From Nitrosopumilus piranensis (GTDB lineage Archaea > Thermoproteota > Nitrososphaeria > Nitrososphaerales > Nitrosopumilaceae), in NCBI RefSeq assembly GCF_000875775.1, contig NZ_CP010868.1, positions 496,001 through 560,000 on the forward strand: a DNA stretch of 64,000 nt, written 5' to 3'. Position numbers and translations under genes: made by a program. The notes under the pieces are model-generated. The model was not told the DNA's origin, searched no databases, and was given only the letters and a program-made list of their open reading frames with translations. Every line of letters begins with the position of its first letter. Positions within the stretch are counted from its first letter, which is position 1. Below are positions 1 through 64,000 of this stretch, one piece after another.

Positions 1-1
1 A

Positions 2-916
2 GAAGTTATTGTTGATATGTCAAAAAAATACAAAAAGACAATGCTGGCAAGTTTGATGGGATTAGATGAAGGAATTACAAATAGAGAAATTTTAGCTGAT
101 GGGAATGTTCCATATTATACATATGCAGAGGGTGCAATCAGAACGCTTGCTGCAATGATTAGATTCTCTAACTGGGTAAAATCTTCTCCTGGTAAGATAA
201 CAAAATTCAAAGTTGACAAGGCTAAAGCCAAAAAAATATTTGATAAAGTCAAAAAAGAGAAAAGACCAAATCTCCTAGAAGAAGAAGGTCAAGAAGTTCT
301 CAAAGCGTATGGTTTACCACTTCCTAAAAGTGCACTTGCTAAAAATGAAACTGAAGCAGTAAAGATTGCAAAAAAGATTGGTTATCCTATTGTAATGAAG
401 ATTGCATCTCCACAAATTATTCACAAATCAGATGCAGGTGGTGTTAAAGTTAATATCACAAATGATACTGAAGTAAAAGATGCATTCAAAACCATTGTGA
501 AGAATGCAAAAAGATACAACAAGAAAGCAGAGATCAAAGGTGTTTTGATTGTTGAGATGGTTAAAGGTGGTAAAGAACTCATCATTGGTTCTAAACTGGA
601 ACCTGGATTTGGTCCGGTCATTATGCTTGGAATGGGTGGAATCTATGTTGAAGTTCTCAAAGATGTTACATTCAAACTTGCTCCTGTTACTGACAAAGAA
701 GCAGATGATATGATTGCATCAATTAAAACTCAAAAACTCCTTCAAGGTGTTAGGGGCGAGAAACCATCAGATATCACAAAACTTTCTGAATGTATTCAGA
801 GATTATCACAATTAGTTTCTGACTTTAAAGAGATTAAAGAATTAGACATGAATCCTGTTCTGGTTATGGAAAAAGGAAAGGGATGTAGAATTCTAGATGT
901 CAGAATAGGCCTCTGA
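2..916 (+). CDS. ADP-forming acyl-CoA ligase, C-terminal part (probably 4-hydroxybutyrate-CoA ligase), cut by window start
   Basis: The reading frame is open from the first full codon, so the gene begins upstream and only the C-terminal ~305 residues are here. The visible part has an ATP-grasp fold of the acetyl-CoA synthetase (ADP-forming) beta type: a helical stretch with NLLEEEGQEVLKAYGLPLP, then YPIVMKIASPQIIHKSDAGG, and near the end ELDMNPVLV. These enzymes make an acyl-CoA from acid, CoA and ATP through a phospho-histidine. The next gene is 4-hydroxybutyryl-CoA dehydratase, and in N. maritimus this pair is assigned to the 3-hydroxypropionate/4-hydroxybutyrate cycle, so the substrate is most likely 4-hydroxybutyrate. 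Family call is strong; substrate is inferred from the neighbour. Confidence 0.88.
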   Translation, partial: EVIVDMSKKYKKTMLASLMGLDEGITNREILADGNVPYYTYAEGAIRTLAAMIRFSNWVKSSPGKITKFKVDKAKAKKIFDKVKKEKRPNLLEEEGQEVLKAYGLPLPKSALAKNETEAVKIAKKIGYPIVMKIASPQIIHKSDAGGVKVNITNDTEVKDAFKTIVKNAKRYNKKAEIKGVLIVEMVKGGKELIIGSKLEPGFGPVIMLGMGGIYVEVLKDVTFKLAPVTDKEADDMIASIKTQKLLQGVRGEKPSDITKLSECIQRLSQLVSDFKEIKELDMNPVLVMEKGKGCRILDVRIGL

Positions 917-956
917 TCGCAATTTATTCCTAAATTTACGCTTAAATTAATTTAGA

Positions 957-965
957 ATATTTATA
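957..965 (+). promoter_or_regulatory. TATA box of the 4-hydroxybutyryl-CoA dehydratase gene
   Basis: ATATTTATA lies 32-24 bases before the ATG at 989, the spacing expected if transcription starts at or just before the start codon. The upstream ligase stops at 916, so the dehydratase probably has its own promoter. Confidence 0.5.
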
Positions 966-988
966 CCACATGAAAATGATATTGTTAC

Positions 989-2515
989 ATGGCTAATGTC
1001 TTAAAGACGATTAGAACTGGTGAAGATTATATTGAAAGCCTTAGGGGCAGAGATCTTAAGGTTTACCTTTTTGGAGAATTAGTAAAAGAACCTGTAGATC
1101 ATCCAATTATTAGACCATCAATTAATGCTGTTGCAGAAACATATGATCTTGCAGTACGTGAGGAAGCATTAGCTTCTGCTGATTCATCAATTACAGGACT
1201 AAAAGTAAATCGATTTTTACATATTGCAGAGAGTGCTGAAGATTTAGTTTTACAAAATAAAATGCAACGTAAACTAGGTCAAAACACTGGTACATGTTTC
1301 CAAAGATGTGTTGGAATGGATGCACTGAACTCTTTACATTCAACAACTTTTGAAATCGATGAAAAACATGGTACAGATTACCACAAAAGATTTTTAGAAT
1401 TTGTAAAGATGGTTCAAAAAGAAAATCTTGTAATTGGTGGTGCTATGACTGATCCAAAAGGAGATAGAAGTAAAGGACCTTCTGAACAAGAAGACCCTGA
1501 TTTATTTACAAGAATTGTTGATACTGATGAAAACGGAGTTTATGTTTCTGGTGCTAAAGCACATCAAACTGGTTGCATAAACTCTCACTGGATAATTTTA
1601 ATGCCAACTATTAGATTAACAGAAGATGATAAAGACTGGGCAATTGTAGGTGCAATTCCTGCAGATGCAAAAGGTGTTACTTACATTTACGGTAGACAAT
1701 CTTGTGATACACGAAGTATGGAAGAAGGTGATATTGATGATGGTAATGCAAAATTCGGCGGACAAGAAGCACTAATCATCTTAGATAGAGTGTTTATTCC
1801 ATGGGACAAAGTCTTCATGCATGGTGAATATGAATTTGCATCAATGCTTATAGAACGTTTCACATGCTATCATAGACGTAGTTATGTTTGTAAAACTGGA
1901 CTCGGTGATGTTCTAATCGGAGCTGCAGCAACAATTGCAGACTATAATGGCGTTCCTAAAGTTTCTCACATTAAAGATAAGATTATTGAGATGACTCATC
2001 TTAATGAAACAATATTTGCAGCAGGTATTGCATCTTCTCATCAAGGTCAGAAGATGAAATCGGGTGTATATCTTAATGATGATATGCTTGCACAAGTTTG
2101 TAAACACAATGTCACAAGATTCCCCTATGAAATTAGCAGACTTGCACAAGACATTGCAGGTGGATTGGTAGTTACACTTCCCTCTGAAAAAGACTTTAGA
2201 CATCCAGAAGCAGGCCCATTACTAAAAAAATATCTCGCTGGAAGAAAAGGTACAGATGTTGAAAATAGAATGAGAATTCTTAGATTAATTGAAAACATGA
2301 CTTTAGGTAGAAATGCAGTTGGGTATCTTACAGAATCAATGCATGGTGCAGGTTCTCCACAGGCTCAAAGAATTCAAATACAAAGGCAAATGCAAATTGG
2401 ATACAAAAAGAATCTGGCAAAGAATTTAGCTGGAATTAAAAATGATATTGTAGAACCATCTGAGCCATCAGAATATTTCAAACGAGTCTTTAAAACAAAA
2501 GACTCTGTACTTTAG
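989..2515 (+). CDS. abfD: 4-hydroxybutyryl-CoA dehydratase
   Basis: Converts 4-hydroxybutyryl-CoA to crotonyl-CoA by a radical mechanism, using FAD and a [4Fe-4S] cluster. It is the diagnostic step of the 3-hydroxypropionate/4-hydroxybutyrate CO2-fixation cycle. At 508 residues it has the family length (about 490-510). Candidate cluster ligands are visible: Cys103 and Cys107 in GTCFQRCVGMD, and His295 and Cys301 in TCYHRRSYVCKTG. The His-Cys spacing appears one residue shorter than in the clostridial enzyme as I remember it (H292/C299). It directly follows the acyl-CoA ligase that would supply its substrate. Family membership is very clear; the exact ligand assignment is by analogy. Confidence 0.95.
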   Translation: MANVLKTIRTGEDYIESLRGRDLKVYLFGELVKEPVDHPIIRPSINAVAETYDLAVREEALASADSSITGLKVNRFLHIAESAEDLVLQNKMQRKLGQNTGTCFQRCVGMDALNSLHSTTFEIDEKHGTDYHKRFLEFVKMVQKENLVIGGAMTDPKGDRSKGPSEQEDPDLFTRIVDTDENGVYVSGAKAHQTGCINSHWIILMPTIRLTEDDKDWAIVGAIPADAKGVTYIYGRQSCDTRSMEEGDIDDGNAKFGGQEALIILDRVFIPWDKVFMHGEYEFASMLIERFTCYHRRSYVCKTGLGDVLIGAAATIADYNGVPKVSHIKDKIIEMTHLNETIFAAGIASSHQGQKMKSGVYLNDDMLAQVCKHNVTRFPYEISRLAQDIAGGLVVTLPSEKDFRHPEAGPLLKKYLAGRKGTDVENRMRILRLIENMTLGRNAVGYLTESMHGAGSPQAQRIQIQRQMQIGYKKNLAKNLAGIKNDIVEPSEPSEYFKRVFKTKDSVL

Positions 2516-2617
2516 TATCTACAAAAGATTTTTTGTTTTAACTTTTGTTATAACACAATTAATTTTTGAATTTTTAGTTGTCATAGTATATTAATTACTA
2601 ATTTATTACAACAAAAA

Positions 2618-3431
2618 ATGACATAAACATAGAAAATTTTTCGTAAAACAACTATTTTTCCAGTTCTATTAGCACTAGGATTCATGTTTACCACACCAAT
2701 GCTTTTGGATGTAGCAGCTCCTAGTGGAAATGGAATGTTGGCGTCCCTGACGTTGACTCATACCCGATATAATCACATCAATTCCAAAGCATCTTCAAGT
2801 TCAAAACATTCAGCAAACTGAGACTTTGAGATTTACTAATGCTTGGGGAAATATTGGTGTTGGAAACTTGGAATTTTTTCCAATAATACCTGGAGTTGAT
2901 GTTCCAGAAACTGAAACACAAGATTCTCTACAAAGACTATGTGATGAAAATGAAAATCTTGTTTGGACAGAAGTTGTAAGCGAATTTGAATATCATGCAG
3001 CACATAACCCTTGGTATATTGCCGATATAGGTGAATTTGCAGTTAGAGAATCAACACCAAATGTTTCAGGAGATATAGTCACTTTACCTGATGGAGTTAC
3101 TGCATCATCAATCAAAGTTGGATTTTGTATAATTGATGTATACAAAATTAACGGTGATAACTCTCCAACTTCTCAAAGAGTTTATTGGGATTGTGAAGTA
3201 ACTGAACAAGGAATTCAATCTAGATGGATCAACTATCAATCAACTGAAGGAAATGAAGTACCTATCACAAATCTTACACCAGGCGAATATTATCTAACAA
3301 ATGAATGGAATCCAACTGGTATCTTCATTGATGATGTAACAAATAACCAATCATGGATGAAATTTGAACTTACACGAGATAGCAATGGTAATGCAAAGGT
3401 TATAGAAATAGAGGGATTCTCTCCTGGATGA
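2618..3431 (+). pseudogene. Lysyl-oxidase-like exported protein, broken by several frameshifts
   Basis: The longest intact piece (TTG at 2826 to 3431, 201 residues) matches a lysyl-oxidase fold. It has LRFTNAWGNIGVGNLEFFP near the start, the His-containing YHAAHNPWYI, VGFCIIDVYKI, then YWDCEV and GIQSRWINY, and TNLTPGEYYLTNEWNP. The same protein continues upstream in other frames. PVLLALGFMFTTPMLLDVAA (a signal peptide) is in the frame of 2645. KWNVGVPDVDSYP is in the frame of 2728. IITSIPKHLQVQNIQQTET is in the frame of 2826. Joining them needs one missing base near 2727-2730 (a GGAAATGG run) and one near 2764-2768. The ATG at 2618 is followed by stops unless another base is restored. At the 3' end the frame of 3428 reads NPDGSTPRLCGDLLE, which may be the true tail. 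It is a decayed gene or an error-prone assembly stretch. Confidence 0.62.
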
Positions 3432-3596
3432 ATCCTGATGGCTCAACCCCTAGATTATGCGGTGACTTACTAGAAACAACTACTCTTTTTTTCTTTTTTA
3501 AAATTGAAAATAGATACTTAAACAATTCTACTCTTATTCAAACTTATGATTTATCAGGATCCTTTTTTAATAATTTTCACATAGTTCTATCACCAA

Positions 3597-3646
3597 GCAA
3601 ACAGGACGATCTAATGCCTTTTTTGGCATCATGTGAACCTGTTTGC
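3597..3646. repeat. Two-part inverted repeat between convergent genes, likely bidirectional terminator or RNA hairpin
   Basis: GCAAACAGG (3597-3605) pairs perfectly with CCTGTTTGC (3638-3646). Inside it ATGCC (3614-3618) pairs with GGCAT (3625-3629) around a T6 loop. It sits between the 3' end of the lysyl-oxidase-like gene and the 3' end of the signal peptidase gene on the other strand, so a shared terminator is the simplest reading. Such long hairpins are not the usual archaeal terminator, which is a T-tract. Confidence 0.45.
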
Positions 3647-3661
3647 CTGAAATTTAGTGAT

Positions 3662-4360
3662 TTAGTCTTTTTTTTCTTCAGATTCATTTGATGTATCTGA
3701 TTTAATTTCAGTAGATTCCTCTTTTTCTTCAATCTCTTTTGATTTTTCTACTGGCTCAGAATATTCAGAATCTTCTTCAATCTTATCAATATCTGATAAT
3801 TCTTCTATGGTATTGGAATCATCAGTGTCTGTTGTGTCTGTAAACGTGGTTTCCTTTTCCTTTTTCCTCTTTGTCATCTGCTTAACCACCATAATTCCAA
3901 TAACAATTGCAATTATGACATAATTAATTGGCGGTTTTAGTAACTGTGTAATATATCCTACTTGTGGAAGTGTATATGCTACTTTTCCAATGTATTCTTT
4001 TTCAGTAATCGGAAAATCAGTACCTGGAATTGATGCTGGGTTTGCATCTCCTTTTGTCCTAATTGTTCTGGGATCATCATCTAAGATAGATGCAACTCTA
4101 TGTACAATCACTCTATTATGATCAGAAGGTCGATTAAATACAATAATATCTCCTACTTCAATTTCTTCAAACGGTTCATGCCCTTGAACAATCAAAACAT
4201 CATACACTTCTAAAACAGGTATCATGCTGCCACTTGCAACTACATAAAATGGATTTTGTGTCCCAAATGCAATTTGCAGACCAATCCAAATTACCAAAAC
4301 TCCAACTGCAACGATAACAATATCTTTGATGATTCCTTTTGAAATAGACTTTTTTGTCAA
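3662..4360 (-). CDS. Signal peptidase I, archaeal/eukaryotic Sec11 type
   Basis: Cleaves signal peptides from proteins exported through Sec. An N-terminal membrane helix (about residues 12-32) is followed by the catalytic serine in VASGSMIP (Ser45). The His that replaces the bacterial lysine is in VIVHRVA (His87), and TKGDANP has the conserved Asp (about 105). A second helix spans about 146-160. The 232-residue protein then carries a ~70-residue tail rich in Glu, Asp, Ser and Thr, which I do not know from the minimal family. With the active site outside the membrane, the tail's side depends on the second helix; it would be cytoplasmic if that helix crosses. Clear family call; tail function unknown. 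Confidence 0.88.
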   Translation of the reverse strand: MTKKSISKGIIKDIVIVAVGVLVIWIGLQIAFGTQNPFYVVASGSMIPVLEVYDVLIVQGHEPFEEIEVGDIIVFNRPSDHNRVIVHRVASILDDDPRTIRTKGDANPASIPGTDFPITEKEYIGKVAYTLPQVGYITQLLKPPINYVIIAIVIGIMVVKQMTKRKKEKETTFTDTTDTDDSNTIEELSDIDKIEEDSEYSEPVEKSKEIEEKEESTEIKSDTSNESEEKKD

Positions 4361-4400
4361 TTACATAATCGCCTATAGTGTCATTGATTAAATTTACTAG

Positions 4401-5168
4401 CTATTGAAGTGGCGTCCCACACTCTTCACAGAATTTTGAACCTTCTTTATTTGAAAATCCACAGTTTGAACATTTTCCAGGAGTAACGCTTTCTTCTGGA
4501 TTACCTAATAATATGACTTCTCCTACTTTTCTGATATTTTTCCATGGGATGCTGCCTTCAGTTCCGTCGTTTTGAGTAATTACCAAAACCATTGACTGTG
4601 TTGAATCAATTCCTACCTGTTTTGCAATTCCAATTTTATTGGCATTTTCATCATATACTACTCTACCCTCAATTGAACTAACTGATGTAGTTGGACTATG
4701 TTGAGTAGTTTCTTCTTGTGGTTGTTGTGGCTCAGGTTGTTCAATTTGTTGTGGAGTGTTTTCAGTTACTTGTTGTGGGGGTTCAGCTTGTGTGGAAACT
4801 TCGGTTTGTGGCTCTAATGGTTTTGCATTACCTACGTCTCCTGTTTCATCTTGTTTCTTAAATTCTCTATATTCTGCAATTGATGATCCACATGTATTGC
4901 AGATATACTGTCCTCTTTCTGCAAGAATTAAATTTTCTGCAACCTCTTCATTTGGATTCTCAAATTCAATCTTTGGTGAACCTTCAAATTCTTTTTCACA
5001 AGTATTGCAAAAATGTTTAGAAATTTTATCTGCATCTAATCTGCCAATTGGTGCCAAGAACAGATCTGGACCTCCCAGATTTCCTTTCATCTGCTGTTCA
5101 TCTGTGACACGAGCCATTACATAGCCCCCAGAACCTCTTAATTTTTTTATTCTAAGCTCTGAACTCAT
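4401..5168 (-). CDS. Zinc-ribbon protein with PRC-barrel-like domain
   Basis: 255 residues, function not recognised. The N-terminal half has CNTCEKEF and CNTCGSS, two Cys pairs that could bind one zinc. A Pro/Gln/Thr-rich linker (about 115-165) follows. GRVVYDENANKIGIAKQVGI leading into GSIPWKNIRKVGEVILLG resembles a PRC-barrel, a small beta domain used for RNA or protein contacts. The C-terminus is a classical zinc ribbon, CSNCGFSNKEGSKFCEECGT. It is divergent from the thioredoxin gene and is one of several zinc-ribbon proteins within 3 kb. Domain calls are from motif shape only. Confidence 0.75.
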   Translation of the reverse strand: MSSELRIKKLRGSGGYVMARVTDEQQMKGNLGGPDLFLAPIGRLDADKISKHFCNTCEKEFEGSPKIEFENPNEEVAENLILAERGQYICNTCGSSIAEYREFKKQDETGDVGNAKPLEPQTEVSTQAEPPQQVTENTPQQIEQPEPQQPQEETTQHSPTTSVSSIEGRVVYDENANKIGIAKQVGIDSTQSMVLVITQNDGTEGSIPWKNIRKVGEVILLGNPEESVTPGKCSNCGFSNKEGSKFCEECGTPLQ

Positions 5169-5284
5169 ATCTGAGTTTTGTCAAAACGTCATTTAAGTAT
5201 ATATCAGAATTTATTTTCCACCCAAAAAATATGGTGCTGATTCTGGTGAACATTTTTAGGTACGAAAAACAAAACAACAGTATA

Positions 5285-5611
5285 ATGGGAATAACACAAA
5301 TTTCTGATGCAAAGTCTTGGGAAGTTGATGTGATAAACTCTGACATCCCTGTATTTGTAGACTTTTGGGCCGAATGGTGTGGTCCATGTAGAATGGTAGG
5401 TCCAGTAGTTGAAGAACTAGCAAGTGACTATGATGGCAAAGTAAAATTTGTCAAGGTTAATGTTGATGAGGCTAATGAATTGGCATCAAAATACAATGTC
5501 TTTAGTATTCCAACCTTAATTCTCCTTAACAAGGGTGAGATAGTTGGCCAGCAAGTAGGCGCTGCTTCTAAAGAATCATACAAAAATATGATTGATAGAG
5601 CACTAGCATAA
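5285..5611 (+). CDS. trxA: Thioredoxin
   Basis: 108-residue single-domain thioredoxin, a cytoplasmic thiol-disulfide reductant. The redox motif WCGPC (Cys32 and Cys35) is preceded by FVDFWAE, and the cis-proline loop is SIPT (Pro76). I use the ATG at 5285 because MGITQISDAKSW gives the normal family length. The in-frame ATG at 5231 would add 18 residues with no thioredoxin counterpart. A second thioredoxin with an N-terminal extension lies at 21146-21547. Confidence 0.92.
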   Translation: MGITQISDAKSWEVDVINSDIPVFVDFWAEWCGPCRMVGPVVEELASDYDGKVKFVKVNVDEANELASKYNVFSIPTLILLNKGEIVGQQVGAASKESYKNMIDRALA

Positions 5612-5625
5612 ATCTCAAAAACTCG

Positions 5626-5641
5626 TTTTTATTATTTTTTT
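5626..5641 (+). terminator. T-tract terminator after thioredoxin
   Basis: CGTTTTTATTATTTTTTT begins about 12 bases after the thioredoxin stop codon. Runs of T without a required hairpin are the usual archaeal termination signal. No other function is visible here. Confidence 0.45.
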
Positions 5642-5746
5642 AATACTAAATCCTCTAATTTTCTAAAAAATTCACAATTTCTATAATTCTCTCATTTGAG
5701 TGAAATTTGATAAATGAATAAAAACACAACCCTGAGAGTAGTTTAG

Positions 5747-5818
5747 GGGCCGGTGGTTTAGGGGTATAATGCCTCGTTCGCAACGAGGATGTCGAGGGTT
5801 CGATTCCCTCCCGGTCCA
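5747..5818 (+). tRNA. tRNA-Ala (CGC anticodon)
   Basis: Acceptor GGGCCGG pairs with CCGGTCC and includes the G3:U70 wobble pair that marks tRNA-Ala. The anticodon stem CCTCG/CGAGG closes loop TTCGCAA, giving anticodon CGC. The T arm is GAGGG-TTCGATT-CCCTC. Discriminator is A at 5818; CCA is not encoded. Confidence 0.95.
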
Positions 5819-5860
5819 CTTTCCAGAAACTAATATACATAAACACCGAATATTATCTGC

Positions 5861-6220
5861 ATGCAAGTATTTGATGGCAAAAAAGCAGCACAAGAATACA
5901 TGTCAAAACACACTTTGGCATTTTCAACTCCAGAATTAACCCTAATGAGGTTTGCATTTTGGTTAGGTGATTCTGTTCCAGATCCTAACAATGAAGGCAA
6001 AGGTATCCCAAGAATGATGACCTTTCTAACAGAACAAGATTTTGAACCTGTTTTGATTGATGATGAAAAATATGAACCATCTGGAGCTGTTAAAAGTTCT
6101 GGATTAATGGGAAATGCTTACACTGAACAAAAAACTGATGGAAAATTTTGCTCAGAGTGTGGTACTAGCCTTTCAGCAACAGCAAAGTTTTGTCCTGAAT
6201 GTGGAACAACACAAGAATAA
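5861..6220 (+). CDS. Small protein with C-terminal zinc ribbon
   Basis: 119 residues. The N-terminal ~75 residues (from MQVFDGKKAAQEYMSKHT) form a compact domain I do not recognise. A short linker leads to a C-terminal zinc ribbon CSECGTSLSATAKFCPECGT. It starts 42 bases after tRNA-Ala and is convergent with another zinc-ribbon gene, leaving only 20 bases between stops. The same ribbon style recurs at the ends of the proteins at 4401-5168 and 6241-6777, suggesting a shared binding partner or a common module. Function unknown. Confidence 0.75.
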   Translation: MQVFDGKKAAQEYMSKHTLAFSTPELTLMRFAFWLGDSVPDPNNEGKGIPRMMTFLTEQDFEPVLIDDEKYEPSGAVKSSGLMGNAYTEQKTDGKFCSECGTSLSATAKFCPECGTTQE

Positions 6221-6240
6221 ACTAAATTTTAATTTCTAAT

Positions 6241-6777
6241 CTATGCTTTAGTTCCACATTTTGTGCAGAATTTCGCATTTGGTCTTAGTTCTGCACCACA
6301 TGAAGAACACCCATTTCCATTATTTTGAGGTGCAGCTTGTCTTGGCATTAATGATGGATCTGGTGATGGCAATGTACCAACATCATTGAATGCTTTTTGT
6401 GCTGAAACAATTCCTGGTGGACCTCCACCAACTGGGTTTTCTGCAGTGCCAGCTCTTGGTGGCATATTTCCTGCCATCATTCCTGGTTGCCCCATTCCTG
6501 GCATCAAACCAGGTGATTGTGTATTTCCTGAACCTGAACCCATGGATTTTTTTAATTCAAAAATCACTTTGATTGCTAAAAACTCTAATGCAGAATACGC
6601 TACTGTATAATCTCCTAATTTTTGGAAGAATTCTTTATCACTAATTTGACCTTTTTTGTACATGTTATTGGTATCTAGAAAGGATTCATAGTATCCTTGG
6701 GATTCATCAAACAAACTTTGGAGTTTGTCAAAAAGCATGTTTAGTGTATCAACTTCACCAAATGACATATTTTGCAT
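6241..6777 (-). CDS. Helical protein with Gly/Pro/Met-rich linker and C-terminal zinc ribbon
   Basis: 178 residues. The first ~85 residues look helical (LNMLFDKLQSLFDESQGYYE). They are followed by a flexible segment of about 60 residues rich in Gly, Pro and Met, and then the zinc ribbon CSSCGAELRPNAKFCTKCGT. No enzyme motif is visible. The linker-plus-ribbon architecture suggests an adaptor protein. I do not recognise a named family. Confidence 0.75.
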   Translation of the reverse strand: MQNMSFGEVDTLNMLFDKLQSLFDESQGYYESFLDTNNMYKKGQISDKEFFQKLGDYTVAYSALEFLAIKVIFELKKSMGSGSGNTQSPGLMPGMGQPGMMAGNMPPRAGTAENPVGGGPPGIVSAQKAFNDVGTLPSPDPSLMPRQAAPQNNGNGCSSCGAELRPNAKFCTKCGTKA

Positions 6778-6839
6778 CTAATTTTGGAATATTAATTACT
6801 TTAGGATCCAAACTTGGCTCGATACTGATTTTCCCAGAG

Positions 6840-6950
6840 AAAAAAGCAGTCTCCTTTGCTGTGGAGACTCTGTAATGTATTAACTAGTTTATGTGAGCTT
6901 TTAGGCCCCCAGCTAACACCGCGAGATGTCTCTGACTCAATGAATATCAT
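6840..6950 (-). ncRNA. Candidate structured RNA (minus strand) ending in a hairpin plus T-run
   Basis: In a 490-base stretch without a convincing gene, two stems are visible. AGTCTCC (6848-6854) pairs with GGAGACT (6863-6869) and, read on the minus strand, is followed within a few bases by six T, like an intrinsic terminator. Upstream on that strand, GTG-AGCT (6893-6899) pairs with AGCT-aa-CAC (6911-6919) around the C-rich loop TTTAGGCCCCC. The segment is far more G+C-rich than its surroundings, as structural RNAs are in AT-rich archaea. No known RNA family was recognised, and the 5' end is a guess. Confidence 0.3.
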
Positions 6951-7268
6951 ACAATCACGTCTTTGTTAAAAAATCAGAGTCAAAAAGAATTACTTTTTAC
7001 TAAATATTTTTTTGTTAATTCTAGATTCAATATTTTGAGAGTTATTATGAAAAACTAACACTTGTACTTGTCAAACTAGATTCCTTGAATCTAAAAAAAT
7101 AGATGCAATCATAATATCTCTATAGTCCTATCTTTTGTAGTCATATTCTCTCTTTTGGCAATAAATGAATTTGAGATATTCAATTGCATTACAATCTCCA
7201 ATATGGTGCCAAAGAACACAATTATTGAATTATTTCAAAATAAATTCTCTACTCACTAGTTTTGAAGA
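6951..7268. other. Intergenic stretch, AT-rich, with a short perfect inverted repeat
   Basis: No convincing gene. TAGATTC (7077-7083) and GAATCTA (7087-7093) form a 7-bp stem with a 3-base loop followed by A7. A second CTAGATTC occurs at 7021. A 65-codon frame starting at 7165 runs through here but lacks any recognisable feature and overlaps the better small zinc-protein frame at 7269. Confidence 0.35.
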
Positions 7269-7397
7269 ATGTGTTGCAGCAGGAAACTCGATAATGGAAT
7301 ATCATGCACAAAATGTAGGACTCCTGATAAAACACATTTTGTTGAAAATAATGGATTCTTAGAAAAATTATGTCATAACTGTGACTTCACGTTCTGA
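7269..7397 (+). CDS. Very small Cys-rich (zinc-finger-like) protein
   Basis: 42 codons: ATG at 7269 is the first start after an in-frame TGA at 7263. The peptide begins MCCSRKLDNG and has SCTKCRTPDKTHF and EKLCHNCDFTF, two CxxC pairs about 23 residues apart, the spacing of a small zinc ribbon. Its 3' end overlaps the 3' end of the opposite-strand DnaJ-type zinc protein by 30 bases. The conserved-looking CxxC pairs support it over the 65-codon frame that overlaps it. No function can be given. Confidence 0.5.
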   Translation: MCCSRKLDNGISCTKCRTPDKTHFVENNGFLEKLCHNCDFTF

Positions 7398-7631
7398 CAT
7401 TCCACCATACCCAGGATCAATTTTTTGTTTTGGATTTAGTGATGTGTCATGGTGGCATGGTTTGTTGCAAACAGGACAAAATTTTCTATCCATTACTATG
7501 CATTGACAGATATGATTTTTCACATAAGCTTGTGCAGCTTGATTCCATTCTCCTGTACCATTACAATATACACATACATTCGAACCACTGGAACCTGCCC
7601 CTTTGCAAAAGTCACATACGTCGTCTGTCAT
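7368..7631 (-). CDS. DnaJ-type zinc-finger protein
   Basis: 87 residues with two CxxCxGxG-like motifs, CDFCKGAG and CVYCNGTG, the repeat that binds zinc in the central domain of DnaJ. A second Cys/His cluster follows (CQC, CPVCNKPCHH). There is no J domain, so it is a stand-alone zinc finger that might bind unfolded protein or act as an adaptor. It belongs to the local run of zinc-binding proteins. Function is inferred only from the motif. Confidence 0.72.
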   Translation of the reverse strand: MTDDVCDFCKGAGSSGSNVCVYCNGTGEWNQAAQAYVKNHICQCIVMDRKFCPVCNKPCHHDTSLNPKQKIDPGYGGMSEREVTVMT

Positions 7632-7725
7632 ATCTATTATTGTGGTAGGTTGGTTTTTGAATCAATATATTTGAAAAGATTGACTAACTCAACGCATAAT
7701 AGACTGCAGGCAATAAAATTTTCAG

Positions 7726-9126
7726 ATGACATATGATACTGTAATTGTTGATTCCCATGTCATGTTTCCGCAAGGAATGGAGAATAAAAACATCGTAATT
7801 GATGAAGGAAAAATTGTGGGCTTAACTAATGATTTGCCATCTTGTGATAATAAAATCAATGGGAATGGACTGATTTCAGTTCCTGGTCCTATTGATACTC
7901 ATGTACATTATGGTGTGTATTCTCCAATCAACGAGGCTGCAAAGACTGAATCACATGCTGCTGCCATTGGTGGGGTTACAACTATGATGAGAATGCTCAG
8001 ATTAGGAGATCCTTTTTCTAGTTCATTACAATCTCAGCTTGATGCTGCATCTCAAAACCATTACGTTGATTATGCAATACACGCATCTATTTTTACTTCT
8101 CAACAAATCAATGAAATGGATTATTGTGTAAACAAAGGAATCACTTCGTTCAAAATTTACATGAATCTTGGTGGTGAAATTGGCCATGTTTACATGGATA
8201 TGCCACCTAATTCTTCTGAACTTGTTGCAGCTAATGTGGATGTAACTAATGAAATTGTTGAACAGACAGTAAAAACTGCGGCTTCTCTTGGTTGTCCAGT
8301 TTTGGTTCATGCAGAAGACTATGAATCATGTGGATGTGGAATTAAAACTGCTAGAGAGAAAAAACAAGATGGATTATCTGCATGGTCTGAAAGTCGTTCT
8401 CCTGAATTTGAAGCAAAAGCAATCAAGACTGTATCAAAATTTGGACGTGACTACGATTGTGTCATCTATTTTGTTCATATTGGTTCAGAAAAAGCTCTAA
8501 AACAAATTCAAGAAGAAAGAAAACTGGGGACAAAAATTTTTGTGGAAACTTGTCCTCACTATTTGACATTGTCTTATGAAAAACAAGATGGGTATCTTGC
8601 TAAAGTTATGCCTCCAATAAGAACCGAAAATGATCGAAAGGCAATATGGAATGCACTTTCTGCTAACCAAATTGACACCATAGGAACAGACCATGTTGCA
8701 AACCAGCTTAAACTCAAATTGGGTGGAGATGATGTCTGGTCCGCATTAGCCGGTTTTCCAGGAATTGGCACTGTACTTCCCATATTGCTTAATGATGGTG
8801 TGAATAAAAACAAAATTTCCTTAGAACAATTTATTCGATTTACAAGTCAAAATGCAGCAAAAATCTTTGGAATGTTTCCCCAAAAAGGAACGCTAGAAAA
8901 AAATTCTGATGCTGATGTGACCATGATTGATTTGAAAAAAGAGAAAAAAGTTTCTTCTGAATTGTTTGGAGGTTTTTCAGATTATATTGTCTATGAAGGA
9001 CGAATTCTCAAGGGGTGGCCTGTTAAAACAATTGTACGAGGAGAATTAATTGCTGAAGATTTTGAAGTGATAGGAAAACTTGGACATGGGCAACTTGTAA
9101 AAAGAAATATTGGTAAAAATTCTTAG
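7726..9126 (+). CDS. Amidohydrolase of the dihydropyrimidinase/hydantoinase/dihydroorotase group
   Basis: 466 residues, a cyclic-amide hydrolase with a binuclear metal site. The metal ligands are visible: DTHVHYG (about 58-62), the lysine expected to be carboxylated in SFKIYMN (Lys143), VLVHAED, VHIGS and GTDHVAN. Length and the position of the lysine fit hydantoinase/dihydropyrimidinase better than the short dihydroorotases. A pyrimidine-biosynthesis role cannot be excluded, since no other pyr gene is next to it. It appears to be transcribed alone. Confidence 0.82.
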   Translation: MTYDTVIVDSHVMFPQGMENKNIVIDEGKIVGLTNDLPSCDNKINGNGLISVPGPIDTHVHYGVYSPINEAAKTESHAAAIGGVTTMMRMLRLGDPFSSSLQSQLDAASQNHYVDYAIHASIFTSQQINEMDYCVNKGITSFKIYMNLGGEIGHVYMDMPPNSSELVAANVDVTNEIVEQTVKTAASLGCPVLVHAEDYESCGCGIKTAREKKQDGLSAWSESRSPEFEAKAIKTVSKFGRDYDCVIYFVHIGSEKALKQIQEERKLGTKIFVETCPHYLTLSYEKQDGYLAKVMPPIRTENDRKAIWNALSANQIDTIGTDHVANQLKLKLGGDDVWSALAGFPGIGTVLPILLNDGVNKNKISLEQFIRFTSQNAAKIFGMFPQKGTLEKNSDADVTMIDLKKEKKVSSELFGGFSDYIVYEGRILKGWPVKTIVRGELIAEDFEVIGKLGHGQLVKRNIGKNS

Positions 9127-9160
9127 AATGCTATTTATTTAAAAAAATTTAATTTAATTT

Positions 9161-10045
9161 GTGCAAATCATATCATTATTTTTTATATTTTCAGCTATTC
9201 TTGGAATTTTATTTGTTCCCTTGCATGATTCGTTTGCAGAATCTGTAATTCCTCCACGACAGCAGTGGAAACAATTCAATGATATTGATCAGCTTACATG
9301 TAAAGAAGGTCTTGTACTTTTGCAAAAAAGTAGTGGTGCACCTGCATGTGTATCATCTACAACATATTTGAAATTAGTAGATAGAGGATATGGTTTGTTT
9401 GACTCTAAAATAATGAAAAATCGCCCCATGATGATGAATAATCTGATGGAAACTTTGACATCAAACACCTCAATACTAAATCACTGGAGTAAAATGATGC
9501 AAGACAATCCTACCCTGATGAAAAATATTATGCAAGATTGGGTTTCAAAAATGAAAGTCAATCCTGAATTTTTGAAAAACATGATGGGACCCATGACTTC
9601 TGATGTTAAATTGAGACAAGAAATGATTGAGCACATGAAAGAACATTCTGTAATGGAGCAATCTCTAAAAGATCATACACGATGGATGGAATCAGTCCAT
9701 AAATCTATGATGGGTTCTGGAATGAATCAAGGAATGCATGCTGAAACGTGTCCATGGTGTCCTGAATATGAGCAACACATGCAATCTGAAACCCATGGAG
9801 GTTTCACAAATTCTGATAGGATGATGGATATGATACATCATATGTGGATTGACGATGAACTTTCTCAAGAAATGCATGAATTCATGCTTCAAAATCCAGG
9901 ACATATGGCACAAATGTCAAATCAACTTATGGGGCCTATGTTGGGATTTATGATGGATGATACAGAACTTCGAGAACAAATGATAGATTTAATGCTAGAA
10001 AATCAAGACTTTATGAATTCAATTCGTCATAACAACTCTGAATAA
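9161..10045 (+). CDS. Exported Met/His-rich protein
   Basis: 294 residues from a GTG start. The signal peptide MQIISLFFIFSAILGILFVPL ends near SFAES. A short domain follows with LTCKEGLVLLQKSSGAPACV and two Cys, a module I recall in several exported Nitrosopumilus proteins. The rest is helical and extremely rich in Met, with many His: MIEHMKEH, MMDMIHHMW and repeated Met-Met pairs. Such composition is typical of extracellular copper-binding proteins, and ammonia oxidation in this group depends heavily on copper. The metal role is inferred from composition. Confidence 0.7.
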   Translation: MQIISLFFIFSAILGILFVPLHDSFAESVIPPRQQWKQFNDIDQLTCKEGLVLLQKSSGAPACVSSTTYLKLVDRGYGLFDSKIMKNRPMMMNNLMETLTSNTSILNHWSKMMQDNPTLMKNIMQDWVSKMKVNPEFLKNMMGPMTSDVKLRQEMIEHMKEHSVMEQSLKDHTRWMESVHKSMMGSGMNQGMHAETCPWCPEYEQHMQSETHGGFTNSDRMMDMIHHMWIDDELSQEMHEFMLQNPGHMAQMSNQLMGPMLGFMMDDTELREQMIDLMLENQDFMNSIRHNNSE

Positions 10046-10053
10046 TTTTTTAA

Positions 10054-10881
10054 CTAGACAAACTTGATTGCACCGTACCCTACTACTGATGATGTATCTC
10101 CCATGACATCTCCGCTTGTTGAGTAGCTTAACAATTCTCCTTTTCTTGCTCCAAGCTTTTTACATGCAATCATTACTGATGCCATGGCACCGTATCCACA
10201 TGCAGTGATTCTTTTCTCCATTAAAACACTGTAAAATTTTTCAACATCCATTTCTAGAATTGGTTCTATCAAAGCTTTGTCTTGAGAATGTGCAAAAGAG
10301 TTTTCCTCATAATGTGTAAAGTCAGAAGATGCGACAATCATTGCATTTCTTGATTTAGCAATTTGTGCTATTGCATCACCCACATCTTTGGCCATTTCTA
10401 AGCTTTGATCTAGTAAAATTATGGGAAGAATCTTGAATTTATTTGAAAGCAATGATTGTAGCATTGGGATTTGAACTTCTATACTGTGGTCTCTAGAATG
10501 AGATAACTCATCAATCTCAATGTATTTTGAAATGTTTGCTATTTCCTCTGCAGATTCTGAATCAACCTCAACTGACCCAAGAGGGGTTTCCCATTTGGCA
10601 TCAATCATTGTTGCGACATCTCTTCCAACTCCAAAATGATTAGGCCCAAGAATAATTACTAGTTCGGGACTTTTAGATGAAATAGCCTTGTAAGAATGGC
10701 ATGCGGTAGGACCTGAGTAAACATAGCCTGCATGGGGACAAACTATTCCAAAAACTTTCTCATCTTTTTGTGTTTGAATGCCTGGGCCATACTTGTGTTG
10801 TATACAATAATCTATCATCTCTTCAAGTTCATCTTTTGTTCCAGGATAAAATTGACCTGCAACAACTGGTTTTCTAATCAT
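10054..10881 (-). CDS. MEMO1-family protein (AmmeMemoRadiSam system protein B)
   Basis: 275 residues with the family start MIRKPVVAGQFYPG and the conserved metal-site-like motifs CPHAGYVYSGPTACHSY, GPNHFGVG and SSDFTHYE. The MEMO fold is related to extradiol dioxygenases. It follows the AMMECR1-domain gene by 20 bases on the same strand, and the radical SAM partner is divergent, so all three members of the trio are adjacent. The biochemical role of the trio is not settled to my knowledge. Confidence 0.92.
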   Translation of the reverse strand: MIRKPVVAGQFYPGTKDELEEMIDYCIQHKYGPGIQTQKDEKVFGIVCPHAGYVYSGPTACHSYKAISSKSPELVIILGPNHFGVGRDVATMIDAKWETPLGSVEVDSESAEEIANISKYIEIDELSHSRDHSIEVQIPMLQSLLSNKFKILPIILLDQSLEMAKDVGDAIAQIAKSRNAMIVASSDFTHYEENSFAHSQDKALIEPILEMDVEKFYSVLMEKRITACGYGAMASVMIACKKLGARKGELLSYSTSGDVMGDTSSVVGYGAIKFV

Positions 10882-10901
10882 AACAAATCATGCACATTAT
10901 T

Positions 10902-11519
10902 TTATAAAAGAACATCAGATGATTCTCTGACAATTTTTCCATTGGGTTTTTCTTCTTTGAAAATCACTCCTTGAAATTTTGAAATTTTTGTTGATTTTTC
11001 TTTCCATGCATCTTTGCCCAATCCTGCTTTTTGGCATGTGTATTCTAAGAATTCTTCTTCACTCCATCCATATTCGACTGGAACTTGAGGCAGCAACAAT
11101 CCTGAAGTAAATTCATTTTCTACAATTAATCCATCTCTACCTACTCTGATTTGTGATAAATATTCAGAGTACTCTCCAACTGTGATTTCTTCAGGGGGTG
11201 TTAGGATGGTTACTTCAAATGTTATTTTTTCTAATTCATCAGCTGTTACTGCTGTGAATCTTGGATCTCTTGTTGCAGCTGAAATTGCAGCATCTACTAA
11301 CCCATCACATAATTTTTTTACAGGAATTGGATAACCAATACACCCTCTAAGTTCATCTTGTTTGTTTAATGTTACAAATATTCCGGAACTAAAATTAAAT
11401 TTTGAGTTAAATTCTGAATCGTAAACTCTCTCATTATTTTTGATATACTGCGTAACAGCATTTCTTGCCATCTTTACTAGTTGTATTCCGTCTGAATCTG
11501 AAATTTGAGATTTAGTCAT
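10902..11519 (-). CDS. AMMECR1-domain protein (AmmeMemoRadiSam system protein A)
   Basis: 205 residues from the ATG at 11519 (MTKSQISDSDGIQLVKMARN). The signature GCIGYPIPVKKL and later TRDPRFTAV mark the AMMECR1 domain. The frame stays open upstream to 11642, but that would overlap the divergent radical SAM gene by 90 bases and add residues with no family counterpart. Start codons of the two divergent genes are only 33 bases apart, so they share a promoter region. Function unknown; conserved across archaea. Confidence 0.9.
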   Translation of the reverse strand: MTKSQISDSDGIQLVKMARNAVTQYIKNNERVYDSEFNSKFNFSSGIFVTLNKQDELRGCIGYPIPVKKLCDGLVDAAISAATRDPRFTAVTADELEKITFEVTILTPPEEITVGEYSEYLSQIRVGRDGLIVENEFTSGLLLPQVPVEYGWSEEEFLEYTCQKAGLGKDAWKEKSTKISKFQGVIFKEEKPNGKIVRESSDVLL

Positions 11520-11552
11520 ACGTGTTAAATACGTAAAATTACCATAAAAAGC

Positions 11553-12623
11553 GTGACTGCAATTCTCGGAAAAGAAGCTGAACTTTATGAACGACTTCCT
11601 GATGATAAAGTAAAGTGTACTGCGTGTGCACGTTATTGTCAAATTGGAAAAGATCAGATTGGTCTATGTGGGATCCGAGGAAATGAAAATGGAAAATTAC
11701 AACTTTATGCCTATGGAAAAGTCATTTCTGGGCATGTTGATCCTATTGAGAAAAAGCCTTTGATCCATTACTATCCTGGAAGTAGGATCTATTCTATTGC
11801 AACTACTGGATGTAACTGGCTTTGTAAATACTGCCAAAATTCTGATATCAGTCAAAGACGTGAAGTTCAAGGAATCGACATGACTCCTGATGAAGTTGTT
11901 AATACTGCAATCAAATATGGTTCACATGGAATTGCATACACCTACAATGAACCATCAATCTTTATAGAATTTGCCAAAGACTGTGGAACTGCTGCAAGAA
12001 AAAAAGGATTGTTTAATGTCTTTGTATCAAATGGATATGATACTCCAGAATCAGTTTCAATGATGAATCAATTCCTTGATGGAATTACTGTTGATTTTAA
12101 GGGCAATGCAGAAAAAGAATTTACACGAAAATTTATTGGAATTCCTGATACTCAACCAATTTTTGATACTCTGTTAGAAATTCGGGATAAAACAAAAATT
12201 CATGTAGAAATCACTGATTTGATTGTTCCTCAAGTTGGAGATGATTTGGAGCATGCAAAAAAACTATCTAAATTTATTTATGATGAATTTGGTCCAGAAA
12301 TGCCAATACACTTTCTACGATTTCATCCTGATTACAAAATGATGGAATATCCAAGCACCCCTGTTGAAACTTTAGAAAAACACTATCATGTTGCCAAAGA
12401 ACAAGGATTACAGTATGTCTACTTGGGAAATGTCCCTGGTCACAAGTGGGAGCATACCTATTGTTCTGAATGTAAGAAAATAGTAGTGAATCGTTATGGC
12501 TTCAGTATACGGGAATGGCATCTTGATAAAAATAACTGTTGTAATTTCTGCGGAAATAAAATCCCTATAGAGGGAAAATTACAAAAAGACTACAAAGAAG
12601 ATCGTTTCCAGTTTGTTTCTTAG
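11553..12623 (+). CDS. Radical SAM enzyme of the AmmeMemoRadiSam system (PFL-activating-enzyme type)
   Basis: 356 residues from a GTG start. An N-terminal Cys motif (CTACARYCQIG) precedes the radical SAM site CNWLCKYCQNSDI (CxxxCxxC), which holds a [4Fe-4S] cluster for S-adenosylmethionine cleavage. The C-terminus has a zinc-ribbon-like set: YCSECKK and NCCNFCGNK. It resembles pyruvate-formate-lyase activating enzymes, but the neighbours AMMECR1 and MEMO1 define the AmmeMemoRadiSam type. Substrate not known. Confidence 0.92.
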   Translation: MTAILGKEAELYERLPDDKVKCTACARYCQIGKDQIGLCGIRGNENGKLQLYAYGKVISGHVDPIEKKPLIHYYPGSRIYSIATTGCNWLCKYCQNSDISQRREVQGIDMTPDEVVNTAIKYGSHGIAYTYNEPSIFIEFAKDCGTAARKKGLFNVFVSNGYDTPESVSMMNQFLDGITVDFKGNAEKEFTRKFIGIPDTQPIFDTLLEIRDKTKIHVEITDLIVPQVGDDLEHAKKLSKFIYDEFGPEMPIHFLRFHPDYKMMEYPSTPVETLEKHYHVAKEQGLQYVYLGNVPGHKWEHTYCSECKKIVVNRYGFSIREWHLDKNNCCNFCGNKIPIEGKLQKDYKEDRFQFVS

Positions 12624-12624
12624 A

Positions 12625-12822
12625 TTACTTCATGGTTCTTAGTTGTCTCTCTGTATCTCTGATAAAATCCTCATATTTCATAATCTGAGTTGTAATGCGA
12701 AAAGCACTCATCTGGTCCTCATTATTTTTTGAGCCTAAGAACGGCTTTCTCAACTCCATTAGCCTTTGTTGCTCTTCTGTAGCCTTTAGAATGTCATTTC
12801 TGAGATCCTCACTTGTTGCCAC
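12625..12822 (-). CDS. Small helical protein of unknown function
   Basis: 65 residues, predicted mostly helical, charged, without Cys: MATSEDLRNDILKATEEQQR leading to IMKYEDFIRDTERQLRTMK. Convergent with the radical SAM gene, with a one-base gap between stops, and it sits 37 bases upstream of rpiA on the same strand. I do not recognise a family. The compact spacing and good start support a real gene. Confidence 0.6.
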   Translation of the reverse strand: MATSEDLRNDILKATEEQQRLMELRKPFLGSKNNEDQMSAFRITTQIMKYEDFIRDTERQLRTMK

Positions 12823-12859
12823 ACATAATATACGTGATTTTTAGATTTAAGAATTTCAT

Positions 12860-13534
12860 CTATAAAATATCGAATTTTCCACCAGTTTTTGCTCTATAGA
12901 TTACGTCTGGCTTTCTAAGGAAAATACCTGATTCTAAAACTCCTACAGTAGCTTTGATTTTTTGTGTTAATGATTTTGGATTTTTTATGGTGCCAAAATC
13001 ACAATCTAAGATGATATTTCCATTCTCTGTAAAAACCGGATAGCCTCTATCTAGCGAACGCAATTGTACTTTTCCACCTAATTTTTTGATAGAATTTGAT
13101 ACTGAGTTTCTGGCAAGTGGGTGCACCTCTACTGGAACAGTTCTAGTAAAGTTTTTTACAAATTTTGTTTTGTCTGCAATTACTACAACCTTTTTTGCAA
13201 TGCTAAACAAAATATTTTCTCTAAGCAGAGCTCCTCCGCCGCCTTTGATTACAAATTTTTGAGAATCAATTTGATCTGCACCATCAAATACAATATCAAT
13301 ATGTTCTACTTGATCAGCTTCTACTAATGGAATTCCAACTTTTTCTGCAGTAAGTTTGATTTGTAATGATGTTGGAACCCCTTTAATGTTGTAATTTTTT
13401 AGTTTGATTAATTTTCCAAGTGATTTTACAAGTGTAGTAGCCGCTCTACCGCTACCTAAGCCAATCACATAATCATCTTTTACAAATTTTAATGCATTAT
13501 TTGATAATGCCATGATGGCATCATCGTAAGACAA
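12860..13534 (-). CDS. rpiA: Ribose-5-phosphate isomerase A
   Basis: Interconverts ribose 5-phosphate and ribulose 5-phosphate, supplying ribose for nucleotides. 224 residues, the normal RpiA length. The phosphate-binding motif is GLGSGRAATTLVKSLG, the catalytic Asp region FDGADQID, and the substrate loop KGGGGALLRE. Its start codon directly abuts the stop of the upstream coiled-coil gene (13535), so the two are cotranscribed. Confidence 0.95.
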   Translation of the reverse strand: MSYDDAIMALSNNALKFVKDDYVIGLGSGRAATTLVKSLGKLIKLKNYNIKGVPTSLQIKLTAEKVGIPLVEADQVEHIDIVFDGADQIDSQKFVIKGGGGALLRENILFSIAKKVVVIADKTKFVKNFTRTVPVEVHPLARNSVSNSIKKLGGKVQLRSLDRGYPVFTENGNIILDCDFGTIKNPKSLTQKIKATVGVLESGIFLRKPDVIYRAKTGGKFDIL

Positions 13535-14503
13535 TCACTCTACCTCTGCTTGATCAAGCTTTGATAGAACTTTCATTATGTCGCCTTTGATTTTATCTAA
13601 ATCATCTGTATCATCATCAACCTCATCTGATGATGTTGATTCTGGTTTTTGTATTTCTGGCTCAGGAAGTGCTTTATGTTCTGAAATTTTGGCAACTTCC
13701 TTATTGATATCCGGTTTTGTTTCTAATTTGGGCTCAGGATTTGATGTAACTTCCTGAATAATCTCGATTTTGTCTTCAATCTTTGGTTTTGGTTGAACGA
13801 TTTCTTTTACAATCTCTTCTTTTGGATTAACTAATTCAGTTTGAATTGTTTTTGGTTGTGGCATTGGTTTTGAAATTTGTTTCTCTTCTTTTTCAAATAA
13901 TGGGAATTTTGGTTCTTTTCTTGAAATATTTGTTAAAGTAGTTAGTTCAAATGACTGTCGTGATTTTGTAGCAGGAATTGTTATAGATTCTGTGGTAGTT
14001 TCTTTTGGTTTGTCAAAATTAAATGTGCTCTTAAATGAATTTGATTCTTGTTTTATTTCCTTTTTACTCTCTGGTTCTTTTATTTTTGGTGTTTGAACTT
14101 TTGTACTGCTAATTTTTGATGATAGTTCATATAATCTATCATCTAGTTTTGATAATTTTTGATCCATCAATGTAATCAAACCATCCCCAACAGGACCCAA
14201 GTCTGGATGTTTACTGGCTTGTTCAAGTTTTTCTAATTTTGCTAAAACAATACCTAGTTGATGTTGATATTTTAACAATAATTTGTCTTTTTGAATTTTA
14301 GAGAACTCAGAATCGGCTTGATATAGTCTTGAAATTGTTTTTGTTAGAATGTCTTTCTCAATTTTCAATGAATTGATTTGGCTTTTGATATGAGAACTGG
14401 CGCCAAGACTTAGTAATTGATTTTTATCTCTTGGCATTTTCCGTACAGCAGCAGCTGTAGCAACACCGGCTAATGAACTAAGAATAAGGGCAATTTCTTG
14501 CAT
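13535..14503 (-). CDS. Coiled-coil protein of unknown function
   Basis: 322 residues. The start MQEIALILSSLAGVATAAAV could be a weak membrane or signal helix. A coiled-coil zone follows (about 35-130: KIEKDILTKTISRLYQ, QHQLGIVLAKLEKLEQ). A long, low-complexity Lys/Glu/Pro/Thr region runs to the acidic C-terminus DDDTDDLDKIKGDIMKVL. It lies directly between L37e and rpiA with no spacer on either side, so it is in the L37e operon. No named domain recognised. Confidence 0.7.
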   Translation of the reverse strand: MQEIALILSSLAGVATAAAVRKMPRDKNQLLSLGASSHIKSQINSLKIEKDILTKTISRLYQADSEFSKIQKDKLLLKYQHQLGIVLAKLEKLEQASKHPDLGPVGDGLITLMDQKLSKLDDRLYELSSKISSTKVQTPKIKEPESKKEIKQESNSFKSTFNFDKPKETTTESITIPATKSRQSFELTTLTNISRKEPKFPLFEKEEKQISKPMPQPKTIQTELVNPKEEIVKEIVQPKPKIEDKIEIIQEVTSNPEPKLETKPDINKEVAKISEHKALPEPEIQKPESTSSDEVDDDTDDLDKIKGDIMKVLSKLDQAEVE

Positions 14504-14671
14504 CTATGTATACCATTTAATCCAGGAATATTTTCTTCTCTTGGCCTCTGGGAATCCACAACTTGCACATTGGTGATGACGTTTGTGAAGTGAGTTCTTT
14601 CCACATCTTCTGCATCTTATGTGTACTTTCTTCTTTGTAAAACCACCCATAGAAGTTGTACCTTTTACCAT
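14504..14671 (-). CDS. rpl37e: Ribosomal protein L37e
   Basis: 55-residue zinc-binding large-subunit protein. It reads [20 protein letters not shown] and then [20 protein letters not shown], followed by [13 protein letters not shown]. The four Cys (CRRC and CASC) hold one zinc, and the basic arms bind 23S rRNA. Its start is 10 bases after the LSm stop, and the LSm-L37e pair is conserved in archaea. Its stop abuts the ATG of the coiled-coil gene. Confidence 0.95.
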
Positions 14672-14681
14672 TCCATATCAC

Positions 14682-14918
14682 CTAATTTTGTGCTGGTGGA
14701 GGAGAAATCATAACTACATTGTCTCCTCTAACTACAATGGTTCCAAGGCCTTTTGAATCGCCTTCAGCAGGAATCTCCTCTGAAGAGTCGAGTAGCAGAT
14801 TCATGTGTTGGTCAAAACCAAGAAGATTACCTCTAATGGTTTTGTTTCCTTTGAGCTTTATCAATACAACTTGATTGATACTCTCATCCAATACTTTTAC
14901 TGCCATATCAACGGACAT
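14682..14918 (-). CDS. LSm (Sm-like) RNA-binding protein
   Basis: 78 residues with both Sm motifs: [20 protein letters not shown] with HMNLLLD (Sm1), and [14 protein letters not shown] (Sm2). Archaeal Sm proteins form heptameric rings that bind U-rich RNA. It is first of a compact minus-strand group with L37e, the coiled-coil protein and rpiA. Confidence 0.95.
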
Positions 14919-14975
14919 CTATTTCACTTATTGGCTTTGATATTGAGGGATTATATTAAAATTTCATTGGTGAAA

Positions 14976-15698
14976 CTATGAGCTATGCCCAGTAAGGCAA
15001 GTTTGACACTTTTTTCCTAGATTTTTCACAATTTCAGCTAAAATCAACTGTCCCTCTTTTTTTGAAGCATTTGTAGGATCTCCCCAAACTCCGTTTTTTG
15101 TGGCTTTTGGAAATGATTTGTTTGCTATTTTTCCAATTTTTTTAATTTCTTGTTTTGTCATTTTATCTGTAATGAGACCTTTTTCAGCTAATTTCATTTT
15201 GACATTTTTTGAAATTGCTAACATCAATGATGTCTCTACAAATCCTGCATGATCAAATTCTTTATCCATAAAATGCCAATATGAAAATGGAAATACTTTG
15301 AGCTTATTTTTTGAGATTTTTTTCAGTTTTTTATCTATATCTCTAATTGAATTTTGATTTCCATGATGCCCATTTATTATGAAAATTGTTTTGATGTTGT
15401 TTTCTAAAAGTGATGAGCATATGTCAACTAAAACACTACGTAACGTAGCTTCTCTAATACTCAAATTAAAAAATGGAGCATGCTCAAATGATACTCCATA
15501 AGATAAAGTTGGAAGCAATAGATACTTATTTTTTTCACAAATTCTTTTTGCTACTTCTGTTACAATATCTGTGTCTGTTGAAATGGGGAGGTGTGGACCA
15601 TGTTGCTCAATTGAGCCTATTGGAATAACTGCAACTTGCTTTTTTCTTTTTATATCTTTTCTTAGAAACGGATCAAACTGTGTTTTTATTTCTGACAT
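14976..15698 (-). CDS. Creatininase-family amidohydrolase (possible FAPy deformylase, ArfB-like)
   Basis: 240 residues from the ATG at 15698, chosen because the longer start at 15734 lies inside the upstream gene. Metal-site motifs are VIPIGSIEQHGPHLPISTDT and INGHHGNQNS, with FDHAGFVETSL later. The creatininase fold includes archaeal ArfB, which removes a formyl group from a ring-opened purine in riboflavin/F420 synthesis; thaumarchaea make both. The upstream neighbour is a formyl-group enzyme (PurU-like). The ArfB assignment is inference; the family assignment is firm. Confidence 0.82.
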   Translation of the reverse strand: MSEIKTQFDPFLRKDIKRKKQVAVIPIGSIEQHGPHLPISTDTDIVTEVAKRICEKNKYLLLPTLSYGVSFEHAPFFNLSIREATLRSVLVDICSSLLENNIKTIFIINGHHGNQNSIRDIDKKLKKISKNKLKVFPFSYWHFMDKEFDHAGFVETSLMLAISKNVKMKLAEKGLITDKMTKQEIKKIGKIANKSFPKATKNGVWGDPTNASKKEGQLILAEIVKNLGKKCQTCLTGHSS

Positions 15699-15703
15699 TT
15701 GAT

Positions 15704-16546
15704 TCACTTTGATCTTACGTGAACCTTTCTCCACTGTACATCCAATTTATTTTCTAGATGCATTTTTATTGCTTTGAATAATGTGTCTGCCTCTAATTTT
15801 TGCCCCTTTGTCTTAATTTTTTCTAGCGTATCATTTGGATCCACTTTGAAAGAATCTTGGAAAATAATCGGACCTTGATCTAAGTTTTCTGTTACATAAT
15901 GAGATGTTACCCCTACAATTTTTGTTCCCCTTTCATATGCTTGTGCATATGCTAGTGCACCTGGGAATGCAGGCAACAATGATGGGTGTATGTTAATAAT
16001 TCTATTTGGATATCTCCAAACAAAGTTAGGGCTAAGAATTCTCATGTATCTTGCAAGTGCTATTAAATCGATATTGTATTTTTTACAAATCTGAATAATT
16101 TTTTCTTCAGCTTTTTGCTGATTTTTTTCTGTAACTACAACAAATGGAATCTTTGCTTTTTTTGCTAATGGTTCAAGTGTTTTTTCAGTACCAATTATCA
16201 CTGAAATTTTCCCTTTGAGTGATTTTGATTTAGCCAGAATTGTTTGTAGACATAATGGTTCTTTTGTTACAAAAACTGCAATATTTTTTTGAGAATTTGT
16301 TTCATGATGAGTACTAACATCCATCTTTTCTTTTTTAGCCAAAGTCTGAATTTCTGAATCAAATTTTTTTACATCTACTGCTTTTGAAAAAGAAACTTCT
16401 AGATACATTCCGAAAAGACCTTTGATTACATTTTGATTTACTTTCTCTATGTTACCGCCTTTTGAGAATGCAAAATTTGTGAATGAGGCTACAATCCCTT
16501 CTCTGTCTTTACCAACAACTGTTATACCAACCACAGTTTTTTTCAT
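15704..16546 (-). CDS. purU: Formyltetrahydrofolate deformylase-like protein (ACT plus formyltransferase domains)
   Basis: 280 residues. The N-terminal ACT domain (about 1-80: VVGITVVGKDREGIVASFTN) is followed by a formyltransferase domain with the catalytic Asn and His in NIHPSLLPAFPGA and the Asp in LDQGPIIFQD. PurU hydrolyses 10-formyl-tetrahydrofolate to formate and tetrahydrofolate. The gene is 5 bases from the creatininase-family gene and likely cotranscribed. A different formyl substrate is possible in an archaeon. Confidence 0.85.
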   Translation of the reverse strand: MKKTVVGITVVGKDREGIVASFTNFAFSKGGNIEKVNQNVIKGLFGMYLEVSFSKAVDVKKFDSEIQTLAKKEKMDVSTHHETNSQKNIAVFVTKEPLCLQTILAKSKSLKGKISVIIGTEKTLEPLAKKAKIPFVVVTEKNQQKAEEKIIQICKKYNIDLIALARYMRILSPNFVWRYPNRIINIHPSLLPAFPGALAYAQAYERGTKIVGVTSHYVTENLDQGPIIFQDSFKVDPNDTLEKIKTKGQKLEADTLFKAIKMHLENKLDVQWRKVHVRSK

Positions 16547-16598
16547 GACTTTGTTTGTTGAAGATTTTCTTATTATTAATCATTCACAGAAATCAAAA

Positions 16599-16686
16599 TG
16601 GTGCGGGAGGTGGGATTTGAACCCACGAACTCCTAAGAGATAGGGTCCTAAGCCCTACGCCTTTGACCAGGCTGGGCGACTCCCGC
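16599..16686 (-). tRNA. tRNA-Leu (TAG anticodon)
   Basis: On the minus strand the acceptor GCGGGAG pairs with CTCCCGC. The anticodon stem TAGGG/CCCTA closes loop CTTAGGA, giving anticodon TAG. A long variable arm (TCTCTTAGGAG) marks the class II tRNA. Discriminator A is followed by an encoded CCA (16599-16601). Confidence 0.95.
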
Positions 16687-16733
16687 AACGGACTTGCCAT
16701 TAAACACAAATTTATCTATTATTGAACTACATC

Positions 16734-18083
16734 ATGGCAAAATTTTTTGGCACAAATGGAATTCGTGGTATCTTTGATGAAGATTTTACATTAGAATTTA
16801 TTCATGATATGACTCTGGCAATTGGAACTTTTTTTGAAAAGGGACCAATATTAGTTGGATATGATGGAAGAGATTCCAGTCCTATTATTTGTAAAGTTGT
16901 AACTTCTGCTCTTAATTCAATAGGAATTGATTGTAGTGTTGCAGGAATTGTTCCAACACCTTGTCTTGAATTTGCAGTAAAGAAATTAGGTTATGTAGGT
17001 GGTATAATGATTACTGCATCTCATAATCCTCCTCAATATAATGGAATTAAACCTGCTGCATATGATGGGGTAGAAATTTCCCGAGAAAATGAATTAATCA
17101 TTGAAAATATTTATCTTCAAAAAAATTGGATTAAAAATTCTAAAAATTGGGGAACAACAAAAAATGAAGAACGTGCAATTAGCACTTATCTAAATGGAAT
17201 AATTTCCCAAGTTAATTCTAAATTAATAGAATCAAAACATTTCAAGGTTGTTTTAGATCTTGGAAATGGCGCACAGGCAGTATCTGCTCCAGACTTTTGT
17301 AAAATGATTAATTGTGAAACTTTTCTTGTAAATGCGAATATTGATGGTACATTTCCAGGACGTGGCTCAGAACCAACCCCTCAGAATCTTTCAGAATTAT
17401 CAAGGACTGTAGTTGAAAACAATGCTGATGTGGGAATAGCATTTGACGGTGATGGTGATCGAAGTATTTTTTGTGATAATAAAGGAAATATTTTGACTGG
17501 TGACAAATCGGCACTTTTGTTAACTAAACATATCTTATCTAATAATCCAAATTCATTAGTTGTTACTTGTTTGAATTCTGGCTCTAATATTGAATTTCTA
17601 GCAGAACAATTTGATTCTAAAGTTATCCGAACAAAAGTTGGAAGTGTTGAAGTATCAAGAAAAATGGTACCAACTGATGCATTGATAGGATTTGAAGAAA
17701 ACGGTGGATTCATGTTTGGAAAGCATAATCAAGTTAGAGATGGTTGTATGACTTTGGCGTTAATGCTTGATCTTTTAGCTGCATCTTCTAATTCATTGTA
17801 TGATGAAATCTCTGATCTCCCCCCATCTTTTACTACAAAAGATAAAGTTGCGTGTTCCACTGAAAACGTTCCTAAATTGATTTCTTCCCTTAAAGACGAA
17901 TTTCCAAATTCTGATACTACTGATGGCATCAAAATCAACATGGATTCAAAAAATTGGGTTATGATACGACCTAGTGGGACAGAACCAATTGTAAGAGTAT
18001 ATGCCGAAGCTCAAAGTCAAGAAAAATTAGACGATTTGATGTCTGAATATCTCCAAAAAGTTAAGACAATCATTTCCAGATAA
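16734..18083 (+). CDS. glmM: Phosphoglucosamine mutase / phosphomannomutase family
   Basis: 449 residues from the ATG at 16734 (MAKFFGTNGIRGIFDEDF). The frame opens at 16722 but the family start is MAKFFGTNG. The phosphoserine loop is ITASHNPPQYNG (Ser96), the metal loop FDGDGDRS, the sugar-specificity loop GFEENGGFMFG and the phosphate site RPSGTEPIVRVY. It makes glucosamine-1-phosphate for UDP-GlcNAc used in glycosylation. The sugar could be mannose or glucosamine; GFEENGG-type loops occur in archaeal GlmM. Confidence 0.9.
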   Translation: MAKFFGTNGIRGIFDEDFTLEFIHDMTLAIGTFFEKGPILVGYDGRDSSPIICKVVTSALNSIGIDCSVAGIVPTPCLEFAVKKLGYVGGIMITASHNPPQYNGIKPAAYDGVEISRENELIIENIYLQKNWIKNSKNWGTTKNEERAISTYLNGIISQVNSKLIESKHFKVVLDLGNGAQAVSAPDFCKMINCETFLVNANIDGTFPGRGSEPTPQNLSELSRTVVENNADVGIAFDGDGDRSIFCDNKGNILTGDKSALLLTKHILSNNPNSLVVTCLNSGSNIEFLAEQFDSKVIRTKVGSVEVSRKMVPTDALIGFEENGGFMFGKHNQVRDGCMTLALMLDLLAASSNSLYDEISDLPPSFTTKDKVACSTENVPKLISSLKDEFPNSDTTDGIKINMDSKNWVMIRPSGTEPIVRVYAEAQSQEKLDDLMSEYLQKVKTIISR

Positions 18084-18145
18084 CACTTTTAAAACCAAAC
18101 GTAACGATGATGAGAATGGAGAATGAACCCTAAGGGTGACGAAGT

Positions 18146-18532
18146 ATGGGAAAAGCATATTATGTTAAATTTGAGACGCCAGAGGACCTCGTAAATCCAA
18201 TCTTAGAGGCAGTTAGAGTTGCATCTACCAGTGGTAAAGTTAAGAAAGGAACTAACGAAGCAACCAAGGCAATCGAACGTGGTACTAGCAAATTAATTGT
18301 CATTGCTGAAGATGTAGAACCTCCTGAGGTAGTTGCACATCTTCCAATTCTTTGTGAAGAACAAGGAGCAGCATTTGCATTTGTTCCAAGCAAACAAGAA
18401 TTAGGCAAATCATTAGGTATTGACATTACTTCTGCCGCTGCAGCAATTTTGGATGCTGGTGACGCACAACACATTGTAGACCAAGTTGTCTCATCAATTG
18501 CTAAAATTAAAGGTGGAAAGACTGATCAATGA
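18146..18532 (+). CDS. rpl7ae: Ribosomal protein L7Ae
   Basis: 128-residue kink-turn RNA-binding protein, part of the large subunit and also of C/D and H/ACA guide RNPs and RNase P. Family residues are in [20 protein letters not shown] and [16 protein letters not shown]. The ribosome site GGGTGA is at 18134-18139. It leads the conserved L7Ae-S28e-L24e-Ndk-aIF5B cluster and overlaps S28e by 4 bases. Confidence 0.97.
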
Positions 18533-18741
18533 GCGCTACAACTGATGAAGTAGTTCACTCTGAAATTATTCAAATTGTTGGACGAACAGGCATTGCTGGT
18601 GAAGTAATTCAAGTTAGAGTTAAAGTTCTTACTGGAAAAGATAAAGGTAGAATTCTTACCAGAAATGTCAAAGGTTCTGTTAGGTTGGGAGAAATTCTAA
18701 TGCTAAGAGAAACAGAGAGAGAAGCAAAGAAGATCAAGTAG
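18529..18741 (+). CDS. rps28e: Ribosomal protein S28e
   Basis: 70 residues of the small OB-fold subunit protein, with [20 protein letters not shown] and the typical end [21 protein letters not shown] overlap with L7Ae shows translational coupling. L24e follows 9 bases later. Confidence 0.97.
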
Positions 18742-18750
18742 GTGTATTGA

Positions 18751-18951
18751 ATGAGTCTTTTAGTTAAACCATGTAATTTCTGTAACAGACCTGTAGCAAA
18801 AGGATCTGGTACAATGCTTGCAAAAAATGATGGAACTGTCTTATGGTTTTGTTCTGCAAAATGTAAAAAAAATGCACTAGATCTTAAACGTGATCCAAGA
18901 AAATTCAAATGGACAAAAAAGTACGTTAAAGGCGGAATTAGAAAGAAGTAA
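18751..18951 (+). CDS. rpl24e: Ribosomal protein L24e
   Basis: 66 residues with the TRASH-type zinc site: [13 protein letters not shown] and [11 protein letters not shown]. Basic C-terminus [13 protein letters not shown]. An AGGTG ribosome site precedes the ATG. Third gene of the L7Ae cluster; the next gene starts 2 bases after its stop. Confidence 0.97.
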
Positions 18952-18953
18952 AA

Positions 18954-19355
18954 TTGACCGAAAAATCGTTATTCATTGTAAAGCCAGACGCAGTAGCTAG
19001 AAATCTAGTTGGTGAAGTTATTTCTAGATTTGAAAGAAAAGGATTCAAAATTTTAAAACTAAAGATGTTTACATTTACTAAAGAGCAGGCAGAAAATTTC
19101 TATGGTGTTCATAAAGACAAACCATTCTTTGGTGAATTAACATCATTTATCACCTCAGGACCTGTAGTTGCAGCAATTATTGAAGGCAACAATGCAATTG
19201 CAACTACTAGAATAATGATTGGGGCAACAAAATCTTTTGAAGCAGCTCCTGGTTCTATTAGAGGTGACTTTGGATTAGGATTTAGTGAAAATATTATTCA
19301 TGCATCAGATTCACAAGAAAGTTTTGATCACGAATCGAGGGTAGCATTTGAGTGA
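18954..19355 (+). CDS. ndk: Nucleoside diphosphate kinase
   Basis: 133 residues from a TTG start. It transfers the gamma phosphate between nucleotides through a phosphohistidine. The start [19 protein letters not shown] and the active site [12 protein letters not shown] (His116) are complete, and length is slightly under the usual 140-150. Association with L24e and aIF5B is common in archaea. Confidence 0.97.
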
Positions 19356-19361
19356 TCTGAT

Positions 19362-21143
19362 TTGCAAATTCGTCAGCCCATAGTGGCAGTTCTTGGTCAC
19401 GTAGACTCTGGTAAAACATCACTATTAGATAGAATTCGTGGAACTGGTGTTCAGGGAAGAGAAGCTGGTGGGATAACACAGCATATTGGTGCAAGTTTTC
19501 TTCCTACTGAGACAATCAAAGAAACTTGTGGTCCATTATACAAGAAACTCGAACAATCAGAAAACAAAGTTCCTGGAATTTTAGTAATTGATACTCCTGG
19601 ACACGAAGTTTTTACAAATCTACGTTCTCGTGGAGGTTCTGCTGCAGATATTGCCATTTTAGTGGTTGATGTTAATCGTGGATTTCAGCCACAAACAAAT
19701 GAAAGTTTGAAAATTTTACAGAGTAGAAAAGTTCCTTTTGTTGTAGCATTGAACAAATGTGATCAAATATCTGGATGGCGAAAATCTGATACTACTTTTA
19801 TTTCACAAGCAATTAAAGAACAAGACGCATCTATTCAGGCCGATCTTGATCAAAAAATCTATGATGTTGTAGGAACCCTTTCTGTCTTAGGATATCAGTC
19901 TGAAGCATTTTATCGTGTTAAGGACTTTAAATCTGAAATTGCGATTGTTCCAATATCTGCTCGTTCTGGTGTTGGTATTCCTGAATTACTTAGTGTGTTG
20001 GTAGGCCTGACTCAACAATATCTACAAAAAAGACTCAATCAAGAAGAAAAAGATCCACGTGGAATTGTCTTAGAGGTAAAAGATGAAGTTGGATTAGGTC
20101 AAACTGCAAATATTATTCTAATTGACGGATCAATCAAAAAAGAAGACAGTATAGTTGTTGCAAAACGTGATGGTGTAATTGTTACAAAACCAAAAGCTCT
20201 GTTGCTGCCAAAAGCACTTGATGAGATGCGTGATCCTCGTGATAAATTCAAGCCAACTCCACAAGTAGATGCTGCAGCTGGCCTAAAGATTGCATCCCCC
20301 GAACTTGAAGGTGTTCTTCCCGGTAGTACGCTATATGTTGCAACAAATGATGATGAGATTGCAAAATACACCAATCTCATTGAATCTGAAATGAAATCTA
20401 TGTTTGTTGATACTGAAACCAATGGAATTATTCTAAAATGTGATACAATTGGTTCTCTTGAAGCCATAGTTGAAATGCTTAGGCGCTCTCAGGTACCTGT
20501 GGCAAAAGCCGATATTGGCCCAGTAAACAGACGTGATGTTATTGAAGCAAAGGCAATAAAAGAAAAAGACAGACATTTGGGAATTGTTTTGGCATTTAAT
20601 GTCAAGGTACTTCCTGATGCAAAAGAAGAATCAGAAATTAGTCATATCAAAGTCTTTGAAGACAAAGTAATCTATAGTTTAATTGACAATTATAATGCTT
20701 GGGTTGAAGAAGACACTGCACATGAAGAAGATGCAATATTTTCTGAATTAACACCTGTTTCAAAATTTATTTTTCTTAAAGGAATGGTCTTTAGAAATAA
20801 TAATCCTGCAGTTTTTGGAATTAGAGTAGATGTTGGAACTTTAAAGCATAAAATTCCATTTATGAATGCTGATGGACGAAAAATTGGAAATATCCATCAA
20901 TTACAACATGATAAAAAAACTGTTAGTTCTGCAAAAGCCGGTGATGAAGTAGCATGTTCGGTGCAAGATGTAACTATTGGAAGACAAATTTTTGAAGAAG
21001 AAGTGTTTTACACATTTCCGCCATCACATGAAGCAAAACAATTACTAAACAAATTCATGCATAAACTAAGTACTGAAGAACAAGAAGTATTGAATGAAAT
21101 CGTAGAAATTCAAAGAAAGAAAGAAGCAGCTTATGCTTACTGA
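19362..21143 (+). CDS. infB: Translation initiation factor aIF5B
   Basis: 593-residue GTPase that joins ribosomal subunits. It reads from TTG with VLGHVDSGKTSLLDRIRGTG (P-loop), the switch region GGITQHIGAS, DTPGHEVF, and NKCD for guanine recognition. Domains II-IV follow and the C-terminal helix ends QEVLNEIVEIQRKKEAAYAY. The lack of the long eukaryotic N-terminal extension is normal for archaea. No intein is visible. Confidence 0.96.
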   Translation: MQIRQPIVAVLGHVDSGKTSLLDRIRGTGVQGREAGGITQHIGASFLPTETIKETCGPLYKKLEQSENKVPGILVIDTPGHEVFTNLRSRGGSAADIAILVVDVNRGFQPQTNESLKILQSRKVPFVVALNKCDQISGWRKSDTTFISQAIKEQDASIQADLDQKIYDVVGTLSVLGYQSEAFYRVKDFKSEIAIVPISARSGVGIPELLSVLVGLTQQYLQKRLNQEEKDPRGIVLEVKDEVGLGQTANIILIDGSIKKEDSIVVAKRDGVIVTKPKALLLPKALDEMRDPRDKFKPTPQVDAAAGLKIASPELEGVLPGSTLYVATNDDEIAKYTNLIESEMKSMFVDTETNGIILKCDTIGSLEAIVEMLRRSQVPVAKADIGPVNRRDVIEAKAIKEKDRHLGIVLAFNVKVLPDAKEESEISHIKVFEDKVIYSLIDNYNAWVEEDTAHEEDAIFSELTPVSKFIFLKGMVFRNNNPAVFGIRVDVGTLKHKIPFMNADGRKIGNIHQLQHDKKTVSSAKAGDEVACSVQDVTIGRQIFEEEVFYTFPPSHEAKQLLNKFMHKLSTEEQEVLNEIVEIQRKKEAAYAY

Positions 21144-21145
21144 TT

Positions 21146-21547
21146 TTATTTTGAGTGCTTTTGACAAATCATATTGATTCCAGGAGCCCCAACTGCCCCC
21201 ATCATTTTATCCACAATTTGTCCTGATTTGAACATAATAAATGTAGGAATCGATTGAACTGCAAATTTCATTGCAATATTTTGATTTTTGTCAACATTTA
21301 CTCTTGCAAATTTCACTTTAGGATATTTTTTTGATAAACTCTCAAATACTGGATGCATCATTTTGCATGGTCCACACCATTCAGCCCAAAAATCAATCAA
21401 TGTTGGATTTTCGGCTAAAATGACTTGGTCAAAATTAGAATCGTCTAAATCAATAATCCCAGGCTCAATTTTAGGCTGATTTTGTTGTTTTAACATCTCT
21501 TCTAATTTCCTTTGTTTGATCTTTTCAATTTCTGGGTCTTCAGACAA
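21146..21547 (-). CDS. Thioredoxin with N-terminal extension
   Basis: 133 residues. A charged helical extension of about 28 residues (IEKIKQRKLEEMLKQQNQ) precedes a thioredoxin fold with DFWAEWCGPCKMM (Cys58, Cys61) and the cis-proline loop QSIPTF. Convergent with aIF5B, with 2 bases between stops. It differs from the short thioredoxin at 5285 by the extension, which may direct it to a particular partner. Confidence 0.92.
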   Translation of the reverse strand: MSEDPEIEKIKQRKLEEMLKQQNQPKIEPGIIDLDDSNFDQVILAENPTLIDFWAEWCGPCKMMHPVFESLSKKYPKVKFARVNVDKNQNIAMKFAVQSIPTFIMFKSGQIVDKMMGAVGAPGINMICQKHSK

Positions 21548-21591
21548 TATGATACAAAAATCTATTCTACTAAAAAATCTATATTGAAAAA

Positions 21592-21738
21592 TTATTCATC
21601 AGCTGATTTTACTGGTATTGCTTCAAATCTTCTTGATTTACAAATGGGACATTGATCGATATATTTTGTAAAACTAACTGATGTGTATGCTATTCCACAA
21701 TCTCCACAAATTCGAAGATTTCTGCTTAGTTTCCCCAT
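21592..21738 (-). CDS. Very small zinc-ribbon protein
   Basis: 48 residues: MGKLSRNLRICGDCGIAYTS, then QCPICKSRRFEAIPVKSADE. Two CxxC pairs 19 residues apart make a complete zinc ribbon. It lies between the extended thioredoxin and the repeat-containing surface protein on the same strand. Function unknown; the motif makes it a credible gene. Confidence 0.65.
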   Translation of the reverse strand: MGKLSRNLRICGDCGIAYTSVSFTKYIDQCPICKSRRFEAIPVKSADE

Positions 21739-21763
21739 ATGATGGGTAGACAAAGTATTATGA

Positions 21764-23452
21764 TTAAAACCTAACTCGTCTTACTTTTTTTATTCCATAA
21801 AACAACATTGCTGGCGCTGCAAAATATATTCCAATGTTCATCATTATCACTCCAATTCCATATCCGAGAACTTGTGATTCTGATTCTGCATACTCCATAA
21901 CGGATAATGATGAGAGTAGTGGTGTGATTCCAATCTTTACTGCTTCTTTGAACATTGGATTTTCTCTTTGCATATCGGCAATATGTGGGGAAAATGAATA
22001 ATACAATTGATTAAATCCTGTCATAAATGATGTACCTGAATTGGTATTCAGCAATTGATTATCACGAATCTCTCTGAGTAATTGAACTTGGGGAGCCATC
22101 TCAGAGCCATATGCTGCAGTTGCAATTAAACAACCACCACCTTTACTTTCTGACGCAATAACTGTACATTTTCCATCAATTAATTTTGTCCCTTCTCCAC
22201 ATTCTCCAAATTCTGGTTCTATAACTTCTGGTTCTTCTAATCCTACCGCTTCATAAATCGTCATTTCAGGATATGTTTTATCAAACCATTTTTTGTAACT
22301 TGCCTCATTATTGTATCTGTCAACATAACTTTGAGGATCTTTTGATTCATCAACAAATGGCGCTGGAATCTCTAGATGCTCCTCTAATCCCACAGCCTCA
22401 TAAATTGATGAATATTCCGGATAGTTGTCATCAAACCATTTTTTGTAACTTGCCTCATTATTGTATCTGTCAACATAACTTTGAGGATCTTTTGATTCAT
22501 CAACAAATGGCGCTGGAATCTCTAGATGCTCCTCTAATCCCACAGCCTCATAAATTGATGAATATTCCGGATAGTTGTCATCAAACCATTTTTTGTAACT
22601 TGCCTCATTATTGTATCTGTCAACATAACTTTGAGGATCTTTTGATTCATCAACAAATGGCGCTGGAATCTCTAATTCTTCAGGTTCTTGTGTTGTTTGT
22701 TTTGGTTCTGTTTCTTTTTCAGATTCTTTCTCTTTTGGTTCAGGTGGAACAGCTGTTGGTTCATTGACTGTTATAGTTATTGATTCTCTATCTATCTGAC
22801 TGCCACTGGTTGCAACAATATCAAAAGTATATTCGGCTCCTGGATTATTTCCGTGTGATCCTGTTGGAGTCCAAACAAACTTACCCGTATCAGAATTTAT
22901 TGTAGCTCCACTAGGAACATTTCCCTCCAAACTATAAACTACATTTTCAATAGAACTATCAGTTACACTAACGGTAAATGAAACTGTCTTTAACTCATCT
23001 ATTTCAACATCTGGAATAGGCTTTAACTCCAAAACAGAATCTGGAATTTCAAAAATCTTCTTTCCGTCAAACTCTATTTTTATAACAATTCCCTCTTCTT
23101 CTTTTTGATCATCAATAAATGCAGTTGCATTATAGATTCCTTCATTATTAAAGAAATTTGAAACTGGTCTTGGTATTACACTAAATTCTCCTTGGGATGG
23201 TCCCGGATCAGATAACATTCCCTTAAAATTCCCATTTGAATCCCGAATTATGACAAAAACAATATCCTTTCCATCTTGTTCTCCAATAAAACTAAAATTC
23301 TCATCTATGGTGAAAAAACTTTTTTCTAATGAAATTGATGTTACATCGGCATATGCTGGTGTCATGATCAGCAAAGATAATGAAAATAATCCAAATATTC
23401 CAAATTTTGTGCTCAACAAAGTTCTTTTGTTTTTGAGGCTTTTAAAAAACAC
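21764..23452 (-). CDS. Exported surface protein with Ig-like domain, three tandem 50-residue repeats and CFI-box-type C-terminus
   Basis: 562 residues. Signal peptide ends near TPAYADV (residue 36). A beta-rich region leads to a putative Ig domain of the He_PIG kind (PSGATINSDTGKFVWTPTGS). A Glu/Lys/Pro linker is followed by three repeats of about 50 residues starting LEIPAPFVDESKDPQSYVDR. Then CLIATAAYGSEMAPQVQLLR matches the CFI-box (CFIATAAYGS) C-terminal region I know from thaumarchaeal exported proteins, ending with a membrane helix (about 530-553) and a basic tail KKVRRVRF. This is likely a cell-surface protein anchored at its C-terminus. Confidence 0.8.
   Translation of the reverse strand: MFFKSLKNKRTLLSTKFGIFGLFSLSLLIMTPAYADVTSISLEKSFFTIDENFSFIGEQDGKDIVFVIIRDSNGNFKGMLSDPGPSQGEFSVIPRPVSNFFNNEGIYNATAFIDDQKEEEGIVIKIEFDGKKIFEIPDSVLELKPIPDVEIDELKTVSFTVSVTDSSIENVVYSLEGNVPSGATINSDTGKFVWTPTGSHGNNPGAEYTFDIVATSGSQIDRESITITVNEPTAVPPEPKEKESEKETEPKQTTQEPEELEIPAPFVDESKDPQSYVDRYNNEASYKKWFDDNYPEYSSIYEAVGLEEHLEIPAPFVDESKDPQSYVDRYNNEASYKKWFDDNYPEYSSIYEAVGLEEHLEIPAPFVDESKDPQSYVDRYNNEASYKKWFDKTYPEMTIYEAVGLEEPEVIEPEFGECGEGTKLIDGKCTVIASESKGGGCLIATAAYGSEMAPQVQLLREIRDNQLLNTNSGTSFMTGFNQLYYSFSPHIADMQRENPMFKEAVKIGITPLLSSLSVMEYAESESQVLGYGIGVIMMNIGIYFAAPAMLFYGIKKVRRVRF
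22229..22675 (-). repeat. Three tandem repeats of 150, 150 and 147 bp within the surface-protein gene
   Basis: Units lie at 22526-22675, 22376-22525 and 22229-22375. The first two appear identical base for base, and the third matches until its last ~50 bases, where one codon is lost and several bases differ. The repeats stay in frame, each giving LEIPAPFVDE to EAVGLEE. Near-zero divergence points to recent duplication or ongoing gene conversion. This is a coding repeat, not a CRISPR. Confidence 0.9.
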
Positions 23453-23494
23453 GTATAATTTATCCTAAAGATTTGCAAAGAAATATTCACAACT

Positions 23495-23911
23495 TTACAA
23501 GTCAAGTAAAAATCTCATAAAAACTCCTCCATTTTGCTTAATTTCCATGTCATAAAATGTCGGAGCCTTTATCTCGACTTTGAAATTATGTTTTTTGAAA
23601 TCAAGTGGTTCACCATATGCTGTGGCATTAATTTTGTAGTCCTTATTTTGAATAATTTCTAATTCAATTCTTTTAATCGCAAATCCTTCAGTAATTAGTA
23701 AAAAAGGAATTTCTTCTAGCCAACTAAATAAGAGATACCGTAAGTCTTTTCCTTGGGCTGAAAATCTCTTTTTGTCTTTTTCTTTTACTTTGTCTTGATC
23801 AAGTGTCAAGTTAATTACAGCGTCTGCTGTTACTAAAAATGCTTCTTTGAGATCTTTTGCAGTAACCTCAATTATTGCATCTGTTGCATGATCTAAAAAT
23901 CTGTAACTCAA
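23495..23911 (-). CDS. Archease
   Basis: 138-residue chaperone/activator of the RtcB tRNA-splicing ligase; its metal site helps GTP-dependent histidine guanylylation. Family motifs are YRFLDHATDAIIEV near the start, LLFSWLEEIPFLL in the middle and a C-terminal MRFLLDL with an acidic final residue. RtcB itself is not in this window. Confidence 0.93.
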   Translation of the reverse strand: MSYRFLDHATDAIIEVTAKDLKEAFLVTADAVINLTLDQDKVKEKDKKRFSAQGKDLRYLLFSWLEEIPFLLITEGFAIKRIELEIIQNKDYKINATAYGEPLDFKKHNFKVEIKAPTFYDMEIKQNGGVFMRFLLDL

Positions 23912-23953
23912 TTGTATTTTTTGATTTCTTTCTAATTATTTATCTAGTTGGTT

Positions 23954-24334
23954 TTATTCTGCTTTTGCATCCATCTCTATAATTCCAAAAATATTCATTT
24001 CTGTATCGGCACATTGTGCAAACCATCCAACTTTAGGTATTGCCATCTTTGGAACAATTAATTGCCCTCCTTTCTCAACAATTTTTTTTGAAAATTCATC
24101 AATTGATGTAACTGTAATCGTATTTGTTATGCCAATTTGTCCTGGGATTCTTTTTGATAATCCCCCATTAATTCCTGGTTCCTTATCAGATCCTGTTGTA
24201 ACCATCCAATAATCCATAGGCCCATCCCATTTCTCAAACTTCCAATCAAAAACTTCACTGTAGAATTTTTGTGCTCTTTCTGGATTGTCTGATGGAATGT
24301 CAAAATGTGAAATTCTAGGCAAATCTTTCTCCAC
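23954..24334 (-). CDS. Glyoxalase/VOC-superfamily protein
   Basis: 126 residues. It starts PRISHFDIPSDNPERAQKFYSEVFDWKFEKWDG, a typical VOC half with the metal-ligand His, and ends IPKVGWFAQCADTEMNIFGIIE. VOC proteins bind metals and act on small molecules or drugs; this subgroup, with W-x-A-x-x-x-D-x-E-x-N, is widespread and mostly uncharacterised. No operon partner is visible. Confidence 0.8.
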   Translation of the reverse strand: MEKDLPRISHFDIPSDNPERAQKFYSEVFDWKFEKWDGPMDYWMVTTGSDKEPGINGGLSKRIPGQIGITNTITVTSIDEFSKKIVEKGGQLIVPKMAIPKVGWFAQCADTEMNIFGIIEMDAKAE

Positions 24335-24398
24335 TATTTATTGAAAACCTAGTCATAAAATAATTTCTAATTACAGATTTTACTCGTAAAGTAATTTA

Positions 24399-24962
24399 AT
24401 GCGATTTTATTTTCAGAATCAAATGGAACCTTTTGATTCATTTCTTGTATTTATTACAGACTTTTTAGGAGATCATCTCTATGAAGGTATATTCTTAGCG
24501 GCTTTAATTGAAACTATAGTTCCTCCAATTCCAACTCTAGCTATTTTTCCAACAGCTGGATTTTTGGCATCTCAACAAGGAATCTCACTTATTGGAATAA
24601 TTCCTATGATAATTCTGGGTGCAATTGGTGCGACTATAGGAACGTCATCTATCTATCTAATTGCTCTTAAACTTGGAAGAGTCGTTTTACTACGTTATCT
24701 AAAATATTTCAAAATTTCTGAAAAAAAATTAGAACGTGTTGAAGATTGGTTTGAAAAATATGGAGATAAGGCAGTTTTTCTTGGAAGAATGGTACCTGTC
24801 ATGCGTGAAATGATTTCAGTTCCTGCTGGTTTGCTAAAAATGAAAATTCCAAAATTTATTTTATACACCTTTGCAGGTTCTTGTGTTTGGTCTGCAGGTA
24901 CTATTCTATCTGGATACTACTTTGGAGAAGCAATGGGGCTTGCAACTGCTCTTACATCATAA
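24399..24962 (+). CDS. DedA-family (VTT-domain) membrane protein
   Basis: 187 residues with about five hydrophobic segments. Family motifs: ETIVPPIPTLAIFPTAGFLA, the GAIGATIGTSSIYLIALKLG stretch and FLGRMVPVMREMISVPAGLL. DedA proteins are lipid or phosphate-lipid flippases. The ATG at 24423 (MEPFDSFLVF) is an alternative start, 8 residues shorter. The conserved E and R-x3-P-x3-R positions are present. Confidence 0.88.
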   Translation: MRFYFQNQMEPFDSFLVFITDFLGDHLYEGIFLAALIETIVPPIPTLAIFPTAGFLASQQGISLIGIIPMIILGAIGATIGTSSIYLIALKLGRVVLLRYLKYFKISEKKLERVEDWFEKYGDKAVFLGRMVPVMREMISVPAGLLKMKIPKFILYTFAGSCVWSAGTILSGYYFGEAMGLATALTS

Positions 24963-25000
24963 AAATTGATTCTTACTCACTACTTATTTTTTTAATGTGA

Positions 25001-25126
25001 CTAAGATCCTCTTTCACTGATTCTGCGTTCTAATGAAATAATGTGTGCGTCTTGACAATTAATATGGCAAAATTTTTCATTACTATCTTCAAATTTTTTA
25101 CCACAATGGGTACTAACTAATCTCAT
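25001..25126 (-). CDS. Very small Cys/His protein
   Basis: 41 codons from ATG: MRLVSTHCGKKFEDSNEKFC followed by HINCQDAHIISLERRISERG. HC...C-x3-C could hold one zinc, as in TRASH or treble-clef fingers. It sits in a 420-base stretch with two other tiny minus-strand frames. Not a recognised family; the clustered Cys/His support coding. Confidence 0.45.
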   Translation of the reverse strand: MRLVSTHCGKKFEDSNEKFCHINCQDAHIISLERRISERGS

Positions 25127-25178
25127 TTGATCTTAATTAGTGATTAAAGAATTCTAAGGTAATTCAAAATTCCCATAT

Positions 25179-25280
25179 TTAGGAATTAACTTGTTCTGTA
25201 TCTCTATCTAAATTAACACCAATTAATTCAGCCCACTTGACTAATTTTTCTAAAAATCCATTGTCTTTTTGTACAAACAT
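25179..25280 (-). CDS. Possible 33-residue peptide
   Basis: ATG at 25280 to TAA: MFVQKDNGFLEKLVKWAELI and then GVNLDRDTEQVNS. It shares the run NGFLEKL with the small zinc protein at 7269-7397, although the Cys pairs are absent here. That similarity is the only support beyond an open frame. Confidence 0.3.
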   Translation of the reverse strand: MFVQKDNGFLEKLVKWAELIGVNLDRDTEQVNS

Positions 25281-25385
25281 GAATTATTATAGAATAATAC
25301 AATAAAAGAAATTACTAATCAATTATTCATTTTTGTTTGTTCTAAAAAATTGAAAAACTGCTTAGTCTTGCATAGTTGTACTAAA

Positions 25386-25562
25386 CTAGATTTCTTTGAT
25401 TAGTGATTTTATACTAGAAATGCTCTCTGCATTAAGTTCGATCTCTTTATGTTCTGCTAAAACATGTTCTGTAACTTTTTTCATCAATTCTTCTTCAGAA
25501 TCTGACGATGCTGACCATTTACAATCCTTACCTGCGTCTGAACAACTAATGGTTTTTGTCAT
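25386..25562 (-). CDS. DUF1059-family small protein
   Basis: 58 residues: MTKTISCSDAGKDCKWSASS, then EEELMKKVTEHVLAEHKEI. The pattern ISC-x-DAG-x-DC-x-W followed by a helix with EHxxxxH is that of DUF1059, a small family of unknown function common in archaea and bacteria. A second DUF1059 protein lies at 50396-50563. Confidence 0.78.
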   Translation of the reverse strand: MTKTISCSDAGKDCKWSASSDSEEELMKKVTEHVLAEHKEIELNAESISSIKSLIKEI

Positions 25563-25642
25563 GGAGTTAATAATTTTTAGAGATATTTATCTGATTTTCC
25601 AATAAAGAAATATCTAAATCATAACTCATTATGGGATAATCA

Positions 25643-26926
25643 ATGGAACTCCCACGAGGAATGAAAGATTTTGAGGCTAATGAAAACTCAAACATTGAAC
25701 ACATTCGAAATCATTTCAAAAAGTTATCTAATTTGTATGGATTTTCATTTATGGAGCCCTCTGTTTTAGAATCATTATCAACATTAGAGACAAAATCTGG
25801 TCCTGCAATTAGGGATGAAATTTATTATTTTAAAGATAAGGGAGATCGTGAAGTAGCATTACGTTTTGACTTTACAATGGGTTTGACAAGATATGCAACT
25901 GCACAAAAATCAATGAAACTTCCTGCAAAGATTTCTGCATTTGGTGGTGTGTTTAGATATGATGAACCTCAAAAAGGGCGATATCGATATTTTCATCAAT
26001 GGGACATTGAAATTTATGGCAAAAAAACCCTTGAATCTGAGGCTGAAATAATTGAATTAACATCACGACTTTTTGATTCGTTATTGCTCAAAGATATTGT
26101 AATTGACATTAATCATCGTAATCTAGTTGAATCATATATTAACAAAATATTTGAAACAACGGATTCTGATAAAGTGGCAGATATTCTAAGAGCAATTGAC
26201 AAGATTGCAAAAAAATCAAAAGATGAAATTTTAACTGAATTTACCAAAAAGGGATATGATACTTCTAAACTTGAAAAAATTCTAGAATTCTCCCAAGTAA
26301 AAGGTACTATTACTCAAATAGAACAAAATTTTGATACAACACAACTTGAATCGTGGAATGAACTAAAACAACTATTTGACTCTCTAGAAAATAGAGGAGT
26401 TTCAAATGTAAGAATCAATTTTGGTATAGTTCGTGGATTAGATTATTATTCTGGAGTAGTATTTGAGGTATTTGATAAAAATTCAAAACTTGGTGCTTTA
26501 GCTGGTGGAGGAAGATATGATACGCTAACAAAAGCATTTGGGAGAGATGATATTGGCGCAACAGGTGTTGCAGGTGGGGTGGAGCGAATAATTCTCACAA
26601 TGCAAGAGCAAAAAATTATTCCCGAAGTTTCACAAAATAGAGTTGCAGTAGTTTACATTAATGATGATATGCAAAAAGTTGCCCATTCCATTACGTCACT
26701 ATTAAGATTGAATAATATTCCTGCTGATATTGATTTGGCAGGACGTAGTCTAAAAAAACAAATGGATAATGCAGGAAATGCTAGATATTCTATTATTGTG
26801 GGACCTCAAGAACTTGAAAATGGAAATGTATTGTTGCATGACATGAGAGATGGAAAGGAGGGAACAATTTCTCTAGAAAAACTAACTGAAGACCCTAACT
26901 CTGTTCTTAGTTTAGAAAAGCCCTAG
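25643..26926 (+). CDS. hisS: Histidyl-tRNA synthetase
   Basis: 427-residue class II synthetase that charges tRNA-His. Start ELPRGMKDFEANE; motif 2 FRYDEPQKGRYRYFHQWDIE; histidine motif RGLDYYSGVVFEV; motif 3 ATGVAGGVERI; then the anticodon-binding domain (about 335-420). Its last 20 bases overlap the 3' end of eif6 on the opposite strand. Confidence 0.97.
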   Translation: MELPRGMKDFEANENSNIEHIRNHFKKLSNLYGFSFMEPSVLESLSTLETKSGPAIRDEIYYFKDKGDREVALRFDFTMGLTRYATAQKSMKLPAKISAFGGVFRYDEPQKGRYRYFHQWDIEIYGKKTLESEAEIIELTSRLFDSLLLKDIVIDINHRNLVESYINKIFETTDSDKVADILRAIDKIAKKSKDEILTEFTKKGYDTSKLEKILEFSQVKGTITQIEQNFDTTQLESWNELKQLFDSLENRGVSNVRINFGIVRGLDYYSGVVFEVFDKNSKLGALAGGGRYDTLTKAFGRDDIGATGVAGGVERIILTMQEQKIIPEVSQNRVAVVYINDDMQKVAHSITSLLRLNNIPADIDLAGRSLKKQMDNAGNARYSIIVGPQELENGNVLLHDMRDGKEGTISLEKLTEDPNSVLSLEKP

Positions 26927-27572
26927 TTAACATCATTATCTCTGGACCTGTTGTTAATGATCCTACCACGATGCAATTATTATTGGCCAAAATTCCTGAT
27001 GACACGTATGGAATTCCATTATTGATAGAACTCTGCTCCACTTTTACGCCTAATAAATTAGAAAATGTCTTCATATCTTCCTCATCTGCCTCCGGATGTA
27101 TGGCCGCCCCGGAATTATTTGCCACCATCACAACCCCTGTCTGATTAAACCCTGAAATTTTTTTCTGAATTGTTTCCACCCCTAAAACATCTGAAATAGT
27201 TTGACAATCTTCTTTTGATAACCATGGTGACACAACAGCTCCTTTATCATTTGTACAAATTACATTTCCTAATGCTGTAAATTTTGAATCTAACACTCCA
27301 ATTTCTAAATCTGTTTCTTTTTTGAGTAAATCGTATTCATTTTGATATGCTGTTTTGGGTAACAAGATCCCTTTGTTATTCATAACACATAATGCACCAA
27401 TTAATCTGGTATTTGCAATTGAAGTGTAAAGATAGTTTACTCCTAGATGCTTTGAAAGTTTTTCTGCTTTAGTTTTTGCAAATCCCATTGGAAGTAAAAT
27501 TACACTATCATTAACACTAATGTAAACTCCTATGTTAGGACCGCGATACACATCAAACTTGATAATATCCAT
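26907..27572 (-). CDS. eif6: Translation initiation factor aIF6
   Basis: 221-residue pentein-fold protein that binds the 50S subunit and blocks premature joining. Characteristic parts: FDVYRGPNIGVYISVNDSVI, ALCVMNNKGILLP and VMVANNSGAAIHPEADEEDM. Length is normal. Convergent overlap of 20 bases with hisS. Confidence 0.96.
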   Translation of the reverse strand: MDIIKFDVYRGPNIGVYISVNDSVILLPMGFAKTKAEKLSKHLGVNYLYTSIANTRLIGALCVMNNKGILLPKTAYQNEYDLLKKETDLEIGVLDSKFTALGNVICTNDKGAVVSPWLSKEDCQTISDVLGVETIQKKISGFNQTGVVMVANNSGAAIHPEADEEDMKTFSNLLGVKVEQSSINNGIPYVSSGILANNNCIVVGSLTTGPEIMMLTRAFLN

Positions 27573-27644
27573 ATCTGCAAAATTGATCGTACAGCGTTAT
27601 GAACGTAAGGGATCTCTCCTGACTAGAATCTAGAATTACATTAG

Positions 27645-27660
27645 TCTAGCTTTAAATAAT
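27645..27660 (+). promoter_or_regulatory. Promoter of ferredoxin 1 (TATA box, shared 16-mer)
   Basis: TCTAGCTTTAAATAAT ends 21 bases before the ATG at 27681. The identical 16-mer sits at the same distance before ferredoxin 2. TTTAAATA is an archaeal TATA box, and the position implies an almost leaderless mRNA. Confidence 0.65.
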
Positions 27661-27662
27661 AA

Positions 27663-28172
<510 letters not shown>

Positions 28173-28251
28173 ATTCGAAAATCCTTCTTAGAAATTTTTA
28201 TTTTTTATTGAATTTTATCGATCTATTTTTGTTTAGTCGCGACTAATTTTA

Positions 28252-28267
28252 TCTAGCTTTAAATAAT
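28252..28267 (+). promoter_or_regulatory. Promoter of ferredoxin 2 (same 16-mer)
   Basis: TCTAGCTTTAAATAAT again, ending 21 bases before the ATG at 28288. Identity to the ferredoxin 1 promoter in sequence and spacing suggests a duplicated gene plus promoter, or a common regulator. Confidence 0.65.
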
Positions 28268-28287
28268 ATTTTGAAATAAATTACTTT

Positions 28288-28824
28288 ATGCCAATAGATG
28301 AAAAATTTGTTGAAAATCTAGAAGTCGTTGGAAAGACATTGCACTCAGATGGTGAAAATAAACACTTTATCTGGGGTAAAGGCAGAACTGACGGTGAAGC
28401 ATTTTCAGATGAAAATGTCAAAGCAGCATATGAAGCAAGAGGCGAAGAACAAGTTCCTCTTGGAATTCATGGTACAACTGTAGCAGTTGACTGGGATTCT
28501 TGTGTTGCAGCAGGTTCTTGTATGAGTGTCTGTCCTGTTCAAACCTTCCAGTGGTATAGAACTGAAAAAGATATTCCTGCAAAAGATGTTCTTAATGCAA
28601 CTTTTGATGGAACTGGTTTGACTGAACAAGATGAACGTCTAGATTACACAGATAAATCAATGCCAATCAGAGAACATGATTGTACACAATGTATGGCTTG
28701 CCAAGAAGCATGTCCTACACATGCAATCTTGATTGAACCATCTTACCAAGAGTATCACGAAAAAGCTGATGGCTCTTATGTAAAAATGGAATCAACCTCT
28801 GTAAATCCACACGCACACGATTAA
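28288..28824 (+). CDS. Ferredoxin, paralogue of the preceding gene
   Basis: 178 residues, strongly similar to the protein at 27681. First motif CVAAGSCMSVCPVQ has Ala where ferredoxin 1 has Asp; the second, CTQCMACQEACPTH, is a full [4Fe-4S] site. The Asp-to-Ala change could alter the potential or stability of the first cluster. The C-terminus is longer by about 15 residues and His-containing (NPHAHD). Independent promoter and T-rich terminator suggest the two are expressed separately. Confidence 0.9.
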   Translation: MPIDEKFVENLEVVGKTLHSDGENKHFIWGKGRTDGEAFSDENVKAAYEARGEEQVPLGIHGTTVAVDWDSCVAAGSCMSVCPVQTFQWYRTEKDIPAKDVLNATFDGTGLTEQDERLDYTDKSMPIREHDCTQCMACQEACPTHAILIEPSYQEYHEKADGSYVKMESTSVNPHAHD

Positions 28825-28827
28825 AGA

Positions 28828-28850
28828 ATTTTTTTCTTTTTTCTTATTTT
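28828..28850 (+). terminator. T-rich terminator after ferredoxin 2
   Basis: Nearly unbroken T tracts (T7, C, T6, C, TTA, T5) start 4 bases after the stop codon. No stem is needed for archaeal termination. Confidence 0.5.
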
Positions 28851-28905
28851 TACAAATTTAATTTCATCCTCAACAAATTTTAATGTCTATAATCCACAAT
28901 CTCTT

Positions 28906-28989
28906 GCAGAGGTCGCCTAGCTCGGTAGGGCGCGGGCCTTGAGAGCCTGTGTGCGCAAGCATACGGGGGTTCAAATCCCTCTCTCTGCG
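28906..28989 (+). tRNA. tRNA-Ser (TGA anticodon)
   Basis: Acceptor GCAGAGG pairs with TCTCTGC and the discriminator is G. The anticodon stem CGGGC/GCCTG closes loop CTTGAGA, anticodon TGA. The extra arm TGTGCGCAAGCATA is long, as in class II tRNAs. No encoded CCA. Its 3' end is 3 bases from the stop codon of the convergent rfcS gene. Confidence 0.95.
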
Positions 28990-28992
28990 TTT

Positions 28993-29943
28993 TTAATTTT
29001 CTATTTTTGCAAGTTCTGCAAGCATTGCAGACAATTGAATTTCAGAATTAGAACCAACTAAAATTCTGTAATCATATTTTGCAATTACTTCTAAAATATC
29101 TGACAGTTTGTCATGCTTTGATTTGAATACTGCAGAGTTTAGATATTTCAAAAAGTCTGATTCTGACATTCCATAAACTTTGATTAACTCAATCATTTTT
29201 TCTCTTGCCTCTGGAACTTTTCCAGATAATGCAATTTTTAGAACTTCATCAACATCTGTTGTTTTTGTTAGTCCTGCAGATGCCTTTACATTTTCTTCAG
29301 AAATAGCACCCAAACTTGCAGTTGCTTGCATCAGATTAATTGCATGCCTTAGATCTCCTTCAGAATAATCATAAATTGCTTTTAATCCTTTTTTATCTGC
29401 CTTTACTTTTTCTTTTTTTGCAATTTCTTCGAGTCTTTTTACGACGTCTTCTTCAGGAACTGATGTAAACTTGAATGTTGCACATCTACTTTGAATAGGA
29501 TCAATAATCTTTGAGATATTATTTGCAATTAATATAAATCTGCAAATTTTTGCAGTATCTTCTATAATTCTTCTTAATGCAGTTTGGGCATCAGATGTCA
29601 TTTCATCTGCTTCATCCAAAATAATAATTTTGAATGGAACATCTGCCATTCCTGCATATCTTGAAAACTTTTTTACTTTTTCCCTAACCATTCCAATTCC
29701 TCTTTCATCAGATGCATTAAGCTCTAGGGTATAGTCTTTGGAATAGTCTCCTAAAATCTGTCTTGAAATACATAGTGCAGTAGTCGTTTTTCCCACACCT
29801 GCTGATCCTGAAAATAACAAGTGAGGCATATCTGTAGGATCTTTGATTAAAGCTTCCAAACTTCCAATAATTTCTGTTTGATTAACTACTTCAGACAACT
29901 TCATTGGGCGATATTTTTCTACCCACATTCCTGTTGTAGCCAT
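28993..29943 (-). CDS. rfcS: Replication factor C small subunit
   Basis: 316 residues from the ATG at 29943 (MATTGMWVEKYRPMKLSEVV); the frame extends 6 codons further to 29961. This clamp-loader AAA+ ATPase opens and loads PCNA. Walker A is GSAGVGKTTTAL, Walker B IILDEADEMT, and the arginine finger SRC box is IQSRCATFKF. Its large-subunit partner is at 53588-54745. Confidence 0.96.
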   Translation of the reverse strand: MATTGMWVEKYRPMKLSEVVNQTEIIGSLEALIKDPTDMPHLLFSGSAGVGKTTTALCISRQILGDYSKDYTLELNASDERGIGMVREKVKKFSRYAGMADVPFKIIILDEADEMTSDAQTALRRIIEDTAKICRFILIANNISKIIDPIQSRCATFKFTSVPEEDVVKRLEEIAKKEKVKADKKGLKAIYDYSEGDLRHAINLMQATASLGAISEENVKASAGLTKTTDVDEVLKIALSGKVPEAREKMIELIKVYGMSESDFLKYLNSAVFKSKHDKLSDILEVIAKYDYRILVGSNSEIQLSAMLAELAKIEN

Positions 29944-30030
29944 ATGAGTACTTGGAAGCAATTCCCACTAATAAATCCGAATTGGTTATTGTAACATACA
30001 GCAAATTAAAATCCATTTAAGCACAATATA

Positions 30031-30131
30031 ATGAGCGATCAGGCTGAGATTAATTAGGATCAATTGATCTCACAAAATTGTTAACAGAATTGATCGATCC
30101 GATACTTGAGGATCTAAAAGACAAAAAGTGA
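30031..30131 (+). pseudogene. Micro-gene before GINS, broken by one missing base
   Basis: ATG at 30031 reads MSDQAEIN and then a stop. One base inserted in the run AATTAGG would join it to LGSIDLTKLLTELIDPILED and LKDKK, ending at the TGA at 30129-30131. The total is then exactly 33 codons plus stop. The second half is an amphipathic helix and the end is 6 bases before the GINS ATG. It may be a genuine loss, a sequencing error or a frameshift site. Confidence 0.35.
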
Positions 30132-30137
30132 TCTCAC

Positions 30138-30656
30138 ATGGAAATTGATAAAATAGAAAAAGTACATTCGATTGGATACCGCCTAAAGGATGCTAAAGTC
30201 ACCGTAAATCAAGACTACAAATTCAATGTTGCAGGTTTAAAGACTGAGGGAAAACAGGGCGAAGTAAATAACATACCTCAATGGGTAGGTAAAATTCTAG
30301 CAGACAATAATTTGGGAATCCTTGATGCCCCTGACATGATCACTGAACTTAAACAAGCATTATCCAAAGAAAAGATGGTTGGAGAATATCAAATTTCTAC
30401 ATTAGAGCCCCATTTTTACATAAAACTAAAAGAATCTATGAAAGAATTGAATCGAGATGATTTTGATAAAGTAGAAAGTATGATGCTAGAATTATTTCGA
30501 ATGAGAAGAGGAAAACTAGTAAAACTAGCTGACTCTATAAAACTAAATTCTGATTTGTATAACAAGCTAACTGTTGAAGAAGTAATTTTCTATAAGACAA
30601 TTTATGATAATAGCAAAGAATTTGAAAATCAAATACAAGGTGAGAAAGATGAGTAG
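30138..30656 (+). CDS. GINS-family replication protein
   Basis: 172 residues. GINS joins MCM in the replicative helicase complex. The central helical domain shows PHFYIKLKESMKELNRDDFD and MMLELFRMRRGKLVKLADS, typical of archaeal Gins51/15-type subunits. The direct overlap with mcm (8 bases, GGTGA site at 30639) supports the call. It could be either archaeal GINS paralogue. Confidence 0.85.
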   Translation: MEIDKIEKVHSIGYRLKDAKVTVNQDYKFNVAGLKTEGKQGEVNNIPQWVGKILADNNLGILDAPDMITELKQALSKEKMVGEYQISTLEPHFYIKLKESMKELNRDDFDKVESMMLELFRMRRGKLVKLADSIKLNSDLYNKLTVEEVIFYKTIYDNSKEFENQIQGEKDE

Positions 30657-32736
30657 TGCTCAAACTAGTACTTTTACTGATTCAGCATTATCTGATAAAG
30701 TAAAAGAATTCTTGACTAGATTCAAAGATAGTAGTGGTGAATACAAGTATGTTCAAGCAATCGATGAGATGATGCCTAAAAATTCTAAATTCATTATTGT
30801 TGATTACAATGATTTGATAATTGAGCCAGAAATTATTTCGATATTTTCAGAAAACCCTGATAGAATATTTGATGCATTCTCAAGAGCAATAAAAGAAGCA
30901 CTACAAACAAGATTCCCTGATTATGCTGAAAAAATCAAAGACGAAGTTCGTGTTAGACTAATTAACTATCCTTCTGAACGAAGTCTCAGACAAATTAATG
31001 CTGAAACCATTGGAACCATTACCAGTGTTTCAGGAATGGTAGTAAGAGCTTCTGAAGTAAAACCACTTGCAAAAGAATTGATCTTTATTTGTCCTGATGA
31101 GCATCAAACTAAGGTAATCCAAATTAAAGGAATGGATGTTAAAGTTCCAGTTGTATGTGATAACCCGAATTGTAAACAACGTGATTTTGACTTAAAACCA
31201 GAAGCAAGTAAATTCATTGATTTTCAGATTCTAAGATTGCAAGAACTTCCTGAAGATTTACCGCCAGGACAACTCCCTCATTATATTGATGTAACAATTA
31301 GGCAGGATTTAGTAGATAATGCTAGGCCTGGGGATAGAATTGTCCTTACCGGAGTAGTCCGAGTAGAGCAAGAATCTGTAACTGGAGTAACTCGTGGACA
31401 CAGTGGATTGTATAGATTGAGAATTGAAGGAAACAATATCGAATTTTTGGGTGGACGTGGTTCTAAAACTGCAAGAAAAATTGAAAGAGAAGAAATTTCT
31501 CCTGAAGAAGAAAAAATGATTAAAGCCCTAGCTCATAGTCCTGATGTTTATCAAAGATTAATTGATTCGTTTGCTCCTCATATTCAGGGGCAATCCTTAA
31601 TCAAAGAAGCAATCTTGTTACTGATTGTAGGTTCTAATCAAAGATCATTAGGTGATGGCAGTAAAATTAGAGGTGACATTAACGTATTTCTTGTAGGTGA
31701 TCCTGGTACTGCAAAAAGTGAGATGCTAAAATTCTGTTCTAGGATTGCACCGCGTGGTCTGTACACTTCTGGTAGAGGTTCAACTGCTGCAGGACTTACT
31801 GCCGCTGTTGTAAGAGACAAAACAGGAATTATGATGCTAGAAGCTGGTGCAGTTGTACTTGGTGATCAAGGTCTTGTAAGTATTGACGAATTTGATAAGA
31901 TGAAACCAGAAGATAGAAGTGCATTACACGAAGTTATGGAACAACAATCTGCAAGTATTGCAAAGGGAGGTATTGTTGCAACACTAAATGCACGAACATC
32001 AATTTTAGCAGCAGCCAACCCTATGTATGGTAAATATGATCCATTCAAAAACATCACAGAAAATGTCAATTTACCAATTCCTCTTTTAACAAGATTTGAC
32101 TTGATCTTTGTTGTAAGAGATATTCCAACTAAAGAGAAAGATGAAAAGATTGCAAGACACATTATTGAATTACATACCCCTCAAGGAACTGACAAAAAAT
32201 CTGTAGTAGATGTTGATTTACTTACAAAATACCTCTCATATGCAAAACGTGGTTCTCCTGATTTAACCAAGGAAGCAGAACAAAAAATCCTTGATTATTA
32301 TCTACAAATGAGAAATGTAGAATCTGAAGAAATGATAACAGTCACTCCTAGACAACTTGAGGGTATCATCAGGCTCTCTACTGCTAGAGCGAGATTACTC
32401 ATGAAAGATAAGGTTGAAGAGGAAGATGCAGAGCGTGCGATTTTCCTAATTCAAAGTATGCTTCAGGATGCAGGTGTTGATGTTAATACTGGAAAAGTTG
32501 ATCTTGGCGTATTACAAGGAAAGCCTCGCAGTGAAGTATCAAAAATGCAATTATTCATGGATGTACTAAAAGGTCTGGAAGGTGATAATAAGATCCCTGT
32601 TGAAGAAAAAGCCTTTGTTAGGGAACTTGAAAAGAGTGAAAAATTCACTGAAGAAGAGGCAAGAAATTACATTAGAAGAATGCTTAGAGAAGCATCTATT
32701 TATGAATCAAAACCCGGTCATTATAACCGAGTATGA
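30649..32736 (+). CDS. mcm: Minichromosome maintenance helicase MCM
   Basis: 695 residues from the ATG at 30649, preceded by GGTGA; an upstream in-frame start at 30604 lies inside GINS. N-terminal domain with a zinc site (CPDEH and VCDNPNC), then the AAA+ core: Walker A GDPGTAKSEMLKF, Walker B SIDEFDKM, sensor 1 ILAAANP, arginine finger LLTRFDL. A winged-helix C-terminus ends KPGHYNRV. It unwinds DNA at replication forks. Overlaps Hel308 by 4 bases. Confidence 0.97.
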   Translation: MSSAQTSTFTDSALSDKVKEFLTRFKDSSGEYKYVQAIDEMMPKNSKFIIVDYNDLIIEPEIISIFSENPDRIFDAFSRAIKEALQTRFPDYAEKIKDEVRVRLINYPSERSLRQINAETIGTITSVSGMVVRASEVKPLAKELIFICPDEHQTKVIQIKGMDVKVPVVCDNPNCKQRDFDLKPEASKFIDFQILRLQELPEDLPPGQLPHYIDVTIRQDLVDNARPGDRIVLTGVVRVEQESVTGVTRGHSGLYRLRIEGNNIEFLGGRGSKTARKIEREEISPEEEKMIKALAHSPDVYQRLIDSFAPHIQGQSLIKEAILLLIVGSNQRSLGDGSKIRGDINVFLVGDPGTAKSEMLKFCSRIAPRGLYTSGRGSTAAGLTAAVVRDKTGIMMLEAGAVVLGDQGLVSIDEFDKMKPEDRSALHEVMEQQSASIAKGGIVATLNARTSILAAANPMYGKYDPFKNITENVNLPIPLLTRFDLIFVVRDIPTKEKDEKIARHIIELHTPQGTDKKSVVDVDLLTKYLSYAKRGSPDLTKEAEQKILDYYLQMRNVESEEMITVTPRQLEGIIRLSTARARLLMKDKVEEEDAERAIFLIQSMLQDAGVDVNTGKVDLGVLQGKPRSEVSKMQLFMDVLKGLEGDNKIPVEEKAFVRELEKSEKFTEEEARNYIRRMLREASIYESKPGHYNRV

Positions 32737-34862
32737 AAATAGAAAAATTACAACTCCCTGATTCTGCAATTAAATTCTTAAAATCACAAGGCTTTGAAAA
32801 ATTATATCCACCACAAGCTGATAGTGTAAAGTCTGGATTACTTGATGGCAAAAGCATTCTAGTTTCTGCTCCTACTGCAAGTGGCAAAACATTGATTGCA
32901 ATGATTGGAATGATGAGTTATCTTTCAAAAAACAAGGGTAAGATAATTTATCTTAGTCCTTTGAGAGCATTAGCTGCTGAAAAATTTTCAGAGTTTAAAA
33001 AATTAGAAAAAATTGCATTAGGTAAGAAAATTAAAGTAGGAATTTCTACTGGTGATTTTGAAAATATTGAAAAAAATCTAGAAAAAAACAATATTTTGAT
33101 TTTAACAAATGAAAAAATGGATTCTATAATTAGACATGGTGCAGAATGGATTGATGAAATAGGGTTAGTGATTGCAGATGAGGTTCATCTAATCGGTGAT
33201 GAGAATAGAGGACCAACATTAGAGATGATCTTAACTCAACTAAAACTATTAGAAACAAAACCTCAGATTGTAGGTCTTAGTGCAACTATTACAAATTCTG
33301 ATGAGATTGCAGACTGGCTTGGATGTAAACTAGTCAAAAATGATTGGAGGCCTGTTCCTTTAACTGAAGGTGTCTGTGATGGTGGTGAAGTTACAATGAA
33401 TGGTGGAAAAACATTTGAAGTTGAGCGTAGCATTCGTGGAACTCCTGTCGATTTAGGTGTACAGTCTGTCAAAGATGGTGGACAATCCTTGGTTTTTGCA
33501 GAAACTAGAACACGCTCAAAATCATTAGCAACAAAAGCAGCTGATGCAATATCACAAATTCTACAAAAAAAGGATATAGCTCAACTGGAGAAAACCTCCA
33601 AAAAAATCCTGTCTGAGAATGAACATACAGAATTAGTAAAAACATTAGCAACTTTAGTTAAAAAAGGAGTTGCATTCCATCATGCAGGATTAAATCAAAA
33701 TTGTAGAGAAATAATTGAAAAAGAATTCCGTAATGGTGCCATCAAATTACTGTCGTCTACACCAACCTTAGCTGCAGGAGTTAATCTTCCTGCAAGAAGA
33801 GTTGTGATTTCAAATGTTAATAGATATAACGCAAAGGTAGGGGCAAACAGACCTATTAGTATTTTAGAATACAAACAGCTTTGTGGACGAGCTGGAAGAC
33901 CACAATATGATGATTATGGAGAATCAATTATTGTTGGAAACGGTAACGCTGAAGATTTAATTGATTATTACATAAATGGTGAGCCTGAACCAATTGAATC
34001 CAAAATAACTGATGATAAATCTCTTCGAACACATATACTAAGCATTGTAGTTACTCATCCAGGAATTAAAAAAGAAGAAATCTTGGAGTTTTTTTTAGAG
34101 ACATTAGGCGGATTACAATCAAGAAAACCCACAATAAAATTTGCAATTGATATTTCTCTAAGATTTCTTTCTAGTGAATACTTGCTTGTCAAAAAAGGTG
34201 ATAGGTATGCCGCAACAGAATTTGGAAAAAAGACTTCTATGCTTTACATTGATCCTCTAACTGCAACATACTTTAGAGATGCTGTTGAAAATGTATCTCA
34301 AGACAGGAAACATACTTTTGGGTTTTTACATTTAATTTCAAATTGTGAAGAATTTTTTCCAAAATTCTCTCTCCGCCAGAAGGACTATGAGGCAGCTAGT
34401 TTAATGATAGAAAACAATTCTTCAGAATTATTAGAACCCATATCTGAATATGATTGTTCAAGAAGTCTCTTGGCTTTACAGGCTTGGATTACTGAATCTT
34501 CAGAATTGTCACTTTCAGACAGTCTAGGAATAGAGTCTGGTGATGTGCATAGAATGACTGAGACTGCAAACTGGCTGGCTTATTGCCTAAGGGAGATATC
34601 TAAACATGTTGAAAGGGTTGATTTATTGGAAGAATTGGATGATCTTAGGCAAAGAATTACCTATGGAATTCGTGAAGAATTACTTGATTTAGTGCAAATC
34701 AAAGGAATTGGAAGAGTAAGGGCACGAATTCTCTTCAAACACGGAATTAGGAATCTAGATGATTTAGCAAAGATTCCTGTGAATAAATTAGCAGATATTG
34801 ATAAAATTGGTTCAACCATTGCGGATAACATCAAGTCCGAATTACGAAAGATTAGATATTGA
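32733..34862 (+). CDS. hel308: Hel308 (Ski2-like) DNA helicase
   Basis: 709 residues. Motif I SAPTASGKTLIAM, motif II ADEVHLIGDE, motif III GLSATI, motif VI QLCGRAGRPQYDDYGE; then the winged helix and ratchet domain. A C-terminal helix-hairpin-helix reads DLVQIKGIGRVRARILFKHG. Hel308 acts on stalled or broken forks. Coupling to mcm by an ATGA overlap places it in a replication operon. Confidence 0.94.
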   Translation: MKIEKLQLPDSAIKFLKSQGFEKLYPPQADSVKSGLLDGKSILVSAPTASGKTLIAMIGMMSYLSKNKGKIIYLSPLRALAAEKFSEFKKLEKIALGKKIKVGISTGDFENIEKNLEKNNILILTNEKMDSIIRHGAEWIDEIGLVIADEVHLIGDENRGPTLEMILTQLKLLETKPQIVGLSATITNSDEIADWLGCKLVKNDWRPVPLTEGVCDGGEVTMNGGKTFEVERSIRGTPVDLGVQSVKDGGQSLVFAETRTRSKSLATKAADAISQILQKKDIAQLEKTSKKILSENEHTELVKTLATLVKKGVAFHHAGLNQNCREIIEKEFRNGAIKLLSSTPTLAAGVNLPARRVVISNVNRYNAKVGANRPISILEYKQLCGRAGRPQYDDYGESIIVGNGNAEDLIDYYINGEPEPIESKITDDKSLRTHILSIVVTHPGIKKEEILEFFLETLGGLQSRKPTIKFAIDISLRFLSSEYLLVKKGDRYAATEFGKKTSMLYIDPLTATYFRDAVENVSQDRKHTFGFLHLISNCEEFFPKFSLRQKDYEAASLMIENNSSELLEPISEYDCSRSLLALQAWITESSELSLSDSLGIESGDVHRMTETANWLAYCLREISKHVERVDLLEELDDLRQRITYGIREELLDLVQIKGIGRVRARILFKHGIRNLDDLAKIPVNKLADIDKIGSTIADNIKSELRKIRY

Positions 34863-35851
34863 TTGAATTTCTTTTTCCTGCAATAATCTCTTGTGTGGCT
34901 GCATTTTTTGTAGTTTTTATATTAACTCCTCCTCTGATAAAATTTTTAGAACTCAGAGATTTTGTTGTTAAAGATGTAAATAAAAAAGGTAATGTTATGA
35001 TTGCAAGACCTGGTGGAATATCAATAATATTGGGAATTATTGCATCTGAAATTATTCTTTACTTGTTTTTACAATTAAATGAAATACTTGCAATTATTTT
35101 TACAACCTCTGCAGCCTTTGTAATTGGATATATTGATGATAGAAAAGTTATGGGTGGTTGGTTTAAACCTGTTACACTTGCAATTATATCCATACCTATT
35201 ATCCTTCTTGGTGTATATGATTCAGATTTATCATTTCCGTTGTTTGGAACCGCACAAATTCCCATACTTTATCTTGCATTAATTATTTTTATAATCCCTA
35301 TTACTGGAAATACAATCAACTCTATTGATGTTCTTAATGGTGTTGCAAGCGGATTTATGATCATTGCAAGTTTTTCTTTATCGATCTGTTTGTTTATTGT
35401 ACAAAACTATGAAATTGCAATTGTAAGTTTACCTTTAGGATTTGTTTCTTTAGCATTTTACAAGTTTCATAAAATTCCAAGTAAAATTTTTCCAGGAGAT
35501 TCTGGAGCTCTAACATTGGGTGTCATGTATGGAACTATTGCAATTGTTGGTAGTGTAGAAATTATTGCAGCAGTTGCATTGTTGCCTGCAGTAATTAATT
35601 CATTTTTATTCCTTTCAAGTGTAAAGAAAATAGTTGAACATAGACAAATCAAGGGAACACCTGTAGATCATACAGAAGATTTCAAGTTAAAGGCAACTGA
35701 TGATAATGCTGCACCTGTAACTTTGGTTAGATTAATTCTTGCTACAGGACCATTAACTGAAAGACAAGTTGGAATTACAATCTTTAAACTTGCCTTGTTT
35801 TCAGGAATACTTGCAATTATTACAGCTTCTTTAATGAGTGTGAGAATTTGA
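34859..35851 (+). CDS. Glycosyltransferase family 4 (MraY/WecA/AglH-like) membrane protein
   Basis: 330 residues from TTG with about ten membrane segments. Family motifs: GYIDDRKVMGGWFKP (Asp-Asp), GNTINSIDVLNGVASG and FPGDSGALTLGVMYG. These enzymes transfer a sugar-phosphate, usually GlcNAc-1-phosphate, to a polyprenyl or dolichyl phosphate at the start of glycan assembly. It is fused into the replication operon by a 4-base overlap with hel308. The substrate is inferred. Confidence 0.85.
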   Translation: MIEFLFPAIISCVAAFFVVFILTPPLIKFLELRDFVVKDVNKKGNVMIARPGGISIILGIIASEIILYLFLQLNEILAIIFTTSAAFVIGYIDDRKVMGGWFKPVTLAIISIPIILLGVYDSDLSFPLFGTAQIPILYLALIIFIIPITGNTINSIDVLNGVASGFMIIASFSLSICLFIVQNYEIAIVSLPLGFVSLAFYKFHKIPSKIFPGDSGALTLGVMYGTIAIVGSVEIIAAVALLPAVINSFLFLSSVKKIVEHRQIKGTPVDHTEDFKLKATDDNAAPVTLVRLILATGPLTERQVGITIFKLALFSGILAIITASLMSVRI

Positions 35852-36078
35852 GAAAAAATATCTATGGATTTCTGTTTGGAATGTGGCTTTTGATGCTTCT
35901 TGGAGGTGGAATTGTTGTTACAATTCTTGGTCCTATAGAAATTTCAGGATTTGGAGATGCAAATTGGTTAATTGCATCTATAATTAAAGCAGTAATTGCA
36001 ATAATTCTTGTTATTATTTGGATTCTTGTTCTATCTAAACTGAAAAATTGGATTTTCCAAAAGGAGATCCAATCTTAA
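35848..36078 (+). CDS. Small membrane protein
   Basis: 76 residues from a TTG overlapping the glycosyltransferase stop. Two hydrophobic helices (LFGMWLLMLLGGGIVVTILG and SIIKAVIAIILVIIWILVL) and a short basic end. Likely a partner of the upstream membrane glycosyltransferase, but no family is recognised. Confidence 0.65.
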   Translation: MRKNIYGFLFGMWLLMLLGGGIVVTILGPIEISGFGDANWLIASIIKAVIAIILVIIWILVLSKLKNWIFQKEIQS

Positions 36079-36551
36079 CTTTCTAGCCATTTTTTTTGCT
36101 TGATATCATATTCTTCTCTAGTTTTTCTGATTGTTGCAGGCATTCCCATAACAACAACATTTTCAGGTACATCTCTTGTTACTACTGCACCCATTGCAAC
36201 AACACTGTTTTTTCCAATGGTTACTCCTGCTTTAATTACTGCACGAGCACCAATTATTGCACCTTCTTCAATTGTAACTCCTCTCATCTTATCACACATT
36301 GGATAAGGATCATTTGTCAAAACTGCAGCTGGTCCAATGAACACATTTTTTCCAATCTTTGAAAGTGGCGGAATGTAAGCTGAACCTTCTATTTTTGTAT
36401 TTTCTCCAATCTTAACATTGTAATCAATATGCACTAAAGAACCAATCTTGACGTTATTTCCAATCTCAACATTGTCTCCAATATACGTAAAATGCCAAAT
36501 TGAAACATTTTGACCAATTTTTGCTTTTTCAGAAATAAAATTTGTTATCAT
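36075..36551 (-). CDS. Hexapeptide-repeat acyltransferase (WbpD-like)
   Basis: 158 residues, almost all left-handed beta-helix hexapeptides (VSIWHFTYIGDNVEIGNNVK, then TIGKNSVVAMGAVVTRDVP). The form with ALTNDPYP-like loop and C-terminal GMPATIRKTR fits UDP-sugar N-acetyltransferases such as WbpD, which acetylate the 3-amino group of UDP-GlcNAcA. The Gfo/Idh/MocA gene in the same operon would be the preceding dehydrogenase. Specific substrate inferred. Confidence 0.85.
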   Translation of the reverse strand: MITNFISEKAKIGQNVSIWHFTYIGDNVEIGNNVKIGSLVHIDYNVKIGENTKIEGSAYIPPLSKIGKNVFIGPAAVLTNDPYPMCDKMRGVTIEEGAIIGARAVIKAGVTIGKNSVVAMGAVVTRDVPENVVVMGMPATIRKTREEYDIKQKKWLES

Positions 36552-36554
36552 ATC

Positions 36555-36824
36555 TTACAAATGCCATGGGTTAGCCTTTGTAATAATTTTTTCAGGTAAT
36601 TTATCCCTAAAATTTTTCAAAAATTCTATTTCTTGCTTTTTGTCTCGTAGCTCATCTGGAAGCATTATTGGAATTTCTTCGATTATTGGGTAGAATCTAG
36701 AACATTTTGAACAAAAAAGAACTCCTTCTGAAACTATGTTATTATTTTCTTCAATTTCAAATAATTCCAAAGGAAAACTCTTGTCAATTGGACATGCTAA
36801 GATATCTATCATTGTTTTATTCAT
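36555..36824 (-). CDS. Trm112-like zinc-binding protein
   Basis: 89 residues: DILACPIDKSFPLELFEIEE and later GVLFCSKCSRFYPIIEEIPI with MLPDELR. This matches the Trm112/UPF0434 family, small zinc proteins that activate methyltransferases for tRNA, rRNA and translation factors. Here it lies inside a sugar-modification operon, overlapping the dehydrogenase gene by 4 bases, so a role with a sugar or protein-modifying enzyme is also possible. Confidence 0.78.
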   Translation of the reverse strand: MNKTMIDILACPIDKSFPLELFEIEENNNIVSEGVLFCSKCSRFYPIIEEIPIMLPDELRDKKQEIEFLKNFRDKLPEKIITKANPWHL

Positions 36825-37756
36825 TTTAGATTCAGATAGATTGGTATCCCCTTTTGGCTAGATAAAAGTGCAGCTTCAGCAATTTTTGTTACATTTACTG
36901 CCTCTTGGATTTTTACAATTTGTTCTTTTTCTCCATTTATTGAATCTAGAAAATTTTGAATTTCTAATAATAGTGGTTCCTGTTTCTCATTTCGAGGAAT
37001 TTCTGTCTCATCTTTTTTTTCTATTTTTACTTCTTGTGAAATAAAATCTGATGAAATAATTGCATCTGAACAAACAGCACTAAATGTTCTAACTTTTTTT
37101 GGCGTAATCCAGTTTGAAGAAATAATTGCCACTTTGTTTTCTTTATATCCTAACATTATACTCGCAAAATCTTCATATTTGTGATTTATTTTTCCTGCTT
37201 TAGCAAAAACTACTATGGGCATCTCATCAAACAACCAATTTGCAGTATCAATATCGTGTACTGAAGTATCATAAATTATTCCAATATCTTTTATGTTAAG
37301 TGGCATTCTATTTTCACGATGAAATTCAAGCATAATTAAATCGCCATACTTTTTTTCTTTAACAAGATTTTTTACAACACCTACTGCAGGATTAAATCTC
37401 TCAATATATCCACAAGTTAGAATTACTTTATTTTTTCCTGCAATCTTAACAAGTTCTTCACCCTCTTCTGTTTTGTATGTAAGAGGTTTTTCAACAAAAA
37501 CATGTTTTTTAGACTCAAGTAATTTTTTTGTGATTGTGGTATGGGTAAATGTTGGTGTTACAACCATTGCTCCATCGAATTCTTCAGAGATCATCATCTT
37601 ATCAAGTGATGTATAATGATTAACAGAATATTTTTCTCCGTATTCTTTACTTCGTTGAGCATCTACATCACAAATTGCACTGAGAACTCCTAATTCTGAT
37701 AAAACCCTTGCATGATTTTTACCCCATCCTCCTGTACCAATTTGTACAATTTTCAT
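36821..37756 (-). CDS. Gfo/Idh/MocA-family oxidoreductase (UDP-GlcNAcA 3-dehydrogenase-like)
   Basis: 311 residues. Rossmann start KIVQIGTGGWGKNHARVL, the family signature HVFVEKPLTY with catalytic Lys, then VHDIDTANWLFDE. The GTGGWGKNHAR start and the acyltransferase downstream resemble the WbpB/WbpD pair for 2,3-diacetamido uronic acids in surface glycans. Its start abuts the ilvE stop (37757). Confidence 0.83.
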   Translation of the reverse strand: MKIVQIGTGGWGKNHARVLSELGVLSAICDVDAQRSKEYGEKYSVNHYTSLDKMMISEEFDGAMVVTPTFTHTTITKKLLESKKHVFVEKPLTYKTEEGEELVKIAGKNKVILTCGYIERFNPAVGVVKNLVKEKKYGDLIMLEFHRENRMPLNIKDIGIIYDTSVHDIDTANWLFDEMPIVVFAKAGKINHKYEDFASIMLGYKENKVAIISSNWITPKKVRTFSAVCSDAIISSDFISQEVKIEKKDETEIPRNEKQEPLLLEIQNFLDSINGEKEQIVKIQEAVNVTKIAEAALLSSQKGIPIYLNLK

Positions 37757-38674
37757 CTAATACACCGCAGTTAACCAATGAATGTAGTCATTATTTTTGT
37801 TCATTACTATGTCTGTATACTCTTCCATCATCTTCTTTGTAATGTCTCCTGGCTTTCCACCACTAATCTTCTTTCCATCAAGTGCAATTATAGGTGTAAT
37901 CTCAGCCGCAGTCCCTGTCAAAAATATCTCATCAGACATTGCAAGCTCACTTCTTGTAATTTCTCTTTCAACTACCTCAATATCTAAATCTCTTGCAATT
38001 TTGATTACTGCATCACGCGTAATTCCTTCTAATGCTGCTGATGCTAATGATGGAGTTGCAAGTTGACCTTCCCTTACAATAAAGATGTTTTCTCCAGGTG
38101 CTTCACTAACATTGCCATCATGATCAAGCAAGATTGCTTCATCTACTCCATTTCTTTTTGCCTCTTGTGTGGCAATAATTGAATTTAGATAGTTTCCTCC
38201 CATCTTTGCTTGTGGTGGAGTTGACCTATCTGAAAACTTTCTCCAAGAAACAATTGCCGCTGAAATACCTCTCTTGTTGAATAAATCCCCAAAAGGAAAT
38301 GTGAAAACAGCAACACTTGTAGGAGCCTTCTCAGTTACATGAAGATTAATTCCGTAATCTCCAACAAAATAAAATGGTCTGATATAGCATGATTTTTTGA
38401 GTTTATTTTTCTTGCAAATTCCTGTTATGGCATTAATAATTTCTTTATCTGAAAAATTCAGTGAAATATTGTAAAATTGCCCTGATCTTCTAAATCGTTT
38501 TACATGTTCATCTAATCTAAACACATGAAGATTTTTTCCATTCCAATATGCCCTTATCCCTTCAAAAATTGATGTTCCATAATGTATTGCATGTGTAGTG
38601 ATTGGTACTTGAGCTTTTTCTGTTAAAACATATTTTCCATCAAACCAAACATATTTTGAAATTGGAAGTTTCAT
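37757..38674 (-). CDS. ilvE: Branched-chain amino-acid aminotransferase
   Basis: 305-residue fold-type IV PLP enzyme for the last step of Val, Leu and Ile synthesis. The PLP lysine lies in PQAKMGGNYLNSII; EAILLDHDGNVSEAPGENIF and FLTGTAAEITPI bind substrate and cofactor. Complete length. It is the first gene of the four-gene block that continues into sugar modification, which is an odd mix. Confidence 0.95.
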   Translation of the reverse strand: MKLPISKYVWFDGKYVLTEKAQVPITTHAIHYGTSIFEGIRAYWNGKNLHVFRLDEHVKRFRRSGQFYNISLNFSDKEIINAITGICKKNKLKKSCYIRPFYFVGDYGINLHVTEKAPTSVAVFTFPFGDLFNKRGISAAIVSWRKFSDRSTPPQAKMGGNYLNSIIATQEAKRNGVDEAILLDHDGNVSEAPGENIFIVREGQLATPSLASAALEGITRDAVIKIARDLDIEVVEREITRSELAMSDEIFLTGTAAEITPIIALDGKKISGGKPGDITKKMMEEYTDIVMNKNNDYIHWLTAVY

Positions 38675-38708
38675 AGAAATTTTTTATATACAGTGTATTA
38701 ATCTTTAT

Positions 38709-39311
38709 TTATTTTGACCAGCCTTCTTTTGGAAATTTCATTCCAGCAACTCGTGTAGTCATGTCTTCTGAATCTGCAAATTTTTCAACAGTTTTCCAAT
38801 CATTCTCAATTACCTTGATTATGTTTTCAGGTACATCTTCTTTCCATGATGATTTTTTTCCAACAGCTGCATCATATAATTTTTCTTTAACTGATGCTGC
38901 GGAAAGTGATTTTCTCTCACCCACCTTTGGCTTTAACCTGTATATCTTCAACATGTATCCTTCTGTTTTGTCTCCAGTATATGAGAAAAAATTTCCTTCT
39001 ACTCCGCGTAGAATTTGTTTTCTTAATTGCCATGATTTTGGTGATAATAATGGTGGCATGTACTTCTTAAATGGTGCAAAAAATGCATAATCATCTGTAA
39101 TTTGAATAGAATCTCCAAATACTGATTCTAACATTTTTTTCCTAACTTCAAAATTAAATGGGAAACTTTTACTATTGATTTCTTTATCTCCATCTCTGAA
39201 AACAACAGGCATTACTTTGACAACATCTGCATCTTTTTTTAATTCCTCAATGATTTCTACATGAGCTTTTGTTACTGGATTTAAATGTGCAAGATAAAGT
39301 GCAGTAATCAA
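38709..39311 (-). CDS. Nucleotidyltransferase-superfamily protein
   Basis: 200 residues. The start ITALYLAHLNPVTKAHVEII has the HxGH-like phosphate-binding turn of cytidylyl/adenylyltransferases (here HLNPVTKAH). The C-terminal KSLSAASVKEKLYDAAVGK resembles the ISST-type motif region. The substrate cannot be told; NMN, phosphopantetheine and sugar- or glycerol-phosphates are all used by the superfamily. It lies 34 bases before ilvE on the same strand. Confidence 0.65.
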   Translation of the reverse strand: MITALYLAHLNPVTKAHVEIIEELKKDADVVKVMPVVFRDGDKEINSKSFPFNFEVRKKMLESVFGDSIQITDDYAFFAPFKKYMPPLLSPKSWQLRKQILRGVEGNFFSYTGDKTEGYMLKIYRLKPKVGERKSLSAASVKEKLYDAAVGKKSSWKEDVPENIIKVIENDWKTVEKFADSEDMTTRVAGMKFPKEGWSK

Positions 39312-39362
39312 TTAGATCACCTAAATGATTCTCATATTTCAATGATTGATTTTTTAAAAATT

Positions 39363-40208
39363 CTATCCGTATGATTCGTACTTGACTTCAAAACTTCCGT
39401 CTTCACGTTTATCATGTTCAGTAACAAAGCCTTTTGGCTTTAAGAAATCCATAACACCGTCAATGGTACCTTGCCAACCACAAACATAGAAAATTGTATT
39501 TTCTTTCGTAACCTTATCTCCAATCAATTCTTCTAATGGTGACATTCCATTATCTCTTGGTCTTAGAAATGTTTCAACTCTTCCAACTTGACCTGCCCAT
39601 GATCTGTTAAACCATTCTTGAGGCCTACTGATTGCTGCTCTGTATTTGAAGTTCCATTCGTCTTTACCTCTTCTAATACTCTCATTTTCTAGTTCAGTTA
39701 ACAGATCTTTGTAACTCAATTCATCCACATAACTGGCACCATGTAAAACAACAATTTCTCGTTTATCTCCTGAATCATGTAGATGTTGTGCAAAACTCAC
39801 AAAAGGTGCAAGACCTGTTCCTCCTCCTATGCAGACAATTCTCCTATTGTCTTTTTCTCCGTTTGGAAGTTCTTCATTAATCAATAATGCTCTACCCGTT
39901 GGTTTTAGCCAAAGAATTTCATCTCCCTCTTTTGCATTAAACAATTGTGTGGTTAATCTTCCTGGAAGTGGTTTCCTAACCCATCTAATTACAAGCTCAA
40001 TGTATTCCCTATTTTCTGGATGAGATGCAATCGAATATGCTCTTCTTACAATCTTTCCACCCTCTACCGGATTTGGTAATCCTAATGTAATGAATTGACC
40101 AGCTTTGTATTCTGGGACTGACCCCTCTTTTGGAACTAATCTAATAATTACTAGATCTTCTTTTAATAATTGAACATATGTGATAGTTGCTTTGTTATCT
40201 ACTACCAT
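39363..40208 (-). CDS. Ferredoxin/flavodoxin-NADP reductase-like FAD protein
   Basis: 281 residues. FAD-binding beta barrel with RRAYSIASHPENREYIELVI, the nucleotide-binding CIGGGTGLAPFVSFAQ, and the C-terminal YVCGWQGTIDGVMDFL. No iron-sulfur domain is attached. A paralogue at 50655-51497 has the same layout. It could exchange electrons between NAD(P)H and the two ferredoxins at 27.7-28.8 kb. The direction and partner are inferred. Confidence 0.87.
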   Translation of the reverse strand: MVVDNKATITYVQLLKEDLVIIRLVPKEGSVPEYKAGQFITLGLPNPVEGGKIVRRAYSIASHPENREYIELVIRWVRKPLPGRLTTQLFNAKEGDEILWLKPTGRALLINEELPNGEKDNRRIVCIGGGTGLAPFVSFAQHLHDSGDKREIVVLHGASYVDELSYKDLLTELENESIRRGKDEWNFKYRAAISRPQEWFNRSWAGQVGRVETFLRPRDNGMSPLEELIGDKVTKENTIFYVCGWQGTIDGVMDFLKPKGFVTEHDKREDGSFEVKYESYG

Positions 40209-40331
40209 AACGATTCAATCATAATATTGACGGTTAAATATATTGTGTTAATTTCATACATGTATTTTCTATCTGACCGCTAAACGTTAATAACCAATTT
40301 AAAAAATGTTAATGATTCGTAATCTGAATAT

Positions 40332-40405
40332 GGGCCGGTCGTCTAGTCTGGTAGGATAGGTGCATGGCATGCATCGGATCAAGGGTTCAAATCCCTTCCG
40401 GTCCA
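40332..40405 (+). tRNA. tRNA-Ala (GGC anticodon)
   Basis: Acceptor GGGCCGG/CCGGTCC with the G3:U70 identity pair, same as the CGC isoacceptor at 5747. Anticodon stem GGTGC/GCATC and loop ATGGCAT give GGC. T arm AAGGG-TTCAAAT-CCCTT, discriminator A, no CCA. Its last base is adjacent to the stop codon of the convergent HEAT-repeat gene. Confidence 0.95.
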
Positions 40406-40945
40406 CTATTTCTTTTTTAATTCCAAAAGCATTTTTAATATTTCAGAATCTCCATCTTTGGAGATCTCATTAATTTTTTCTTCTGAAATTGATATTTTTA
40501 GATTAATTATTGCTTGTAATGCACTTTTTCTAACTTCAAGATTGTCATCTAGAACTGAATTTAGAAAAATTTCTTGGGCATCTTTGTATTTTAGATATCC
40601 TAGTGCGCCAATTGCACAAGATCTAACCATGGAACGTTCATCCTTTACAAGTTTTTTTATATTTGGAATTGCTGATGTTTCATTTCTATTTGCTAAAACT
40701 AAAGATACAAATCCTCGAATATTTTTACTGGATGAATTTAGACTTTTAATTAAAAAACCTGCTATCTTGTTTTTATTTAATACAAGCGAACTAAATGCTT
40801 CTCCTCTCACTTGAATATCGTCATCATCTAATTTTGAAATAATTTTCTCTAAAATTTTAGGATTGTCTGTTTCATTCAAAGTTTCTAAAATTTTGATTTT
40901 TTCTTTACTGCTCCCAGATTCTAAAACTTTTGAAATATTTTCCAA
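40406..40945 (-). CDS. HEAT-repeat protein
   Basis: 179 residues of about five helical repeats: KISKVLESGSSKEKIKILE, DDDIQVRGEAFSSLVLNK, DERSMVRSCAIGALGYLK, DDNLEVRKSALQAIINLK. Such solenoids bind proteins or nucleic acids. No enzymatic motif. Probably a scaffold; partner unknown. Confidence 0.8.
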   Translation of the reverse strand: MENISKVLESGSSKEKIKILETLNETDNPKILEKIISKLDDDDIQVRGEAFSSLVLNKNKIAGFLIKSLNSSSKNIRGFVSLVLANRNETSAIPNIKKLVKDERSMVRSCAIGALGYLKYKDAQEIFLNSVLDDNLEVRKSALQAIINLKISISEEKINEISKDGDSEILKMLLELKKK

Positions 40946-41027
40946 ATTCGAAATAAAATCCTAGTTTCTAGTTAATAATAGTTCAAAATTTTCAAAAAAA
41001 TTATCTTATACTGGAAAAAACACTTTT

Positions 41028-41040
41028 AGCTTTAAATTAT
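41028..41040 (+). promoter_or_regulatory. Promoter of alba (TATA box)
   Basis: AGCTTTAAATTAT ends 21 bases before the ATG at 41061. The core AGCTTTAAAT is shared with both ferredoxin promoters at the same distance from the start codon, indicating a strong, nearly leaderless promoter. Confidence 0.6.
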
Positions 41041-41060
41041 CCTTAAATACCAAATTTTTC

Positions 41061-41348
41061 ATGTCAACCGAAGCCAGAGACACCATATTCATTGGTAAGA
41101 AACCATTGATGGCATATGTTACATCAACGCTAATTCAATTGGCAAACTTACCATCCGTCAACATCAAAGCTAGAGGACTCAGCATAGGACGTGCTGTAGA
41201 TGTAGCTCAAATCATTGCACGAAAAACTGAAAATGCAGGATACTCTATCGGAGAAATCAAAATAGGCTCAGAATCATTAGAGTCACAAGACGGCAGAACC
41301 CGAAACGTTTCAACCATAGAAATTGAAGTAAAGAGAAATCAGGCATAA
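41061..41348 (+). CDS. alba: DNA/RNA-binding protein Alba
   Basis: 95-residue chromatin protein. Family motifs IFIGKKPLMAYVTSTLIQL, then IKARGLSIGRAVDVAQIIAR. The basic loop residues for DNA contact are present. Single gene with its own strong promoter, as expected for an abundant nucleoid protein. Confidence 0.96.
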   Translation: MSTEARDTIFIGKKPLMAYVTSTLIQLANLPSVNIKARGLSIGRAVDVAQIIARKTENAGYSIGEIKIGSESLESQDGRTRNVSTIEIEVKRNQA

Positions 41349-41373
41349 CTGACTTTACTTGTACTTTTTTATT

Positions 41374-42240
41374 TTATTCTCTTTTTGAAAATCCATACTT
41401 CTTTTCCATCTTTCTAAATTTAGAAAGTTCTACAAGTTCATTGAACTGATCAAAATTCACTACTTTGTTTTTATATTTTGAAGTCGTACCTGTCTTTTTT
41501 AATTCTTGAAGTATATTCATTGTAGCAAAAGTATTTGCAAACAATACTGATAATGGATACAAAATTATCTTAAATCCTATTTTGTGTAATTCTTGAGCAG
41601 AACTAATTGGGGTTGCTCCTCCTTCAATCATATTTGCAACTAATGGTGCATTTATTGATTTTCCAATCTTCTTCATCTCTTCAATAGATCTTGGTGCCTC
41701 CACAAATACAGCATCAGCTCCTGTTTTTTTATTTTGTAATCCTCTTTCTATTGCTGCATCAAGACCTTCTGTTGCTCTTGCATCTGTTCTTGCAACAATA
41801 ATGAAATCTTTGTTTTCTCTTGCATCAATTGCAGCACTCAGTTTTTCTGTATATTCTTCTTGGGAGACAACTTCTTTTCCTTGCATATGTCCACATCTTT
41901 TTGGCCATCTTTGATCCTCTAGAAAAATCCCCGAGGCACCTGCAGATTCTAATTCTTTTACAAGCTTCCAAACACTAAGTGCATTTCCGTAACCTGTATC
42001 AGAATCTACTATTACTGGAACTTTGACTGCCCTGCAAATTCTTCTTGCGTTGTCAACTGTTTCTGTTGCTCCAATGAATCCGTAATCTGGCATTCCAAAA
42101 AGAGTTGCAGATGTCCCATATCCTGTTTGAAACATAACATCAAATCCTACTTTTTCAGCAATTTTTGCACCAATTGCATCATAGACTCCAGGAATGACTA
42201 AAGGCTTGTTATCTTTTAACATACTACGTAATTTTTTCAT
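41374..42240 (-). CDS. Isocitrate lyase / PEP phosphomutase-family protein (methylisocitrate-lyase-like)
   Basis: 288 residues, TIM barrel with the start LRSMLKDNKPLVIPGVYDAI, metal Asp region DSDTGYGNALSV, catalytic loop WPKRCGHMQGKEV (KRCGH), and VFVEAPRS. It could be 2-methylisocitrate lyase, 2,3-dimethylmalate lyase or an oxaloacetate-type lyase. Its role beside thaumarchaeal carbon fixation is not known. Family is firm, reaction is not. Confidence 0.83.
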   Translation of the reverse strand: MKKLRSMLKDNKPLVIPGVYDAIGAKIAEKVGFDVMFQTGYGTSATLFGMPDYGFIGATETVDNARRICRAVKVPVIVDSDTGYGNALSVWKLVKELESAGASGIFLEDQRWPKRCGHMQGKEVVSQEEYTEKLSAAIDARENKDFIIVARTDARATEGLDAAIERGLQNKKTGADAVFVEAPRSIEEMKKIGKSINAPLVANMIEGGATPISSAQELHKIGFKIILYPLSVLFANTFATMNILQELKKTGTTSKYKNKVVNFDQFNELVELSKFRKMEKKYGFSKRE

Positions 42241-42314
42241 AAAGTTACTTTTTTTCTGAATTATTTATGATTTTAAGCAATTATCTCGTTAAACATTTTT
42301 TACTCTTTTTTTGT

Positions 42315-42356
42315 TGTTATGCACTATTCTTATAAAATAATTCCTTTGGCATAACA
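42315..42356. repeat. Inverted repeat in the gap between two minus-strand genes
   Basis: TGTTATGC (42315-42322) and GCATAACA (42349-42356) form 8-bp arms with a 26-base AT-rich loop. The rest of the 269-base gap is AT-rich and shows no gene. It may mark an RNA hairpin or an operator half-site pair for the isocitrate-lyase-family gene downstream. Confidence 0.3.
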
Positions 42357-42509
42357 CAGTTGACATATTTTCTAAATTTCATTTATTTCTTTTATTTACA
42401 TGAGTTTTTCTACAACTTGTAGTTTTTTCATTTTTGTATTTTATTATAATATATGCTGCTTTTGTGCCCATAATTGCTGATTTTTTAAAATAATTTATCG
42501 TTGTTAGAT

Positions 42510-43019
42510 TTAGTCTATTTTGATTTTTTTACCTTTTTTTTCAACGTCTTTTGCATCAATTTTCTTTAACTCCTCTTGAAGAAATTTTCTATATTTCTCA
42601 GTCTCTTCATTAGTCATATTTGCAACATTTGAACTCAAAATGGCACCCATTGAAGATATTTTTTCAAGTAAATCCATTGCTACAAACCTTCCAACGTTTC
42701 CTAATCTAAAAAGAACATCTAATTGCTTTTTTACAATATCATTGACTTTATCTACATCTTGTGCAGTTTCAGCACCTCTCTTTGTTAATTGATATTTTCC
42801 ATCTTTTGTCTCTTGAATTAGTCCTTCATCTAATAGTCTGCCTAACAATGGATAAATCAATCCAGGTGATGGCTTCCAAATTCCATTACTTTGTTCTACT
42901 GCATAATCTATGATTTCTTTTCCTGTATGTTCTTTTTTCTTAAGTAACTCTAGTATGAAATACCTTGAAAATCCTCTAGGAACTGAACTTCCTACTCTCT
43001 GAAACCATTCAGAAATCAT
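42510..43019 (-). CDS. PadR-family transcriptional regulator
   Basis: 169 residues from the ATG at 43019 (MISEWFQRVGSSVPRGFSRY). A GTG start at 43034 also exists, but it lies within the operator. The winged helix reads FILELLKKKEHTGKEIIDYA and PSPGLIYPLLGRLLDEGLIQ, followed by DGKYQLTKRGAETAQD, then a helical dimerisation tail. It is divergent from the sdh operon with a tandem palindrome between them, so it likely controls itself and perhaps sdh. Confidence 0.88.
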   Translation of the reverse strand: MISEWFQRVGSSVPRGFSRYFILELLKKKEHTGKEIIDYAVEQSNGIWKPSPGLIYPLLGRLLDEGLIQETKDGKYQLTKRGAETAQDVDKVNDIVKKQLDVLFRLGNVGRFVAMDLLEKISSMGAILSSNVANMTNEETEKYRKFLQEELKKIDAKDVEKKGKKIKID

Positions 43020-43041
43020 CACTAGTGATATCACTAGTGAT
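43018..43041. promoter_or_regulatory. Tandem palindromic operator at the padR start
   Basis: The perfect 12-bp palindrome ATCACTAGTGAT occurs twice without spacer (43018-43029 and 43030-43041), so the whole 24 bp is also a palindrome. It covers the padR start codon and the upstream edge, exactly where an auto-repressor would block a leaderless transcript. It is followed by TATATATG. Confidence 0.75.
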
Positions 43042-43079
43042 ATATATGAATATTTTGATTCATGCCTGACAATTACTAC

Positions 43080-43088
43080 ATATTTATC
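43080..43088 (+). promoter_or_regulatory. TATA box of the sdh operon
   Basis: ATATTTATC lies 34-26 bases before the sdhA ATG, 39 bases from the edge of the PadR operator. Confidence 0.45.
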
Positions 43089-43113
43089 CAGCCCTAAGCA
43101 AGTTTGTCTTAAA

Positions 43114-44826
43114 ATGGTCGATTCAATTGAGTTTGATTTGATAATTTGTGGTTCTGGCTTAGCTGGTCTTAGAGCAGCAATTGCAGCTGCAAAAAAAGGA
43201 CCGAATCTGAAAATCGGTATTGTATCAAAATTACAAGTAATGCGTTCTCATTCTGTTTCAGCAGAAGGTGGAACTGCTGCAGTAATTCAAGAAGATGCAG
43301 GGGATACAATTGAATCTCATGTTTATGATACTGTAAAGGGCAGTGACTTTCTTGCAGACCAAGATGTTGCAGAAAGACTTTGTGTTGAGATGCCCCAAGA
43401 AATTCATCAGTTGGACCATTGGGGTATGCCATGGTCTAGAAAAGAAGATGGAAGAATTGATCAAAGAAACTTTGGTGGTTATAGTTTTCCTAGAGCAACT
43501 TATGCATCAGACAAAGTTGGTTTCTTTGAAATGCAAACCTTGTATGACACTTGTCAGAAATTTGAAAATATTGAATATCTTAACGAATGGTTTGCAACAT
43601 CAATTATTCATAATGGAAAAAAATTCATGGGTCTTACTGCAATTGAATTAGGTTCGGGAACATTTTACACAATTAAAGGAAAAGCTCTCATTATTGCAAC
43701 TGGTGGTGCTGGAAGACTGTATAGTTTTTCAACCTATGCATTATCTTCAACTCCTGATGGCTTGGATATGGGATTACGTGCTGGCATGGCACTAAAAGAT
43801 ATGGAGTTTGTACAATTCCATCCTACTGGTATTTTACCATCTGGAATTTTAATTACTGAAGGTGCAAGAGGAGAAGGCGGTTATCTTCTTAACAACAAAG
43901 GTGAACGATTCATGAAAAATTATGCAGCTGAGAAGATGGAATTAGCTCCACGTGATATTGTTTCAAGATCAATAATGACGGAAATCAAAGAGGGCCGTGG
44001 ATTCAAGCATGAAACTGGTGTTGATTGTATGAAACTTGATTTGCGACATATTGGTGATGAAAAGATCAAAGAGAAATTAGGTGGAATTAGAGAAATCTCC
44101 ATCAAGTTTTCAGGACTTGATCCTGCTCAAGAATTACTTGACATTAGACCTGTATGTCATTACATGATGGGTGGACTCCATACTGATATTGATGGTGCAA
44201 CAGAAATCCAAGGTGTTTGGGCGGCAGGTGAGGCTGCATGTAATAGTGTTCATGGATCAAATAGACTAGGTGCAAACTCTACCTCAGAATGTATAGTTTG
44301 GGGTAAAATCACAGGTGAATTGGCAGCTGAATATGCAATGAAAAATACTACTGCAGATCAATGGCCTCATCACTTGGTTGCAGCAGAAGAGAAGCGAATC
44401 TATGATGGAATCTTTAGGGGAAATGGAGATGCAAATCCATATGAAATTAGACAAGAATTAACTGATACAATGAATGAGAAAGCATACGTTTACAGAAACG
44501 AAACTGATCTTGTTGCAGGTCTTAAGAGAATACGTGAGCTTAAAGCACAGACTTGGAAACATGTTGATGATAAAGCAAAAGAGTACAACACAAACTTTTC
44601 AAATGTGATGGAACTTGATTCTATGTTCAGAGTAGCTGAGATTGTATTAATTGGTGCAATTAATAGAAAAGAATCTCGTGGTGCACATGCAAGAACTGAC
44701 TATACTAAAAGAGACGATGCAAACTTTTTGCACCACACACTTGCCTATTATGATCCAAATGAACCCATCATGAAAACACATCCAGTAACAATCACTAAGT
44801 ATCAGCCTGTGGAGAGAAAATACTAG
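43114..44826 (+). CDS. sdhA: Succinate dehydrogenase flavoprotein subunit
   Basis: 570 residues; oxidises succinate to fumarate with covalent FAD. FAD site CGSGLAGLRAAIAAAKKG, the flavin-linked His in RSHSVSAEGGTAAV, substrate region QFHPTGILPSGILITEGARG, and RPVCHYMMGGLHTD. Four sdh genes are packed head to tail (A, C, D, B), with sdhC starting at the base after the sdhA stop. In this group it feeds succinate/fumarate interconversion in the partial TCA cycle. Confidence 0.96.
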   Translation: MVDSIEFDLIICGSGLAGLRAAIAAAKKGPNLKIGIVSKLQVMRSHSVSAEGGTAAVIQEDAGDTIESHVYDTVKGSDFLADQDVAERLCVEMPQEIHQLDHWGMPWSRKEDGRIDQRNFGGYSFPRATYASDKVGFFEMQTLYDTCQKFENIEYLNEWFATSIIHNGKKFMGLTAIELGSGTFYTIKGKALIIATGGAGRLYSFSTYALSSTPDGLDMGLRAGMALKDMEFVQFHPTGILPSGILITEGARGEGGYLLNNKGERFMKNYAAEKMELAPRDIVSRSIMTEIKEGRGFKHETGVDCMKLDLRHIGDEKIKEKLGGIREISIKFSGLDPAQELLDIRPVCHYMMGGLHTDIDGATEIQGVWAAGEAACNSVHGSNRLGANSTSECIVWGKITGELAAEYAMKNTTADQWPHHLVAAEEKRIYDGIFRGNGDANPYEIRQELTDTMNEKAYVYRNETDLVAGLKRIRELKAQTWKHVDDKAKEYNTNFSNVMELDSMFRVAEIVLIGAINRKESRGAHARTDYTKRDDANFLHHTLAYYDPNEPIMKTHPVTITKYQPVERKY

Positions 44827-45258
44827 ATGACTCAAGACGAACACAAAGAAGGCATCAAAGGAATGGCCAATCCAAGTCGTTATGGAATTGAAAGAGTAGC
44901 CTATTGGCTAATGAGATTAAGCGGATTAGGATTGTTAGCATATTTTATCGGTCACATTTATGAAACTAGTAATATTCTACGGGGACGAGTAGGGTGGAAT
45001 GAATTTCTAGAATTAACTCAAACTACTGAAGGACACATCTTATTGGCAATTGTGATTGCAATGTGTGTATTTCATACTGTTAATGGAATTAGAGTGATGT
45101 TAGGACATGGTGGGGTTGGTGTTGGAAAACCCGCAAGACCTGATTATCCATATGATCCAGCATCACAAAACTATAGACATAAGATAGGAATCTATTCTGC
45201 AATAATTCTTGCTGCTATTGCTATGATGTACGGATTGGCCGTAATGTTTGGTGAGTAA
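44827..45258 (+). CDS. sdhC: Succinate dehydrogenase membrane subunit C
   Basis: 143 residues, three membrane helices (YWLMRLSGLGLLAYFIGHIY; HILLAIVIAMCVFHTVNGIR; IYSAIILAAIAMMYGLAVMF). His residues in GHIYE and VFHTVNG are candidate haem ligands. It anchors the flavoprotein and passes electrons to quinone. Subunit call rests mainly on the operon position. Confidence 0.85.
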   Translation: MTQDEHKEGIKGMANPSRYGIERVAYWLMRLSGLGLLAYFIGHIYETSNILRGRVGWNEFLELTQTTEGHILLAIVIAMCVFHTVNGIRVMLGHGGVGVGKPARPDYPYDPASQNYRHKIGIYSAIILAAIAMMYGLAVMFGE

Positions 45259-45259
45259 A

Positions 45260-45604
45260 ATGAGAGAAAGTACAATAATGAAAATTCACTATGGAACTGC
45301 TTTGGCAGCAGTCGCCTTAGTGGCAGTCCACATATTGATGCGTATGACTATGGGCTTTGCTGACTCTTTAGAGTATGAAACAGTTCTTGCAAACTACAAA
45401 TTCATTCCTTATGCAATAATGTTAGAATTAATACTAATCTTACTTTCTGTTCATGGATTTAATGGATTAAGAGTGATCTTATTGGAACTTAAACAAGGAC
45501 CTGCGTATGAAAAAGCAGTTTCTTATGGCTGTCTTGCTGCAATGTTTGCCTTAATAGCATATGGTTCACGAACAATTATTATGACTAACATGGGGATGGT
45601 GTAG
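45260..45604 (+). CDS. sdhD: Succinate dehydrogenase membrane subunit D
   Basis: 114 residues from the ATG at 45260, one base past the sdhC stop. A TTG start at 45248 would add four residues overlapping sdhC. Helices IHYGTALAAVALVAVHILMR, IPYAIMLELILILLSVHGFN and AMFALIAYGSRTIIM. His in VAVHIL and SVHGFNG could bind haem. Second anchor subunit by position. Confidence 0.82.
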   Translation: MRESTIMKIHYGTALAAVALVAVHILMRMTMGFADSLEYETVLANYKFIPYAIMLELILILLSVHGFNGLRVILLELKQGPAYEKAVSYGCLAAMFALIAYGSRTIIMTNMGMV

Positions 45605-45606
45605 AG

Positions 45607-46356
45607 ATGGCACAAGTTTCTAGTATTGCAGATGAACAATCATCAAAATCAATCACTCTTAGAATTGCAAGATTTAATCCTGAAAAAGACACTAAAAAAC
45701 AATTCATGGAATTTACTGTTCCCTATGAAAAATGGACTACCGTACTTGAAGCAATTCTTGATGTAAAGAAACACTTTGACCATTCAGTTGCAGTTCGCTA
45801 TTCATGTAGACAGGCAACATGTGGTTCGTGTGGAATGATAATTAATGGAAAACCAAGACTTGCTTGTTTTACAAAAATCAGTGAACTTGATTCAAATGTA
45901 ATAACAGTTGAACCCATGAACAACTTTCCAATTATTCGTGATTTAGCTGTCAAATTTGAAAGACTGTTTGACACTCATCATAAAATCAAACCTTACTTGG
46001 ATAGAGATGATACTGAATTAGAATCTGATGCAAAAGAATTCATGCAATCTCCTGAAGAATTAGAACAATACATCCAGTTTGCAAACTGTATCAAATGTGG
46101 TTTGTGTAATTCAGCATGTCCTACTATGGCTACTGACTCTTCATTTGTTGGTCCACAAGCACTTGCTCAGGCATATCGATATGTGGCAGATAGTAGAGAT
46201 AAAGGAAAAGACTCTAGACTAAAAATTATTGATGACTCTCATGGAATTTGGAGATGTCATTTTGCTGGCTCTTGTAGTCAGGTATGTCCAAAAGGTGTTG
46301 ACCCCGCAATGGGAATTCAGCTTCTTAGAGGATACATGCTTGGCTTTAGAAGTTAA
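45607..46356 (+). CDS. sdhB: Succinate dehydrogenase iron-sulfur subunit
   Basis: 249 residues. [2Fe-2S] site CRQATCGSCGMIINGKPRLAC, [4Fe-4S] site CIKCGLCNSACP, and [3Fe-4S] region CHFAGSCSQVCPKGVDP. It wires FAD to the membrane subunits. The last four bases overlap the 3' end of the opposite-strand DUF59 gene. Confidence 0.96.
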   Translation: MAQVSSIADEQSSKSITLRIARFNPEKDTKKQFMEFTVPYEKWTTVLEAILDVKKHFDHSVAVRYSCRQATCGSCGMIINGKPRLACFTKISELDSNVITVEPMNNFPIIRDLAVKFERLFDTHHKIKPYLDRDDTELESDAKEFMQSPEELEQYIQFANCIKCGLCNSACPTMATDSSFVGPQALAQAYRYVADSRDKGKDSRLKIIDDSHGIWRCHFAGSCSQVCPKGVDPAMGIQLLRGYMLGFRS

Positions 46357-46676
46357 TCCTGTTTTTTTGGATTTGGGCTATTATTTACTTGATTGTTAAT
46401 CTGTTCGGCCATAAAGTGATTTGAGACATTTACTTTAACATCCTCAACGCCATCTACTTTCAAAAGATTGTCATGTATGTCTTGACAAATTTTAAAACCA
46501 AATACTGCTGGACAGAATGGACTTGTTAAATGCAAATCAACTTTTACATTACTATCATTGATATCAACCTCATCAATTAATTCCAGCTCAACAATTGATG
46601 TGTTGATTTCTGGATCTACAATCTTTGATAACTCATCGAATAGTTTTACCCTAAGCTGTTTGATGTCTTGACTCAT
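46353..46676 (-). CDS. DUF59/MIP18-family iron-sulfur assembly protein
   Basis: 107 residues from the ATG at 46676 (MSQDIKQLRVKLFDELSKIV). Hallmarks: VDPEINTSIVELELIDEV and LTSPFCPAVFGFKICQDIHD with the functional Cys. Such proteins deliver Fe-S clusters or help their transfer; being convergent with sdhB is probably coincidental. The frame opens at 46709, but the added 11 residues do not resemble the family. Confidence 0.85.
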   Translation of the reverse strand: MSQDIKQLRVKLFDELSKIVDPEINTSIVELELIDEVDINDSNVKVDLHLTSPFCPAVFGFKICQDIHDNLLKVDGVEDVKVNVSNHFMAEQINNQVNNSPNPKKQD

Positions 46677-46725
46677 GTGGGCAAAAGCGTCGATGCTATA
46701 TATAACCATTCTAGAACCTTAGGTA

Positions 46726-48186
46726 ATGTATCGTTCACGTCTTGGTAATGATTTGAGTGATATTACTTTAGATTATGTATCCTCAATTGATGATGACTCT
46801 GCAATTGCTTTCTATGATATTCTTGGAAGTCAAGCTCATACATTGATGCTATACCAACAAAAGATTATCACAAAAAATGATGCAAAAAAAATACTATCTT
46901 CTCTAGAGAGTTTAAAGGATGAAACATTTGATTCCTCATCAGGCGCAGAAGACATTCATGAGTTAATCGAAGCATTGGTAATCAAAAGAGCTGGAATGAC
47001 AAGCGGAGGTAAAATGCATACTGCAAGATCCAGAAATGATCAAGTTGTTTTGGATATTAGAATGAAGATCAGAGATGATATCAATATTATCTGTAATTGT
47101 CTCTTGGATACAATCGAGGCTCTTGTTTCTGTGGCTAAAAATCATCAAAAAACTATCATGCCACTTTATACTCATCTTCAACAAGCTCAAGCAGGTCTAT
47201 TTTCTCATTATCTTCTTGCACATGCAGATGTTTTATCAAGAGATTTTCAGAGACTATACGGAACTTTTGAAAGAATAAATCAAAGCCCTCTTGGTGCTGG
47301 TCCTGTTGGCGGAACTAGTATTCCAATTGATAGACACAGTACTGCCAAGATGTTGGGATTTGATGATATAGTTGAAAATTCAATTGATGCGACCAGCACA
47401 CGTGATTTTGTAGCAGAATACGTTTCAATGATTTCGATTTTGATGACTAATCTAAGCAAAATTGCTGAAGACTTTGTAATATGGTCAACAACTGAATTTT
47501 CTTTTATTGAACTATCTGATGAATTTACATCTCCTTCAAGTGTAATGCCTCAAAAGAAAAACCCTGATATTTTAGAATTAACTCGTGGAAAAACAGCTGA
47601 AGTGATTGGAAATCTTACAGCAATTTTATCTACAATCAAGGGATTAGCTTCTGGTTATGGACGTGACTTGCAACAAATAAAATCTTCCATATGGTCAACA
47701 TCAAAAATTTCAATTAATGCTCTGCTAATTTTAAAATCAATGCTTCTAACTTTGAAAGTTAATGAAAAACAAATGAAGAAAGTAACAGAATCAAGTAATC
47801 TTATTGCTCTAGACATTGCAGAAAAATTAGTTCAAGAAGGTATTCCATTCCGTGTAACTCATAAAATCGCTGGTTCATTGGTCCAATTGGCACATGCCTC
47901 AAAAAAATCACTTTCAAAATTAACTCCATCTGACATAAAAAAATCTGTGGCTGATACAAAAGTTGATCCCAAACTAGTTTCAAAAATAATCTCTTCTACA
48001 ACTGTTGTTTCATCACTAAGGGATAGAAAATCTTATGGTTCTTCAGGCTATGATGAACAAAAAAGAATGATTTCTGATAGAATTAAAAAAATTAATGATT
48101 TTAGAACTGATATTACTTTTAGAGAAAATAAAATTAACTCTTCTCTTGAAGACTTGAAAAAACAAATAGATGAAATTATTCGATAA
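46726..48186 (+). CDS. argH: Argininosuccinate lyase
   Basis: 486 residues; splits argininosuccinate into arginine and fumarate. Start SRLGNDLSDITLDYVSSIDD, HTARSRNDQVV, the proton-donor region QSPLGAGPVGGTSIP and the family signature SPSSVMPQKKNPDILE. Complete. Fumarate links to the adjacent sdh operon, but arginine synthesis genes are not otherwise here. Confidence 0.96.
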   Translation: MYRSRLGNDLSDITLDYVSSIDDDSAIAFYDILGSQAHTLMLYQQKIITKNDAKKILSSLESLKDETFDSSSGAEDIHELIEALVIKRAGMTSGGKMHTARSRNDQVVLDIRMKIRDDINIICNCLLDTIEALVSVAKNHQKTIMPLYTHLQQAQAGLFSHYLLAHADVLSRDFQRLYGTFERINQSPLGAGPVGGTSIPIDRHSTAKMLGFDDIVENSIDATSTRDFVAEYVSMISILMTNLSKIAEDFVIWSTTEFSFIELSDEFTSPSSVMPQKKNPDILELTRGKTAEVIGNLTAILSTIKGLASGYGRDLQQIKSSIWSTSKISINALLILKSMLLTLKVNEKQMKKVTESSNLIALDIAEKLVQEGIPFRVTHKIAGSLVQLAHASKKSLSKLTPSDIKKSVADTKVDPKLVSKIISSTTVVSSLRDRKSYGSSGYDEQKRMISDRIKKINDFRTDITFRENKINSSLEDLKKQIDEIIR

Positions 48187-48202
48187 TAAAAAAGAAAAGT
48201 AG

Positions 48203-48276
48203 CGGGTCTAAAGGGATTCGGACCCTTGACAACCGGATTAAAAGTCCGGTGCGCTACCTGGCTGCGCCATAGACCC
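48203..48276 (-). tRNA. tRNA-Lys (TTT anticodon)
   Basis: Minus strand: acceptor GGGTCTA/TAGACCC, anticodon stem CCGGA/TCCGG with loop CTTTTAA, T arm AAGGG-TCCGAAT-CCCTT, discriminator G. Convergent with argH, 16 bases past its stop. No encoded CCA. Confidence 0.95.
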
Positions 48277-48372
48277 TCACGAAAAATGCTTTACGTGTAT
48301 AATTTAGTCTTTTACAAAATTTATTGTTGTGACAGAAACTTTTAATCTGGCAATTTGATTCAAAGAACTTGT

Positions 48373-48450
48373 GCCCTTGTAGTATAGCCCGGTCTAGAAT
48401 TCGGCCCTGTCACGGCTGAGACGCGTGTTCAAATCCCGCCGAGGGCGCCA
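48373..48450 (+). tRNA. tRNA-Asp (GTC anticodon)
   Basis: Acceptor GCCCTTG/CGAGGGC, anticodon stem CGGCC/GGCTG with loop CTGTCAC, T arm with TTCAAAT, discriminator G followed by an encoded CCA (48448-48450). Divergent from tRNA-Lys. Confidence 0.95.
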
Positions 48451-48574
48451 TTATTTCATTTATTCATTTGAAAATCATTTTACAACCGATCAAATTTGTA
48501 TTTTGACACTTTGTTGTTCTAAAAGTAATAATTTGCAGTCATTATCACAAGAATATTAAAATTCAGGCAAATTT

Positions 48575-49300
48575 GTGATTATTTTGTTGTCTGAAGAGAA
48601 AAAAGAATCTGAAGTAGAATCAAAAACTACGGAAGATTCTGCATCTAAGCCATCTGCTGAAGACACTGCAAAAACAAAAGCGGCAAAAGAAGCTGAAGAA
48701 GCAAAACAAGCAGCTGATGCAATTGCAAAGGCTGAAGCTGCTGCAAAAGCAGCTGAAGAAGCTGAGATTGCAGCCAAAGAAGCTCTGGCAAGAGCAGAAG
48801 CCGCAAAAGCTGAAGCTGAAGCTGCAGCAGAAGAAGAATACAAAGCAATTGCTGCTGAAATAAAAGCAGACGCAGCAAAAGCACCTGATTATACGTTTAA
48901 GCGACAAGGGGAAGAAATCTTTCGCCGTGAAATGGGCGAACCCGAATTTTGGTTACAAAAAGAGGAACGTTTTCCACGACCTATTCTTACTGCGGAACAA
49001 CAAGAATCTCTTACATTACAAGCAGAAACTCCTCACGATCAAACACCTAGATATGTTCCTGAACATGTTCTGAGTCCCGAATTTGAAGGAGTCTCAAATT
49101 ATGAAAGAGGTGTGGATGAAATTTTAGAAGTTGCAAAACTAAAACTTGAGACACTAAAGAATAATCCTGATGCAACTAAAAAAGAAATTAAAGATGCAGA
49201 AGATGAAATTACTTACTTAGAATCCTTACATGAAAATTACTTTATTGGCATGAATGTATTTAGAACAGCTAGGGGCGGTAGAGACAAACTCAAAAAATGA
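48575..49300 (+). CDS. Ala/Glu-rich coiled-coil protein of unknown function
   Basis: 241 residues from GTG (a TTG at 48587 is also possible). An acidic start is followed by about 70 residues of nearly pure Ala/Glu/Lys coiled coil (AEEAKQAADAIAKAEAAAKA). A more ordinary domain then has FKRQGEEIFRREMGEPEFWL and a helical end DATKKEIKDAEDEITYLESL. It ends 12 bases before hemA, so the two are probably cotranscribed. Family not recognised. Confidence 0.7.
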   Translation: MIILLSEEKKESEVESKTTEDSASKPSAEDTAKTKAAKEAEEAKQAADAIAKAEAAAKAAEEAEIAAKEALARAEAAKAEAEAAAEEEYKAIAAEIKADAAKAPDYTFKRQGEEIFRREMGEPEFWLQKEERFPRPILTAEQQESLTLQAETPHDQTPRYVPEHVLSPEFEGVSNYERGVDEILEVAKLKLETLKNNPDATKKEIKDAEDEITYLESLHENYFIGMNVFRTARGGRDKLKK

Positions 49301-49312
49301 GGATGATGTGGT

Positions 49313-50389
49313 TTGGGTAATGTAAGCTTTGATGTAGTGAATACAAGAGTAACTTTCAAAAATGTTCCAATTCATTCTTTATCTAAATTTGCATTCAAAG
49401 ATGTAGGTGCAGCATGTGAGGAATTCAAAAAGATTCCAGGTGTTGATGAATGTATTATAATTCAGACTGCAAGTAGAGTTGAAATTTTTACTGTAAGTAA
49501 TGTTGAAGATGAAGATTCACCTGATGCAAGAAGAGATGAAGCAAAAGGTCTTGTCTTAAATAAAATTAAAGACACTTGGGTTTCATTATCTGCATTAGAA
49601 CAGATAGACATTGATCATTTTGATCAAACAATTGAAGTGTACAAGGGAAATGATGTTTATCTTCATCTGTTACGTTTAGCTGCAGGACTTGACTCATTTG
49701 TTGTAGGAAAAAGAGAAGTTTTTGATGAAATTATTCAGTCCTTAGATAAAGCAAAAGAAGCAGGAACTTCAGGTAAAATACTCAACAAATTATTTGAAAG
49801 TGTTATTAGATTAGCCACAAAAATGAGAGATGCTACTGGAATCGAAAAAGATGTGGTCTCACTTGGTGATATAGCAGTAAAATTAGTTGATGAAAAAGCT
49901 GGTTTAGATTCAAAAAAGAAAGTATTGCTCTTGGGAACTGGCGAGTCTGCAGCTCAAGTTGCAAAAACTCTCAACAAGAAAAAAGTTGCATATGATGTTG
50001 CAAGTAGAACTATTGATAGGGCTACTGGCTTCTCAACAATTGTAGGTGGAACTCCTGTAAACTTTGAAGATGCATTATCTGGTTTGGATAAATATGATAT
50101 AGTATTTGTTGCAACCACAGCTGACTATTTCATTATCACTCATGAAAGAATCCGATTAGTCATGGAAGAGAAGAAGAAAGGTACTCTGATCATGGATATT
50201 TCTGAACCAAGAGCTGTCAATGAGGATATTACAACTCTTCCAGGAATCAAATTGTTATTCAAAGACCAAATTGCAGAAATCTTTGATGAAAGTGTCAAAG
50301 CTAGGAAAGGTATTGTTCCGGCCGTTGAAAAAATTATAGATAAAGAATTACCTGTATTGTCAATGAGAATGCAAAAATTAGAAAATTAA
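49313..50389 (+). CDS. hemA: Glutamyl-tRNA reductase
   Basis: 358 residues from a TTG. It reduces Glu-tRNA to glutamate-1-semialdehyde for haem and B12 synthesis. An expected catalytic-Cys region would be CIIIQTASRVEIF, where many enzymes have N-R; LHLLRLAAGLDSFVVGKREV and LLLGTGESAAQVAKTL (NADPH site) are clear. It is shorter than many HemAs (about 420), because the dimerisation helix is reduced. No other hem gene is adjacent. Confidence 0.92.
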   Translation: MGNVSFDVVNTRVTFKNVPIHSLSKFAFKDVGAACEEFKKIPGVDECIIIQTASRVEIFTVSNVEDEDSPDARRDEAKGLVLNKIKDTWVSLSALEQIDIDHFDQTIEVYKGNDVYLHLLRLAAGLDSFVVGKREVFDEIIQSLDKAKEAGTSGKILNKLFESVIRLATKMRDATGIEKDVVSLGDIAVKLVDEKAGLDSKKKVLLLGTGESAAQVAKTLNKKKVAYDVASRTIDRATGFSTIVGGTPVNFEDALSGLDKYDIVFVATTADYFIITHERIRLVMEEKKKGTLIMDISEPRAVNEDITTLPGIKLLFKDQIAEIFDESVKARKGIVPAVEKIIDKELPVLSMRMQKLEN

Positions 50390-50395
50390 TTTTTT

Positions 50396-50563
50396 TTAAA
50401 GTCCTTGTTTTCTTAGTAGAAATTGCATAATTGCTTCTTTAGAATAATCAATCCCATGTTCCTCATCCGTGTGATTTCTAAAATTCTCAATCACTTCTTC
50501 CATATCGCCACTAGCTACAAAATCACATTCAAAACCGTAATCCCTACATTTTAGTTCTGCCAT
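50396..50563 (-). CDS. DUF1059-family small protein
   Basis: 55 residues from the ATG at 50563: MAELKCRDYGFECDFVASGD, then MEEVIENFRNHTDEEHGIDY. C-x-DYG-x-EC-x-F and the EEHGI end are DUF1059 hallmarks. The frame opens at 50584, but the family starts at MAELKC. Same family as 25386-25562. Function unknown. Confidence 0.8.
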   Translation of the reverse strand: MAELKCRDYGFECDFVASGDMEEVIENFRNHTDEEHGIDYSKEAIMQFLLRKQGL

Positions 50564-50654
50564 GCTTTTGGAAAATACTATCAATATAAAAATCCACAGG
50601 TAGTAATAACTGGAAAATTACAGATGCCAAAAATAAAAATTAACTCCTTTTTAT

Positions 50655-51497
50655 TTATCCGTATGATTCAAATTTGATTCCAAAACTACCATCAGGCTTC
50701 TTTTCATGTTCTGTAACAAAGCCTTGTGGACCTAGGGAATCAATTACACCGTCAATAGTTCCTTGATAACCACAAATATAGATAATTGTATTTTCTGGCG
50801 TAATCTTTTCTCCTACCATCTCCTCTACGGGTGATAATCCTGTCTTTTTGTTAGGTGCAAAAAATGATTCGACTCTACCTGTATGACCATTCCAAGATCT
50901 ATTGAAGAATTCTTTTGGTCTGCTGATTGCTGCTCTGTATCTGAAATTCCATTGATCTCTTCCTCCTCTTTCACTTTCCAATTCTAAATCTGTAAAGAGA
51001 CGTTTGTAGCTTAATTCATCAACATAACTAGCACCATGTAAAACAACAATTTCTCTTTTATCGTTTGTATCATGGAAATGCTTTGCAAATGCAACAAAGG
51101 GTGCAATACCTGTTCCACCGCCCACACAAATTATTCTTCTTTTGTCTTCTTGTCCATTTGGAAGTATGTCGCTAATTTGTAATGCGGTTCCAGTAGGATC
51201 ACCTAACCAAACTTCATCACCTACACTTGCATAGAACAATTCTGTAGTTACTCTACCTGGTAGTGGTTTTCTTACCCATCTAATTACAAATTCAAAATAT
51301 TCCCTATTTTCTGGATGAGATGCAATCGAATATGCTCTTCTTACTATCTTTTTTTCTGATGGAATTGGAACACCTATTGTCAAAAATTGACCTGTTTTGT
51401 ATTCAGGCATTCCTCCTTCTGGAAGTAATCTAATAATTACAAGATCTTCTTTTAATAATTCTCTGTAAACAACTTTTGCCTTTGTTTCACTAACCAT
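50655..51497 (-). CDS. Ferredoxin/flavodoxin-NADP reductase-like FAD protein, paralogue
   Basis: 280 residues, closely similar to the protein at 39363-40208 over its whole length: RRAYSIASHPENREYFEFVI, CVGGGTGIAPFVAFAK, CGYQGTIDGVIDSLG. Both lack an attached iron-sulfur domain. Two intact copies in one genome window suggest distinct partners or different NADH/NADPH preference. Confidence 0.87.
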   Translation of the reverse strand: MVSETKAKVVYRELLKEDLVIIRLLPEGGMPEYKTGQFLTIGVPIPSEKKIVRRAYSIASHPENREYFEFVIRWVRKPLPGRVTTELFYASVGDEVWLGDPTGTALQISDILPNGQEDKRRIICVGGGTGIAPFVAFAKHFHDTNDKREIVVLHGASYVDELSYKRLFTDLELESERGGRDQWNFRYRAAISRPKEFFNRSWNGHTGRVESFFAPNKKTGLSPVEEMVGEKITPENTIIYICGYQGTIDGVIDSLGPQGFVTEHEKKPDGSFGIKFESYG

Positions 51498-51580
51498 ACA
51501 ACAAGTTTTTTCGTGACTTTGGATAAATATATTTCTGTTATATCTGTGGAAAATTAATTTCCTAACGTAAATCTGAAAAT

Positions 51581-52381
51581 CTATTTGTTGATCTGAGACA
51601 TTATTTCATCAAGAATTTTCTGATTTGCAGCTGCAATAAAAGAAACTCTTGTATCATAGCTTAGATCTGCATCAAGAGGATTCAAATTTTCATCTAAAAG
51701 TAGTCCTCCTGCTTCTTTAACAATTAGATAACCTGCTGCAATATCTTGAATTCTAATTTTATCTCGTAAATCAATAAAAATATCCATCAACCCTCTTGCA
51801 AACAATGCCATTTCTAGGGCGTTTGCACCAAAATGTCTAGTGTGATTATGGTTCTCAAATATGGGATATAGTTTCTTCATTAGTTCTGTAGTTGCACCTG
51901 ATGTATTGATCCCAACAATTTTGTAAATTGGATCTTTATTGTGCACTTTGATTTGTTCCTCATTAAAAAATGAACCCTTGTTTTTTGATGCCCAATACAT
52001 TTCACCATTATTCAGATTTGTGATTACTCCATCTGTAATGGAACTAAGTTTGTTCTCTGTTGCAAAAGCTAATGAACTACAAAAGAAAGGAACCCCTCTA
52101 ACTGCATTTGCAGAACCATCAATTGCATCCATTATTACAAAACCTTTTGGGTTTTCTGATAACTCCACTCTACCACATTCTTCCCCTAAAACCACACATG
52201 GAAAATTGACTTCCTTAAGATAATCAAGAACTGTTTTTTCTGCAATGATGTCTATGTTTCTAGAAATATCTCCACCTGCACCTCTTCCAAAATCACCTGC
52301 AGCATGTTCAGTTCCTGCAAGATCTTTTACGTTTTCATAAATTCTTTTTGAAACTTCACGAAGAATATCAATTACTTCCAT
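51581..52381 (-). CDS. Inositol monophosphatase / fructose-bisphosphatase family protein
   Basis: 266 residues. Metal sites: VVLGEECGRVEL (GEE), VIMDAIDGSANAVRGVPFFC (DAIDGS) and RIQDIAAGYLIVKEAGG (the D-I-A-A-G variant of WDxAAG). These archaeal enzymes dephosphorylate inositol-1-phosphate and fructose-1,6-bisphosphate. Transcribed alone. Confidence 0.88.
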   Translation of the reverse strand: MEVIDILREVSKRIYENVKDLAGTEHAAGDFGRGAGGDISRNIDIIAEKTVLDYLKEVNFPCVVLGEECGRVELSENPKGFVIMDAIDGSANAVRGVPFFCSSLAFATENKLSSITDGVITNLNNGEMYWASKNKGSFFNEEQIKVHNKDPIYKIVGINTSGATTELMKKLYPIFENHNHTRHFGANALEMALFARGLMDIFIDLRDKIRIQDIAAGYLIVKEAGGLLLDENLNPLDADLSYDTRVSFIAAANQKILDEIMSQINK

Positions 52382-52463
52382 AATGAAATATACTTGGTTC
52401 GTAATTTAAGTGAAGAAAATATTTCTCTTGAAAGCATAAATAACAATACGGGAGCTAAAGTTT

Positions 52464-53579
52464 GTGAGTGGGAAAGATCAATCTGTTGTTAGCAAAGAAG
52501 CTTTGATGAGTACGAAACCTGGAAAACAAATTATGAAACAAGGTTTATTCAAATCAAAAGGTTACAAATTATTTAATAAATACAAAGAAGAAACAGAAAA
52601 CGAATTTCCAAATTTTGCTGAAAGATTTGCTAAATGTCTTTTAAATGAAATTAAATCTGACAATGATCCTAACTCTACACAACAAGCCTTTGCAGATGAA
52701 GTAGGTTCAACTGAAATTATTCTAAATGCTTCTGAAATTGAGCCTATAAAATCAAAACTTGAAAGTCCTGATGTGTTAAAAGATAGGGTACTTCGAATTT
52801 TGAATTCTAATTTTGTCAAAATGACATTTCCTGTTTTTAATGCCCTCTTTGATGGTGCTGCAGAATATACTGGTAGAAATGATCCACAACTACGACAAGA
52901 TATAGTTGAAGGTCACATATTGGCAATTGATCTTAGTGAACCAATGGATCGAATTGTAGATAAAGATGAAGACTTGGAGTATCTTGATGATTACAAATTA
53001 ATGAATCCATACATCTTGAAATTAGCTCGTGAAAAAATTTCAAAAGGCGGTGATGAGGTTTTAAAAGAATTTGAAGAAGGTTTCAAGGATGCAAGAGTCG
53101 GACAATATCTTGATGAAAAACTAAAATCAAAACCAACAAAAATTACTGAAGAAGAAATGACACTTTCTTACAAAAAATATCGTGCAGTAATGGGAACTGC
53201 GGGAAGAAATATGGCATTAGCTGAAAGACCTCTTGGAGAAGTTTTCTATTTGGGAATGGCAAGAGCTGCTGAAGGTGTTGGATGTGGAAATGAAATTGAG
53301 GATTCTATTAAAAATGGATTTGTAAAAATTCCCTCATGGCCACTTTACTATTCATTATTAGCAAATGATGTCAAAAAAGGATTTGAAATTACTTTGGAGA
53401 AGAGTAATTTGTATTTACAAGATGCAAGACTTGCAATAGAATTACTTCCAGAAGCGTTTTCTCACAAAGAATTTTTAGAATTTCTGTTCTTAACTGTAGA
53501 TCATTATAATCAATATTGGTATAACCAACTACAAAAGGCCAATAAATGGTCTGAATTTGAATCAAAACTCCCCAAGTGA
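52464..53579 (+). CDS. Protein of unknown function, coupled to RFC large subunit
   Basis: 371 residues from GTG, mostly helical, without Cys clusters or recognised enzyme motifs. Notable stretches are EFPNFAERFAKCLLNEIKSD, FNALFDGAAEYTGRNDPQLR, ALAERPLGEVFYLGMARAAE and FVKIPSWPLYYSLLANDVKK. The stop is 8 bases before the rfcL ATG, and the Cys-rich gene after rfcL overlaps by 4 bases, so the three form one operon. A role with clamp loading or DNA repair is guilt by association only. Confidence 0.65.
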   Translation: MSGKDQSVVSKEALMSTKPGKQIMKQGLFKSKGYKLFNKYKEETENEFPNFAERFAKCLLNEIKSDNDPNSTQQAFADEVGSTEIILNASEIEPIKSKLESPDVLKDRVLRILNSNFVKMTFPVFNALFDGAAEYTGRNDPQLRQDIVEGHILAIDLSEPMDRIVDKDEDLEYLDDYKLMNPYILKLAREKISKGGDEVLKEFEEGFKDARVGQYLDEKLKSKPTKITEEEMTLSYKKYRAVMGTAGRNMALAERPLGEVFYLGMARAAEGVGCGNEIEDSIKNGFVKIPSWPLYYSLLANDVKKGFEITLEKSNLYLQDARLAIELLPEAFSHKEFLEFLFLTVDHYNQYWYNQLQKANKWSEFESKLPK

Positions 53580-53587
53580 TAGCATTG

Positions 53588-54745
53588 ATGTGGTCTGAAA
53601 AACACCGACCTCAGAACATTTCTGATATGGTTGGAAATGAAGAATCTCGTGCTTTAATCATGGAATGGTTTGCAAAATGGAAGAAAGGTACAAAGCCTTT
53701 GCTCTTGGTTGGCCCACCTGGAATAGGAAAGACAACTATGGCTTTTCTTGTTGCAAAACAATTTGGATATGATATGATTGGCCTTAATGCAAGTGATGTG
53801 CGAAACAAATCTCGAATAAATGACATTCTTACTCCTGTTTTAGGGAATGTAAGCGTACTTGGGACTCCAATGATTTTTGTAGATGAAGTAGATGGAATTC
53901 ATGGTCGTGGTGACTATGGTGGGGTTGCAGCACTTGTTGATATTTTAAAAGAACCAACGGTTCCAATTATTCTAGCTGCAAATAATGACTCTGCTGATAA
54001 AATGAAAAACATCAAAAAAGTTGTAAAGACAATATATTTCAAAAGAATTCCTCCACGATTACTTAGGGTATACCTGGAAAATATTTTGAAAAAAGAAAGT
54101 GCAAAACTTAGCCCTGGTTCTTTGATTAAAGTGATTGATAAATCACGTGGTGACATTCGTTCTATGATAAATCTAACTCAATCTTTGGTAACTGGTTTTA
54201 ATCCACAAACAGAAACAACATTTGAAAAAATTGATGTTGAAGAAGGTGTTAATGCATTTTTTAAATCAAAATCTGTTGATGAAGCTAGAAGTGTATTGTA
54301 TTCAATGCAAATTGATCCTAGAGAAAAAATTAATGCATTTTATTCTAGTATTGTTACTAGTAATCTTGATAATGACACATTTGCAAAATATCTAAACATT
54401 ATTTCAGAAGCTGATGTACTCTATGGAAAAATTATTAGAACACAAAATTGGAGATTACTAAGATATCTAAATGATATCTTGATAAAACTATATCACAATG
54501 ATGATAGAATAAGATTTTCACAATACAATCTTTCATGGCCTTTGCTTAATCGTATTCGTTGGGATGGTGCAAAAATTAAATCACTTTCATCTATTATGGC
54601 AAAAAAATTACACTTATCTTCTAGCGCATTTGTAACATTTGGTTTGCCTTTTGTTTTATTTTGTATTAAAAATAAAACATTAGAGTTAGAATTAGAAGAA
54701 ACATTTGGAGATATTATTGATAAGGAGATTGAGTTAATGCAATGA
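53588..54745 (+). CDS. rfcL: Replication factor C large subunit
   Basis: 385 residues from the ATG at 53588 (MWSEKHRPQNISDMVGNEES); a GTG at 53576 gives four more. Walker A VGPPGIGKTTMAFL, Walker B MIFVDEVDGIHGRGD, sensor AANNDS. No SRC box, as expected for the large subunit. The long C-terminal domain of some RFC-L proteins, with its PCNA-binding tail, is short here. Partner of rfcS at 28993. Confidence 0.93.
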   Translation: MWSEKHRPQNISDMVGNEESRALIMEWFAKWKKGTKPLLLVGPPGIGKTTMAFLVAKQFGYDMIGLNASDVRNKSRINDILTPVLGNVSVLGTPMIFVDEVDGIHGRGDYGGVAALVDILKEPTVPIILAANNDSADKMKNIKKVVKTIYFKRIPPRLLRVYLENILKKESAKLSPGSLIKVIDKSRGDIRSMINLTQSLVTGFNPQTETTFEKIDVEEGVNAFFKSKSVDEARSVLYSMQIDPREKINAFYSSIVTSNLDNDTFAKYLNIISEADVLYGKIIRTQNWRLLRYLNDILIKLYHNDDRIRFSQYNLSWPLLNRIRWDGAKIKSLSSIMAKKLHLSSSAFVTFGLPFVLFCIKNKTLELELEETFGDIIDKEIELMQ

Positions 54746-55053
54746 GTTGGAGAAAGATTCCCATGAAATTTCCAGGAACTTGTATTGTATGCAATGAAAA
54801 AATAGAGATCAACGAAATTGGTCTATGGGCAAAAGGACTTGGAGTAAAACATGAAAAATGTGCCGAAGTCAATGAATTACAATGCATTGTATGTGGCTCC
54901 CCTGCTGGTTGTCCCCAATGTGAGTTTCAGGAAAATTGTGACATTCCTAATGTTTCTCAATTTTGTGTGTGTAGAAAATGTGGTGAGCAAAATGATGTCT
55001 TTGGGTTATATCAGAAGGCCACAAACAAAAAATTTCCAATTATTAACTCCTGA
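54742..55053 (+). CDS. Small protein with eleven cysteines, likely zinc-binding
   Basis: 103 residues overlapping the rfcL stop by 4 bases. CIVCNEK near residue 14, HEKC, then ELQCIVCGSPAGCPQCEFQE and QFCVCRKCGEQND. The number of Cys pairs fits two or three zincs. No named family comes to mind. Translational coupling to a clamp-loader subunit makes it a candidate replication or repair accessory. Confidence 0.7.
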   Translation: MSWRKIPMKFPGTCIVCNEKIEINEIGLWAKGLGVKHEKCAEVNELQCIVCGSPAGCPQCEFQENCDIPNVSQFCVCRKCGEQNDVFGLYQKATNKKFPIINS

Positions 55054-55156
55054 TTTTCTAAAATCCTCAATGATCTCCAAATTATTTTAAAAAATAAGTA
55101 ATACTTTTCTTTCAAACTAAATTAATATAGGAAAACACATTGCTGTAGATTACGTC

Positions 55157-56704
55157 ATGCATTCTGAAAAAATTGAAGACTATGTAAAAAAGAGAAATAC
55201 TGCTCTTCAGGGCGGCGGTCAAGACAGAATTAAGGCACAACATGAAAAGGGTAAGTTAACTGCTCGTGAGAGAATTGATCTTTTACTTGATGAGGGTTCC
55301 TTTACTGAAATGGATCCAATGACAACTCATCATTACCATGAATATGATATGCAAAAAAAGAAATTCTTTACAGATGGTGTTGTTGGCGGTTATGGAACAG
55401 TAAATGGTAGACAAATCTTTGTCTTTGCATATGATTTCACTGTACTTGGTGGTACATTGAGTCAGATGGGTGCCAGAAAAATTACTAAATTAATGGATCA
55501 TGCAGTTAGAACTGGATGCCCCATTATTGGAATAATGGATTCAGGTGGAGCAAGAATTCAGGAAGGAATTATGAGTCTTGATGGGTTTGCAGATATCTTT
55601 TATCACAATCAACTAGCTTCAGGAGTAATTCCACAAATTACTGCAAGTATTGGACCCTCTGCTGGAGGTTCGGTGTATTCTCCAGCTATGACTGATTTTG
55701 TTATTATGGTCGACAAAGCTGGTACCATGTTCGTTACAGGTCCTGATGTTGTCAAGACTGTACTAGGAGAAGAAATTTCATTTGATGATCTTGGTGGTGC
55801 AATGACACATGGTTCAAAAAGTGGTGTTGCACACTTTGTTGCACAAAATGAATACGAATGTATGGATTATATTAAAAAATTAATTTCATTTCTTCCTCAA
55901 AATAATTCTGAAGATCCCCCAAAACTTACAACTGATGATGATCCAAATAGATTAGACCATAATCTCATTAACATTATTCCAGAAAATCCACTACAACCAT
56001 ATGACATGAAAGAAATTATAAATTCAATTGTAGATGACCATAAATTCTTTGAAGTTCATGAATTGTTTGCACCAAATGTTGTAGTAGGTTATGGAAGAAT
56101 GGATGGGCAAGTAGTGGGAATTATTGCAAACAATCCAATGCATCTTGCAGGTGCACTAGATATTGATTCATCAAACAAGGCAGCACGTTTCATTAGATTT
56201 TGTGATGCATTTAACATCCCCTTAATTACTTTAGTAGATACTCCTGGTTACATGCCAGGTTCAAATCAGGAACACAATGGTATCATCAGACATGGTAGCA
56301 AACTACTTTATGCATATTGTGAGGCAACTGTTCCAAGAATCACTTTGGTAATTGGAAAAGCTTATGGTGGTGCATACATTGCAATGGGAAGCAAAAACCT
56401 TAGAACTGACGTTAATTACGCATGGCCAACTGCACGTTGTGCCGTATTGGGTGGAGAGGCCGCTGTCAAAATCATGTACAGAAAAGAACTTCAAAATACA
56501 GATGATGCTGAAGCACTAAAGAAAAAACTAATTGATGAATTTGCAGAAAAGTTTGAGAACCCATACGTTGCAGCCTCACATGGAACTGTAGATAACGTAA
56601 TTGATCCTGCTGAAACTAGACCTATGTTGATTAAAGCACTTAAAATGCTTGCAAACAAAAGAGAAAAACAACTTCCAAGAAAACATGGAAATATTAACCT
56701 GTGA
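55157..56704 (+). CDS. Acetyl/propionyl-CoA carboxylase, carboxyltransferase subunit
   Basis: 515 residues. Crotonase-like halves with KLTARERIDLLLDEGSFTEM, MDSGGARIQEGIMSL, TASIGPSAGGSVYSPA, VDTPGYMPGSNQEHNG and GKAYGGAYIAMGSKN. It takes carbon dioxide from biotin to acetyl-CoA or propionyl-CoA, giving malonyl- or methylmalonyl-CoA, the entry steps of the 3-hydroxypropionate/4-hydroxybutyrate cycle. It is first of the three carboxylase genes, spaced 6 bases apart. Confidence 0.95.
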   Translation: MHSEKIEDYVKKRNTALQGGGQDRIKAQHEKGKLTARERIDLLLDEGSFTEMDPMTTHHYHEYDMQKKKFFTDGVVGGYGTVNGRQIFVFAYDFTVLGGTLSQMGARKITKLMDHAVRTGCPIIGIMDSGGARIQEGIMSLDGFADIFYHNQLASGVIPQITASIGPSAGGSVYSPAMTDFVIMVDKAGTMFVTGPDVVKTVLGEEISFDDLGGAMTHGSKSGVAHFVAQNEYECMDYIKKLISFLPQNNSEDPPKLTTDDDPNRLDHNLINIIPENPLQPYDMKEIINSIVDDHKFFEVHELFAPNVVVGYGRMDGQVVGIIANNPMHLAGALDIDSSNKAARFIRFCDAFNIPLITLVDTPGYMPGSNQEHNGIIRHGSKLLYAYCEATVPRITLVIGKAYGGAYIAMGSKNLRTDVNYAWPTARCAVLGGEAAVKIMYRKELQNTDDAEALKKKLIDEFAEKFENPYVAASHGTVDNVIDPAETRPMLIKALKMLANKREKQLPRKHGNINL

Positions 56705-56710
56705 TTAAAG

Positions 56711-58198
56711 ATGATTGAAAAAGTACTAATTGCAAACAGAGGAGAAATTGCTCTAAGAGTAATTAGAACATGTAATGCATTAGGAATAAAAACTGTTGCA
56801 GTATATTCTGATGAGGACTACAATTCATTACATGTAAAGAAAGCTGATGAATCTTATCACATTGGCGAGGCCGCTCCTGCAAAATCATATCTTAATCAAG
56901 AAAAAATCCTCGATGTAATGTTATCTTCTGGAACAGATGCCGTACATCCAGGTTATGGTTTCCTTTCTGAAAATGATGACTTTGCAAGACTTTGTGAAAA
57001 AAATAAAATCAATTTCATTGGCCCATCTGCAGATTCAATGAATCTTTGTGGTGATAAAATGGAATGCAAAGCTGCAATGTTAAAAGCTAAAGTTCCAACA
57101 GTACCTGGAAGTCCAGGGCTAGTAAAAGATGCTGATGAAGCAGAAAAAATTGCAAATGACATTGGTTATCCTGTTCTATTGAAATCTGTTTATGGTGGTG
57201 GAGGCCGTGGAATTAGATTAGTTACTAATGACAAAGAATTACGAGAAGGATTTGAAACTGTTACATCTGAATCTATATCTGCTGTTGGAAAATCTGCAAT
57301 CATCGTTGAAAAGTTTCTAGAAAAAACAAGACACATTGAATACCAAATGTGTAGGGATCATCATGGTAATGCAGTTCATCTCTTTGAAAGAGAATGCTCA
57401 ATTCAAAGACGAAATCAAAAACTAATCGAACAAACCCCTTCCCCTGTTGTAGATGCATCAAAAAGAGAGGAAATTGGTGAACTAGTTGTTAGGGCCGCAG
57501 AAGCTGTTGATTATACAAATCTTGGTACTGCAGAATTCTTAAGAGCAGACAATGGAGAATTTTACTTTATTGAGATTAACGCACGACTCCAAGTAGAACA
57601 TCCTATTAGTGAAATGGTTTCGGGATTAGACTTTGTTAAATTACAAATTGATATTGCCAATGGAGAACCACTTCCATTCAAACAAAAAGATCTAAAAATG
57701 AATGGTTATGCTATTGAATGTAGAATTAATGCAGAAGATACCTTCTTGGACTTTGCACCTTCAACTGGACCTGTTCCAGATGTAACAATACCTGCAGGGC
57801 CAAATGTTAGATGTGACACATATCTATATTCTGGATGTACAGTGTCTCCATTTTATGATTCATTAATGGCAAAACTCTGTACATGGGGACCTACATTTGA
57901 AGAATCTAGAACAAGAATGCTTACTGCATTAAATGACATGTACGTTCAAGGTGTAGAGACATCAATTCCACTTTACAAAACAATTCTAAATTCGGAAGAA
58001 TACAAAAAAGGAGAATTGTCAACTGACTTTTTGAAACGTTATGATATGATTAATAGATTAACCGAGGACCTTAAAAAAGAGAAAGAAGAGAAGAGTGAAG
58101 CTGCTTTGGCTGCTGCCATAATTCATTCTGAATATTTCAAGAGTAGAGTTCAAAACAGTGATGCTAACAGTACAAGTTGGAAACACAAATTGGATTGA
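56711..58198 (+). CDS. accC: Acetyl/propionyl-CoA carboxylase, biotin carboxylase subunit
   Basis: 495 residues. Start IEKVLIANRGEIALRVIRTC, ATP-grasp with VYGGGGRGIRLV, EKFLEKTRHIEYQMCRD, and EINARLQVEHPISEMVSGLD. It carboxylates the biotin on the next protein with bicarbonate and ATP. The C-terminal 50 residues (EDLKKEKEEKSEAALAAAII) are extra relative to bacterial AccC. Confidence 0.95.
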   Translation: MIEKVLIANRGEIALRVIRTCNALGIKTVAVYSDEDYNSLHVKKADESYHIGEAAPAKSYLNQEKILDVMLSSGTDAVHPGYGFLSENDDFARLCEKNKINFIGPSADSMNLCGDKMECKAAMLKAKVPTVPGSPGLVKDADEAEKIANDIGYPVLLKSVYGGGGRGIRLVTNDKELREGFETVTSESISAVGKSAIIVEKFLEKTRHIEYQMCRDHHGNAVHLFERECSIQRRNQKLIEQTPSPVVDASKREEIGELVVRAAEAVDYTNLGTAEFLRADNGEFYFIEINARLQVEHPISEMVSGLDFVKLQIDIANGEPLPFKQKDLKMNGYAIECRINAEDTFLDFAPSTGPVPDVTIPAGPNVRCDTYLYSGCTVSPFYDSLMAKLCTWGPTFEESRTRMLTALNDMYVQGVETSIPLYKTILNSEEYKKGELSTDFLKRYDMINRLTEDLKKEKEEKSEAALAAAIIHSEYFKSRVQNSDANSTSWKHKLD

Positions 58199-58204
58199 TG
58201 ATTA

Positions 58205-58717
58205 ATGAACTATAAGATATCTGACATTGAAAAATCATTTGAAGGAAAAATTGTTGAAAATTTAGGTAACAATGATTATGTAATTAAGATTAATGACAAG
58301 GATCACCAATTAAGAATTCTTAACATGGATGCAAAAGGAATAGAATTTATCTTAGATCAACAATATCATAAAGCAAAATATCTTGAGACTTCAACTAATG
58401 AAATAAATCTTGTAATTGATCATGTTCCAGTAACACTAAACATGAACACTCATTTTGATGAAGTTGTTTTCAAAAATTCTGGTGGCGGTGGTTCAGGTGG
58501 TGCGCAATTAGCACTCAAAAGCCAAATCCCGGGAAAAGTTGTATCTATTGCAGTTGCTGAAGGTGATTCCGTTAAGAAAGGTGATGTTATCTGTACTCTA
58601 GAATCAATGAAGATGCAAGTTGCAGTCAAAGCACACAAAGATGGTGTGCTTAAAAATTTAAAAATTAAAGAAGGTGCAACTGTCGCAAAAGGCGACGTCA
58701 TTGCCGATTTAGAATAA
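58205..58717 (+). CDS. accB: Biotin carboxyl carrier protein
   Basis: 170 residues. An N-terminal beta domain (about 1-90), a Gly/Ser linker GGGGSGGAQ, then the biotinyl domain with the target lysine in TLESMKMQVAVK (about residue 137). It shuttles carboxylated biotin between the two upstream subunits. Last gene of the operon, with a run of A/T before the convergent peroxiredoxin. Confidence 0.95.
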   Translation: MNYKISDIEKSFEGKIVENLGNNDYVIKINDKDHQLRILNMDAKGIEFILDQQYHKAKYLETSTNEINLVIDHVPVTLNMNTHFDEVVFKNSGGGGSGGAQLALKSQIPGKVVSIAVAEGDSVKKGDVICTLESMKMQVAVKAHKDGVLKNLKIKEGATVAKGDVIADLE

Positions 58718-58733
58718 AAAAAGAAATTTTTTC

Positions 58734-59198
58734 CTACTTGAGGAAATTTTTAATTTCTTCATAGTTTGGTTCTTTTAATGGATCTTCTGAAACCCATTTG
58801 TAACCAATCTTACCATCTTCCATAATTACAAAAACAGAACGTTTTGCAGCATTGTAGTCTTTGATGTGAAGCAGATCTTTCATCAATATGTCGTAATCTC
58901 TAATTGTTTTACTGTTGTAATCTCCCAATAATGGAAAATTAAAGTTGTGTTTTTCTGCAAATGCTTTGTTTGCAAAAGGCCCATCATTACTTATTGCTAC
59001 TACTTGTGCACCCATATCTGCAATCTCTTGCCAAGAGTCTCTGAATGTACATAGCTCAGTTTCACATACAGGAGAACTAGCTGCAACTATGAATGAAAGA
59101 ACGATTTTTTTTCCTTTGAATTCATCCAAAGTCCGCATTTTTAGTTCTGTATCTGGAAGCTCAAAATTTGGAGCAATATCTCCAATATTCACTGACAT
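58734..59198 (-). CDS. Peroxiredoxin (AhpC/TSA-family)
   Basis: 154 residues. GDIAPNFELPDTELKMRTLD, the peroxidatic Cys in ASSPVCETELCTFRDSW, and SVFVIMEDGKIGYKWVSEDP. A second Cys five residues on (ETELC) could be the resolving one. It detoxifies peroxides using thioredoxin, of which the window has two. The usual T before PVC is S here. Confidence 0.88.
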   Translation of the reverse strand: MSVNIGDIAPNFELPDTELKMRTLDEFKGKKIVLSFIVAASSPVCETELCTFRDSWQEIADMGAQVVAISNDGPFANKAFAEKHNFNFPLLGDYNSKTIRDYDILMKDLLHIKDYNAAKRSVFVIMEDGKIGYKWVSEDPLKEPNYEEIKNFLK

Positions 59199-59280
59199 GA
59201 TCGCAATTAATCAATGTTCTATAAAGTACTTTAGAAAAAATTCTTTTTTCCGAAAAATGATCCAAAAAAGGAAACATACC

Positions 59281-59303
59281 TTTTTATACAAAAATCAGGG
59301 TGA
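59281..59303 (+). promoter_or_regulatory. Promoter and ribosome site of the nuo operon
   Basis: TTTTTATACA (59281-59290) is the TATA box, and AGGGTGA (59297-59303) is a strong archaeal ribosome-binding site 9 bases before the nuoA TTG at 59313. The spacing supports TTG as the true start. Confidence 0.55.
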
Positions 59304-59312
59304 AAAGCTAAA

Positions 59313-59687
59313 TTGGTCGGGGAATTAGCGGGCAATTACAGTACTGTGGTATTGATGTTTGCCTTTGGTATAGCAGCAATGGCACCTGCATTGATTATTT
59401 CACGAATGGTCTCTCCCCGAAAACGAAGTAACCCTGTAAAATTTTTACCAATGGAATGTGGTCAGGTTCCATCTGGAGAAGGACGAACGCATTTCATGAT
59501 GCAGTATTATCCGTATATTCTCATGTTTGTAGTATTTGATGTAATGGCAATTTTCTTGTATGCATGGGGAAGTGCTCTTTTGGAACTTCCCAAGAGTGCA
59601 ACTTTACCAATGATGGGATTTTTAGCAATAATGTTCGGTGCAATGGCTTTTGCATTGTACCAATCAGGGAGAAGAAGAATATGGTAG
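59313..59687 (+). CDS. nuoA: NADH-quinone oxidoreductase (complex I) subunit A
   Basis: 124 residues from TTG. Three membrane helices and the family loop FLPMECGQVPSGEGRTHFMM with the conserved ECG. First of the seven nuo genes here (A, B, C, D, H, I, J) in the classical order. NuoA lies at the quinone-access gate. Confidence 0.94.
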   Translation: MVGELAGNYSTVVLMFAFGIAAMAPALIISRMVSPRKRSNPVKFLPMECGQVPSGEGRTHFMMQYYPYILMFVVFDVMAIFLYAWGSALLELPKSATLPMMGFLAIMFGAMAFALYQSGRRRIW

Positions 59688-59727
59688 TTTTTTATACAAA
59701 TCAAATTAACGAGGTTAGGGGATAAGA

Positions 59728-60252
59728 TTGCTTAAAGACTTGGTAACACCAGAAAATGCAAATGTCTTTGTAGGAAAACTAGGGGATATTTTAGAACGAG
59801 CAATCGATAAACCATTGGGCTACGCCATCAATTGGGGTAGAATTTGGTCACTCTGGCCTGTTCACATTGAAACAGCTTGTTGCAGTGTAGAATTTGGTGC
59901 AGCATCAAGTCCACGATATGATGTTGAAAGATTTGGTATCATTGAAGCATTTGGATCACTTAGACAATGTGATCTAGTTGTTGTTCAAGGAACTATTACA
60001 AGAAAGATGGCACCACGTCTCAGATTAGTTTATGATCAAATGCCAGAACCAAAGTATGTAATTGCTATGGGAGCTTGTGCAATTACTGGAGGATTGTATT
60101 TTGATTCATACAATGTACTTCCAGGAATTGATGGAGTGATTCCAGTTGATGTCTATGTTCCAGGTTGCCCACCTAGACCTGAAACTCTCATACAAGGATG
60201 TATTTTACTGCAAGAAAAAATCAAGAGAATGAAGGCTAGGAAGTTTGTATAA
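59728..60252 (+). CDS. nuoB: Complex I subunit B
   Basis: 174 residues from TTG. It holds the N2 [4Fe-4S] cluster: the tandem Cys of ETACCSVEFGAASSPRYD, MGACAITGG and VPGCPPRPE. N2 passes electrons to quinone. Overlaps nuoC by one base. Confidence 0.95.
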   Translation: MLKDLVTPENANVFVGKLGDILERAIDKPLGYAINWGRIWSLWPVHIETACCSVEFGAASSPRYDVERFGIIEAFGSLRQCDLVVVQGTITRKMAPRLRLVYDQMPEPKYVIAMGACAITGGLYFDSYNVLPGIDGVIPVDVYVPGCPPRPETLIQGCILLQEKIKRMKARKFV

Positions 60253-60857
60253 TGAGTAGTGAATCTGAAAAACCAGCAGCAGAGGCAAAACCTGAAGAGA
60301 AACCGACCCCTCCTAAACCTGCACCAAAACCAGCCGCAAAAGCTGAAGAAAAACCAGTTGAACTTCCAGCATTTGAGAAAGGAATTTCAGATAAATTAGT
60401 AGAAAAGTTTGGAGATAAAGTCGAAGTAAATTTTGTAAAAGAAGATAGAATTGGAATTAAAACAAGTAGGGAAAATGTTCATGATGTAGCCCAGTTTATT
60501 CGTGATGATTTACATTATGATCATGCAGAATCAGTCTCAGGTGTTGATTTTCCAGCAGATAATGAGATTGAAGTAGTTTATCATCTTGGATCTTATACTG
60601 AATCATCTCTTGCAAAGCAAATTCTTACATTATCAACTAGAGCTCCTAGAGAAACAAATCCAATTCCTGGACAGGACTCTACAAAACTTCCTAGTCTTAG
60701 AGATGTATTTTACAGCGTAGAGTTTGGTGAAAGAGAAGTTTTTGAGATGCTAGGTGTTTTCTTTGATGGTCATCCAGATAATAGACGATTACTTTTGCCC
60801 GAAGATTGGGCAGACTTGCCACCACTTCGAAAGGACTTTGCAATAAAAGGAAGATAA
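60252..60857 (+). CDS. nuoC: Complex I subunit C with Pro/Ala/Lys-rich N-terminal extension
   Basis: 201 residues. The first ~45 are a low-complexity Glu/Lys/Pro/Ala stretch (EEKPTPPKPAPKPAAKAEEK) that is not part of the family. The NuoC domain follows, with SVSGVDFPADNEIEVVYHLG and the signature REVFEMLGVFFDGHPDNRRL. Separate from NuoD, unlike fused enteric NuoCD. Confidence 0.92.
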   Translation: MSSESEKPAAEAKPEEKPTPPKPAPKPAAKAEEKPVELPAFEKGISDKLVEKFGDKVEVNFVKEDRIGIKTSRENVHDVAQFIRDDLHYDHAESVSGVDFPADNEIEVVYHLGSYTESSLAKQILTLSTRAPRETNPIPGQDSTKLPSLRDVFYSVEFGEREVFEMLGVFFDGHPDNRRLLLPEDWADLPPLRKDFAIKGR

Positions 60858-60859
60858 TC

Positions 60860-61996
60860 ATGACTGATATAATGCCACCAGGATTAGCACTCAAAAAAGT
60901 AGATGAGAGAATAATGACTCTCAATGTTGGACCACAACATCCAGGTTCAGGCCATATGAGAATTGTTGTTCAAATTGATGGTGACTATATTGTTGCATGT
61001 GATCCAGATCCAGGATATGTGCATCGTGGAGAAGAAAAGATGGCAGAATATAGAAACTATATCACAAATGTTCCTCACTTAGAGAGACCCGTAATTCATG
61101 ATTCATGTAATGTTCTCTATCCTTATGTTTTAGGAGCTGAAGAAATTCTTGGAATCGAAGTTCCAGAACGTGCAAAGTATGTTAGAGTAATTTGTTCAGA
61201 ACTAAATCGTTGTATCTATACCATGTATTGGCTTGCAATTTATGGAATTTTCTTAGGGCATTCTACAATGTTTATGTGGCCTGCAGGTGACAGAGAACTC
61301 CTAATTGATCTTATGGAGAAAGTATCTGGAGCTAGAGTAACTCATGCTCATTTTATTCCAGGTGGAGTACGAAATGATTTACCAGCAAACTTTGAAGATG
61401 TTTGTTTACGTCAAGTAAACTATTTTGAAAAACGTATCAAAGAATATGCAGCAGTATTTTATGATAACCCTATTTTGATTTCAAGAACTAGGGATACTGG
61501 GGTATTATCACGTGAAAATGCAATTAGATACGGAGTAACTGGCTCCGTACTTAGAGCAAGTGGTGTTGATTATGATCTAAGAGTAAAGGCACCATATGAT
61601 GTCTATGACGAATTAGATATTCATACCAATGTAATGAAAGAAGGTGATTCTTATGCAAGATCTAGAATTCCATGGCTTGATATGATTGAGAGTTGTAATA
61701 TTATTAGACAAGCATTACAAAAAATGCCAAAATCTGGTTCTGTTCGTGCTAAACTAAAACCAAATCCAAAGACAAAAGGTCCTGCAACCGTTTACAAACG
61801 TGTAGAATCTGGTAGAGGTTCTCTTGGTTGTTATATTGTATCTGATGGTAAACCTGAACCTTATAGAGTAAAAATGAGCGTTCCCTCATTTAGAAACTTA
61901 CTTGCATTACCTAATCTTTTGATTGGCGAAAAACTTGGTAATATGCCATCTGTTTATTGGAGTCTGAATTATTGGCCAGTGGAGGCAGATAGATAA
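60860..61996 (+). CDS. nuoD: Complex I subunit D
   Basis: 378 residues from the ATG at 60860 (MTDIMPPGLALKKVDERIMT). The longer frame from 60806 overlaps nuoC. Hallmarks: LNVGPQHPGSGHMR, DPDPGYVHRGEEKMAEYRNY and the C-terminal DLVFG-like end, here NYWPVEADR. It forms the quinone site with NuoB. Confidence 0.94.
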   Translation: MTDIMPPGLALKKVDERIMTLNVGPQHPGSGHMRIVVQIDGDYIVACDPDPGYVHRGEEKMAEYRNYITNVPHLERPVIHDSCNVLYPYVLGAEEILGIEVPERAKYVRVICSELNRCIYTMYWLAIYGIFLGHSTMFMWPAGDRELLIDLMEKVSGARVTHAHFIPGGVRNDLPANFEDVCLRQVNYFEKRIKEYAAVFYDNPILISRTRDTGVLSRENAIRYGVTGSVLRASGVDYDLRVKAPYDVYDELDIHTNVMKEGDSYARSRIPWLDMIESCNIIRQALQKMPKSGSVRAKLKPNPKTKGPATVYKRVESGRGSLGCYIVSDGKPEPYRVKMSVPSFRNLLALPNLLIGEKLGNMPSVYWSLNYWPVEADR

Positions 61997-63295
61997 ATGT
62001 CAGCTATAGCGCCAAAATTCAAACTAAGTGAATTTATCAAGTCTCTTCTTGATAATCTGTTTTGGATAGTACTACTCTTATCATTAATTGGTATCCCTGC
62101 AATTCAAGTAGTTTTGTTCTTTATCGAAATGCCTGTAATCAATGGCGAATTACTTACACCATTTCTTGCATTGACGTGGTTGGCAGATCCGTCACGTAGT
62201 CTCCCAATTCTAAAAGCATTCATGGCAACTGATATGTTCAGAGTTATGGCATTTCCTGGCTTTGGATTTGCTGCTCTAATTGCTGCTGGAACAATTTTTG
62301 TTGAACGAAAGATGCTTGCAAAATTACAGCTAAGAGTTGGTCCTTTCTATTGTGGAAAAATTGAAGGCATTTTACAATTAATGGGTGATGGTCTAAAACT
62401 AATTTCTAAGGAAATTATTATTCCTGCAAAAGCTGACAAACCGATATTTTGGGCGGCTCCTGTGATATTTGTTGCAACTGCAGCTGCATTTGTAGCATTA
62501 ATTCCTGTAGCCCCTGGTTGGGTGGTAGCAGATGTAGACTTGGGATTATTAGGAGTTTTTGCAGTAATTGGATTCTTCCCAATCATAACAATTCTTTCAG
62601 CATGGTCTGCAAACAGTAAATTCCCATTCATTGGTGGAATTAGAGCTCTATTCCAAATGGTCTCATTTGAAATTCCATTAATATTGTCTTTGTTGGGAGT
62701 TGTTATTCTTACTGGAACTCTCAACTTATCTGAAATTGCAGCAAGTCAATCTAACTTCCCATGGATTATATTTTTGCCAGTTGGTGCAATTGTTTTCTTT
62801 ATTACGATGCTTGCAGAGTTGGAAAGAATTCCATTTGATCTCCCAGAGGCAGAAAGTGAGATTGTTGCTGGTTGGTTAACAGAATTCTCTGGAATGATGT
62901 ATGGTCTAGTTCAATTAGGTACATATCTGAAACTTTATGCATTCGCAGGATTGTTTGTTGTTTTATTCTTAGGTGGTTGGAATGGCCCTATGGTTGTACC
63001 TCCATTCCCAGAAGAAATACTTACTGATGGTATTGTAATGGGGCCAATCACTGCAAAGATTCCAGGATTACCTCTGTTTGATCAAGAAATGCTGAATGGA
63101 ACACTTTGGTTTGTTCTAAAAACAGTTGGTGTGATTTTCTTTATTCTCCTACCAAGAGGTGTCTTCCCAAGAATCAGAATTGATATGCTGTTGAGTCTTG
63201 GTTGGACCAAATTAATTGGATTAGCATTCGTTAACATCTTTATTGCACTAGGATTGCTTTACGCTGGAGTCTTGGGACCAGGAGGATTACAATAA
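61997..63295 (+). CDS. nuoH: Complex I subunit H
   Basis: 432 residues with about eight or nine membrane helices. Cytoplasmic loop motifs KLQLRVGPFYCGKIEGILQL and ELERIPFDLPEAESEIVAGW with conserved acidic residues for proton coupling to the quinone site. Longer than bacterial NuoH (about 330) because of N-terminal and loop additions. Overlaps nuoI by one base. Confidence 0.94.
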   Translation: MSAIAPKFKLSEFIKSLLDNLFWIVLLLSLIGIPAIQVVLFFIEMPVINGELLTPFLALTWLADPSRSLPILKAFMATDMFRVMAFPGFGFAALIAAGTIFVERKMLAKLQLRVGPFYCGKIEGILQLMGDGLKLISKEIIIPAKADKPIFWAAPVIFVATAAAFVALIPVAPGWVVADVDLGLLGVFAVIGFFPIITILSAWSANSKFPFIGGIRALFQMVSFEIPLILSLLGVVILTGTLNLSEIAASQSNFPWIIFLPVGAIVFFITMLAELERIPFDLPEAESEIVAGWLTEFSGMMYGLVQLGTYLKLYAFAGLFVVLFLGGWNGPMVVPPFPEEILTDGIVMGPITAKIPGLPLFDQEMLNGTLWFVLKTVGVIFFILLPRGVFPRIRIDMLLSLGWTKLIGLAFVNIFIALGLLYAGVLGPGGLQ

Positions 63296-63792
63296 TGGGA
63301 ACTGCAACTGGAATTATTCGTGCATTAAATTCAGGAATCAAACATCTTGCAATTAAACGATTTACACTTCGTTATCCTGAAGAAAAACTCAAGTTTGTAG
63401 GTGATGGTTATCAGTTTGATCCTTCTACTGGTGTTGGTATAGCTGGATTAAAAGGCAGACACATGCTATTTCATGATCATTGTACTGGATGTCAATTATG
63501 TTCAATTGCCTGTGAAGGGGTTGCAGAAGCAATTGCAATGGTAAAGGTTCCTGAAGAACAAAAACAAAATAAAAAATCTATCATGCCTCAAATTGATTAT
63601 GGAAAATGTGTTTTCTGTGGTCTTTGTGTTGATGCATGTCCATTCTATGCGCTATACATGACAAATGATTATGAATTATCTTCTTTTACCAAAGAGGGTC
63701 TTATCTATACCCCTGCCCAACTTGCAGTAAAACCATATCTTACTCAAGACAGTGAAATCCAAATTACTGATAGAGGTGCAACACATGGCTGA
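63295..63792 (+). CDS. nuoI: Complex I subunit I (two-cluster ferredoxin-like)
   Basis: 165 residues. First [4Fe-4S] motif CTGCQLCSIACEG, where the usual Pro after the fourth Cys is Glu; second motif CVFCGLCVDACPF. It receives electrons into the arm. Overlaps nuoJ by 8 bases. Confidence 0.93.
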   Translation: MGTATGIIRALNSGIKHLAIKRFTLRYPEEKLKFVGDGYQFDPSTGVGIAGLKGRHMLFHDHCTGCQLCSIACEGVAEAIAMVKVPEEQKQNKKSIMPQIDYGKCVFCGLCVDACPFYALYMTNDYELSSFTKEGLIYTPAQLAVKPYLTQDSEIQITDRGATHG

Positions 63793-64000
63793 TGCTGCAT
63801 TTTTAGCCCTTACTGTAATCACAATTGGTTCTGCAATTGCTGCTCTTGAATTAAGATCATTAATTTATGGTTCAATTGCATTAATGGGAACTCTTGGCGG
63901 TATTGCAGGATTCTTCTTTTTACTAGATGCTCCATTTGTTGCATTATTCCAATTAGCAGTTTATGTTGGCTCTATTGCTGTTTTGATTTTGTTTACTGTC
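63785..64000 (+). CDS. nuoJ: Complex I subunit J, cut by window end
   Basis: ATG at 63785 overlaps the nuoI stop. The 72 visible residues hold two or three membrane helices: FLALTVITIGSAIAALELRS and FQLAVYVGSIAVLILFTV, with the VYVGxIAVL signature of NuoJ (a pi-bulge helix). The rest lies beyond the window. Confidence 0.9.
   Translation, partial: MADAAFLALTVITIGSAIAALELRSLIYGSIALMGTLGGIAGFFFLLDAPFVALFQLAVYVGSIAVLILFTV

Follow-up and report, generated by a model that had tools for sequence, protein, structure and literature searches.

Lysyl oxidases have already been described in thaumarchaea: a 2015 study reported them and proposed their transfer from bacteria (PMC4448552), and Nitrosopumilus lysyl oxidase sequences were aligned in 2019 (PMC6452851), which weakens the suggestion of the initial annotation that the mere occurrence of such an enzyme in an ammonia oxidiser of this group would be of note. 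The archaeal enzyme that has been assayed, which is haloarchaeal, oxidises many primary amines in a copper-dependent manner, with taurine among the best (PMC6452851), although in the literature the enzymes of Euryarchaeota and of thaumarchaea form separate groups. The papers searched gave no activity measurements for the lysyl oxidases of Nitrosopumilus. Human LOXL2 (PDB 5ze3) is also matched by a profile built from ten intact archaeal copies (E = 4.9e-6), and in this alignment the copper motif and both cofactor residues, lysine and tyrosine, fall in register. Overall, the similarity is low, and the animal enzyme has additional domains and serves in matrix cross-linking.

The locus described here belongs with the Nitrosopumilus lysyl oxidases (e.g. 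that of N. salaria BD31; PMC6452851 and PMC4448552), with which it shares the gene family, the genus and, in its ancestral form, the domain layout, composed of a signal peptide, copper histidines, and the cofactor lysine and tyrosine. The N. salaria gene (locus L096 of genome G064) also occupies the same chromosomal slot. Unlike these genes, the copy studied here is multiply broken, lacks two copper ligands and is missed by the Pfam model. It is very probably the recently decayed pseudogene (positions 2618–3483) of an exported, copper-dependent lysyl-oxidase-like amine oxidase; no report of it was found in the paper library searched.

The remnant and its intact orthologues

The window, the whole 64,000-base stretch analysed, covers positions 496001–560000 of the closed Nitrosopumilus piranensis genome (1,713,078 bases). 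The remnant was taken to run from the start codon to where the stop once stood, and end-to-end alignment gives 84–87% DNA identity with the intact orthologues of two congeneric genomes, G066 (SCGC AAA799-D11) and G077. Its left neighbour, an HpaB-family gene that we take to encode 4-hydroxybutyryl-CoA dehydratase, is the constant left flank of the slot and is present in 90 of 95 congeners. The features of the locus, with the basis of each assignment, are the following:

989–2515, + strand: left flank, HpaB-family gene (Pfam PF11794/PF03241)
2600–2617, + strand: leader region, AAGGTATGAAC missing (upstream sequences of carriers compared)
2618–3483, + strand: pseudogene of an exported lysyl-oxidase-like protein (end-to-end alignment with the G066 and G077 orthologues)
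2618–2733, + strand: signal-peptide region from the former start codon on, interrupted by stops at codons 3 and 5 (comparison with relatives)
2712–2713, + strand: in-frame loss of 3 bases where the signal peptide ends (alignment to intact orthologues)
2733–2756, + strand: Gly/Asn-rich linker with two frame-changing deletions (frame compared with intact copies)
2757–3428, + strand: main open piece of 224 codons, remnant of the catalytic domain (homology)
2991–3020, + strand: copper site remnant YHAAHNPWYI (FHxxHNHWHI in intact copies)
3226–3240, + strand: cofactor-forming tyrosine segment (DQYHQS in intact copies) with a 6-base deletion (alignment)
3332–3333, + strand: in-frame 3-base deletion (alignment to intact orthologues)
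3428–3483, + strand: C-terminal piece NPDGSTPRLCGD, in another frame than the main piece (translation and alignment)
3662–4360, − strand: right flank, signal peptidase S26-like gene (Pfam PF10502)

Intact copies occur in 13 of the 95 genomes of the genus (about one in seven), G066 and G077 among them, and leave the ancestral state of the remnant in no doubt. They encode proteins of 275–323 residues consisting of a signal peptide, in most cases a Gly/Asn-rich linker, whose length differs among species, and a catalytic domain that carries the motifs FHxxHNHWH, KVGFC (KVTFC in one type) and DQYHQS. The lysyl oxidase profile PF01186 matches five intact copies at 29–54 bits (cut-off 20.4; E from 7.5e-7 to 1.9e-14) and is above cut-off in 15 of the 95 genomes. 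Against the window copy it gives no match at E ≤ 1, and a PF01186 search of the organism's own genome returned nothing, the control profiles being silent too. A profile of the intact copies alone finds both the main piece (E = 4.5e-101) and the signal-peptide piece (E = 5.5e-12), and a family profile to which the window piece had been added does the same (E = 5.9e-116 and 2e-6, respectively); the window hits of the latter lie in two frames with stops inside. The PF01186 family call of the initial annotation therefore stands only by way of homology to the intact orthologues, since Pfam is silent on the window copy. With the family profile, 16 carriers were counted in the 95 genomes, this one included. 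The 224-residue piece has a single place in its own genome and clear homologues in congeners, and homology and family-profile searches of the same genome found no second oxidase copy.

Lesions in the reading frame and the active site

Three-frame translation distributes the remnant over three frames, collinear with the intact orthologues: a signal-peptide-like stretch lies in one frame, which is also that of the NPDGSTPRLCGD piece, the short VPDVDSYP piece in a second, and the 224-codon stretch in the third. There is no single open frame with a signal peptide. The view of the initial annotation that the pieces of one exported protein are all present in different frames is thus borne out, their order being that of the intact orthologues, and the C-terminal piece that it had suspected is confirmed, beyond a break at 3430/3431; the alignment to relatives' proteins and the same-locus comparison that it had proposed revealed intact orthologues in the same slot.

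Compared with G066 and G077, the window copy has four frame-changing deletions, at about 2733/2734, about 2755/2756, 3430/3431 and about 3464/3465, a number that agrees with the upper estimate made beforehand, and three deletions that keep the frame, of 3, 6 and 3 bases. The two linker breaks had been anticipated at 2728 and 2765, about 40 bases apart, and are in fact about 22 bases apart. One-base losses, as originally supposed, explain three of the four frame changes, but other lesions had been overlooked: two stop codons at 2624–2626 (codon 3) and 2630–2632 (codon 5), where the relatives read MTYTKKIF and the window MT*T*KIF, the in-frame deletions, the loss of the stop codon used by the relatives, and the loss of histidines. 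Upstream of the gene, the AAGGTATGAAC leader common to the four nearest clade members is absent, and the TATATTAA box just before it is kept.

None of the break sites is in a long homopolymer. Phase variation, in which reversible slippage would turn the gene on and off, would agree with the presence of several small indels and with the variable length of the Gly/Asn linker between species, but it is extremely improbable, since the breaks are outside homopolymer tracts and slippage would revert neither the nonsense codons nor the ligand substitutions nor the 6-base loss.

The main open piece retains 83–86% protein identity to its G066 and G077 counterparts. Its copper site reads HNPWY instead of HNHWH, so that two of the three copper-binding histidines of the HxHxH core that characterises lysyl oxidases are replaced (3009–3011 and 3015–3017). 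According to PMC4448552, all three histidines of this core are essential, and among those of the wider motif the first alone can be dispensed with. The cofactor lysine is kept (KVGFC); the tyrosine segment is disrupted by the 6-base deletion, owing to which the identity of the tyrosine in the window copy depends on the alignment. Altogether, the window copy breaks nine of the 60 alignment columns that are invariant in ten intact copies; in a leave-one-out control, an intact copy breaks 0–4 of the columns that do not vary among the others, mostly through mild changes. This comparison covers the main open frame only, so base losses in the assembly would explain at most the deleted columns, not the substitutions.

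The open piece of 201–224 residues might instead be a repurposed protein with a new, copper-free function, as its 224 codons are still open and its ratio of nonsynonymous to synonymous changes is low. We regard this as very unlikely, given that an internal TTG is its sole start, that no signal peptide is in frame, that residues invariant in all intact copies are changed, and that this form was found in no other genome searched.

Sequence accuracy and age of the decay

If the gene were intact in the organism, the breaks would be sequencing or assembly errors, an explanation compatible with the single missing bases at three of the four frame changes and with the modest missense changes outside the active site. 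The two nonsense codons and the two copper-ligand substitutions are, however, base changes and not missing bases, in-frame losses of 3 and 6 bases are also present, and the break sites are not homopolymers. Nor is anything else broken in the 64-kb window, which is the span of the error control: for 95 ORFs of a syntenic 100-kb region of G077, a count that includes overlapping antisense ORFs, the match to the window spans 90% or more of the ORF; the oxidase alone is frame-broken on the window side. The remaining short or double matches are explained by the ends of the window, by divergence at termini, by a tandem pair or by antisense ORFs. With about 95 other ORFs of the window unbroken, error is a highly doubtful explanation. 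Decay is favoured by the several independent kinds of lesion, the intact orthologues in the same slot, and the loss of copper ligands together with the deletion in the cofactor segment. The initial annotation had left decay, phase variation and local error side by side; the last two are disfavoured by the nonsense codons, the copper-site substitutions, the breaks outside homopolymers and the clean neighbourhood.

Some other features of the window were also noted. The tandem genes at 27681–28172 and 28288–28824 are related (proteins about 66% identical) and conserved in G077. A 95-residue ORF at 7449–7736, with no Pfam match, has a G077 counterpart split over two frames, pointing to a broken gene or to a sequence error in G077. 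On the minus strand, the ORFs REGIEPSTSSLRTRHY... at 5681–5893 are antisense to a tRNA-Ala gene (5747–5819) and so are probably not genes.

The branch leading to the window copy carries 27 synonymous and 15 nonsynonymous changes, compared with 15.5 and 7.5 for G077 and 26.5 and 8.5 for G066. The nonsynonymous excess is not significant (24:34 versus 27:58, p = 0.29, counts based on pairwise distances), and a strong shift to neutral evolution is not supported. As the substitution ratios indicate only mild relaxation, the decay looks recent, and the simplest reading of the sequences is that most of this branch was passed under selection. For so many lesions the nonsynonymous ratio is low, which implies either that the decay is recent or that errors may account for a few of the small deletions; the many indels relative to missense changes are a residual oddity.

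The ancestral protein, as the intact orthologues show, had a signal peptide and a Gly/Asn-rich linker in addition to a catalytic domain, in which three copper histidines and the cofactor lysine and tyrosine were present. Its probable reaction, by analogy with the assayed archaeal enzyme (PMC6452851), was the extracellular oxidation of primary amines, with aldehyde, H2O2 and ammonia as products. Selection was then very probably lost in the window lineage, with nonsense changes, small deletions and active-site substitutions following.

The oxidase slot across the genus

In all 16 carriers the oxidase is directly downstream of the HpaB-family gene. At about 20 loci from oxidase-free congeners, what comes after this gene is mostly the signal peptidase gene or another gene for an exported protein; two of the loci examined have other neighbours there, and tblastn found no oxidase remnant at these loci. 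The oxidase is optional in the genus, with one fixed slot and a patchy presence. The slot often holds a different exported-protein gene (QTPFRDTAGLTLNGIEWCEENYQLYYF...), whether the oxidase is there or not (L086, L081, L082, L084, L088 and L089); this gene sits downstream of the oxidase or the dehydratase gene and was not seen in the slot of the window.

Two further broken copies carry different lesions, one late stop in G084 (isolate PfA; L078:3959-4900) and a frame change in G081 (isolate HM_N; L079:5809-6665); both genomes are metagenome assemblies, in which single errors are possible. Mapped onto a dehydratase gene tree, the distribution of the oxidase requires 13 changes, 11 of them forced by well-supported branches. 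Change counts alone cannot tell gain from loss, and the oxidase was probably lost many times in the genus. The dehydratase tree pairs G000 with G084 (support 94/97), and the oxidases of these two genomes are of different types; forcing them together is rejected by the AU test (p = 0.0004), for which the pair was picked after the dehydratase tree had been seen. The G084 oxidase is 92% identical to those of G066 and G077 over its first 105 bases and 67–68% identical over the rest, a drop that would follow from an exchange of the mature part beyond the signal peptide. This pattern suggests that the G084 oxidase is a chimaera, with recombination at the linker between oxidase types of one slot. Carriage of the oxidase by phages was also considered; no relative turned up when viral contigs were scanned.

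Tentatively, the slot may be a fixed site at which oxidase alleles are swapped by recombination among Nitrosopumilus and repeatedly lost, under selection that would fluctuate between the supply of ammonia from organic amines and the cost in copper and H2O2, the window holding a losing allele; we consider this scenario possible rather than probable. For an ammonia oxidiser, release of ammonia outside the cell would be useful and H2O2 would be costly. According to PMC6593220, marine members largely lack catalase genes.

The pseudogene is real and recent, and it belongs to a known family whose gene is optional and often absent in the genus. As an ordinary gene loss it has little weight alone, other than as a record of an optional enzyme repeatedly dropped, and the fact that the gene is dead here calls for caution against inferring the metabolic trait from this genome. 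The pattern across the genus suggests an optional exported copper amine oxidase, of putative activity, with a history of many losses. It also leads to testable questions: whether amines such as taurine or polyamines supply ammonia to strains whose copy is intact, and whether oxidase-free strains are more tolerant of H2O2 or of copper limitation.
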